Source: a virus
IMG/VR virus record: IMGVR_UViG_3300042289_000915
Coordinates: 1 to 36,328 of that record
DNA: 36,328 nucleotides
Reading direction: 5' to 3' (one strand)
Under the pieces are notes generated by a model. It saw only the letters and a list, made by a program, of their open reading frames with translations. It was not told the DNA's origin and searched no databases. The position numbers and the translations under genes are program-made. Of the stretch, positions 1-36,328 are shown piece after piece; within the stretch, counting starts at the first letter, position 1; each line of letters opens with the position of its first letter.

Positions 1-130
1 ACAAATGGTAGAACATATGAGATATGTGTATAAGAACAGTGTAAATACTAATCCTGTAGGGTTAGAAACGGCCAAAAATTTAACTTGGTCAAATACCGCA
101 AATATTCTCTATAATCATTTATACGGATAA
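1..130 (+). CDS. Partial gene, C-terminal tail of a probable glycosyltransferase
   Basis: Only the last 42 codons are inside the window; the frame is open from the left edge and stops at 128-130. The tail ends in LTWSNTANILYNHLYG. Its 'W...A..I...L' pattern resembles the last helix of GT4-type glycosyltransferases, which often end in a tryptophan-containing helix after the sugar-nucleotide domain. Another glycosyltransferase begins at 34750, so this phage region carries at least one such gene and perhaps two. The next gene starts 5 bases after the stop. The family assignment rests on a short tail and is tentative; that this is coding sequence is more certain. Confidence 0.45.
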   Translation, partial: QMVEHMRYVYKNSVNTNPVGLETAKNLTWSNTANILYNHLYG

Positions 131-135
131 TTATA

Positions 136-798
136 ATGCCAATACCATCAAGAAAAGAAAACGAGGACAATAATAAGTTTGTTGCTCGCTGCATGGGCAA
201 CGAAACAATGAAAAAGGAATATCCTGACTCCAAACAAAGAGTTGCTATTTGCTTGGGACAAACAAAAAAAAGCAAAGGAGGAATATTTCAACAAACCTTT
301 GATATATTGAATTATTATTTTGGTATGGGTTATTGTGATTCTTGCGTTGGATACGAAGAAGAACTTACAATGGATAATCTTGTAATTCCAAATGACGATG
401 ATTACATGGAGTGTGACGAAGAAACAGAAGAATACGCACTAGATTGTTTAGCATCTTATAAATATAAAGATCCAAGAACTGGTGAAATTTTTTATTATGA
501 TATGAGAAGTAATTATACTAAAGACGGTAAAACTTTAGTATATGTAGGTAAAGCAGAAGAATATCAGGGTCGTAAAGTTACTCTCAATAAACCTTTTAGA
601 ACACCAAATGGTCCTAAAAAATCTAGTGTCTATGTTAAAAATGATAAAGGTAACGTTGTAAAAGTAAATTTTGGTGATCCTAATATGAAAATCAAAAAGA
701 ACATTCCGGGACGCCGAAAGAACTTTAGAGCAAGACACAATTGTGATAATCCTGGTCCCAAATGGAAAGCACGATATTGGTCTTGCAAAGCATGGTAA
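136..798 (+). CDS. Phage virion-associated protein with N-terminal 'RCMGNETMKKEYPDSKQRVAIC' type motif
   Basis: This is a 220-residue protein. Residues 1-45 carry a short motif (MPIPSRKENED..FVARCMGN...EYPDSKQRVAICLGQ) that I recognise from many phage head-module proteins, sometimes fused to prohead proteases or portals. An acidic linker follows (about 60-110, rich in D/E). The C-terminal domain (about 110-220) is basic, with the pattern SVYVK...VKVNFGDPNMKIKKN and then RARHNC....PKWKARYWSCKAW, also known from phage structural proteins. Its cysteines and tryptophans near the end could bind metal. Its place at the left end, before the sigma factor and structural genes, fits a head-module role. 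The exact function is unknown to me. Confidence 0.7.
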   Translation: MPIPSRKENEDNNKFVARCMGNETMKKEYPDSKQRVAICLGQTKKSKGGIFQQTFDILNYYFGMGYCDSCVGYEEELTMDNLVIPNDDDYMECDEETEEYALDCLASYKYKDPRTGEIFYYDMRSNYTKDGKTLVYVGKAEEYQGRKVTLNKPFRTPNGPKKSSVYVKNDKGNVVKVNFGDPNMKIKKNIPGRRKNFRARHNCDNPGPKWKARYWSCKAW

Positions 799-819
799 CA
801 ATATAAGAAAGGCTACACA

Positions 820-1287
820 ATGAACGAACGATTTAAAGACATACTCAATTCCGTTAATCAAAGTCTAAAAACAAAATCTGAAGATGGTGATTTTACCAAA
901 GTTGAAGAAATGGAAGAAGAAAGTCCAGAAATGGAACTTATGGAATATAAGAAAGATTTTTATGATATGAATATAGGATCATTAAATGCTATTATGCAAC
1001 ACGCCAAGAGTATACTGAGTAGTCTAGACAATCCAACGGTCAGCGAAAATTTGACAGCAGCCCACCTACAGGGTATGATCGCTGTTGTTGAGGATCAAAT
1101 GAGAAGCATTCACGATTTTGTCATGTACGTCGCAGAATCTGCCGATACTTCTGAAGGTGGATCAAAACCCGGTTTATGGGAAAATATAAGAAAGAAAAAA
1201 GAACGAATGGGTAAAAAATACAAACCCGCAAAGCCTGGGGATAAAGATAGACCAGATCCTGATCAGTGGAAGAAATTAACAAAATAA
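820..1287 (+). CDS. Conserved phage protein of the head module, function unknown
   Basis: This 155-residue protein begins 21 bases after the previous gene, with the ribosome binding site AAGAAAGG. The N-terminal third is acidic (a run of E and M at residues 28-45). The middle (about 45-110) is predicted helical and contains 'LNAIMQHAKSILSSLDNP' and 'HLQGMIAVVEDQMRSIHDFVMY'. The C-terminus is lysine-rich and proline-rich (KKKERMGKKYKPAKPGDKDRPDPD). I have seen similar small helical proteins next to head genes in uncultured aquatic phages. No catalytic motif is visible. A capsid assembly or scaffold-like accessory role is possible but is inference from position only. Confidence 0.6.
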   Translation: MNERFKDILNSVNQSLKTKSEDGDFTKVEEMEEESPEMELMEYKKDFYDMNIGSLNAIMQHAKSILSSLDNPTVSENLTAAHLQGMIAVVEDQMRSIHDFVMYVAESADTSEGGSKPGLWENIRKKKERMGKKYKPAKPGDKDRPDPDQWKKLTK

Positions 1288-1311
1288 TAATTATTATCTA
1301 AATAATAATTA
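1288..1311. promoter_or_regulatory. AT-only inverted repeat between head genes and the sigma factor gene
   Basis: A perfect 10-base inverted repeat (TAATTATTAT and ATAATAATTA) surrounds the 4-base loop CTAA, directly after the stop at 1285-1287. It has no G or C in the stem and no clean T-run, so it is a weak candidate for a terminator. It contains CTAAATA, which also occurs upstream of other genes here (11943 and 11954), so it may instead be part of a late promoter or an mRNA-stabilising hairpin. The structure is seen in the sequence; the role is inferred. Confidence 0.35.
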
Positions 1312-1337
1312 GGACCTATTCTATTAAAGGACAATAA

Positions 1338-1979
1338 ATGATTATACCAGCTATTGGTAAACAAAAGATACTATATAAAGACCATAATGATATTAAGTTT
1401 GAATCTTTAGATTTTTATGTTAATTTAGCTCAAAAAATTATAGCAAAATTAGCTCCTACATTTTTTATTGGTTTATCTAAAGAAATGTTAACCAATGAAG
1501 ATGCAATATCTTTTGTTGCAAATGCTATTATGATGGGGGATTGGAGATGGAAACAGAATGATAGTGACAATACTAAACAATATAAAAATCTGTATTCGTA
1601 TAGAAATCAATGTGCTATTTGGGCAATTCAAACATATATAACCAAAAAGTATAAACACAGTAAAAACAATAAATGTTATACTATGTCTCTACTGTCAAAT
1701 AAAAATGAAGATTTAGAAATTATTAACTTAATTGAAGATACAAACCAGACAGAGCCTATTGAAATTTTGATTGATTCAGAAAATAAAAATATAGCATCTA
1801 AATTAATAGATGACTTATTTTCTTCCGATATTTTATCTGAAAAACAAAAACAACATTTAAGAATGTATTATTTAGAAAATCAAACACTTGAAAATATTGG
1901 CAAACAATTTAATGTAACTAGAGAGGCTATTAGACAAAGCATCAAATCGGCCATAGAAAAAATCAGAAAGTTATCATGA
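1338..1979 (+). CDS. Phage RNA polymerase sigma factor, late-type (T4 gp55-like)
   Basis: This 213-residue protein ends in a clear sigma-70 region 4 helix-turn-helix (about 160-213): LSEKQKQHLRMYYLENQTLENIGKQF.V.REAIRQ....AI.KIR. The first half (about 45-115, with WRWKQ and SYRNQCAIWAIQTYI) looks like a reduced region 2 for binding core RNA polymerase and opening DNA. It would direct the host polymerase to phage late promoters for head and tail genes. Length is near that of T4 gp55 (185 residues), but T4 gp55 lacks a full region 4, so this one could recognise a -35-like element without a co-activator. Ribosome binding site AAAGGA lies 7-9 bases before ATG. It overlaps the next gene by 4 bases (ATGA). 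Confidence 0.85.
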   Translation: MIIPAIGKQKILYKDHNDIKFESLDFYVNLAQKIIAKLAPTFFIGLSKEMLTNEDAISFVANAIMMGDWRWKQNDSDNTKQYKNLYSYRNQCAIWAIQTYITKKYKHSKNNKCYTMSLLSNKNEDLEIINLIEDTNQTEPIEILIDSENKNIASKLIDDLFSSDILSEKQKQHLRMYYLENQTLENIGKQFNVTREAIRQSIKSAIEKIRKLS

Positions 1980-2407
1980 ATGTTTTTGTAGTTTATTGTG
2001 TTGTTACGGCTGATGAAAAAGAAAAACAAAGCTATATTTTATCATTAGATAAAGAAAAAATTATATTTCCAATATATAAACTGGAAAGCCCAAGATATAT
2101 CTTGAATGAGATTAGATATAATGTCAAATCCATTTTTGATTCTAAAGTAATAAAATTTATAGAGCAAGTAATAGTCTCTGGTCTTGATATTAAAAATGAA
2201 TTATTGATTGATTATATTAAAGAAATTGATACTCATCAAATTTATGATTTAGACCACGATTTATTTTTATTATGCGGTATAGTTATACAAAAGCTGGATA
2301 TAGTTGATCCCAATTTTAATTGGTTAAAATTTAAATATTCAATTCAAGATAAAGTTAGCCAGCCAGTATACGGTATAATAGACTCTATTCTACAAAATAG
2401 TCTATGA
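1976..2407 (+). CDS. Hypothetical phage protein
   Basis: This 143-residue protein is translationally coupled to the sigma factor through an ATGA overlap and to the next gene by another. It starts with hydrophobic strands (VFVVYCVVTADEK), then mixed helices. There is no transmembrane segment, signal peptide or catalytic motif, and I do not recognise the family. The tight coupling suggests co-expression with the sigma factor, so a small head-assembly or transcription accessory protein is possible. That is inference from position. Confidence 0.55.
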   Translation: MNVFVVYCVVTADEKEKQSYILSLDKEKIIFPIYKLESPRYILNEIRYNVKSIFDSKVIKFIEQVIVSGLDIKNELLIDYIKEIDTHQIYDLDHDLFLLCGIVIQKLDIVDPNFNWLKFKYSIQDKVSQPVYGIIDSILQNSL

Positions 2408-2784
2408 TCAATCTGATTAAAAAATTTTTTGCTAGATATGACAAGGACGATAATATATGTAATATTTTGATCTCTTTGAAATCAGATAAACAAATAGATC
2501 TAATAGTTAATATCAATGAAGATAAAATTAATAATGTGATCGGAACTGCTCAAGAAGACTGTGCAGAATTTTTGCATATAATTAATAGTGGTAAATTAAA
2601 AAATCAAATAATATCAATTATCTTAGATAAGATCAATTATAAAAATAAAACCGCAATTGAAAATATACTATTATTATTAATTATGTTAGAGCAAAAAATA
2701 GTATCTAATGATGAGCAAAAAGACCAAGCATTTATATTGCCATCTAAAGTTTTTACTAGGTATATTAATGGTAATCAACAATAA
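2404..2784 (+). CDS. Hypothetical phage protein
   Basis: This 126-residue protein has an ATGA overlap with its upstream neighbour and a 17-base overlap with the next gene. It starts with a basic amphipathic stretch (MINLIKKFFARY), then beta-type segments (ICNILISLKS...IDLIVNIN) and an isoleucine/leucine-rich helix (ENILLLLIMLEQKI). No known motif is visible. I have a vague memory of similar 120-130 residue proteins beside ClpP-like genes in uncultured phages but cannot name the family. Confidence 0.55.
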   Translation: MINLIKKFFARYDKDDNICNILISLKSDKQIDLIVNINEDKINNVIGTAQEDCAEFLHIINSGKLKNQIISIILDKINYKNKTAIENILLLLIMLEQKIVSNDEQKDQAFILPSKVFTRYINGNQQ

Positions 2785-3178
2785 ATTTGAACCAAAAATT
2801 ATATGGGAAAAATGGATTGATCCTCTTGGTTTTGATAATGATGAAATAAATGAAGAGGACCAATATTCAGACTCATATGATGATCAAATTAATAATAAAT
2901 ATAAACCAGAACAGAAAATCAAAATGATTATTACGCCATTTGGGGCAATTTCCTACAACGAACAAACCGCTTCTGGTAAAATTTTTAATTTCTGGAATGG
3001 TCATACAAATTTTAGCATAACTAAAAAAATTTCAGACGCAATTGAATCAACTGATGGCATAGAGACATTAGATGTTTTTACAAAATATCGTTTTAGAATT
3101 AGTGTCGGAAAAGCTTTCAATGATTCTGAAGTTATGAGAGATGTAAATAATAATGTTTACCAAATACTAGAGTACTAA
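2768..3178 (+). CDS. Hypothetical phage protein
   Basis: I chose the ATG at 2768 (136 residues, MVINNKFEPKIIWEKWIDPLG), not an upstream in-frame ATG at 2708. The longer form would overlap the preceding gene by 77 bases and adds a Lys/His/Cys-rich leader that reads like out-of-frame sequence. The body has an acidic stretch (DNDEINEEDQYSDSYDDQ) and then a beta-rich part (IKMIITPFGAISYNEQTASGKIFNFWNGHTNF). The C-terminus, ITKKISDAIESTDGIETLDVFTKYRFRISVGKAF, resembles small alpha/beta folds. Function is unknown. The stop at 3176-3178 directly abuts the ClpP-like gene. Confidence 0.55.
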   Translation: MVINNKFEPKIIWEKWIDPLGFDNDEINEEDQYSDSYDDQINNKYKPEQKIKMIITPFGAISYNEQTASGKIFNFWNGHTNFSITKKISDAIESTDGIETLDVFTKYRFRISVGKAFNDSEVMRDVNNNVYQILEY

Positions 3179-3859
3179 ATGTCAAATTCAACCAATAAAG
3201 AGCAAGATAACGATCTAAATCTCATCCACTCTTATAATATAGATGTTAAAAATAGAGAACTATATTTACATTCATATTTATCTGATGATGAAGAAACCGG
3301 CGTAGATTATAGATCTGCTGTAATTTTTGAAAAAAATCTGAGATATTTGAATACATTATCTCTAGAACCAATATTAGTACATATGCATTTACCCGGTGGA
3401 GATTGGCAAGATTGTCTAGGTATATATGATTCAATTAAAGCCAGTAAAAGCAAAGTAATAATTATTGCAGCGGCAAAAGTTGAATCCAGCAGCAGCGTAT
3501 TATTACAAGCTGCTGATCTTAGAATACTGATGCCAAATACAAATTTTTTAATACATTATGGTTCTTTAAGTATTGATAATGAACACAAAGCAGCTTTAAG
3601 TATGGTGCAATGGAGCGATAAAGAGAGCGAAAAGATGATAGATATATTTACAGAAAAGTGTATGAATAGTAGTATATCTAAAGAAAAAAATTGGAAACGC
3701 ATGATGGCCAGAAAACATATTGTTAGTCAATTGGCAACCAAAAGAGATTGGATATTAACTGCTGAAGAAGCTGTAAGGTATGGTTTTGCCGATGGTATAT
3801 TTGGTACAAAAAAATATCCTAGTATAGATTCTATTAAAAATATTATCAAAAAAACATGA
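3179..3859 (+). CDS. ClpP-like serine protease (S14/crotonase fold), possible head protease
   Basis: This 226-residue protein matches the ClpP fold: LVHMHLPGGDWQDCLGIYDSI, then the active-site region VESSSSVLLQAADLR. Aligned with E. coli ClpP (S97/H122/D171), the triad would be S103 (in E-S-S-S-S), H126 (NTNFLIHYGS) and D190 (TKRDWILTAEEAVRYGFADGIF); all three are present. The glycine of the usual G-x-A-S motif is missing, so the oxyanion region is unusual. In phages such proteins act as head-maturation proteases or alter the host Clp system. Its place in the structural module, without a ClpX gene here, favours maturation. It overlaps the DeoC-like gene by 4 bases. Confidence 0.85.
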   Translation: MSNSTNKEQDNDLNLIHSYNIDVKNRELYLHSYLSDDEETGVDYRSAVIFEKNLRYLNTLSLEPILVHMHLPGGDWQDCLGIYDSIKASKSKVIIIAAAKVESSSSVLLQAADLRILMPNTNFLIHYGSLSIDNEHKAALSMVQWSDKESEKMIDIFTEKCMNSSISKEKNWKRMMARKHIVSQLATKRDWILTAEEAVRYGFADGIFGTKKYPSIDSIKNIIKKT

Positions 3860-4518
3860 AATATATAGAATACGCATCGTATAGTACTGATACAGATGAA
3901 AATGAAATAAAACTAAATATAGAAAAAATCAAAGATCTTACTCATATTAGTTATATATCAATACCATATTTTTATACTAAACTCTGTAGAAATATACTTA
4001 AAGATACAAATATCAAAGTATCCAATGCTATCGACTATCCTTTAGGTATTTCTGACACTAAAAGCAGAAGCTCCGCAGTACTTAATGCTATCAATAATGG
4101 TGCTCAAAAAATAGAATTAGTATTTCCCAATAATTTATTAGCTAATAGAAAATACGATAAAATCAAAACAGATATTAAGCTAAATAAACAAATCTGTGAT
4201 GATAATAATGTAGAATTATTTTTTTATTTAGAATACAGAACATTCACACATCAATCTCTTATCAAAGCCTGTAATATTCTGAAAGAACACAATATTAATT
4301 ATGTATATCCATCCACAGGATATATGTTAGATAATATTGACGATAATATTATAGCCACTATTCTACTTAATCAAAAAAGTAATATTACAACTATATTTTC
4401 TGGAAATATATGGAATAAAGACCATTTCGAAAAATTAAAAAAAAATAATATTTCTTGTGTACGAATTAGTACTTTAAATATTATACCAGATTTAATTGGC
4501 TATTTTTATGAAAAATAA
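3856..4518 (+). CDS. DeoC-like aldolase homologue lacking the Schiff-base lysine (probable pseudoenzyme)
   Basis: This 220-residue protein aligns well with deoxyribose-phosphate aldolase. SIPYFYTKLCRNIL matches 'VNPRYVPLAREAL', and AIDYPLGISDTKSRSSAVLNAINNGAQKIELVFPNNLL matches 'VIGFPLG...K..E...AI..GADEIDMVINIGAL'. YLEYRTFTHQSLIKACNILKEHNINYV matches the 'ETG.L....I..A......GADFVK' segment. The catalytic K167 of E. coli DeoC (I-K-T-S-T-G) is Y151 here (V-Y-P-S-T-G), D102 is E87, and the K201 'KPAGG' segment reads 'FSGNI'. Phosphate-loop residues S-T-G are kept. The TIM-barrel fold is likely but normal aldol chemistry is not. It is coupled to the ClpP-like gene by ATGA, which suggests a shared role in particle assembly or protein binding. 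Confidence 0.75.
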   Translation: MKYIEYASYSTDTDENEIKLNIEKIKDLTHISYISIPYFYTKLCRNILKDTNIKVSNAIDYPLGISDTKSRSSAVLNAINNGAQKIELVFPNNLLANRKYDKIKTDIKLNKQICDDNNVELFFYLEYRTFTHQSLIKACNILKEHNINYVYPSTGYMLDNIDDNIIATILLNQKSNITTIFSGNIWNKDHFEKLKKNNISCVRISTLNIIPDLIGYFYEK

Positions 4519-4585
4519 AATAATTTAGCTAAATTCCAAAAATGTGTATTAAGATCTGTAATACCTTATAAGGAGCAAATATATA

Positions 4586-5110
4586 ATGGCAACTCAACAA
4601 GTAAATGGTAGTGCTGTAACAGCATCTTCAACAGATAATAATGGCGGATCAGTACTCAAGGGTGGTTCAACCTCTGTTCTTAACAGTGTTGATTTAGGCT
4701 ACTCTAATGTTGGCGTTTTTGGTTCATCAGTAGTCGATAATAATGACGCTGATAAAGCCTTAAGTGCCGGTACATTTTCTTACAGTAATCAAAAACCAGT
4801 AGCAAAAAGAGTTACAAAAACTTTATCTGGTGTGAGTAATACATATTTATTAAGCGGTGCCGCAGTTCCTGGTAATATTCGTAGTATTCATAGTATTCAA
4901 TCTGTAAGAACACGCAGATTAACTACAGCTATTCGTGCTGGTGAATGGAATATTTACACAGGCACATTTGGTACGAATCCTGTTGTTGCTGTTGATACTT
5001 TCGCTACTGATGATGCTGCTAATCCAAGTAGAGCATATCCTGGTGAACTACAGTACAAAACCGGAGCACCAGTTCCTGTTCAAGATGATTACAAGGCAAA
5101 AACAAACTAA
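4586..5110 (+). CDS. Virion structural protein, likely abundant
   Basis: This 174-residue protein is rich in Ser, Thr, Ala, Gly and Val, as in head decoration or tail tube proteins. It starts MATQQVNGSAVTASSTDNNGGSV and contains beta-type segments (SVLNSVDLGYSNVGVFGSSVV, VSNTYLLSGAAVPGN, REWNIYTGTFG-like). No enzyme motif is visible. Signs of high expression are a 67-base leader, a strong Shine-Dalgarno site (AAGGAG at 4570-4575) and a stable hairpin after the gene, which together isolate it from its neighbours. I recall similar proteins labelled as virion structural in T4-like cyanophages, but the specific role (decoration, neck or tube) cannot be settled here. Confidence 0.65.
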   Translation: MATQQVNGSAVTASSTDNNGGSVLKGGSTSVLNSVDLGYSNVGVFGSSVVDNNDADKALSAGTFSYSNQKPVAKRVTKTLSGVSNTYLLSGAAVPGNIRSIHSIQSVRTRRLTTAIRAGEWNIYTGTFGTNPVVAVDTFATDDAANPSRAYPGELQYKTGAPVPVQDDYKAKTN

Positions 5111-5138
5111 GTTAAATAACTTACGACACTTACATCAT

Positions 5139-5175
5139 AATAAGCCAATGATACCATGTGTGTCGTTGGCTTATT
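5139..5175 (+). terminator. Rho-independent-type terminator after the structural gene
   Basis: Arm 5139-5153 (AATAAGCCAATGATA) pairs with 5161-5175 (TGTCGTTGGCTTATT) around a 7-base loop, giving about 15 pairs with two G-T wobbles. The 3' side runs into TTATTTAATTAAA, a weak U-tract. It lies 28 bases after the stop of the structural gene and before the ribosome binding site of the next gene, so it probably ends or attenuates transcription of that abundant mRNA. Confidence 0.65.
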
Positions 5176-5192
5176 TAATTAAAGGGTAATAT

Positions 5193-5513
5193 ATGAATGA
5201 AACAATAATTCATTTTTGGGAAAATATCGCTACAACAAGTATAGGCATTATAATAACAATGCTTGGTTTTTGGTTTACTATTGGTAAAAATATGGTCACT
5301 AAAGCAGAAGTGACTGAGATTATTAAAAATGATAGTCCATATCTTCAAGATCGTCAATTTATTATGGAACGATTAGCGACTAATAAAGAAACTCAGGCAG
5401 CTTTTGCTAATGCTTTACAGCGTAATACTGAAGTAATGAATGAATTGAAGGTGCAAATAGCAACACTTGGTAAAACACTAGAAGCCCTAGAAGATAGAAT
5501 AGAAAGAAATTAA
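5193..5513 (+). CDS. Small membrane-anchored coiled-coil protein
   Basis: This is a 106-residue protein. Residues 10-33 (ENIATTSIGIIITMLGFWFTIGKN) form one transmembrane helix with a short N-terminal outside part. The rest (about 38-106) is charged and heptad-like, ending in MNELKVQIATLGKTLEALEDRIERN, a likely coiled coil. This arrangement is seen in phage holin-like, spanin-like and tail-associated membrane proteins. Its place directly before the tail-fibre genes does not decide between them. It starts after a ribosome binding site (AAAGGG) following the hairpin, and its stop abuts the next ATG. Confidence 0.6.
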   Translation: MNETIIHFWENIATTSIGIIITMLGFWFTIGKNMVTKAEVTEIIKNDSPYLQDRQFIMERLATNKETQAAFANALQRNTEVMNELKVQIATLGKTLEALEDRIERN

Positions 5514-5918
5514 ATGGCAGCAACTCAATATAATTTTAACATTGAACAAGGGTCTTCGTTCAGGTTAAGTCTAACATATAAAGATAGCGATGGTAATATA
5601 ATAGACTTAACCAATTATTGTGCTAGACTAACCATGAAAATAGGTAGCGATGAATATAAAGTATTTAGTAGTTTAGAAACTAATTTTGATGAATATAAAT
5701 TTACTATTGACGGCCCTCAAGGAACTATTAATCTATTAATTCCCGCAGAAGCCACCAATGACTACAACTTTAATTCTGCTAAATATGATCTAGAATTACA
5801 AAGTCCACAGGATCTATATGTTGGTGGAGGTAAATATACTATACGAGTTTTATATGGAACCATTACTATTATTAAACGATTTAGTCAATCAACAACATTA
5901 CTAGACTGCGCATTATGA
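5514..5918 (+). CDS. Baseplate/tail accessory protein of the 'GSSF..T..DSDG..IDLTNY.AR..M' family
   Basis: This 134-residue, all-beta protein has the pattern I know from many phage tail modules: N-terminal YNFNIEQGSSFRLSLTYKDSDGNIIDLTNYCARLTMK, a middle 'GTINLLIPAEATNDYNF', and a C-terminal YDLEL......GKYTIRVLYGTITIIKRFS. Such proteins resemble the Ig-like domains of BppU/upper baseplate proteins and usually sit just before a large tail fibre gene, as here. It overlaps the fibre gene by 4 bases (ATGA). It probably connects the fibre to the baseplate or helps its assembly. The family recognition is fairly sure; the structural role is inferred. Confidence 0.7.
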   Translation: MAATQYNFNIEQGSSFRLSLTYKDSDGNIIDLTNYCARLTMKIGSDEYKVFSSLETNFDEYKFTIDGPQGTINLLIPAEATNDYNFNSAKYDLELQSPQDLYVGGGKYTIRVLYGTITIIKRFSQSTTLLDCAL

Positions 5919-8900
5919 GCTGTTTTGATGTACAAATTTTAGATCCTAATATTAACACCATAGAGATTGAAACTTGTATTGGTGATCAGCCATCATCTAT
6001 AGATATAGTAACTTATGATAATACATCAATAGTAGAAGTTAATCATTGTATAGCATTACTTCCGTCAGAAATTAATGAGTTAATACCTGTTCTAGATATT
6101 ATTGGTGGTAGTGGAATTTTAGTCTCTAGTAGTAGTGGACTATATACAGTATCATTATCTAATCCAACTATTTCTGCTAGTGGTATAGTTGATCTAACAG
6201 AAGCTGTACAAGATATTATTGGTAATAGTGGGTTATTAGCTGGAAATTATATTAATATTAATTATAACGATAATACAGGATTTACTACAATATCTGCCAC
6301 TGGATTACAACCTAGTGGCAATTATGCTAATGCTATTCATACTCATACTAGTAGCGATATAACAGATTTTAATAGTAGTGTAAGCGGTTTGTTACCAAGT
6401 GTAACTGGCACTGGCTATGTCTCTTCGTCTTTTTCTAATAATCTTTATACTATTTCTGTAACAGGACTACAACCTAGTGGAAATTATAGCGTTGATGGTC
6501 ATACTCATACAAGCTCTAATATTACAGATTTTAACTCTAGTGTTAGCGGACTTCTTCCTGTTAAGAATATTAGTGCTGGCAGCGGCATAGGAATATCTTC
6601 AGTTTCTGGTGATTTTACAGTTAGTGTTACTGGGACTTTTGGTCTTACTGACGAAGAAGTTGATGATAGAGTAAGTAATTTATTAGTGGGTGGTAATTAT
6701 GTAAATCTTAATTATAATGATTTAGGAAACAGTCTAATAATTTCTGTTACTGGCGTTCAGCCAAGTGGAAACTATAGTTTAATTGGACACTCTCACAATA
6801 CTAGTGATATAACAGACTTTAATAGCGGAGTAAGCGGACTCCTTCCTAGCGTTAGTGGCAGCGGATATATAGTATCGTCTTTCGCTAATAATATCTATAC
6901 TCTTAGCGCTAGTGGGCTACAACCAAGTGGTAACTATAGTGTTGTTGGTCATTCACATGTTATAGCTGATGTTTCGGGATTGCAAAATGCTTTAGATAGT
7001 AAACAACCAAGTGGAGTTTATGCTAGTGGTATTCATTATCATATTAGTTCTGATATCACAGACTTCAATAGTGCTGTTAGTGGATTGATTCCTCCGTCTA
7101 ACTTTACTTCACTAACTGGATTAAGCGGAATAGTTGTCACTAATAGTGGCACAAATTATTTTGTAACATTAAGTGATCCTACTATTCAACTAGCTGATAT
7201 TACAGATCTATCTTCTAATGCTAGAACTTTTTTATTAACACCGTCTAGTAGTAATCTTAATACTTTAATTAGTGATGAAACTGGATCTGGAAATTTAGTA
7301 TTTAATAATAGTCCCGCTTTTAGTGGCACCCCAACTGTGCCAACAGCACCAAGCGGAACAAATTCTACCCAAATTGCTAGCACAGCATTTGTTAGAACAG
7401 AAATCAGTAACCTAATAGACTCCGCCCCATCAACACTAGATACTCTTAATGAATTAGCAGCAGCACTAGGTGACGATCCTAATTTTGCCACCACTATTGC
7501 TAGTGGATTGGGACAAAAGGCAAATTTAAGCGGAGCTATTTTCACTGGATCAGTAACTATTCCTAGCGGAACTGGCAATTTTGATAGTTTAACAGTTGGA
7601 GGGGTGGTGGTGAGCATTAGTGGTCACTCTCACGTTACTAATGACATCACAAACTTTAATTCATCCGTTAGTGGACTACTTCCAGTTAAAGACATATTAG
7701 CTGGTAGCGGTATTTCTGTATCATCGTCTAGTGGTATTTATACTATTAATGCTGATATTAGTGGTGTCATAACAGAAGTTATTCAAGATAATTTAGGTAG
7801 TGGATTTTTAGTCGCTGGCACTGGCGTTCAATTAACATATGACGATCCAGCTAATACTCTAAGATTGGATAATCTTCACACTGAAATTAATGAACTTAGT
7901 TTAGAACCTCAAGGATTTGTAAATAGACTTGATAGTGTTATTAGCTTTAATGATAGTACCAGAACATTTACTATTGCTCCTAGTGGAGCAAGTTATGATG
8001 TTTATATTGAGGGAATTAAAGTTACTAAAACAACAAGCGAAAGTATTGTTATACCAACTGGAACTGCACTAAATTATCTTCATTTTAATACTGACACTGG
8101 ATTATTGGATAATAAAACAACAGGATTTAATTTTGATACTGATGTACCGATAGCTTATATTCATTGGAATGCTGATATTAATCAAAGCACATTTTTTGGT
8201 GAAGAACGTCATGGAATCCGCATGGATAGTGTTACTCATAAATGGATACACAACACTTTCGGCATACAATATATTAATGGTCTTAGTATTGGTGGATACA
8301 TCTTATTAGGTAATGGATCCTCTAACAGTCATGCTCAAATTGATATATCTGATGGTGTTTTATATCAAGAAGATATAATTATAGATATTACTAATGATAA
8401 TGGAATTAATAGTGCCAATGAATTTGTTCAAACACTTAATCCAATAGCCTATATTCCTACCTACTATCATAGTGGTTCAACGGGACAGTGGGTAAGAGAC
8501 TCTGCCACAGCGTTCCCAGTAAAATACAATGGAACACGCGCTCAGTACAATCTATTTAGTGGGGGAACTTGGACAATTCCAAACGTTACTAACGATAGAT
8601 TTTTCGCAATGTGGATTGTGGCAACAAACGATATTAATGATCCTATTCTTGCTATAGTTGGTCAAAGAGAGGATAGCAGTTTAAATAGTGCCGAGAGTCA
8701 CAATAATTGGAATGATATTAATCTTACTAATATTCCAACACAAGAAATAAGACCACTATATCGACTAATTTTTAAAACCAATTCTACCTATACAAATACG
8801 CCAAAGAGTAGCTTACAAAGTATACTAGATATACGAGTGGCTATTCAATCTACTGTTGCTGGTGTTGTTCAAAATGATCATGGTAGTTTATTCGGATTGG

Positions 8901-10198
8901 CCGATGATGATCACTCCCAATATGTGCATATTGATAATAACAGAACCATTAGCGCACTTCATACTTTTAGTAATGGTTTGAATGCTGGTGGTCTTATTAA
9001 TGCTGCTAGTGGTAGTTTTACATCATTAACTGTTAATGGAACCGGAGTTAGTCTAAGCGGCCACACTCATACCAGCAGTGATATTACTGATTTTAATAGC
9101 ACCGTTAGCGGACTATTACCTAGTGTTAGTGGAATCGGATATGCTACAACGTCATTTGCCAATAATATTTATACTGTAAGTGTTACTGGATTACAGCCCA
9201 GCGGCAACTACAGCGTTGTAGGCCATACCCACACCAGCAGTAATATTACGGACTTTAACAGTAGCGTAAGCGGATTGCTACCAATAACTAATATAGTTGC
9301 TGGTAGCAATGTAACAGTATCAACATCAGGAACTACCTATACTATATCGTCTAGTGGTACTGGTGGCGGTGGAACAACCATAACAAATTATGGTAACAAT
9401 AGATTACTAACTAGCGATGGAACATCAACAGGTATAGTTGCCGAAAGTGGTATAGTTTTTAATGATTCTACAAAAATAGTGGATATTACTTACGATACTA
9501 GTATTGGAGATAGTGGTAATGTTCCAGGATTAAGAATTACTGCTTACGATACTAATACTTCAGCTACTATGGGTGGAAGATTAATCTTTAGAAGATTTAA
9601 TGGTACAGAATCCTCACCTTCTGGTTTATTAAATAACGATACTATTGGAGCTATAATATATGCAGCACCAAATACTAGCGGTATTGCTGAGACTGTTGGA
9701 AGAATATTAGGATCTGCGGATGGGGTTCTTGGGGGATCTAATACTAGTCAACCATCAAAAATATCAATTATCACCAGCTCTGGTCCGAGCAGACTTGATA
9801 ATGAACTAACTTTAGAATCTGATGGAGAAGTATATACTAATGGATATATTACAGTAGATGACGGCATATCTGCTCCAACGCCTGTGTACAGTCTTGGAAC
9901 AGTTAGCGGAAATACTGCTATTAGTTATGATGTAGATCGACAAATACAAACAGTAACTCTTAATGGAACTAGTGTCAACTTTACAGAAGGTACCGGTTGG
10001 ACAACAGCAAATCGAAGTGTTGATGTTGTGCTTCAAATTACTGTAACTTCAACAACAACTGTTGCTTTTGATAGCGGGTTTGTAACAGATTGGTATAATA
10101 CTTCTTTACCAACTTTCTCTTCTGGTGTTTATCTTATACTATTACGTAGTATAGGATCGACGATTATACAAGGTCATTATATAGGCAAGAAAATTTAA
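5915..10198 (+). CDS. Large tail fibre / receptor-binding protein with HxH repeats
   Basis: At 1427 residues this is the largest gene in the window. Residues 1-75 form an attachment region unlike the rest. From about 142 to 1123 there are repeats of the type G-H-[TS]-H-T-S-S-[DN]-I-T-D-F-N-S-[SG]-V-S-G-L-L-P, alternating with 'YTISVTGLQPSGNYS' beta segments. The HxH pattern is known from trimeric T4 gp37-type needles, where it binds iron. A block with TVPTAPSGTNSTQIASTAFV and LNELAAALGDDPNFATTI (about 475-530) is typical of phage fibres. A non-repeated domain (about 640-990) with many aromatic residues may bind the receptor. The last 100 residues form a beta-rich tip. It is expected to be trimeric on the virion. 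Confidence 0.88.
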   Translation: MSCFDVQILDPNINTIEIETCIGDQPSSIDIVTYDNTSIVEVNHCIALLPSEINELIPVLDIIGGSGILVSSSSGLYTVSLSNPTISASGIVDLTEAVQDIIGNSGLLAGNYININYNDNTGFTTISATGLQPSGNYANAIHTHTSSDITDFNSSVSGLLPSVTGTGYVSSSFSNNLYTISVTGLQPSGNYSVDGHTHTSSNITDFNSSVSGLLPVKNISAGSGIGISSVSGDFTVSVTGTFGLTDEEVDDRVSNLLVGGNYVNLNYNDLGNSLIISVTGVQPSGNYSLIGHSHNTSDITDFNSGVSGLLPSVSGSGYIVSSFANNIYTLSASGLQPSGNYSVVGHSHVIADVSGLQNALDSKQPSGVYASGIHYHISSDITDFNSAVSGLIPPSNFTSLTGLSGIVVTNSGTNYFVTLSDPTIQLADITDLSSNARTFLLTPSSSNLNTLISDETGSGNLVFNNSPAFSGTPTVPTAPSGTNSTQIASTAFVRTEISNLIDSAPSTLDTLNELAAALGDDPNFATTIASGLGQKANLSGAIFTGSVTIPSGTGNFDSLTVGGVVVSISGHSHVTNDITNFNSSVSGLLPVKDILAGSGISVSSSSGIYTINADISGVITEVIQDNLGSGFLVAGTGVQLTYDDPANTLRLDNLHTEINELSLEPQGFVNRLDSVISFNDSTRTFTIAPSGASYDVYIEGIKVTKTTSESIVIPTGTALNYLHFNTDTGLLDNKTTGFNFDTDVPIAYIHWNADINQSTFFGEERHGIRMDSVTHKWIHNTFGIQYINGLSIGGYILLGNGSSNSHAQIDISDGVLYQEDIIIDITNDNGINSANEFVQTLNPIAYIPTYYHSGSTGQWVRDSATAFPVKYNGTRAQYNLFSGGTWTIPNVTNDRFFAMWIVATNDINDPILAIVGQREDSSLNSAESHNNWNDINLTNIPTQEIRPLYRLIFKTNSTYTNTPKSSLQSILDIRVAIQSTVAGVVQNDHGSLFGLADDDHSQYVHIDNNRTISALHTFSNGLNAGGLINAASGSFTSLTVNGTGVSLSGHTHTSSDITDFNSTVSGLLPSVSGIGYATTSFANNIYTVSVTGLQPSGNYSVVGHTHTSSNITDFNSSVSGLLPITNIVAGSNVTVSTSGTTYTISSSGTGGGGTTITNYGNNRLLTSDGTSTGIVAESGIVFNDSTKIVDITYDTSIGDSGNVPGLRITAYDTNTSATMGGRLIFRRFNGTESSPSGLLNNDTIGAIIYAAPNTSGIAETVGRILGSADGVLGGSNTSQPSKISIITSSGPSRLDNELTLESDGEVYTNGYITVDDGISAPTPVYSLGTVSGNTAISYDVDRQIQTVTLNGTSVNFTEGTGWTTANRSVDVVLQITVTSTTTVAFDSGFVTDWYNTSLPTFSSGVYLILLRSIGSTIIQGHYIGKKI
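6338..9283 (+). repeat. Eight HxH-type repeats inside the tail fibre gene
   Basis: The repeats have histidine pairs beginning near 6338, 6500, 6788, 6953, 7034, 7625, 9062 and 9224. Most are followed by the I-T-D-F-N-S-x-V-S-G-L-L-P segment. The protein copies are nearly identical while the DNA copies differ at many third positions. Between 7680 and 9000 the repeat is interrupted by other domains. The repeats probably form successive trimeric beta-turn units stabilised by metal ions. Confidence 0.8.
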
Positions 10199-10208
10199 GG
10201 AATAATTT

Positions 10209-10475
10209 ATGTATTATGATGATAAAAATAAAATTATAGTAGAAACATTACCAAAAAATAGTATTGGTCCTGATGGTAATTTCTATTTTAACTTTGATAG
10301 TGCGAACGATATTAACTTGTGGGCTAATCACAACTATTATACTATACGGAATGATGTGGAGTCTCCAGGTTCAGATTATTATGAAGATGTAAAAAACAGA
10401 GTGGTCACACTAGATAAACCATACGCCGATGTGGTTAGAGTATGGAAACAAAGAAATCCATCAGAAGGTGAATAA
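10209..10475 (+). CDS. Small tail-fibre accessory protein, short paralogue of the next gene
   Basis: This 88-residue protein starts after the ribosome binding site AAGGAA. It is clearly related to the first 85 residues of its downstream neighbour. Both begin MYY, then have [IL]V[ED][TS]LP, a G-containing turn, YY.[IV]R.D...P, and end EDV..RVV.[LI][DN]KPY.D[VI].R.W. This copy stops just after that shared domain (VRVWKQRNPSEGE). The shared domain is a small beta fold of unknown role, likely linked to the fibre encoded just upstream. The tandem arrangement indicates a duplication in which one copy kept or gained the C-terminal assembly domain. Confidence 0.65.
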   Translation: MYYDDKNKIIVETLPKNSIGPDGNFYFNFDSANDINLWANHNYYTIRNDVESPGSDYYEDVKNRVVTLDKPYADVVRVWKQRNPSEGE

Positions 10476-10477
10476 TA

Positions 10478-10972
10478 ATGTACTATAATATTAATAATCA
10501 ACAATTAGTCGATAGTCTACCAACTAGCATAACTCTAGATAATGGAACAATAATTACTGGAGAAAATCTGGATAATAGTATTCTTGCTGAAGGTGGATAC
10601 TATTTTGTTCGTAGTGATAATCCACCTCAACCAGAAAATACAGTAGAAGATGTTTCTCAAAGAGTAGTTAATATTAATAAACCATATGTTGATATTACAA
10701 GAACATGGATACCAATTCCTATTGTGGTACCAGAAAGTATTAGCGCACGACAAGTTCGCTTATGGTTAATCGATAACGATATTAGTTTAACAAGTGTTGA
10801 GGCCGCTATTGATACTATTGTTAACGAGAAATTGAGAGAGAAAACAAGAGTAGAATGGGAATATGCTCCTTATATAGAAAGAAATCATCCTCTTATTGAA
10901 AGCCTTGGTCAATATTTAGGATTATCTCCAGAACAAATTGATCAAGGATTTGTAATAGCGTCACAGCTATGA
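10478..10972 (+). CDS. Tail fibre assembly-type protein, long paralogue
   Basis: In this 164-residue protein, residues 1-85 are homologous to the preceding 88-residue protein. Residues 90-164 (PESISARQVRLWLIDNDISLTSVEAAIDTI..) go on through REKTRVEWEYAPYIERNHPLIESLGQYLGLSPEQID. They match a domain I recognise at the end of many phage tail-fibre or tail-fibre-assembly proteins ('I..RQ.RLAL...GL...VEAAI.......A.IEWEYA....R..PLV..L...LGLT..QID..F..A..L'). It may act as a fibre chaperone or as the fibre's partner subunit. It starts 3 bases after the previous stop and overlaps the next gene by 4 bases (ATGA). Confidence 0.7.
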   Translation: MYYNINNQQLVDSLPTSITLDNGTIITGENLDNSILAEGGYYFVRSDNPPQPENTVEDVSQRVVNINKPYVDITRTWIPIPIVVPESISARQVRLWLIDNDISLTSVEAAIDTIVNEKLREKTRVEWEYAPYIERNHPLIESLGQYLGLSPEQIDQGFVIASQL

Positions 10973-11940
10973 ATACTTTCGTAAAAAATAATAGTTTATT
11001 AACCAATTTTAAATCTATTATTTATCCCATAGGTAGTAATACTGTGAATTGGTATAAAACAGCAAACTGGAATGGAACAACCACACTTACTGTTCCTGGA
11101 GGCAATGTAACTACAGTAGGAACCAACGGTGGTTCTAGTGCATACGGAACTTATGATCAAAGCGGACTAGTTGAAGAATATCTAGAAAATTACCAAAGTA
11201 CTATTAGTGGTATAATCTATATGTATAGACATGCCGCTTCATTTGATGATACCGTAAATTATTTAAGATATACTGATTTATTCAATATAAATATAGTAGC
11301 AGCTGGTGTGGTTAGAGGATTCAGAGTAGCCTCTTTAAATAATCCGCATGGATATAATAATTTCATACCAGTTTGGGATGCTAATAATGTTGCCGCACCA
11401 AACGGATATGGTTCAGTACCATATTTATTTAATGTCGCTAAATATAATGTAACAAATAATGAGTATAAAGATTTTTTAATAGCAATAGCTTCCATAGATA
11501 ATGCTCCAAGTGTTCCTAGTAATGTTTATTTAAATGATATGGCAACAAATATTTCTGGTGGTATTACTAGGACATTGATTGGAGGAAGTGGAAGTAGTAG
11601 TCAATATGTATATACTGTAAAAGCAAATATGGGCAACAAACCAATAAATTTTGTAAGCTGGAAAATGGCAGCACGATATATCAATTGGCTACATAATGGA
11701 AAACCAAGCGGGTCTCAAAATGCCGGAACTACAGAAGACGGAGCATATGATATCAATTTAAGTATACCAATTAGAAAAGTTGGAGCCAAATATTTTTTAC
11801 CAAATATTAATGAATGGACCAAGGCTGGATTTTATAAAGGTGGTTCTACAAATGCCGGATATTGGTTATATGCTACCCAAAGTAATACTGTGCCAAATAA
11901 TATTACAGCAACAGCAACAGGCGATGGTATTCTGGTGTAA
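10969..11940 (+). CDS. FGE-sulfatase (SUMF1)-fold adhesin with circularly permuted domain order
   Basis: This 323-residue protein has the formylglycine-generating-enzyme/C-type-lectin-like fold, but its halves are in reverse order. Residues 22-123 match the usual C-terminal half: NWNG......NVTTVGTNGGSSAYGTYDQSG, where 'GNVWEW' is expected but reads GLVEEY, then a degenerate 'RGGSF' region and the ending RGFRVAS. Residues 132-320 match the usual N-terminal half: GYGSVPYLFNVAKYNVTNNEYKDFL, KANMGNKPINFVSW..AARYINWLHNG, TTEDGAYDI, KYFLPNINEWTKAGFYKGG, YWLYATQSNTVP. The catalytic cysteines of true FGE are absent, so binding rather than catalysis is expected, as in phage variable adhesins. It lies among tail-fibre genes. 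The family is fairly certain; permutation is my reading of the order of motifs. Confidence 0.75.
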   Translation: MNTFVKNNSLLTNFKSIIYPIGSNTVNWYKTANWNGTTTLTVPGGNVTTVGTNGGSSAYGTYDQSGLVEEYLENYQSTISGIIYMYRHAASFDDTVNYLRYTDLFNINIVAAGVVRGFRVASLNNPHGYNNFIPVWDANNVAAPNGYGSVPYLFNVAKYNVTNNEYKDFLIAIASIDNAPSVPSNVYLNDMATNISGGITRTLIGGSGSSSQYVYTVKANMGNKPINFVSWKMAARYINWLHNGKPSGSQNAGTTEDGAYDINLSIPIRKVGAKYFLPNINEWTKAGFYKGGSTNAGYWLYATQSNTVPNNITATATGDGILV

Positions 11941-11972
11941 TACTAAATATCCTCTAAATAAAAGGAAATAAT

Positions 11973-12185
11973 ATGGCTAATGATATAACCAAAGCAATTT
12001 CGGCTAATTCTATTAAAAATGGTACACTGCTGGTATCCTGCACCACAACAGGAGAATACAGCTTATTAAATACTTATGTTAAAAATACTCCCACCATTAG
12101 CGATATAGAAGCTAAATATGATAACAGATTTGATGATCCAGCATATTACTATGGTATTGGTAACGACACAGTAGTAGGAGGCTAA
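11973..12185 (+). CDS. Small hypothetical tail-module protein
   Basis: This 70-residue protein (MANDITKAISANSIKNGTLLVSCTTTGEYSLLNTYVKN.....) is preceded by the ribosome binding site AAAGGAA. It ends two bases before the next gene's ATG, and the GGAGG near its end (12177-12181) serves as that gene's ribosome binding site. No transmembrane segment or known motif is visible. The beta-prone, Thr/Asn-rich composition resembles its fibre neighbours, so a small virion component is likely, but I do not recognise it. Confidence 0.5.
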   Translation: MANDITKAISANSIKNGTLLVSCTTTGEYSLLNTYVKNTPTISDIEAKYDNRFDDPAYYYGIGNDTVVGG

Positions 12186-12186
12186 T

Positions 12187-12651
12187 ATGCCAATTTTAAG
12201 AATAAATGAATTTCCAGAAGGTAGCGGCAGTCTGAGTAACGATGACGTTTTCTTATTTATGGATGATCCATCTGGTAGTGGTGTTACTAAAAAGATTAGT
12301 CTTAGTGAAATAAGTGCTGGTATTGGATATCCCACAGTAGTTCAACTTGGTAGTGTTAGTGGTACTATCAATACAGACGCTAGTCTTGGAGATATTTTTG
12401 ATCTTACGTTAGCTGCTAGTGGTACTTTATCTAATCCAACTAATCCCACAGATGGTCAAAGTTTACGCTGGAGAATCTCTCACAACGCTAATAGTTTAAC
12501 TCTTAATTTTGGTAACCAATTTAAAATTCCTAGTAGTGCCACAAGTCCACTACCTCTTAGTTCAACTAGCGGAAATATGGATATTCTTGGTGCTACTTAT
12601 GATAGTAGCAGAAACAAGTGGGACATTATAGCTTTTGTACCGGGTTATTAA
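12187..12651 (+). CDS. Small tail fibre-like protein
   Basis: In this 154-residue protein, residues 1-40 (INEFPEGSGSLSNDDVFLFMDDPSGSGVTKKISLSEI) match a short capping motif that I have seen at the start of phage tail fibres from aquatic metagenomes; it probably mediates attachment. Residues 50-154 are beta-rich, including GTINTDASLGDIFDLTLAASGTL, GQSLRWRISHNANSLTLNFG and LGATYDSSRNKWDIIAFVPGY. The ending 'YD....KW.I..F..GY' is typical of small fibre-tip domains. It is likely a short fibre or fibre-tip protein that can be swapped with others. It has a strong ribosome binding site (GGAGG). Confidence 0.65.
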   Translation: MPILRINEFPEGSGSLSNDDVFLFMDDPSGSGVTKKISLSEISAGIGYPTVVQLGSVSGTINTDASLGDIFDLTLAASGTLSNPTNPTDGQSLRWRISHNANSLTLNFGNQFKIPSSATSPLPLSSTSGNMDILGATYDSSRNKWDIIAFVPGY

Positions 12652-12668
12652 CAGAAAGGTAAAATGTT

Positions 12669-13829
12669 ATGGCAACTCTGTATTTCAACGGCGCGGTCGA
12701 CAGCAACTGGAACACGCTCGGCAACTGGTGGAGCGATAATGTATACTCCGTTCCTGCCACATCTTTACCTAGTAGTGCTGACGATGTTATAATGATTGCT
12801 GATTGTTTAACTAATAGCGGTAGTGGTGCTATAGTTAACACTCTTACTTTTGATGGTGGTCCATCTAATGGCAGTGTGAGCGGCGGTACTGCAACGCTTG
12901 GCATAAATATTACGGCTATTCAAGTTTCGGAATATTATACTATTGCAATTATAATAGATGCCTTCTTAACAGGCACACTAACCGCACACAAGGTTTATTT
13001 AACTGGAGCCTCTTATAGCGGAAATAATAATGGTATTATTAATGGTAGTGTATTATTTAATTCTCTTGGTTATAACAATGGTACTATCAATGGAAATGCT
13101 ACCTTTGGTGCTGGTGGATATAATAACGGAAGCGGCTCCGTAAATGGTAACGCAATTTTTGAAGCATCGTCGGTAAACGAGGGATATATCGGAAATAATG
13201 CTACATTTATCGATATGATTAACTACGGATACGTAAATGGAAATGCTATATTTTATGGAGGTGCTGATAATTCTAATACTATCAATCAACATGCTACTTT
13301 TAATGATTATTCATACAACAACTCCGGCGGCACCGTCACCGGAGACGCCACGTTTAATGATTATTCATACATCAACGAAGGCACCGTCAACGGCGATGCG
13401 ACGTTCAACGACAATTCGTACAACAACTACGGCACCTTCACCGGAGACGCGACATTCAACGACAGTTCGTACAACTACAACGGCACGCTCGGCGTAGACG
13501 CGACGTTCAACGACAGTTCGTACAACAACGAAGGCACCGTCCCCGGAGACGCCACGTTCAACGACAGTTCATATAACAGCGGCGGCGGCATTGTTATCGG
13601 AGACGCCACGTTCAACAACAATGCGTACAACGACGGCGGCGTCAGTGGCAACGCGACGTTCAACGGCAGTTCGTACAACAGCGGCACCGTCACCGGAGAC
13701 GCGACTTTCAATGACAGTTCGTACAACGGAAGCACTGGCGTTGTGAATGGCACTGAAACCTACGCCAATCGCACGCCGTTTCCGATCCCTCGCGGCATCA
13801 ACGGTTCTTCCATTCTAGGAGTTATATAA
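12669..13829 (+). CDS. Repeat-rich tail adhesin (beta-helix-like, 'GDATFNDSSYN' repeats)
   Basis: In this 386-residue protein, residues 1-45 (MATLYFNGAVDSNWNTLGNWW...., ending PATSLPSSADDV) form a capping domain that I associate with phage and planctomycete/verrucomicrobial surface proteins. From about residue 128 to 361 there are about 14 repeats of 15-18 residues, best written G-[DN]-A-T-F-N-D-S-S-Y-N-N-x-G-T-V. Regular spacing of hydrophobic and Asn residues suggests a right-handed beta-helix or stacked-turn solenoid. The last 25 residues (ETYANRTPFPIPRGINGSSILGVI) are a small tail. The start of the gene and the second half of the repeats are GC-rich with NNC/NNG codons, unlike the AT-rich middle and the rest of the genome, a sign of transfer. 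A receptor-binding role is inferred. Confidence 0.7.
   Translation: MATLYFNGAVDSNWNTLGNWWSDNVYSVPATSLPSSADDVIMIADCLTNSGSGAIVNTLTFDGGPSNGSVSGGTATLGINITAIQVSEYYTIAIIIDAFLTGTLTAHKVYLTGASYSGNNNGIINGSVLFNSLGYNNGTINGNATFGAGGYNNGSGSVNGNAIFEASSVNEGYIGNNATFIDMINYGYVNGNAIFYGGADNSNTINQHATFNDYSYNNSGGTVTGDATFNDYSYINEGTVNGDATFNDNSYNNYGTFTGDATFNDSSYNYNGTLGVDATFNDSSYNNEGTVPGDATFNDSSYNSGGGIVIGDATFNNNAYNDGGVSGNATFNGSSYNSGTVTGDATFNDSSYNGSTGVVNGTETYANRTPFPIPRGINGSSILGVI
13050..13751 (+). repeat. Tandem 45-54 base coding repeats with AT-rich and GC-rich halves
   Basis: Units begin at 13050, 13098, 13152, 13200, 13245, 13293, 13347, 13398, 13449, 13500, 13551, 13605, 13653 and 13701. All spacings are multiples of 3 (45, 48, 51 or 54). 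Units up to 13293 use A/T-ending codons. Units from 13347 on use GCG/GCC, ACG, TTC, AAC, GAC and GGC and are much closer to each other in DNA sequence (for example GCGACGTTCAACG recurs). The recent part can change length by slippage without breaking the frame. Confidence 0.85.
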
Positions 13830-13831
13830 CT

Positions 13832-14146
13832 ATGAATCTTTCACAGCCAGTTACTATTCAACCACCAACCATTACTCGATCCACCGGAGAGGTACGTGTT
13901 CAAAAGCCTATCACTTTATCTGAATTGGACATAACCCTAATCGACAATAACAAAAGGAAGAGATGCGAAGTTCGCATTCGCCCCTGCCCCTATTCTCTAC
14001 TTTTATGGACAAACAATGATTATGATGCTATTGGCGATTATACTCAAGCCCAAGTTGAAGCTAAGGTTTTGGAACTATTAGGTAGTGAACCAGCTAAAGT
14101 ATTAGAAGGGTTATTCCTTCCACCAGCGCCTCCTGTTATAAAGTAA
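13832..14146 (+). CDS. Hypothetical phage protein following the fibre genes
   Basis: In this 104-residue protein the N-terminal part is proline-rich (MNLSQPVTIQPPTITRSTGEVRVQKPITLSELDITLIDN). The middle has a basic, cysteine-containing strand (KRKRCEVRIRPCPYSLLLWTNNDYDAIGDYTQAQVEAKVLELLG), and the C-terminus is proline-rich (GLFLPPAPPVIK). Small proteins of this type follow fibre genes in other phages and may be assembly helpers. No clear ribosome binding site is present before the ATG, only two bases after the adhesin stop, so it is probably translated by coupling to the adhesin gene. I do not know its function. Confidence 0.5.
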   Translation: MNLSQPVTIQPPTITRSTGEVRVQKPITLSELDITLIDNNKRKRCEVRIRPCPYSLLLWTNNDYDAIGDYTQAQVEAKVLELLGSEPAKVLEGLFLPPAPPVIK

Positions 14147-14172
14147 ACTTTTCTAAAAGTAGGTTATAATTT

Positions 14173-14517
14173 ATGATCAAACCAGGATACAAAACCAGTG
14201 AGTTCTGGTTCACACTAGTAAGCTTCTTATTTAGTGGACTATATTTATTGGGTATACTAAATGATCATTCTCAAAAAGAGGATTTGATTGCAGAAACTAG
14301 TCGAGGTTTAGAAGCATTAATATTGATTATTGGTCAGCTAACGGTGTTATTTCGATATGTAAAAGGCCGCAATGAGATTAAGAAAATTTGGTGGACTAAT
14401 CAAAATGAGTCAAATAAGTTAATAGAACAACCAGAGGTAAAAAAAGATGTCAAGCCAAGAACTAATAAGAGCAGAAGTAGAAAAACTAATAGTCAACACA
14501 AAAGAAAAAGTAAATGA
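14173..14517 (+). CDS. Holin-like small membrane protein
   Basis: This 114-residue protein has two hydrophobic segments, residues 9-29 (SEFWFTLVSFLFSGLYLLGIL) and about 44-63 (GLEALILIIGQLTVLFRYVKG). The remaining third is a strongly basic tail rich in K, R and S (KDVKPRTNKSRSRKTNSQHKRK). The start GYKTSEFW is a pattern I know from phage holin-like proteins. The topology (two helices, charged C-terminus) fits a class II holin that opens the inner membrane at lysis. The last 71 bases also encode the start of the next gene in another frame. Position at the head of the membrane-protein cluster supports a lysis role. Confidence 0.6.
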   Translation: MIKPGYKTSEFWFTLVSFLFSGLYLLGILNDHSQKEDLIAETSRGLEALILIIGQLTVLFRYVKGRNEIKKIWWTNQNESNKLIEQPEVKKDVKPRTNKSRSRKTNSQHKRKSK

Positions 14518-14833
14518 AGTTAAGCGTTTTGCTCTTGGTGAAGCGTGGAAACTATTACAGCTCACAACAGCTAGTGTTGTACAAATTATAGAAGCTATTG
14601 GTAACGATTTAAGCAATCCTGATAAAAAAGCTTTGGCAATGGATCTTTTGAATAGTTTTTATGATAAAATCTTTTTAGTGATAGATGTTCCATTTGTTCC
14701 CAATCTTGTTGAGCCTATTATACATAAGTACATCAAAAATATGCTCATGATAATGGTGAGTGCCACTATTGATGCTACGGTTACCATTTTTAGAAATACG
14801 GGCGTTTTTATTAAAAGAGAGGCTGGATTATGA
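14447..14833 (+). CDS. Hypothetical phage protein overlapping the holin-like gene
   Basis: This 128-residue protein has its ATG 71 bases before the end of the previous gene, in a different frame, after GAGG/AAAAAAG. Residues 1-35 are a charged helix (SSQELIRAEVEKLIVNTKEKVNEVKRFALGEAW). Later parts are amphipathic to hydrophobic helices (KLLQLTTASVVQIIEAIGNDL; MDLLNSFYDKIFLVIDVPFVPNLVEPII; MLMIMVSATIDATVTIFR), so it may associate with membranes. It overlaps the next gene by 4 bases (ATGA). The family is unknown to me. Codon use inside the unique part matches the neighbours, so it is probably a real gene. Confidence 0.6.
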   Translation: MSSQELIRAEVEKLIVNTKEKVNEVKRFALGEAWKLLQLTTASVVQIIEAIGNDLSNPDKKALAMDLLNSFYDKIFLVIDVPFVPNLVEPIIHKYIKNMLMIMVSATIDATVTIFRNTGVFIKREAGL

Positions 14834-15207
14834 ATTACACAGAAACTTTTGAAGAATTTGCTAGTAAAGTTGGACCAATGGATTTGGCCCTATACGCTGG
14901 TGTCGGCTTAATACTATGGGTATTATTTAAGGATAAACTAAGCCCTGTGCAAACACTATTAGGTGGATTAGTGGAAAAATTTAAAAACGCATCTCCACTT
15001 AAACCAGTAACTCCTGTTGCTGTTGTTGTTCCGTCGGTCAAGCCGGTTGTTACAACTAAAGAGGATATATTTTTTAAACTGATTGTAAGCTGGAAACAAA
15101 CGCGAGATTTAGCTGCCGAGTGCGGATGTGTTAAGGCCGTAGAAGTTGCTGATCAAATGTTTCCATACTTAAGTCCTGTAGTTTGTGGAGATAAGGAGTC
15201 AACATGA
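14830..15207 (+). CDS. Small membrane protein
   Basis: In this 125-residue protein, residues 16-33 (MDLALYAGVGLILWVLFK) form one transmembrane helix. A proline/valine-rich linker follows (KPVTPVAVVVPSVKPVVTTKED), and then a soluble helical domain (about 75-125) with four cysteines or near-cysteine sites (AECGCVKAVEVADQMFPYLSPVVCG). The linker plus soluble domain suggests a part that reaches across a gap, for example into the periplasm, or that tethers a protein to the membrane. It is ATGA-coupled on both sides. The family is not recognised. Confidence 0.6.
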   Translation: MNYTETFEEFASKVGPMDLALYAGVGLILWVLFKDKLSPVQTLLGGLVEKFKNASPLKPVTPVAVVVPSVKPVVTTKEDIFFKLIVSWKQTRDLAAECGCVKAVEVADQMFPYLSPVVCGDKEST

Positions 15208-15701
15208 ATACTAAAACATTATTATTAGCATTAGCTTTTATACTAATAGGAATTGGATTATTCAAACCTGATCTTGGATCATTGGTAGATCGTCCACAAC
15301 CTGTTGTTGTTGATATTGCAGAATTATCTGCACCGGTTAGAGAAGGCTTAAAAGCTAAAGCTGATGAGGTTGTTAGGGTTTTAAAAGACGGTGATCCTGA
15401 TCGTAAAACTGATGGCAAAAGATTATCTAGTTTATATGTAGATTTAGCAACTCTTGTAACCTTAGATGGTGATGATGAGGTTATTAAAAATACAGAAGAA
15501 ATTAGACAAGCCAACAAATTAGCGGGAACTATGCTCAAACTGGATATTAAAAATAAATATCCTAAATTAGCAGAAGCTTGTAAGGCTGTAATAGTTGAGG
15601 CTATTGGCGATGATAGTGTAGCATTAAATAGAGAATCCCGCATTCAGGCTGCTGAGGGTTTTAAAGCATTGGCGTGGGCTTGTTCACAAGGAGCAAAATA
15701 A
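15204..15701 (+). CDS. Membrane-anchored or exported helical protein
   Basis: This 165-residue protein has an N-terminal hydrophobic segment after a lysine (MNTKTLLLALAFILIGIGLF, about 5-21) that reads as a signal anchor. No lipobox cysteine is visible. The rest is soluble and helical (PVREGLKAKADEVVRVLKDGDPDRKTDGKRLSSLYVDLATLV...), with a C-terminal ALNRESRIQAAEGFKALAWACSQ. I recall similar short anchored proteins beside papain-like proteases in uncultured phage genomes. It is ATGA-coupled upstream and abuts the protease gene directly downstream, so a partner role to the protease is possible. Confidence 0.6.
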   Translation: MNTKTLLLALAFILIGIGLFKPDLGSLVDRPQPVVVDIAELSAPVREGLKAKADEVVRVLKDGDPDRKTDGKRLSSLYVDLATLVTLDGDDEVIKNTEEIRQANKLAGTMLKLDIKNKYPKLAEACKAVIVEAIGDDSVALNRESRIQAAEGFKALAWACSQGAK

Positions 15702-16625
15702 ATGGCTCGACTATCACCAATTGATCTTTATAATAACTATAGACAAGGCTTTCAAGGAGCCATTTGGAATCAACTAGAATTTGATCACTTAATGGAAATT
15801 TTAAAATATCCATACTTTGGTGATGCTAGTTCTAGAATTACAAATAGTGGTAAAGGTAAACTATCAACTCCATACAAAAGCGTCTTGAAGTTTGATAAAA
15901 AGCCTTATGAAGAACGACAAGTTACTGGCGATTGCGTAAGTCATGGTACAAGAAACGCATGTGATATTAGTAGAGCGGTAGAAATAGATATATTGGGCGA
16001 AAAAGAAAGCTGGGTAGCAAGAGGAGCAACCGAAGCCATTTATGGCGCTAGAGGTTGGAGTGGTCAAGGTATGACAGGTAGCAAGGCCGCTGAATTTGTT
16101 AATAAAATTGGTGGTGTCCTTGTTCGTAAAAATTATAAGGGCGTTGTTGATCTTAGCAAATATGACGGAATGCTTGGTGCCGGATGGGGTGGTCGCGGTG
16201 TTCCGGATAAAGTATTAGATTTAGCTAATGATCATCAAATTAGAACTACATCACTTATTAAAAGTGTTGAAGAAGCACGAGACGCATTAGCAAATGGCTA
16301 TGGATTAGCAGTCTGTTCTAATTATGGTTTTAGTAATAAAAGAGATAGTAAAGGATTTGCTAGAACTAGTGGTAGTTGGGCTCATTGTATGGCTTGGATA
16401 GCGTGTGATGATACCAATGGGGATACATCGTTTTTGGTACAAAATAGCTGGGGTAAATGGAATGATGGTGATCATCCAGAGTGGGGTCCAATTCCAGACG
16501 GCTCATTCCTAATCCATAGTGACGTAGCAGAAGGCATGATTAAACAAAATGGAACTTATGCCTTTAGTAATTTTAATGGATTTCCTGTACAAAAATTACC
16601 AGATTATGGGTTCGATTACTTATAA
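15702..16625 (+). CDS. Papain-like (C1A-type) cysteine protease
   Basis: This 307-residue protein has the papain catalytic order: Q73....C78 (RQVTGDCVSHGTRNACDIS), H228 (SGSWAHCMAWIAC) and N248 (FLVQNSWGKWN). The 'NSWG.WN.G..PEWGPIPDGSFLI' ending is typical of C1A peptidases. No signal peptide or propeptide is visible, so it is either a cytoplasmic enzyme, a virion protein or exported with help. It sits in a run of membrane-protein genes next to the holin-like gene. It could act in lysis, in processing a surface protein or as part of the particle. I have seen phage proteins of this kind labelled simply as cysteine protease or structural. Fold assignment is good; substrate is unknown. Confidence 0.8.
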   Translation: MARLSPIDLYNNYRQGFQGAIWNQLEFDHLMEILKYPYFGDASSRITNSGKGKLSTPYKSVLKFDKKPYEERQVTGDCVSHGTRNACDISRAVEIDILGEKESWVARGATEAIYGARGWSGQGMTGSKAAEFVNKIGGVLVRKNYKGVVDLSKYDGMLGAGWGGRGVPDKVLDLANDHQIRTTSLIKSVEEARDALANGYGLAVCSNYGFSNKRDSKGFARTSGSWAHCMAWIACDDTNGDTSFLVQNSWGKWNDGDHPEWGPIPDGSFLIHSDVAEGMIKQNGTYAFSNFNGFPVQKLPDYGFDYL

Positions 16626-16636
16626 GGTGTATAATA

Positions 16637-16804
16637 ATGAGACTAATAGATAAAATTGCTTTGCAACGACTAATTAGTATGCTATTAACTTTTATCTTGG
16701 CGGTACTTAAATTAATAGTACCGCAAAAAACAGAAGCGGATGATAATATTGATAATCCTAAACCAAAAAGAAAAAGAATCTTTCCAAGAGTAAAAAATGA
16801 ATAA
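16637..16804 (+). CDS. Very small membrane protein
   Basis: This 55-residue gene starts MRLIDKIALQRLISMLLTFILAVLKLIVP. One hydrophobic helix (about 13-28) is followed by an acidic then basic tail (KTEADDNIDNPKPKRKRIFPRVKNE). The start follows AAGGTG with a 7-base spacing. It fills the gap between the protease and the next gene and overlaps the next ATG by 8 bases. The positive-after-helix arrangement predicts an N-out or N-in single-pass protein like small phage lysis or envelope proteins. Function is unknown. Confidence 0.55.
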   Translation: MRLIDKIALQRLISMLLTFILAVLKLIVPQKTEADDNIDNPKPKRKRIFPRVKNE

Positions 16805-17135
16805 ATTATTAGGGCTAGTATTAGTAGCAACTATATTATTTGGATCATCTCAATACAAAGGATCCACTACGGCATCTGTTGTTCTGGCTGGCGGCATTAT
16901 TAAGTCTACACATATTGAAATGCCTGATACAAAATACAAAAGGAAAAATTGTCCAGTATGTAAGGGTACGGGTAAATATTTGAGTGGTGACGGTATCAAA
17001 ATGGTTGATTGTGGATATTGTGAGCCAGAAACAGGCACACAAACACTCACACAACCATCTAAGAGTGGTGTAACTAAAAGTGGTTCAACAACTATATCAT
17101 GTGGACCTAATGGATGTAGGATAATCAAAAAATGA
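16797..17135 (+). CDS. Exported protein with DnaJ-type zinc finger
   Basis: In this 112-residue protein, residues 1-19 (MNKLLGLVLVATILFGSSQ) form a signal peptide or anchor. Residues 52-74 carry CPVCKGTGKYLSGDGIKMVDCGYC, a C-x2-C-x-G-x-G and C-x2-C pair like one zinc centre of the DnaJ cysteine-rich domain. The C-terminus has another C-G-P-N-G-C turn (about 102-107). A signal plus zinc finger is an unusual combination; it suggests a secreted or periplasmic protein that holds zinc or acts as a small chaperone. I have seen similar short proteins in other phages. Neighbours are membrane proteins, with 4-base coupling downstream. Confidence 0.65.
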   Translation: MNKLLGLVLVATILFGSSQYKGSTTASVVLAGGIIKSTHIEMPDTKYKRKNCPVCKGTGKYLSGDGIKMVDCGYCEPETGTQTLTQPSKSGVTKSGSTTISCGPNGCRIIKK

Positions 17136-17527
17136 ATAATGATGAACAGTTAAAAGCAATAGCCGCAAAGGTTTTAAATAAAGCCGGAGTACCACAAGAA
17201 GAAAATTTTGGTAGCGTTATTGCTATTCTTATGATGATTAGTATTATTCTAACAGTTATTAGAGTATTACAAGAATGTAATAAAAATAAATTATCTGGAA
17301 ACTATACCTCTCAAGATAAATACAATCTTTACGGATCAGAAATTAAAGAATATAGTGCTCGTCGTGGTCTGTTCACACAGATGAGAATTAAAAGAATATT
17401 AAGAAGAGAGTTACCAAAAGAACAATATGCTAAATATGGTATTCAACTATTGAACGCTATTTTAGATACAGGAGCAGATCTCAAGGATGATGAAGTCATA
17501 ACCTTAGTGGAGGCAGCAAATGTTTAA
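17132..17527 (+). CDS. Single-pass membrane protein
   Basis: In this 131-residue protein, residues 28-46 (SVIAILMMISIILTVIRVL) form a transmembrane helix. It is followed by a cytosolic-type charged domain (QECNKNKLSGNYTSQDKYNLYGSEIKEYSARRGLFTQMRIKRILRRELP...). The sequence PQEENFGSVIAI resembles the PGEENFGFVKTV in the next gene, so the two may share a short motif for contact or insertion. It overlaps its neighbour by 8 bases. The family is not recognised. Confidence 0.6.
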   Translation: MNNDEQLKAIAAKVLNKAGVPQEENFGSVIAILMMISIILTVIRVLQECNKNKLSGNYTSQDKYNLYGSEIKEYSARRGLFTQMRIKRILRRELPKEQYAKYGIQLLNAILDTGADLKDDEVITLVEAANV

Positions 17528-17774
17528 CATTTTAGTATGGTGCGTATATGGTTTATTTGTTGGTTCTATTGCTAAAAGTATAGTACCCGGAGAAGAAAAT
17601 TTTGGTTTTGTTAAAACAGTAGCATTGGGTGTTGCTGGCTCTTATATGGGCGGAGCAATCCTGTATTTATTAGGAAACTACGATGCTGTATCTCCTGCCG
17701 GTGTTGTTATGGGTGTTGCTGGTGCAGTATTATCATTGGTTCTGTATAACAAACTCACAACAAATAAATCTTGA
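17520..17774 (+). CDS. GlsB/YeaQ/YmgE-family (transglycosylase-associated) membrane protein
   Basis: This 84-residue protein has three hydrophobic helices and the family pattern: an N-terminal helix (VYGLFVGSIAKSIVPGEENFG), a middle glycine-rich helix (VALGVAGSYMGGAILYLLG) and a last helix (GVVMGVAGAVLSLVLYNKL). The 'G...G.....PG...G' spacing and the 'G..GS..GG' motif match GlsB/YeaQ proteins, small bacterial stress-induced membrane proteins of unclear role. Length is typical of the family (80-90). In a phage it could alter the host envelope or help lysis timing. Its TGA stop lies inside the -35 box of the downstream promoter. Confidence 0.75.
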   Translation: MFNILVWCVYGLFVGSIAKSIVPGEENFGFVKTVALGVAGSYMGGAILYLLGNYDAVSPAGVVMGVAGAVLSLVLYNKLTTNKS

Positions 17775-17798
17775 CCAGACGCGTAGGTTTGCTATAAT
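17771..17798 (+). promoter_or_regulatory. Sigma-70-type promoter for the nucleotide/replication operon
   Basis: The -35 box TTGACC (17771-17776) and -10 box TATAAT (17793-17798) are separated by 16 bases. This is a near-consensus host-type promoter, suited to early expression. The expected start, about 7 bases after the -10, is A17805, which is also the A of the dCMP deaminase ATG, so the mRNA would have no leader. The promoter overlaps the end of the upstream gene. Confidence 0.8.
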
Positions 17799-17804
17799 AC
17801 TTCC

Positions 17805-18272
17805 ATGAGACCATCGTGGACAGATTATTTTTTAGGTTTGGCTAAAGTTGTTTCTCAACGTAGTCACGATATGCAAACACAGCACGGCTGCGTTATCACA
17901 GATTCTAGGGATAGAATTCTAGGCGTAGGATATAATGGCTTTCCTCGTGGACTTGATGATGATTTATTACCTAGAACACGGCCAGAAAAATATCCATGGA
18001 TGATTCATGCCGAAAGAAATGCGCTATCTAACTGTGTTGTTAGACCAGATAATGGTATAGCGTATGTTACTGGTCAAAGTTGTAATGACTGTATTATGGC
18101 TTTATGGCAAGAAGGTATAAGAAAAGTAGTTATGTCAAATAATCATGGTACACATTTATTCAATGAAGAAGCCCAAAATATTTTTAGAAAATTTGTCTCA
18201 ATGAGCGGAATAGAAATTATTTATATAGAACCAAATCTTTCTTGGCTGAAAGAACTCGGTGGTGTATTATGA
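17805..18272 (+). CDS. dCMP deaminase
   Basis: This 155-residue protein converts dCMP to dUMP, the precursor for dTMP synthesis. The start MRPSWTDYFLGLAKVVSQRS matches the family's 'MRPSWDEYFM..A..VS.RS', so the ATG at 17805 is right even though no ribosome binding site precedes it. Zinc ligands are H68 and E70 (MIHAERNAL) plus C93 and C96 (QSCNDC); GVGYNGFPRGL binds the nucleotide. The usual allosteric insertion with extra zinc ligands is replaced by DDDLLPRTRPEKYPW. It is the first gene of the operon, followed by RNR and later the dNMP kinase, so it feeds phage dTTP. No thymidylate synthase is in the window. It overlaps the next small gene by 4 bases. Confidence 0.9.
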   Translation: MRPSWTDYFLGLAKVVSQRSHDMQTQHGCVITDSRDRILGVGYNGFPRGLDDDLLPRTRPEKYPWMIHAERNALSNCVVRPDNGIAYVTGQSCNDCIMALWQEGIRKVVMSNNHGTHLFNEEAQNIFRKFVSMSGIEIIYIEPNLSWLKELGGVL

Positions 18273-18406
18273 ATACAACAGTATTATTCTATATTAGTAT
18301 TTTTATTTTTTTATATCATAAGTTTACCGGTAATACAGAAATGTGTTTAACTTCTTTTCAACTCACAGTATTACTGGGCATTTCAGCAATTTTATATAGG
18401 AGATAA
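18269..18406 (+). CDS. Very small two-helix membrane protein
   Basis: This 45-residue gene starts MNTTVLFYISIFIFLYHKF with a hydrophobic helix at about 5-16 and a second at about 30-42 (FQLTVLLGISAILY), ending RR. The ATG overlaps the dCMP deaminase stop (ATGA). The stop lies one base before the RNR ATG and contains GGAGA, the RNR ribosome binding site. Such a small gene between two cytosolic enzymes is odd, and its role is unknown. It may be conserved only in close relatives. Confidence 0.45.
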   Translation: MNTTVLFYISIFIFLYHKFTGNTEMCLTSFQLTVLLGISAILYRR

Positions 18407-18407
18407 T

Positions 18408-20600
18408 ATGTCGGCGCTCCAAGAACTGCAAAATTATACATTCGTTAGTAAATACGCTCGTTGGATTGAGGATAAGAATCGCCGTGAAACATGGAAAGAA
18501 GCGGTTGATAGAGTCCGTGACATGATGCACACGAAGTATGATGAGTTTGGAATCAAAGACGATATTGATTGGGCTTATGATATAATGTATAAGAAAAAGG
18601 TTCTTGGTTCTCAAAGAGCACTCCAATTTGGTGGCGATCCTATTCTTAAAAGACACGCAAAAATCTATAACTGTACCAGTTCTTACTGTGATAGATTACG
18701 TTTTTTCCAAGAATGTTTCTGGTTATTATTGTGCGGAAGTGGAACCGGATTTAGTGTACAAAAACACCATGTTTCTAAATTACCAACACTAGAGCACGCC
18801 CCCGTAGAAGATGTTGGAACTAAATATGTTATTGACGATAGCATAGAAGGTTGGGCCGATGCTTTAGGTGTTTTACTTAGTTCTTATTTTAGTAAACCAG
18901 TAGAAGAATTCAAACAATATAAAAATTGTCATATAGTTTTTGATTATACTAATATTAGACCAAAAGGATCGTCTTTGGCATCCGGCGTGGGTAAAGCACC
19001 CGGTTATGAGCCATTAGCAAATGGCCTTGAAAAAATCAGATCTTTATTAGATCGTTGTATAGCAAATGGACAAAAAAAATTACGTCCTATCGACGCTTAT
19101 GATATAGTGATGCATAGTAGCGATGCTGTTTTAAGTGGAGGAGTAAGGCGTTCGGCTAGTTTAGCGCTATTTAGTCCCGATGACGAAGAAATGGCAAAAG
19201 CTAAAACCGGTAATTGGTTTATTGACAATCCACAGAGAGCAAGAAGTAACAATTCCGCACTCCTACTAAAGAATGAAACTACTTTTGAGGAATTTGATAC
19301 TCTTATGCAATCTGTGAAAGAATTCGGAGAACCAGGATTTATTTGGAGCGAGTCTACAGAAATGATTTTTAATCCATGTGTAGAAATTGGTATGTGGCCT
19401 GTCGATGAAGAAAATGGTAAGAGCGGATGGCAGGGTTGCAATCTTTCTACCATTAATTGTTCTAGTGTAACCGACGAGGAGGATTTTTATGAAAGGTGCA
19501 AAGCAGCTTCCATTATTGGTACTCTTCAAGCTGGTTTTACTAAATTGGATTATTTGGGAGAAACTAGTGAAAGGATTTTTGACAGGGAAGCCCTATTAGG
19601 CGTGTCATTAACTGGCACAATGGAAAAGCACGATCTGGTCTTGACAGAAAAGGTTTTGACCAAAGGCGCTAAAATAGCGGTCGAAACAAATAAAGAATTA
19701 GCAAAAAAGATAGGTATTAATCAAGCGGCTAGAGTCACATGCTTAAAACCAGAAGGTACCAGCAGTAGTATGTTGGGTACTAGTTCTGGTATACATCCAC
19801 ATCACGCCAAACGATATATACGTCATGTACAGGCGAACATTTTAGAAGCACCATACCAACACTTCAAAAAATTAAACCCGCAAGCCTGCGAAAAATCATC
19901 TTGGTCGGCCAATAATACTGATGAAGTTATTAAATTTCCTATAGAAGTACCTGATGGTGCAAAATTAAAGAATCAATTACCAGCCGTTGAAATGTTATCA
20001 ATAGTAAAAGATACTCAAAAGCATTGGGTACAATCAGGAAAAAATAAAGGCTTATGTACTCAAGAATATTTGAGCCATAATGTTAGTAATACTGTTACGG
20101 TTAAGCCTGACGAATGGGAAGACGTAACCAAATTTATTTATGATAATCGTAAATATTTTGCCGGTATTAGTTTGATTCCTCAGAGTGGCGATAAAGACTA
20201 TCCACAAGCACCATTTACCACAGTTTATACTAGTCGTGAAATTGTTAAAGAGTATGGTGATGCTGCATTGTGGTGTTCTGGTCTAATCGAGTTATCTCTT
20301 AACGCATTCGATAACAATCTTTGGGCCGCTTGCGATTACGTTAGTATGAATCAAGCAAAGACAGACGATGCTCAAGATAAGTTATTATTTGTTACGAAAA
20401 TGAAAAACTTTGCTGGTAAATATTTTGATGGTGATATCAAACGTTTAACATATTGCATGAAAGACGTTTATAATTGGAAAATCTATTGTGATCTATATAA
20501 TAGTTTCAAAAAGGTTGATTATACGCAACTATCTGAAACAGAGGACAATACCGTGGGAATAGAGGAAATTAGTTGCGCTGGCGGTGCATGTCTAATTTAA
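18408..20600 (+). CDS. nrdJ: Class II (adenosylcobalamin-dependent) ribonucleoside-triphosphate reductase
   Basis: At 730 residues, this is close to the monomeric Lactobacillus RTPR (739). It converts ribonucleotides to deoxyribonucleotides using adenosylcobalamin to make the thiyl radical. The N-terminal part includes SQRALQFGGDPILKRHAKIYNCTSSYC (C89, one of the redox cysteines). The motif FNPCVEIG (N322-P-C324-V-E326) carries the thiyl cysteine and its partners. WQGCNLSTINC follows, and GTLQAGF and LKPEGTSSSMLGTSSGIHPHHA form the phosphate-binding part. The end CAGGACLI supplies the C-terminal cysteine pair C723/C728 for re-reduction. It needs no oxygen or second subunit, but host or scavenged cobalamin is required. 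Neighbours dCMP deaminase and dNMP kinase complete the dNTP supply. Confidence 0.92.
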   Translation: MSALQELQNYTFVSKYARWIEDKNRRETWKEAVDRVRDMMHTKYDEFGIKDDIDWAYDIMYKKKVLGSQRALQFGGDPILKRHAKIYNCTSSYCDRLRFFQECFWLLLCGSGTGFSVQKHHVSKLPTLEHAPVEDVGTKYVIDDSIEGWADALGVLLSSYFSKPVEEFKQYKNCHIVFDYTNIRPKGSSLASGVGKAPGYEPLANGLEKIRSLLDRCIANGQKKLRPIDAYDIVMHSSDAVLSGGVRRSASLALFSPDDEEMAKAKTGNWFIDNPQRARSNNSALLLKNETTFEEFDTLMQSVKEFGEPGFIWSESTEMIFNPCVEIGMWPVDEENGKSGWQGCNLSTINCSSVTDEEDFYERCKAASIIGTLQAGFTKLDYLGETSERIFDREALLGVSLTGTMEKHDLVLTEKVLTKGAKIAVETNKELAKKIGINQAARVTCLKPEGTSSSMLGTSSGIHPHHAKRYIRHVQANILEAPYQHFKKLNPQACEKSSWSANNTDEVIKFPIEVPDGAKLKNQLPAVEMLSIVKDTQKHWVQSGKNKGLCTQEYLSHNVSNTVTVKPDEWEDVTKFIYDNRKYFAGISLIPQSGDKDYPQAPFTTVYTSREIVKEYGDAALWCSGLIELSLNAFDNNLWAACDYVSMNQAKTDDAQDKLLFVTKMKNFAGKYFDGDIKRLTYCMKDVYNWKIYCDLYNSFKKVDYTQLSETEDNTVGIEEISCAGGACLI

Positions 20601-20612
20601 TCCACTATTCGC

Positions 20613-20618
20613 AAAGGG
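20613..20618 (+). promoter_or_regulatory. Ribosome binding site setting a TTG start for PhoH
   Basis: AAAGGG lies 6 bases before TTG at 20625. No in-frame ATG occurs before the Walker A motif, so this site decides the start. Confidence 0.7.
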
Positions 20619-20624
20619 TAAACA

Positions 20625-21344
20625 TTGAGAAAAAATAATAAAAAGAAAAAAGCTGTTGATCTCACTAATGATATTGAACAATCTGGTCCTATCTATAGAA
20701 ATAGATTAAAACCCAGGAGCGAAAATCAAAAAGAATATATAAGAACTGTTGCTGAAAATACTATAACTTTTTGTCAAGGGTTAGCCGGATCAGGTAAAAC
20801 CCACATAGCAATTGGTATGGCACTAGAGTATTTATTAGACCAAAAGGTTAATAGAATTGTTATCACAAGGCCAGTTATAGAGGCTGGTGAAAAAATAGGA
20901 TATCTACCAGGAACGGCGGAAGAAAAATTACATCCTTATTTATTGCCTATTATTGATGAAATTAATCATTTTATTAGTATGGCCCAGTATGCTTCATTAA
21001 AACTAAATAATAAGATAGAAGTAGTACCTTTAGGTTTAATGAGAGGTCGTAATTTTCACAACTGTTTCATTGTTGCTGACGAGTGCCAAAACGCATCATA
21101 CGAACAATTAAAAATGTTATTGACAAGAGTTGGTCACGAGAGTAAATTAATACTAACTGGCGATATTGGACAATCCGATCTTAGTAGACACTTACAGGGT
21201 GGATTTATTCATATGATCAATGCTCTAGATGGAATAGAAGGTATCGGGAATTGTAAATTAGAATCATCAGACATAGTGAGAAATCCAATAATAGCAAAAA
21301 TTTTAGCAAGATTAGATAATTTTGAAAATGGAACAAAAACATAA
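20625..21344 (+). CDS. phoH: PhoH-like P-loop ATPase
   Basis: This 239-residue protein starts at TTG; the first ATG lies after the P-loop and would destroy the ATPase. Walker A is residues 52-60 (GLAGSGKTH) and Walker B is about 147-157 (FIVADECQNAS). VITRPVIEAGEKIGYLPGTAEEKLHPYLLP and LILTGDIGQSDL are hallmark PhoH segments. Length matches the single-domain phage form. PhoH genes are common in aquatic phages and are used as a marker gene; a role in RNA metabolism or phosphate stress is discussed but not settled. It lies between RNR and an HNH gene and overlaps the latter by 17 bases. Confidence 0.92.
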   Translation: MRKNNKKKKAVDLTNDIEQSGPIYRNRLKPRSENQKEYIRTVAENTITFCQGLAGSGKTHIAIGMALEYLLDQKVNRIVITRPVIEAGEKIGYLPGTAEEKLHPYLLPIIDEINHFISMAQYASLKLNNKIEVVPLGLMRGRNFHNCFIVADECQNASYEQLKMLLTRVGHESKLILTGDIGQSDLSRHLQGGFIHMINALDGIEGIGNCKLESSDIVRNPIIAKILARLDNFENGTKT

Positions 21345-21903
21345 ACAATGTCTATTATTGAATGCTGATTATAGTCCATTAAGTATAATATCCTGGCAAA
21401 AGGCTATTATATGGTCTATAAGATTTGAAAATAATCCTAGATACGGTATTGAAATAATAGATTTCTATAAAAACGATCACATCAATGGAGTAGATAAAAA
21501 ATATCCTATTCCAGCAGTAACCAAAACGCAAAGATTTTTTAGAATCAATAATCAGGATGTTATATTCTCTCGTAAAAATATTTTTATCAGAGATAATTAT
21601 ACTTGTCAATATTGCCATAAACAATATGAAATGAGTAGTCTAACATATGATCATGTTATACCAAAATCTAAATGGACAGGACCATCATCACCAACTAGTT
21701 GGACAAATATAGTCACGGCGTGTACATACTGTAATCGTAAAAAGGGTAATAAAACACCCAAACAAGCTAATATGCCCTTGATTAAATTACCAATAAAACC
21801 AAATAAAAATATGAAATTCTTGCCTATTGCCGAACATCTTCTTAAGATAAAAGATGATCTACCAGAAGAATGGAAGACATATCTGCCGGAATCTTATCTA
21901 TAA
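21328..21903 (+). CDS. HNH endonuclease
   Basis: This 191-residue protein uses the ATG at 21328; the in-frame TTG at 21322 gives only two more residues. The HNH core has C93-x2-C96 (YTCQYCHKQY), D108-H109 (LTYDHVIPKSKW), N127 (WTNIVTACTYC), and C132-x2-C135 then NRKKGNKTP, a Zn-stabilised McrA-type arrangement. The first 80 residues (LLLNADYSPLSIISWQKAIIWSI....) are the usual N-terminal domain of a widespread HNH subfamily. It may be a free-standing homing nuclease or take part in DNA metabolism. It overlaps PhoH by 17 bases and shares TAATG with the next gene, so it is integrated into the operon. Confidence 0.88.
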   Translation: MEQKHKQCLLLNADYSPLSIISWQKAIIWSIRFENNPRYGIEIIDFYKNDHINGVDKKYPIPAVTKTQRFFRINNQDVIFSRKNIFIRDNYTCQYCHKQYEMSSLTYDHVIPKSKWTGPSSPTSWTNIVTACTYCNRKKGNKTPKQANMPLIKLPIKPNKNMKFLPIAEHLLKIKDDLPEEWKTYLPESYL

Positions 21904-22280
21904 TGCCAACATACTCATATCAGTGCGAAAAATGTCAAAATAGATTTGAATTATTTTTTTATATCAAAGACTATATAGATCATCCCAAATGTGAAAAATG
22001 CCACAGTAAACAAACCCACAGAAGATATGTTGATGATGTGATAACACAAAGCACAAGTGTTCGTAAGTCTGATACAGAATTAAAAACATTAGGCGATTTA
22101 GCTAAACGTAATAGTGACAGAATGAGCGAGGATGAAAAAACTCATTTATATCATAAACATAACGAATATAAATTTGATGAAAGTACTAAGACATTACCAA
22201 CAGGCATGAGCAGAATCAAAAAACCAGAAAAAATCAAATGGCCAGGATCCAAAGGCAAAACTAAACGAGGTAAAAAATGA
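21903..22280 (+). CDS. FmdB-type zinc-ribbon protein
   Basis: This 125-residue protein has its start ATG at 21903 within TAATG. The typical FmdB start MPTYSYQCEKCQNRFELF confirms it; an upstream ATG at 21870 adds only residues from within the previous gene. Zinc ligands are C8, C11, C30 and C33. The remainder is charged and ends in a lysine-rich tail (KKPEKIKWPGSKGKTKRGKK), suggesting nucleic-acid contact. FmdB-like ribbons are common in phages; their role is thought to be regulatory, with no firm function. Four-base overlap with the next gene. Confidence 0.85.
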   Translation: MPTYSYQCEKCQNRFELFFYIKDYIDHPKCEKCHSKQTHRRYVDDVITQSTSVRKSDTELKTLGDLAKRNSDRMSEDEKTHLYHKHNEYKFDESTKTLPTGMSRIKKPEKIKWPGSKGKTKRGKK

Positions 22281-22663
22281 ATCATTATTCTAATATATTC
22301 CAAATCAATCCTTCCAAAATAGATCCAGTTTCGGATAGGAATTATTATACTGTTTTAGGAAAACACGATTTCTTGGATGAAAACAACAATCCGCGAACCA
22401 AAAATGAAAAAAATGCTTACGCTTATTCCAAAATCAACAACGATAGCGATACTCAATATTTTGTAAAGGTTGGATTATATGGTAAGATATTTAATCCAAT
22501 AGGACTATATTCAGAAGGCAAAGCTAATAAATTCTTATCAAAAGTAGGTAAAAATGAATTCAGTTTCACCAGAGTTAATCAAAAGGTTTTTGATATGTAT
22601 GTAAATTTTTTAAGAACAAAAAATGTCGCATGGTTAAATAATGCAGAAAGGGAACTAACATGA
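22277..22663 (+). CDS. Hypothetical phage protein
   Basis: This 128-residue protein (MNHYSNIFQINPSKIDPVSDRNYYTVLGKHDFLDENNNPR...) is rich in Asn, Lys and Tyr, with no transmembrane segment or metal motif. The second half (TQYFVKVGLYGKIFNPIGLYSEGKANKFLSKVGKNEFSFTRVNQKVFDMYVNFLRTKN) is alpha/beta and looks well folded. I recall similar proteins near UvsX in other aquatic phages but know no function. It is ATGA-coupled on both sides within the operon. Confidence 0.6.
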   Translation: MNHYSNIFQINPSKIDPVSDRNYYTVLGKHDFLDENNNPRTKNEKNAYAYSKINNDSDTQYFVKVGLYGKIFNPIGLYSEGKANKFLSKVGKNEFSFTRVNQKVFDMYVNFLRTKNVAWLNNAERELT

Positions 22664-22986
22664 ACAAAGAAACAAAGTACGCAATATTGTACCTAAATAG
22701 TATAGGGAAATCTGATGAACAAATATCCAAAGAACTCAAAGTAGATATTTCAGATATCAAAAAAGCAACCAAACAATCTAGCAATAATACTAAAATAAAA
22801 ACAACTTCTTCGAAGGTTAATAGTAAAGATCTTATGATTACACAAACCAACAATAAGAAGATCAATTCTGTGGCTATTATGACAAAAGCAGCATCAGAAG
22901 TAAATGACGATTTCAAGAAAAAAATCAAATCCACAGTATCTCGTAGTGGCAAAGTATCTATTTTTCGACCAGATAAAAATAAATGA
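22660..22986 (+). CDS. Small protein with helix-turn-helix-like N-terminus
   Basis: In this 108-residue protein, residues 5-36 (TKYAILYLNSIGKSDEQISKELKVDISDIKKA) have the helix-turn-helix spacing of small DNA-binding or sigma-region-4-like domains. A Ser/Thr/Lys-rich linker follows, then a conserved-looking tail (SVAIMTKAASEVNDDFKKK.. ending SGKVSIFRPDKNK). It could be an early regulator or bind DNA at the replication fork. The tail looks more conserved than the linker. ATGA-coupled on both sides. HTH assignment is by eye. Confidence 0.55.
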   Translation: MNKETKYAILYLNSIGKSDEQISKELKVDISDIKKATKQSSNNTKIKTTSSKVNSKDLMITQTNNKKINSVAIMTKAASEVNDDFKKKIKSTVSRSGKVSIFRPDKNK

Positions 22987-23390
22987 AATATATCTCCAAA
23001 TATTCCAATGATAAATTTGTAACAGCACAGCAATATATTACTGAGCTGATTTGCGAACACAAGGCATTAAAGGAAAAAAAGGATTTGCATTTTAGATTTT
23101 GGACAAACAAGGAGTGGTCTTTATTTTATAGAAATCAGATAGCCACAGCTAATAAATTAATTGAAAAATATTCTAGCCAAGCCATTATAGAAGCCATCAA
23201 AGACGATAGAGCCAAGAAAATTTTTTCATTGCGAGCACCGCACTTGATTCCTATCATAGAAGAACACGAGGCTATCATACAAGCACAAAATAATAAATTG
23301 TCTATGGAATTTGATAGAAATACTCAAAAGACATACCACAAATCATCTAAACAAAAAAATACTCTGTCAAGATTAAAGGAATTAGAATGA
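22983..23390 (+). CDS. Hypothetical phage protein upstream of UvsX
   Basis: This 135-residue, highly helical and basic protein contains ELICEHKALKEKKDLHFRFWTNKEWSLFYRNQIATANKLIEKYSSQAIIEAIKD. The central W/F/Y-rich part looks like a small DNA- or protein-binding fold. The end is Lys/Gln-rich (TYHKSSKQKNTLSRLKELE). Its place between a putative HTH protein and UvsX suggests a helper in recombination or replication, which is inference. It overlaps UvsX by 4 bases. Confidence 0.6.
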   Translation: MKYISKYSNDKFVTAQQYITELICEHKALKEKKDLHFRFWTNKEWSLFYRNQIATANKLIEKYSSQAIIEAIKDDRAKKIFSLRAPHLIPIIEEHEAIIQAQNNKLSMEFDRNTQKTYHKSSKQKNTLSRLKELE

Positions 23391-24406
23391 GCTTAAAAGA
23401 GGATGTAAAAAAGAACTTCGGAGATAATATTCTAATTACAGCAAGTTCTGTCATGGACAAAAAACTGCTCACAATACCAGTTAGTCCATCGTTAGATATT
23501 GTATTAAATGGTGGTATTCCAGAGGGTAGTTTTGTTATTTTAACAGGACAACCCAAGTGCGGAAAAACAACAACATCCCTAGATTTCTGTGCTACTGCAC
23601 AAAAACCAGAATACGCATATGGATCTTTTAAAGATGGCCGAGAAGTGTATTACCTGAACATTGAAGGTAGATTGAAAAAAAGAGACTTAGAAGGAATACC
23701 AGGATTAAATCTTGATAAATTTCATATTGTAGGATCTCAAGAAGGTAAAATTTTACACGCAGAAGAATATCTACAAATAGGCGAACGCATTATTAATGAA
23801 TTACCAGGATCAATAGTTATTATTGATTCATATTCAGCATTATGCACCGAGGCCGAGATCACTAGCGATATGAATAAAATGCAAAGAGCAGACGGAGCAA
23901 AATTATTAGCTAAGTTTTGTCGTAAAGTAGCTAATGTTATTCCTGTTAACAAAAATATAGTTATTGGTATTACTCATCTAATGGGTAATCCCGGATATGG
24001 AAATGCTGAATGGAAAGAGAAGAGCGGTCAGGCCATTGCATATCAAACTGATATAAAGCTTAAAGCCAAGTTTTTTAAGAAGTGGAATCTATCCGATGAT
24101 AGTCCACAAATCGGACAAGAAGTAGAATGGGAAGTACTATGTTCGGCATTAGGACCACCGGGCGGCTCAATTACTAGTTATATAAGATACGGAACAGGTA
24201 TTGATAAACACATGGAGCTTTTAAATTTAGCCGTGGATCTTGGCTTAATCAATAAGGGTGGTGCTTGGTATACAATTACTACTGTTGAAGATAAGCCAAA
24301 ATTTCAAGGTTTAGAAAAAGCCAGACAGTATCTTGTTGATAATCCGAAAACATATAATGATCTTTTGGAAAAAGTCTATGAAACAATGGGTATCAAATGC
24401 AAGTAA
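23387..24406 (+). CDS. uvsX: UvsX/RecA-like recombinase
   Basis: This 339-residue protein has the RecA core: PVSPSLDIVLNGGIPEGSFVILTGQPKCGKTTT (Walker A near 53-61), VYYLNIEGRLKKRDLEGI, and Walker B-like IVIIDSYSALCTEAE. NKNIVIGITHLMGNPGYG..WKEKSGQAIAYQTDIKLKAK covers the DNA-binding loop region. It would load on single-stranded DNA and catalyse strand exchange for repair and recombination-dependent replication. Length lies between T4 UvsX (391) and RecA (about 350). A Vsr/DUF559-like nuclease and two small proteins follow, in the place where UvsY-like mediators often lie. It overlaps the next gene by 10 bases. Confidence 0.9.
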   Translation: MSLKEDVKKNFGDNILITASSVMDKKLLTIPVSPSLDIVLNGGIPEGSFVILTGQPKCGKTTTSLDFCATAQKPEYAYGSFKDGREVYYLNIEGRLKKRDLEGIPGLNLDKFHIVGSQEGKILHAEEYLQIGERIINELPGSIVIIDSYSALCTEAEITSDMNKMQRADGAKLLAKFCRKVANVIPVNKNIVIGITHLMGNPGYGNAEWKEKSGQAIAYQTDIKLKAKFFKKWNLSDDSPQIGQEVEWEVLCSALGPPGGSITSYIRYGTGIDKHMELLNLAVDLGLINKGGAWYTITTVEDKPKFQGLEKARQYLVDNPKTYNDLLEKVYETMGIKCK

Positions 24407-24804
24407 AAGATTTGGACAATAATTTTTGTCATTGGCAATTAATTGGTGGAATATCTCATGGGTCGCTCAAGAACAAATCAAGCCTACATCTAAAAGCCAG
24501 AGAGTTAATTCATGAATGTTTTCCAACACTTCAGGTTCTAGAAGAAGTACCAGTTCAAGTTAGGAGATCAGAAACTCTGTATTTGGATTTTTACTTGCCA
24601 TTGAACAAGAAATGTATAGAAGTACATGGAGAACAACATTATACATTTAGCAGATTTTATCATCACAACTTGTTAGGATTCATGAGGCACAAAAAAAGAG
24701 ATCAAGAAAAAGCTGAATGGTGCAGTATCAATGGGATTGAATATATAGAATTACCGTTTAATGAAGATATAGACAAATGGAAAAGCAGAATAAAAAATGA
24801 ATAA
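24397..24804 (+). CDS. Vsr/DUF559-like PD-(D/E)XK endonuclease
   Basis: In this 135-residue protein, residues 61-85 (LYLDFYLPLNKKCIEVHGEQHYTF) match the core of small PD-(D/E)XK nucleases. Likely metal ligands are D64 and E75, with H77 in the lysine position and H81 nearby. KKRDQEKAEWCSINGIEYIELPF (about 108-130) is the usual second half (KR...K...C...G...I.L). Related proteins include very short patch repair nucleases and DUF559 proteins. Beside UvsX it may resolve or nick recombination intermediates. It overlaps UvsX by 10 bases and the next gene by 8. Confidence 0.75.
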   Translation: MQVKDLDNNFCHWQLIGGISHGSLKNKSSLHLKARELIHECFPTLQVLEEVPVQVRRSETLYLDFYLPLNKKCIEVHGEQHYTFSRFYHHNLLGFMRHKKRDQEKAEWCSINGIEYIELPFNEDIDKWKSRIKNE

Positions 24805-25303
24805 TACTACCACCAACAAAAGTTCAACTGAACAAGTTAGTTATTGGGACAATATTTTAGATGAGTACGAGAAAAATCTCGGACTACCTAATTATATTAG
24901 TGAGGTTATTAGCGAACAAGAGATCAATCAATATTTAACCATGGATAGAGATCGCATAGAAAAATTAACGCCAGAAGATTGTTCTCAAATAGCATACAGG
25001 TTGGCCCAATTTGCTTTTCATATACAAAGATCACTAAATAGAGAACTCGCAAGATTAAACTGGGCGGAAGATACGATTAAAGAAACTATTGCTGATGATA
25101 TAAATAATTATAAGGGATATGGCTATATAGAAAAGTCAGCACAAGCCATCAAACACAACGATAAAGCTAGTGCATTAAACAAAATTAAGAAATATGCCAA
25201 ACAAAGATCAGATAGACTCAGTTATATCGCCTCCTCTGTAAAAAATCTATCAGATATATTGATTTCTATTCAAAAAACAAAGGTGAAACATCATGGAACT
25301 TAA
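24797..25303 (+). CDS. Helical phage protein of the recombination/replication operon
   Basis: This 168-residue protein is almost entirely helical: YWDNILDEYEKNLGLPNYI, then CSQIAYRLAQFAFHIQRSLNRELARLNWAEDTIKETIADDINNY, then KSAQAIKHNDKASALNKIKKYAKQRSDRLSYIASSVKNL. The 'R..Q...H.QR..NRE.A.LNW' block is well ordered and I recall it from other phages beside UvsX. It may be a recombination mediator or helicase loader (UvsY or gp59 position), but no sequence signature proves that. It overlaps both neighbours (8 and 11 bases). Confidence 0.6.
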   Translation: MNNTTTNKSSTEQVSYWDNILDEYEKNLGLPNYISEVISEQEINQYLTMDRDRIEKLTPEDCSQIAYRLAQFAFHIQRSLNRELARLNWAEDTIKETIADDINNYKGYGYIEKSAQAIKHNDKASALNKIKKYAKQRSDRLSYIASSVKNLSDILISIQKTKVKHHGT

Positions 25304-25679
25304 TTTTAGTGATCCAGAGCAAATTAAGCAATTAATTAGTGCATTACAAAATTTATTACCGAAAGAAAATACTCCAAAGGCAGAAGAGAGAACAGAAGAA
25401 ATTCTTCCAGATCATAATATAAAAACAAAAACAAGAAAACTAAAATCAGAACATTATAATAAATTTGATAATATGCCAGAAGCCGGTATGCATAAAAGTG
25501 ATTCTTTAATAGATAAAAAGTTGTCTGTTCATCCTCCAAGCCCAAGAACAAGACAATTTGAGGCTGTAGATGTAAAGTGTAGATCTTGTGGGAAAAGCGA
25601 AAAAATCAATCCTGTTCTTCTGCCGGATTCCAACGATAGATATAAATGCAACAAGTGTTCTACGATGGCTGGTGAGTAA
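25293..25679 (+). CDS. Small zinc-ribbon protein upstream of the helicase
   Basis: In this 128-residue protein the N-terminal helix (FSDPEQIKQLISALQNLLP) is followed by a long charged linker. The C-terminal zinc ribbon has C96-x2-C99 and C119-x2-C122 (VKCRSCGKSEKINPVLLP...., then YKCNKCS). It could bind single-stranded DNA or connect helicase to other proteins. Its stop abuts the helicase ATG exactly, so the two are translated together. The ribbon is visible; the role is inferred from place. Confidence 0.65.
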   Translation: MELNFSDPEQIKQLISALQNLLPKENTPKAEERTEEILPDHNIKTKTRKLKSEHYNKFDNMPEAGMHKSDSLIDKKLSVHPPSPRTRQFEAVDVKCRSCGKSEKINPVLLPDSNDRYKCNKCSTMAGE

Positions 25680-27152
25680 ATGCCAATAATTTTATCTGAT
25701 CCTTCTGCTGAAAGAGCGGTACTCGCAGGAATATGTAAGTATGGCGAGGAAGTTTATCTTGATATTGCAGATATACTTCAAGAGTCTTCTTTTACCATTG
25801 ATAGTAATAAAATACTATATAAGTGCTTAAAAGATCTGTGTGAAAAGAATAGTCCTAATAGTATAGATCTCGCATCTATATATTCTGTGGCTCAAGAAGT
25901 TGGTGTGTCTCATATTTTATCCAAAAAAGAAGAGGCCCAACATCTTAGGGCGGTTTTAGATTTTCCTGTTAATAAAGAAAATGTACCTAAGTTTGCGGCT
26001 AAAATTCGTAAGCTAGAAATTGCAAGATTACTTAGGGAGCAACTAGAAAAAGCACAAGATAAAATATTAGAAATTAATGGTAGCGAATCTATATCTTCGA
26101 TTATAGGACTAGCCGAGGATACGGTTTTTAATTTTACGTCGCTCCTTAACGATACTGACTCTGCTCCGGAGCAAATAGGTTCTAATCTTGATGAGTACAT
26201 CGAAAATCTAGAAAAAAATAAAGTAGATCAAGTTGGTATACCAACAGGATTTCCTGTGTACGATCAGGCTATTGGCGGAGGATTAAGAAGAGGAACAGTA
26301 AATGTTATAGCGGCCAGACCCAAAACAGGAAAAACGCTTTTGTCCGATAATATAGGAAAAAATATTGCTGATCTTGGTATTCCCATATTAAATATGGATA
26401 CAGAAATGAATAAACAAGATCATATTCATAGAATTCTTGCTATGATGAGCGAAACCGAAATCAATAGTATAGAAACCGGAAAGTTTGCTGATTCTCCGGA
26501 TAAAAAGAATAAAATAGCAAAAGCTGTTAACGAATTAAAATCTCTAAAAATATACCATAAAAGCATAGCTGGAAAACCCTTTGAAGATCAATTAGCCATC
26601 ATGAGAAGATGGTTAGTTAAAGAGGTTGGTTTAAATGATGATGGTACAGCAAAAGAGTGTGTTATATTTTATGATTATCTAAAATTAATGGATAGTTCTG
26701 GTATTAGTCAAGACCTCAAAGAATATCAATTATTAGGATTTATGATGACAAGTCTTCATAATTTTGCTGTTAGATATCAAGTGCCAATTGTGGCTTTTAT
26801 TCAATTAAATAGAGATGGTATCACCAAAGAAAGTACAGATACGGCTAGTGGATCAGATAGAATTATATGGCTATGTAGTAATTTCAGTATATTTAAACGC
26901 AAAAGCGACGAAGAAATAGCCGAAGATGGTCCGTCAGAAGGTAATCGCAAATTGGTTCCATTAATTAGCCGTCACGGCGGAGGATTAGATGATAACGATT
27001 ATATTAATTGTCATATGAAAGGATGGTGTGCAAAAATCACAGAAGGAAGAACCAAATTAGAAATTTCTAATAATACAGGAACCAAAAAGAATAACAAAAA
27101 TACATTTGTACTAGAAAATGATAACACAGAAGAAAACATCCCGTTTGTATAA
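25680..27152 (+). CDS. dnaB: Replicative DNA helicase, DnaB-like
   Basis: This 490-residue protein has an N-terminal DnaB domain (MPIILSDPSAERAVLAGICKYGEEVYLDIADIL) followed by a linker. The RecA-like C-terminal domain includes GIPTGFPVYDQAIGGGLRRGTVNVIAARPKTGKT (Walker A near 213-220) and PILNMDTEMNKQDHIHRILAM. CVIFYDYLKLM is Walker B, VPIVAFIQLNRD is the sensor segment, and ASGSDRIIWLCSNFSIFKRK follows. It would act as a hexamer that unwinds the fork 5' to 3'. Length is slightly above the 450-470 of bacterial DnaB. The primase gene follows and overlaps it by 35 bases, matching a helicase-primase pair. Confidence 0.92.
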   Translation: MPIILSDPSAERAVLAGICKYGEEVYLDIADILQESSFTIDSNKILYKCLKDLCEKNSPNSIDLASIYSVAQEVGVSHILSKKEEAQHLRAVLDFPVNKENVPKFAAKIRKLEIARLLREQLEKAQDKILEINGSESISSIIGLAEDTVFNFTSLLNDTDSAPEQIGSNLDEYIENLEKNKVDQVGIPTGFPVYDQAIGGGLRRGTVNVIAARPKTGKTLLSDNIGKNIADLGIPILNMDTEMNKQDHIHRILAMMSETEINSIETGKFADSPDKKNKIAKAVNELKSLKIYHKSIAGKPFEDQLAIMRRWLVKEVGLNDDGTAKECVIFYDYLKLMDSSGISQDLKEYQLLGFMMTSLHNFAVRYQVPIVAFIQLNRDGITKESTDTASGSDRIIWLCSNFSIFKRKSDEEIAEDGPSEGNRKLVPLISRHGGGLDDNDYINCHMKGWCAKITEGRTKLEISNNTGTKKNNKNTFVLENDNTEENIPFV

Positions 27153-28257
27153 TCAAAAACAGCTTAAAGTAATTTGCGACAAGTTGTGCGATAGTATAGA
27201 TGATCTTATACAAGTATTATCTATAAGTCATTTAAAACATAACGGCAAAATGATATCGGGTAGTTGTCCCATACACAATGGAGATAATCCATCTGCTTTT
27301 AATTTATATCCTGAAGGAGAATCTTATAGAGGTAACTGGAAATGCAGAACGCACGGATGCGAGAAAATTTTTAAAGGATCAATTATAGGCTTTATTAGGG
27401 GAGTTCTGTCGAATAAGAATTATGGCTGGGTCACAGAAGGTGACGATACTGCATCTTTTGAAGAAACTATAGAGTTTGTAGAAGCCTTTCTAAAGCAAGA
27501 AGTACACAAGATCAAAATATCAAAACACGAGATAGAGAAAACTAATTTTACTAATATCGTTAATAATATCGTTACTAAAGCAGAGTCTCCTAAACAACTA
27601 ATAACCAGACAACAAGTTAGAAAGTCTCTAGAATATCCTTGCAATTATTTTATTAATAGAGGTTTCAGTAACGATATTTTAGAAAAATACGATGTTGGGT
27701 TATGTAATAAATCTAATAAAGAAATGTACAATAGGGCTGTTGTACCAATTTATGATAATGATTACAAATTTTTAGTAGGATGCACAGGAAGAAGCATATT
27801 CGACAAATGTGACAAATGTGGATATTACCATGATCAGAATTGTCCATCAGAATCAGAAGGTTGGAAATTCCCTAAATGGAAACATAATTATGAATTCAAA
27901 AGCCAAAATCATTTATACAATTTCTGGTTTGCTAAAAAATCTATACTAGAGTCTGGAAAGGTTATTCTTGTAGAAAGTCCTGGTAACGTATGGAGATTAG
28001 AACAAGCCGGTATTCATAATAGCGTAGCCATGTTTGGCTCGTCATTAAGCGATAGACAAAAAATCATATTGGATGGATCTGGTGCTATGACTATAATAAC
28101 TATTATGGATAATGATTTAGCTGGTAAAAAAGCGGCTGAGATAATTTATACGAAATGTAAAAATACTTATAATATTGTGAATCTAAGTATCAATAAGCCA
28201 GATGTTGCCGAAATGACCATAGAAGAAATCGACACAGAAATTAAGAGTAAAATATGA
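27118..28257 (+). CDS. DNA primase, CHC2 zinc finger and TOPRIM domains
   Basis: In this 379-residue protein the zinc finger has C50-x2-H53 (SCPIHNGDNPSAFNLYP) and C76/C81 (WKCRTHGCEK). The TOPRIM domain has the glutamate motif VILVESPGNVWRLEQAG (about 280) and the D-x-D motif TIMDNDLAGKKAA (about 320). The middle contains a CDKCGYYHDQNC stretch that may hold another metal. It makes RNA primers for the DnaE polymerase. The start is uncertain: ATG at 27118 overlaps the helicase by 35 bases, while a TTG at 27145 would overlap by 8; neither has a good ribosome binding site. It overlaps the dNMP kinase by 4 bases. Confidence 0.88.
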   Translation: MITQKKTSRLYNQKQLKVICDKLCDSIDDLIQVLSISHLKHNGKMISGSCPIHNGDNPSAFNLYPEGESYRGNWKCRTHGCEKIFKGSIIGFIRGVLSNKNYGWVTEGDDTASFEETIEFVEAFLKQEVHKIKISKHEIEKTNFTNIVNNIVTKAESPKQLITRQQVRKSLEYPCNYFINRGFSNDILEKYDVGLCNKSNKEMYNRAVVPIYDNDYKFLVGCTGRSIFDKCDKCGYYHDQNCPSESEGWKFPKWKHNYEFKSQNHLYNFWFAKKSILESGKVILVESPGNVWRLEQAGIHNSVAMFGSSLSDRQKIILDGSGAMTIITIMDNDLAGKKAAEIIYTKCKNTYNIVNLSINKPDVAEMTIEEIDTEIKSKI

Positions 28258-28850
28258 CACAAATTATTGCATTTGCTGGTCGCAAACAATCAGGGAAAAC
28301 AACTTGCTCTGAAGCTCTTTTAAAATATGCGAATGGATCAATAGTCCCCTATAATAGTGGCAAGATATATAATTTTGCTGATCCACTCAAAAAAGACATT
28401 TGCATGAATATACTTGGATTAACATATGATCAATGCTACGGTTCTGATGACCAAAAAAATGAACTAGTAAATTGCTTTTGGGATAATAATCAATTAACAG
28501 CCAGAGAAGTTATGCAATTTGTTGGCACAAATATTTTTAGAAAAATGCAAAATAATGTATGGGCAGATGCCACCATATCAAAAATTAAAACTGAAAATCC
28601 TAACATAGCAATAATTGCAGATTGTAGATTTCCAAACGAAGTTTCTTCAATTAAGGATGCTGGAGGCGTAGTTATAAAATTAATGCGTAATCCATACAAT
28701 TCAGATCACGAAAGTGAGATTGCGTTGGATCCTGATAATTATGATTATTCTCATTTTGATTTAGTCATTGATAATCATCGTATGTCTATACGAGAGCAAA
28801 TAGATACTGTTATTAATTTCCTAACCAATAAAGGAATATTACCATTATAA
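28254..28850 (+). CDS. Deoxynucleoside monophosphate kinase (T4 gp1-like)
   Basis: In this 198-residue protein the P-loop is GRKQSGKTT (residues 9-17). FADPLKKDICMNILGLT and QCYGSDDQKNELVN are the dNMP-binding and lid parts. REVMQFVGTNIFRKMQNNVWADAT, IAIIADCRFPNEVSSIKDAGGVVIKLMRNPY and DHESEIALD are typical of the gp1/dNMP kinase family. It phosphorylates dNMPs to dNDPs for DNA synthesis and works with the operon's dCMP deaminase and RNR. Length is near T4 gp1 (241) and common phage kinases (about 190-210). Confidence 0.88.
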   Translation: MTQIIAFAGRKQSGKTTCSEALLKYANGSIVPYNSGKIYNFADPLKKDICMNILGLTYDQCYGSDDQKNELVNCFWDNNQLTAREVMQFVGTNIFRKMQNNVWADATISKIKTENPNIAIIADCRFPNEVSSIKDAGGVVIKLMRNPYNSDHESEIALDPDNYDYSHFDLVIDNHRMSIREQIDTVINFLTNKGILPL

Positions 28851-29890
28851 TTACATATTTTCGGAGTTCGTCATACAATACTCATAGTATGTGCGAACAA
28901 CAATATTTTATTGAATATGTTTTGGGTATGCGTGGACAATCTAATAAAAAAGCAGATAAAGGAACAATCTGTCATAAAGTTTTAGAATTGCTCGCTGTTA
29001 TCAAAAAAGCACAACAAGATAAAATATTATTTATAGAAGATGAAATAGTTGGTAATATAAATATTAATAAATATGATTTAGATATTCTAATCGAACAAGT
29101 ATATAACTACTATATTGGTGAATTTTCCCATCACGTTTGGGAAAGCAAAGACTTCAAAGACTGTCGTACCTGGGTTTATAAAGCCATAGAATTTAATAGT
29201 GGGGCTTTTGATCCGAGAAATAGAGAAATAGTATGTCCAGAGCAACATTTTGATATAGAGATAAAAAAACCTTGGTCTAAATATTCATATTCTACTGATG
29301 AAGGTCAGCTAGAAGGACATCTGGCTATTAAGGGAACTATTGACTTGATCACCAAAGTGAGCGATAATACATTAGAAATCGTGGATTGGAAAACTGGAAA
29401 AAGACTTGATTGGGCAACAGGACAGGAAAAAACTCCAGAAAAATTACAGAATGATCCTCAATTGATGATTTATCATTATGCTGTTAGTCATTTATATCCA
29501 GAATATGATTATGTGATTGTGACTATATATTTTATTAATGATGGAGGTCCATTCTCTATACTTTTTGATAAAAGCGATCTTGCAAAAACAGAAAAAATGT
29601 TACAGTCTAAATTTGAGGTGATCAAGAAAACTAAAAAACCTAGATTACATAAAACATGGATGTGTAATAAGTTGTGCCATTTTGGTAAAACAACTTTTGA
29701 AAACGACAATAAGATATTACCAATTATAGAATATAGAGATAATCAAGTTTGTAATCCAAACTATCCAATGACAAAATGCGAACAAATAAAACACGATATA
29801 GAGATTAAGGGTATGGACGCCGTTGTATCAGAATATAAAAAGGATGGACATTCTTTTGGTAAATACAAAGCTCCTGGTGCAGTAGAATGA
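28850..29890 (+). CDS. Cas4/RecB-like PD-(D/E)XK nuclease with non-ATG start
   Basis: I extend this to 346 residues, starting at ATT 28850 within TAATT. The first ATG (28889) would remove the conserved start FRSSSYNTHSMCEQQYFIEYVLG (my recollection of homologues: 'RSSS.NT...C.Q.YF..YVLG'). Possible starts are ATT at 28844 or 28850; AAGGA at 28831-28835 is the ribosome binding site. Nuclease residues include H42 (GTICHK), D165 (KGTIDLI), D179 and K181 (EIVDWKTGK) and QLMIYHYA. C15 with C272, C276, C301 and C310 could hold an iron-sulfur cluster as in Cas4/AddB. It may process DNA ends for UvsX. It overlaps DnaE by 4 bases. Confidence 0.8.
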   Translation: MTYFRSSSYNTHSMCEQQYFIEYVLGMRGQSNKKADKGTICHKVLELLAVIKKAQQDKILFIEDEIVGNININKYDLDILIEQVYNYYIGEFSHHVWESKDFKDCRTWVYKAIEFNSGAFDPRNREIVCPEQHFDIEIKKPWSKYSYSTDEGQLEGHLAIKGTIDLITKVSDNTLEIVDWKTGKRLDWATGQEKTPEKLQNDPQLMIYHYAVSHLYPEYDYVIVTIYFINDGGPFSILFDKSDLAKTEKMLQSKFEVIKKTKKPRLHKTWMCNKLCHFGKTTFENDNKILPIIEYRDNQVCNPNYPMTKCEQIKHDIEIKGMDAVVSEYKKDGHSFGKYKAPGAVE

Positions 29891-31764
29891 AATTTTATAA
29901 TCCTTTACATTGTCACTCGATGTATAGTCTATTAGACGGTTTATCTAAACCTCAACAAATAGCTGATAGATGTTTAGAAATAGGATCTACCGCTTGTGCT
30001 TTAACAGACCACGGTAATATAGCTGGTGCTATTAAATTTCACAAGGTTATGAAGAAAGCTGGTATAAAACCAATTCTAGGATGTGAGTTGTATATATCAG
30101 AAGATGCTTCTATAAAAGATAAGTCAAATAAAGAACTTAGCCATTTTATTGTATTGGCCAAAAATAAAACCGGGTGGCAGAATTTAATCAATCTGGTATC
30201 AGAGTCCAACAGACCAGACTTTTATTATCACAAGCCTAGGATCGATTTAAACAATCTGGAGAGATTCTGTGACGGCAACCTAATAGGTATTTGCGGCCAT
30301 CTAGGTTCTTTATTGGCCGATAAAATTACGGAAAATGATCAAATTATTCCTGATTGGAAAAATATAGGAACCAGATTGATAGATCAATTAAAAGATATAT
30401 TTGGTCCAGAAAATTTATTCTTGGAAGCCCAATTAATGGATCAAGAAAATTTACCCATACAAAAGAAATTAACAGAAGTTGTAAGGGCATTAGGTCAATT
30501 TACAAAAACCAAAATTATATGTACTCCAGACGCTCATTATGCGAATAAAGAGGATGCTTCAGATCAAAGAATACTATTGTGTAATAATCTAAAAACCACA
30601 ATGCCAGAAATTAGTAAAAAGATTAATCAAAATCAAGATATACCAATGGGGTGTTTCTTTACTTCTGATAATTATCATATTTTATCTCAAGAAGAAATTG
30701 CCGCTCTGCACACAGAAGAAGAAAGAGATAATACTCTATTAGTATCTGATATGTGCGAAAATTATGAAATTGAAAGCAAACCTAGATTGCCACCATTTGG
30801 TTGCGATGCTCCAGATGAATTCTTAAGAGAACTATGCAGAAAAGGATGGAAAGATAAAATACAAAATAATATACCAAAAGAACAGCAGAGTATTTATGTT
30901 GATAGAATCAAATATGAATTAGATATTTTACAAGGAGCTGGTCTTAGTAGTTACTTTTTAATAGTTCAAGATATTGTCAATCATGTTAGAGACAACAAAT
31001 GGCTTCCAGGACCGGGTCGAGGTAGTGCTGCCGGGTGTCTAGTATCCTACTTAATTGGTATAACCAATATTGATCCGATAAGATATAGTTTATTGTTTGA
31101 TAGATTCTACAACTCTGGACGAAATACTGGTGATCGAGTAAGTATGCCGGATATTGATGTTGACGTTCCCATTGAAAAGAGAGAAGATATTATTTCTTAT
31201 ATTAAAATGAAGTATGGATCTAGTCAGGTTTCACAGATGGTTACATTCAATACAATTAAAGGTAGAGGTGCTATTAAAGACGTATTAAGAGTATATGGTA
31301 ATATTGGTTTTGAAGAAATGAATAATATTACTAAAAATATACCCGATGAAGCTAAAATAGCAGACGAACTTCAAGAAATGAAAGACGAAACAGGTGAATC
31401 GTCAATTATACGTTGGGCATTGGAGAACCAGCCAGACAAACTAAAAGAATGGTGTCATATTGATAATAATGGACAATTTCAGGGGCCGCTTGCCAAAAGA
31501 TTTGAACAGGCTATTAGATTAGAGGGAACTAAAGTGAACCAATCTAAACATGCGGCTGGCGTCGTTATTGCTGATACCGAATTATCCAGCATATGTCCCA
31601 TGGTGTATGATACTAAAACAAAAACTAGAATAGCCGGAATGGAAATGGAAGATTTGGAAAGTATCGGAATTGTAAAATTTGATATCCTTGGTGTTGCTAT
31701 GTTGGACAAAATCATGTATATATCAGAATATCTCAAGAAAGGAGTTTCAAATGAAATTTCATGA
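29887..31764 (+). CDS. dnaE: DNA polymerase III alpha subunit, N-terminal half (PHP and palm)
   Basis: In this 625-residue protein the PHP domain is residues 1-240, with H8 and H10 (LHCHSMYSLLDG), TDHGN, and a CTPDAHYA segment. Then come the thumb and palm, with LPGPGRGSAAGCLVSYLIGITNIDPI and MPDIDVDVP (D422 and D424), QMVTFNTIKGRGAIKD, SKHAAGVVIA, and the third catalytic aspartate D599 in VKFDILG. All three palm aspartates are thus in this half. The gene stops soon after (ISEYLKKGVSNEIS) where normal DnaE goes on into the fingers. The rest is encoded at 32612. No intein sequence is visible at the split. The two halves must associate as subunits. Confidence 0.9.
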   Translation: MKFYNPLHCHSMYSLLDGLSKPQQIADRCLEIGSTACALTDHGNIAGAIKFHKVMKKAGIKPILGCELYISEDASIKDKSNKELSHFIVLAKNKTGWQNLINLVSESNRPDFYYHKPRIDLNNLERFCDGNLIGICGHLGSLLADKITENDQIIPDWKNIGTRLIDQLKDIFGPENLFLEAQLMDQENLPIQKKLTEVVRALGQFTKTKIICTPDAHYANKEDASDQRILLCNNLKTTMPEISKKINQNQDIPMGCFFTSDNYHILSQEEIAALHTEEERDNTLLVSDMCENYEIESKPRLPPFGCDAPDEFLRELCRKGWKDKIQNNIPKEQQSIYVDRIKYELDILQGAGLSSYFLIVQDIVNHVRDNKWLPGPGRGSAAGCLVSYLIGITNIDPIRYSLLFDRFYNSGRNTGDRVSMPDIDVDVPIEKREDIISYIKMKYGSSQVSQMVTFNTIKGRGAIKDVLRVYGNIGFEEMNNITKNIPDEAKIADELQEMKDETGESSIIRWALENQPDKLKEWCHIDNNGQFQGPLAKRFEQAIRLEGTKVNQSKHAAGVVIADTELSSICPMVYDTKTKTRIAGMEMEDLESIGIVKFDILGVAMLDKIMYISEYLKKGVSNEIS

Positions 31765-31924
31765 AGTTGCGGTTGGAGAAAAATTTATTCACAATAATCA
31801 GGAGTATATTAAGACTCCAGAAATGAGGGTCAGTTGCTGCAAGATCAAAGATAACTGTCAGATTCTTACCACAGGACAAAAGGCAGTACTAAAACCGTTG
31901 GATGAAGTAGAAAAAGTACAATAA
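31751..31924 (+). CDS. Small phage protein ('VGEKF..N...Y.KT' family) between polymerase halves
   Basis: This 57-residue protein starts at the ATG at 31751, after a strong ribosome binding site (AAAGGAG at 31738-31744), overlapping the polymerase half by 14 bases. The pattern MKFHEVAVGEKFIHNNQEYIKTPEMRVSCCKIKDN, ending with a 'LKPLDEVEKVQ' strand, matches a small beta-barrel protein that I know from many phages. It has three cysteines (C29, C30, C36). Its role is unknown. It is not an intein fragment. Confidence 0.65.
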   Translation: MKFHEVAVGEKFIHNNQEYIKTPEMRVSCCKIKDNCQILTTGQKAVLKPLDEVEKVQ

Positions 31925-31926
31925 AT

Positions 31927-32625
31927 ATGCTGACCAAAAAAATATGTGTTTTTGACTTTGAAACCGATGGATCAAATCCTCTGGTTTGTAGTCCAGTACA
32001 ATTAGCGGCTGTTATAATAGATCCCGTTAAACTAGAGATTGTTCCAGATTCTGAATTTAATGCTTTTTTTAAACCAGAACCGATGGAGAATAATTCTGAT
32101 TATAAGTATGATACTGATATAATCGAATTTCATTCAAAGGTTAGAGGTTGTTCTCAAGAAGCGATATACGCCGCTTGGAACGAATATCCATCCCAAGAAG
32201 TTTCATGGAAAGCTTTTGTCAGTTATCTAGAGAAATATAATTGTTTTGGATATAAGAAAAAGAGTATATTCTCCGCACCTATTGCCGCTGGATATAATAT
32301 AAATAGATTTGATCTGAAAATTATACAAAGATTAAGCGAAAAATATAAAAATGTTGATGCTAAAGAAAATATCACCACTTTATTTTATCCAAGAGACGTA
32401 CTCGACATAATGAATTTGGTATTCTATTGGTTCGAAAATATCAATATCAAAAATTATTCTTTAGATACGATCAGAGAATATATGGGAATATCAAAAGATG
32501 GTGCTCATGATGCTCTGAAAGACGTAAAAGACTGTGCCAAAATATTATTAAGATTTATGAGACTACATAGAAATTTATCTGCTAAGATTATATTTAAGGA
32601 CGCCTTTTTAAATGATAAAGTTTGA
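31927..32625 (+). CDS. DnaQ-like 3'-5' proofreading exonuclease (DEDDh)
   Basis: In this 232-residue protein the DEDDh motifs are D10 and E12 (VFDFETDG), D129 (GYNINRFDLKII), and H194/D199 (GAHDALKDVKDC). Together they bind two metals and cut the 3' end after a mismatch. Length is typical of DnaQ (about 240). The gene lies between the two halves of the DnaE polymerase and overlaps the second half by 14 bases, which strongly suggests it is the proofreading subunit of the phage polymerase. Confidence 0.88.
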   Translation: MLTKKICVFDFETDGSNPLVCSPVQLAAVIIDPVKLEIVPDSEFNAFFKPEPMENNSDYKYDTDIIEFHSKVRGCSQEAIYAAWNEYPSQEVSWKAFVSYLEKYNCFGYKKKSIFSAPIAAGYNINRFDLKIIQRLSEKYKNVDAKENITTLFYPRDVLDIMNLVFYWFENINIKNYSLDTIREYMGISKDGAHDALKDVKDCAKILLRFMRLHRNLSAKIIFKDAFLNDKV

Positions 32626-34216
32626 GTGCGGTTGTGAGTTCCCAACCGATAGTTTGGATAAACAAAAAACATCTATCGATTTTGATATTCATAATATAAA
32701 TTTTAGTTGTCAAAAAACCTGGGACTTAATCTCTGAAGGAAATACCAAAGGATGTTTTCAATTAGAGAGCCGCCTTGGGCAAGCAATGAGTAAAAAACTC
32801 AAGCCTACTAATATAGAAGAATTATCCGCTTTGATTAGTATTTTAAGACCAGGATGCTTGGAAGCATATAGAGATGGAAAAAGCGTATCATATCATTATA
32901 TTGATAGAAAAAACGGTAACGAATCTATAGACTATTTTCATAGTTCGTTAGAGCCAATCTTGAAAAATACTTATGGAGAAATGGTATATCAAGAACAAGC
33001 AATGGAAATAGCCAAAGATATAGCTGGCTTTAATTTGCAAGAAGCTGATATGTTGCGTAAGGCTATAGGAAAGAAAAAGCCAGAAGAAATGGCAAAGATT
33101 AAAACCAAATTCTTAGATGGCACTAGAAGTATGGCTAAGGTATCAACAGATGAGGCCGAACAAATATTCGGATGGATAGAAAAAAGTCAAAGATATTCTT
33201 TTAATAAAAGCCATGCTGTGAGTTACGCAATCAATGCTTATATATCAGCGTATGCTAAAACACACTTTCCAACCATTTTTTTCTTATCATATCTTAGATT
33301 AGCTAAAGATAAAATTGATCCACAATTAGAAACGTTAGAATTAATTAGTAATGCAAAGGATATGGGCATTAGTGTTTTTGGACCACAATTAAAACACAAG
33401 AATAAAGATTTTGCTATTATTGATGGAAAAATATATTTCGGATTAACGAACATCAAAGGATTAGGGGATTCTGTTTATCAAAAAATATTATCAATAACAG
33501 AAAATTTAGATGTTGCATCATTAGATTGGCCAAATACATTATTAAGAATTTTGGTAAATATCAACTCGTCATCTGCTAAAGCTATAATCTTATCTGGAGC
33601 TTTAGACTATCTTAAAATTTCCAGAAATAAAATGCTATTCGAATTAAATTTGATATTGGAATTAACAGATAAAGAAATTAGTAAGTGTCTTGAAATTATA
33701 CATTCTAATAAAATTAATAATTCATGCGATATAGTTAGGCTATTACTAGCAAATAGTAAAATATCTAAAAATAGACATCCAAAAGTTTTAAGTATACTTA
33801 ACCAGTTATCGGATCCTTCTTATGCTTTAACAGACGATCCTGAGTGGGTTTCTAATAATGAAAGAGACATACTCGGCGTATCGATATCGTATGCTAAAAC
33901 GGACTTCTATGACTCGTCATACGCTAATACTGACTGTAAAACTATAAAGACATTCCCTGAAAATAAACAATTTTTTCTAATAGCTGAAATTGAAAATATG
34001 AGTGTTATTGTAACTAAAAGAGGAAAAACACCAGGACAAGAAATGTGTTTTTTGAGATTATCAGATGGTGCTGGTAGTCTGGATTCTGTTGTTATGTTTC
34101 CTGATGATTTTTCTAAATATAAGGAATTACTGCTAGAGGGCCGAGTGTTGATGTTTAATGGACAAAAGAACCAAAAAAATAATTCAATTATCGCAAAAAA
34201 ATGTTTTTTGGTATAG
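32612..34216 (+). CDS. dnaE: DNA polymerase III alpha subunit, C-terminal half (fingers and OB fold)
   Basis: This 534-residue protein starts FECGCEFPTDSL. It then continues DnaE with TWDLISEGNTKGCFQLESRLGQAMSKKLKPTNIEELSALISILRPG and YIDRKNGNESIDYFHSSLEPILKNTYGEMVYQEQAMEIAKDIAGF. ADMLRKAIGKKKPEEM and SQRYSFNKSHAVSYAINAYISAYAKTHFP follow; these are the fingers. The C-terminus (about 440-534) is an OB fold (KQFFLIAEIENMSVIVTKRG.....RLSDGAGSLDSVVMFPDDF). Catalytic aspartates are in the other half. The first 15 residues with two cysteines are absent from normal DnaE and may help the halves bind. No C-intein is present. Confidence 0.9.
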   Translation: MIKFECGCEFPTDSLDKQKTSIDFDIHNINFSCQKTWDLISEGNTKGCFQLESRLGQAMSKKLKPTNIEELSALISILRPGCLEAYRDGKSVSYHYIDRKNGNESIDYFHSSLEPILKNTYGEMVYQEQAMEIAKDIAGFNLQEADMLRKAIGKKKPEEMAKIKTKFLDGTRSMAKVSTDEAEQIFGWIEKSQRYSFNKSHAVSYAINAYISAYAKTHFPTIFFLSYLRLAKDKIDPQLETLELISNAKDMGISVFGPQLKHKNKDFAIIDGKIYFGLTNIKGLGDSVYQKILSITENLDVASLDWPNTLLRILVNINSSSAKAIILSGALDYLKISRNKMLFELNLILELTDKEISKCLEIIHSNKINNSCDIVRLLLANSKISKNRHPKVLSILNQLSDPSYALTDDPEWVSNNERDILGVSISYAKTDFYDSSYANTDCKTIKTFPENKQFFLIAEIENMSVIVTKRGKTPGQEMCFLRLSDGAGSLDSVVMFPDDFSKYKELLLEGRVLMFNGQKNQKNNSIIAKKCFLV

Positions 34217-34218
34217 TC

Positions 34219-34246
34219 TTGACTTGAGCTAGAATTCTGATATAAT
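34219..34246 (+). promoter_or_regulatory. Sigma-70-type promoter for the ssb gene
   Basis: TTGACT (34219-34224) and TATAAT (34241-34246) are spaced by 16 bases. They lie just after the polymerase stop codon, and transcription should start near 34253. This is the same design as the promoter at 17771, but here a normal leader of about 39 bases with a ribosome binding site follows. Confidence 0.8.
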
Positions 34247-34277
34247 ATAAGTGTTGATTGTATTTTTGTTTTAACTT

Positions 34278-34284
34278 AAAGGAG
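34278..34284 (+). promoter_or_regulatory. Ribosome binding site that fixes the SSB start
   Basis: AAAGGAG ends 7 bases before the ATG at 34292. This favours that ATG over the in-frame TTG at 34286, which would be only 1 base from the site. Confidence 0.8.
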
Positions 34285-34291
34285 ATTGCTT

Positions 34292-34663
34292 ATGAATATT
34301 GTAATTTTAAAAGGTAATTTAACTAGGGATCCAGAGCTACGTGTTGTTAGTAGCGGAGAAAAGCAAACATCCGTAGTTTCTTTTACGGTTGCTGTATCCA
34401 AGGATTTCACAAGAGCTAATGGAACAAAAGATAAGATTGTTTCATATATCCAATGTGAAGCGTGGGATAGCGGTGCTGAAGTCATCGGATCGTCTTTCAA
34501 AAAGGGTGATCTTGTTATGATCGAAGGTAGTTTAAGGAATGATTCTTGGGAAAAGGATGGAGTCAAGCACTCTACATTAAAGGTCAGAGTTAATAACTTT
34601 GCCAAAGTAACAAGAGTCTATAAGAAAGATGCAGTAACTGCTGAATCATCAGTAGCTTTCTGA
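34292..34663 (+). CDS. ssb: Single-stranded DNA-binding protein (bacterial SSB type)
   Basis: In this 123-residue protein the OB fold starts MNIVILKGNLTRDPELRVVSSGEKQTSVVSFTVAVSKDF. It continues with DKIVSYIQCEAWDSGAEVIGSSFKKGDLVMIEGSLRNDSWEKDG..HSTLKVRVNNF. This is the typical SSB core with its aromatic residues W and F for stacking DNA bases. It is the bacterial-type SSB, not the gp32 type. The usual acidic DDDIPF tip is missing; the end is AESSVAF, which keeps only the last F. Partner binding through the tip may therefore differ from E. coli. It has its own promoter and terminator, so it is probably made in large amounts. Confidence 0.92.
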   Translation: MNIVILKGNLTRDPELRVVSSGEKQTSVVSFTVAVSKDFTRANGTKDKIVSYIQCEAWDSGAEVIGSSFKKGDLVMIEGSLRNDSWEKDGVKHSTLKVRVNNFAKVTRVYKKDAVTAESSVAF

Positions 34664-34665
34664 GA

Positions 34666-34695
34666 TTGACATAATATATATGTGATCTATATAAT
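34666..34695 (+). promoter_or_regulatory. Sigma-70-type promoter overlapping the ssb terminator
   Basis: TTGACA (34666-34671) and TATAAT (34690-34695) are spaced by 18 bases, with transcription expected near 34702. The -10 box and start lie in the left arm of the ssb terminator, so the new transcript would lack that arm and not be terminated. It drives the glycosyltransferase gene at 34750. Confidence 0.7.
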
Positions 34696-34724
34696 AGGGG
34701 GCGACACACGCCCCTTATTTTATA
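34693..34724 (+). terminator. Rho-independent terminator of ssb
   Basis: Arm 34693-34703 (AATAGGGGGCG) pairs with 34709-34719 (CGCCCCTTATT) around the loop ACACA, giving 11 pairs with a GC-rich core and one G-T wobble. A TTTTAT run closes it. It lies 30 bases after the ssb stop and is the strongest terminator in the window. Confidence 0.85.
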
Positions 34725-34749
34725 TACCTCAAAAAGAAACAGTAATAAT

Positions 34750-36328
34750 ATGAGAAAAAAACGAGTATTGATGTGTGCAGAGGCGCATCATATAAATTCT
34801 GGATTCGGCAGATACACAAAGGAAATACTATACAGACTAAGTAAAAGTAATAAATATGAGCTTGCTGAATTGGCTTGTTATCATAAAGATGGATCAAAAA
34901 CAAACGTACCATGGAAAGTATACTCAAACGTACCAAAAGACGATGATAAACAAAGTATAGAAGCATACGAATCTAATCAGCTTAATCAATTTGGTCAATG
35001 GAGATTCGAAAAAGTATTATTAGATTTTAAACCTGATATAGTTTTTGATATAAGGGATTATTGGATGTTCTCCTACCAAGAACTTTCATGTTTAAGACCA
35101 TACTATAAATGGATAATAGCCCCAACCATAGATTCTATACCACAAAAAACAGAATGGTTAACAACGTTTGAAAATGCAGATATGGTATTAACACATACCG
35201 ATTGGGCTGGAGACTATTTAAGGTCTCTAAATAGACCTATTAATGTTGGTCCGTGCATCACAGATTCTGTTGACACAGAAGTTTTTCAACCAGTACACTG
35301 TACAAAAACATATCATAAATCTAGATATGGTTTACCAGCCGATTCTATTATTATAGGATCAGTAATGAGAAATCAAAAGCGTAAACTCATTGCTGAATTA
35401 TTTAAAGTTCTAAGAAAATTAATAGATACGACAAATAATCATAATATATTTTTATATTTGCATACTTCTTATCCAGAAAAACAGGGTTGGCCGATTCCCG
35501 AATTGTTACAAGAGCATGGGGTGGAGAATAATGTATTATTTACATATTATTCTATTAAGGATAATAGTATATTTGTATCAAAATATAAAGGCTCAAAGAT
35601 ACCATCTCCGTCATGTGACGATGGAGTATCCATCTTCCCTAATGTGCAATTAGGTATTAATAACGATCAGCTTAATGATGTATATAATTTATTTGATATA
35701 TATGTACAGTATGCTATTTGTGAAGGCTTGGGTATTCCTCAGCTAGAAGCTGCTTCTTGTGGTATACCTATTTTTTCTGTTAATTATAGCGGAATGGAAG
35801 AAATAACATCTAAAGTTGATGGCGTTAAAATTAATTATTTATTGGCTACTGAGTTGGAAACCGGATCAGATAGGGCAACACCAGATAATGATCATTTAAT
35901 GCACGAGATCATGGAATGGATGCAAAAAACAACAAAAGATAAGCTTAAATTTTCACATAAAACAAGAGAATTATTAGTTCAAAATTATAGTTGGGATATG
36001 ACAGCAAAAACTATCATGGATGTTTTTGATAATATGCCTATAAATGAAGACATATGGTCTGTTCCAATGAATGCCAATACAAAACTATCAGTTCCAGATA
36101 ATCTATCCAATAGAGAATTTGTAGAATTTATTATCCGTGATATTATGTGTGAGCCTAATTTATTAAAAACTTATTTTGCTCAAAACCTAATAAAATCACT
36201 CAATGAATCTATTGATATCACATCAAATAAAAATAATATTCAAGCCAGAGAAGCGGTTATCAAAGCACTAGAGATATTCTTAAATAATAAAGTCTTTTGT
36301 GAACAAGTCAGATCAGGAAAAATCAAAC
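34750..36328 (+). CDS. Glycosyltransferase (GT4/GT1-like), partial at right edge
   Basis: At least 526 residues with no stop before the window ends. The N-terminus (MRKKRVLMCAEAHHINSGFGRYTKEILYRLS) has the 'G.GRY..E.' loop of GT-B transferases. LTHTDWAGDYLRSL and SVDTEVFQP are the usual central motifs, with IIGSVMRNQKRKLIAELF at the start of the second domain. YVQYAICEGLGIPQLEAASCGIPIFSVNYSGMEEI is the conserved E-x7-E-type donor site. After that come a long helical part and a region of unknown role (about 440 on). It may add sugars to phage DNA, a virion protein or host surface glycans. Fold is certain; acceptor is unknown. The promoter at 34666 drives it. Confidence 0.85.
   Translation, partial: MRKKRVLMCAEAHHINSGFGRYTKEILYRLSKSNKYELAELACYHKDGSKTNVPWKVYSNVPKDDDKQSIEAYESNQLNQFGQWRFEKVLLDFKPDIVFDIRDYWMFSYQELSCLRPYYKWIIAPTIDSIPQKTEWLTTFENADMVLTHTDWAGDYLRSLNRPINVGPCITDSVDTEVFQPVHCTKTYHKSRYGLPADSIIIGSVMRNQKRKLIAELFKVLRKLIDTTNNHNIFLYLHTSYPEKQGWPIPELLQEHGVENNVLFTYYSIKDNSIFVSKYKGSKIPSPSCDDGVSIFPNVQLGINNDQLNDVYNLFDIYVQYAICEGLGIPQLEAASCGIPIFSVNYSGMEEITSKVDGVKINYLLATELETGSDRATPDNDHLMHEIMEWMQKTTKDKLKFSHKTRELLVQNYSWDMTAKTIMDVFDNMPINEDIWSVPMNANTKLSVPDNLSNREFVEFIIRDIMCEPNLLKTYFAQNLIKSLNESIDITSNKNNIQAREAVIKALEIFLNNKVFCEQVRSGKIK

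Follow-up and report, generated by a model that had tools for sequence, protein, structure and literature searches.

The window analysed here, i.e. the whole 36,328-base stretch of a virus record, encodes a 323-amino-acid protein (P0001) related to the formylglycine-generating enzymes (FGEs). Checking of the open reading frames (ORFs) placed its ATG at 10969 and its stop at 11940, matching the earlier description. The location of the gene in a tail module, which the first-pass annotation of this DNA had assumed, is supported by the tail-fibre gene, the third gene upstream (Table 1). Further downstream, the record carries genes for ribonucleotide reductase, UvsX-like and DnaB-like proteins, a primase and a DNA polymerase. 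The nearest GenBank phage records to this polymerase are ~34% identical and indicate no host. The polymerase (phrog_405, 1190 positions) is divided between two ORFs (29887-31761 and 32612-34213) with the break at profile position 616|617, and an exonuclease-subunit ORF (31927-32622, phrog_192) lies between the two halves. A separate peculiarity of the region is a 386-aa protein at 12669-13829 with a tandem array of ~51-nt units, above all at 13290-13730; the array has a GC content of 53.5% compared to 33.4% window-wide, as if it had been acquired from elsewhere.

Table 1. Features at and around the P0001 gene, in window coordinates; residues refer to P0001 unless another gene is named, and profile positions to the normal-order profile described in the text.
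Feature	Position	Strand	Remarks
Head maturation protease gene	3179..3859	+	marks the virion-structure module
Tail-fibre gene	5915..10198	+	Pfam PTR phage tail repeats; phrog_2631 tail fiber protein, 1.2e-30
Upstream overlapping gene	10478..10972	+	phrog_6034, unknown function; match over residues 67-164 of this gene's product
Permuted FGE-like gene (P0001)	10969..11940	+	323 aa, no Cys; ATG overlaps the upstream stop (ATGA)
C-terminal part of the normal FGE-like domain, placed first	11020..11337	+	residues 18-123; profile 190-286 of 287
Most variable stretch of the permuted units	11182..11316	+	residues 72-116; mean entropy 2.90 bits
New covalent junction, old C-terminal strand GFRVAS to old N-terminal strand NFIPVWD	11317..11403	+	residues 117-145
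N-terminal part of the normal domain, placed second	11362..11925	+	residues 132-319; profile 4-189 of 287
Loop matching the position of the second permutation site in L063 and L087	11755..11784	+	residues 263-272; uncut in P0001

The Pfam FGE-sulfatase model (PF03781) matched only residues 153-298 of P0001, aligned to positions 36-131 of its 255 positions (28.7 bits, cut-off 23.3); the N-terminal part of the domain (N part) alone was recognised, and the divergent C-terminal part (C part) was missed. Neither a PHROGs search nor a phmmer search against PDB sequences gave a match. Using a profile of 287 positions built from 63 bacterial units of normal order, both parts were recovered, the C part with 46.7 bits (i-E 4.8e-14) and the N part with 202.5 bits (i-E 1.6e-61). 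These two matches are reversed and without overlap, and only profile positions 1-3 and 287 are left uncovered. When the profile was doubled, one continuous match of residues 18-319 to positions 190-476 (252.4 bits) was obtained. Shuffled versions of P0001 had any domain listed in 9/200 cases for the single and 12/200 for the doubled profile; these counts, which are of domains listed without scores, refer to loose limits (sequence E ≤ 10, domain E ≤ 1, filters off). The expectation that the end and the start of the protein would join seamlessly in normal order was borne out by the bacterial locus L099, where the end of P0001 (ITATATGDG) and its first matched residues (IGSNTVNWYKTANWNG) correspond to adjacent stretches (VTADAVGNGSAGSGDNSANWNKAADWNA). 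At the level of sequence, P0001 comprises both parts of a normal FGE-like domain, practically complete and in reversed order, with a short junction between them.

P0001 is found with 100% identity on four further IMG/VR contigs, which stem from four metagenomes, and a fifth contig encodes a relative that is 47% identical and colinear over residues 31-320. The nearest different relative lies on a virus contig of 151,782 bases, where ten permuted modules are spread over four open frames and a single frame holds up to five of them. On this contig (IMGVR_UViG_3300009180_000021; L017 and L018, 36-72 kb), the open frames have 886-3754 codons, and the modules are separated by long Thr/Pro-rich or other sequence and differ in their flanks. 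An alignment of eleven modules retrieved 158 relatives from the virus collection, the best 80 of which were kept as 77 loci, and queries with L087 and L068 added further virus loci. The permuted order (C-A-B, where A-B is the N part) was present on 87 of the 97 virus contigs fetched besides the window, a proportion that is not a census, because these contigs were found with permuted queries. The units on the 87 contigs represent 100 distinct sequences from 71 metagenomes, and normal order was seen in a few phage proteins. Restricted to complete units on the plus strand, 124 units gave 75 distinct ones and 74 after 90% clustering, including the window's own copy; the normal-order profile revealed the same reversal in 74/74. 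An alignment of permuted units produced a single near-full-length match in three of four virus records, whereas L087 was matched in two pieces, reflecting a second-site pattern described below; the best E-values in the four records were 1.5e-91 to 1.4e-117. Among 50,697 GenBank phage records, tblastn with P0001 and with a permuted unit of L018 gave no match.

Bacterial relatives were collected by searching one genome per species with the permuted-module alignment. This resulted in at least 407 relatives (at least 593 stretches), of which the best 80 loci (L098-L177) were kept; based on record titles, ~69 of these 80 belong to Planctomycetota or Verrucomicrobiota. Within this set of best loci, the closest cellular relatives of the domain are FGE-like proteins with 35-50% identity in the best segment, several of which show an apparent signal peptide and a C-terminal sorting-like tail. 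In contrast to the C-N order of P0001, their order is N-C: the 80 loci contain 100 N-C adjacencies under 80 aa and four C-N adjacencies, all of them inside tandem N-C-N-C proteins (L113, L116, L120, L125). In four bacterial genomes, the best match of the permuted-unit alignment covered one part only (4.0e-66). At E ≤ 1e-70, the same alignment gave no match in 294 genomes from the phylum of L115 and 288 from the phylum of L099, a null result that is supportive rather than exhaustive, since these sets hold no known match and scoring covered no more than eight candidates per genome among the matches listed, with an eight-record comparison as the only positive control. The two parts also follow each other in normal order in solved FGEs. 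As both the bacterial relatives and the solved FGEs share this arrangement, normal order is probably the ancestral one, the trees discussed below being unrooted.

The lengths of the connecting segments allowed us to distinguish a permuted unit from a chain of normal domains with long linkers. The viral C|N link measures 20-30 aa in 96/106 distinct junctions (median 24.5 aa), and the bacterial N|C link has a median of 24 aa (n = 36 passing the end filter). The four longest viral C|N links (168-277 aa) belong to interrupted or C...N-C proteins (L235, L239, L090, L096). Between an N part and the C part that follows it, the viral proteins have 87-820 aa in 13 of 16 instances; two of the three short distances (25 aa each) stem from the second-site permutants L063 and L087, and the third (8 aa) from the normal-order domain in L055/L180. 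Since a link of fixed length marks the unit, and this link is C|N in the viruses, the viral proteins are best described as permuted units. Their old termini are joined by a short, constant link and their new termini are flanked by unrelated sequence, as in a circular permutant. The alternative that linkers had been inserted into an ordinary series of normal domains was rejected, because the C|N link is fixed and the N-to-next-C distance is erratic.

AlphaFold2, provided with an alignment of 74 unchanged rows (P0001 and 73 other viral units), modelled P0001 as one compact domain (pLDDT 87.6, pTM 0.88). Both parts are thus predicted to pack in cis. A Foldseek search of the model against PDB and BFVD gave no match at E ≤ 0.001. 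Structural alignment to 276 chains preselected by Foldseek listed 15 solved structures, all with Z-scores below 8, which the aligner's own note regards as weak; the aligner is sequential and expected to see one part. Nine of the 15 are FGEs or an FGE paralogue (Z 4.3-4.8), and eight of these nine were aligned from model residue 124-130 on, i.e. to the second part of P0001. The first part was covered by Mtd (model residues 19-127 onto Mtd 147-380, Z 3.5), and the structures ranking above the FGEs were CarF (6.2, the best), ToxD (5.9), TvpA (5.4) and a PorK/PorN chain (5.3). According to PMC6328139, the two termini of FGE-type proteins with a C-type-lectin fold run antiparallel as strands beta1 (N-terminal) and beta5 (C-terminal), with a putative ligand site located between beta3 and beta5. 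The junction of P0001 would link the neighbouring beta5 and beta1 into a hairpin composed of GFRVAS, a turn and NFIPVWD; in the model, strand was assigned at 116-117, 121-122 and 132-135. The new ends would fall into the loop between the 'YWxYATQSxxxP' and 'GNVTTVG' segments, and the permutation would leave the beta3-beta5 stretch in one piece. Overall, the circular permutation postulated in the first-pass annotation is supported by the reversed, complementary profile matches, their recurrence, the normal order in bacteria, the short C|N link and the single-domain model.

P0001 shares with the FGE-sulfatase or SUMF1-like domain (PF03781, also called FGS domain) the homology of both parts, the conserved blocks and, for the second part, the structural matches to FGEs, whereas the two parts stand in opposite order. 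Catalysis by a formylglycine-generating enzyme requires a pair of cysteines located in the C-terminal part. As P0001 does not contain a single cysteine, a function as formylglycine-generating enzyme was rejected; Cys is likewise absent from the corresponding stretch in 63/74 of the permuted viral units.

The most variable stretch of the permuted units (residues 72-116) sits in place of the putative ligand-binding stretch described for FGE-type C-type-lectin-fold proteins (PMC6328139). Mean entropy elsewhere amounts to 0.88-1.54 bits in the conserved blocks and 2.21 bits at the junction. This stretch is no sign of phage-specific receptor selection, since it is equally variable in the bacterial relatives (2.83 vs 2.93 bits). 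A binding role at the tail has parallels, because FGE-sulfatase-domain tail-fibre proteins are reported as DGR targets in Desulfovibrio piger prophages (PMC12724379). Taken together, we consider P0001 to be a self-contained, circularly permuted FGE-type domain of C-type-lectin fold, which would be borne by the virion beside the tail fibre and act there as a lectin-like binding module without enzymatic function, and assign this reading a probability of roughly 0.78. In such a module the beta3-beta5 stretch would provide the variable binding face, and in the larger relatives the permuted domain would be a bead on Thr/Pro-rich strings. An adhesin role of P0001 itself is plausible.

Several other explanations have to be weighed against this binding module. 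The permuted domain could be real and nevertheless serve as a structural or decorative element of the virion, such as a stalk or spacer, rather than as a receptor-binding adhesin. The arrays of up to five modules per open frame with long Thr/Pro linkers could indeed be architecture; on the other hand, DGR variable proteins use this fold as a scaffold for binding ligands (PMC6328139), and the stretch at the position of the ligand site is the most variable one, though equally so in bacterial relatives, which leaves the stalk or spacer a possible but rather unlikely alternative. A variable protein diversified by a DGR, in the manner of Mtd or TvpA, would belong to the same fold class, both proteins are among the structural matches to P0001, and the Desulfovibrio piger tail-fibre proteins offer a precedent for such diversification (PMC12724379, in part). 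However, the reverse transcriptase domain (RVT_1, PF00078) was found in none of the 20 virus records searched, which are of unstated completeness and include the window, and this absence gives no sign of a DGR. A template-like repeat was not detected in the window either: the sole repeat touching the gene (37 nt, 73%, 11173-11209 vs 23762-23798) was discounted as too short and too weak. The known variable proteins Mtd, TvpA and TaqVP, as described in published work, carry their variable region at the C-terminus and are accompanied by a reverse transcriptase, in contrast to the permuted P0001. We consequently regard a DGR variable protein as very improbable and rejected it. The first-pass annotation had named an assembly error as a possible flaw, but nothing was found that speaks for an assembly artefact or for the remnants of two neighbouring broken genes. 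This explanation has practically no probability left and is ruled out by independent contigs, with the identical protein on four of them and the same order on 87; in addition, dN/dS values of 0.07-0.25 in five hand-picked pairs of related permuted units indicate purifying selection.

The viral loci display further topologies. On two contigs (L063 and L087), we found a second permutation site with the order N-tail, C, N-head (B-C-A), so that the old N|C joint is intact. The predicted structure of the second-site unit of L087 is poor (pLDDT 60.4, pTM 0.58), perhaps because only two alignment rows cover all three segments. A third contig with an apparent B-C-A order (42527_000802), together with A-B-C there, was set aside, as it represents successive C-N modules with a 61-aa gap. 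L055 has a permuted unit followed by a normal-order one, and in L085, L089, L090 and L096 the C and N parts are separated by ~275-290 residues. In L086 (open frame from base 2, codons 64-620, bases 191-1861), a complete FGE-like domain of normal order is nested in the N part of a permuted domain, and the same arrangement occurs in L225. Proteins with the N part only (A-B) occur at L235:3446-4831, which runs off the fetched stretch, and at L239:3980-5191; later ORFs near L235:6132 and L239:6506 begin with a lone C part, followed by a complete normal domain. The open frame of L243 starting at base 494 (1788 codons) shows the scrambled segment order CCCACABBACABBAB.

Such separated halves raise the question of whether the parts pair in trans, with the N part of one chain or module completing the C part of another, as a clasp that connects tail proteins or in a domain-swapped oligomer. 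The N-part-only proteins of L235 and L239, each accompanied by a protein starting with a lone C part, would fit this arrangement, as would the multi-module proteins, in which an N part, a linker and then a C part follow one another. It is nevertheless hard to reconcile with a C|N link that is short and fixed next to N-to-next-C distances that are long and erratic, and with the finding that 63 of the 87 contigs have exactly one permuted unit in their fetched part. The single chain is, moreover, predicted to be compact (pTM 0.88), although a monomer prediction would also allow for swapping. Compared with packing in cis, we therefore deem trans pairing improbable for the permuted units. As a broader and tentative proposal, which we hold to be possible rather than likely, the FGE/C-type-lectin domain may be topologically free, as it occurs with two permutation loops and in nested, interrupted and split forms, and its parts may reassemble in trans as a clasp between proteins. 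If true, the fold would serve not just for binding but also as an interchangeable joint in assembly.

A naturally permuted FGE or C-type-lectin domain was not found to be described in the literature searched, which comprised few subscription papers and excluded bioRxiv preprints; the accessible portions of PMC8195603, PMC7159879, PMC6328139, PMC10769870 and PMC12724379 contain nothing on a permuted domain of this kind. A survey of 224 jumbo phages states that it found no FGS domains (PMC7824862), yet permuted units occur on at least five virus contigs over 200 kb. Tools that depend on the order of the parts see at best disconnected pieces of these proteins: Pfam recognised the N part only, PHROGs and BFVD nothing. 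Among natural scaffolds for ligand binding and DGR-driven diversification, the FGE/C-type-lectin fold is a major one, and the natural series of normal, tandem, permuted, nested and split forms offers a test of how circular permutations arise and of what they change in a binding domain.

With regard to its origin, the permuted domain probably derives from a bacterial surface-protein domain that would have been tandemly duplicated and trimmed. The duplication with loss of the outer halves suggested in the first-pass annotation is compatible with our data, because the tandem N-C-N-C proteins in bacteria and the C...N-C proteins in phages are the intermediates expected on this route. A quick tree built from 142 units places 73 permuted rows, of which two represent the unit of the window, on one side of a branch with an SH-aLRT support of 96, and L055 and L068 are placed on the other, bacterial side of the permuted branch. 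The starred branches of a more careful tree (68 rows, some of them hand-chosen) require the permuted group to have undergone three or more changes; here, the normal-order viral rows L235, L237 and L239 lie outside all other rows, and L068 clusters with a row from a bacterium (97/84). The forced changes and the position of L068 speak against a single origin. A single clade of 31 permuted rows was not rejected (p-AU 0.261) in a set of 64 rows from which L235, L237, L239 and the nested L086 had been dropped, and both one and several origins of the permuted form remain in consideration. The normal-order domain of L055 clusters, in the more careful tree, with units of L168 (a Pirellulales MAG) and L171 (a Planctomycetota MAG) with a support of 94/78, and this grouping hints, at most, at a planctomycete among the hosts.
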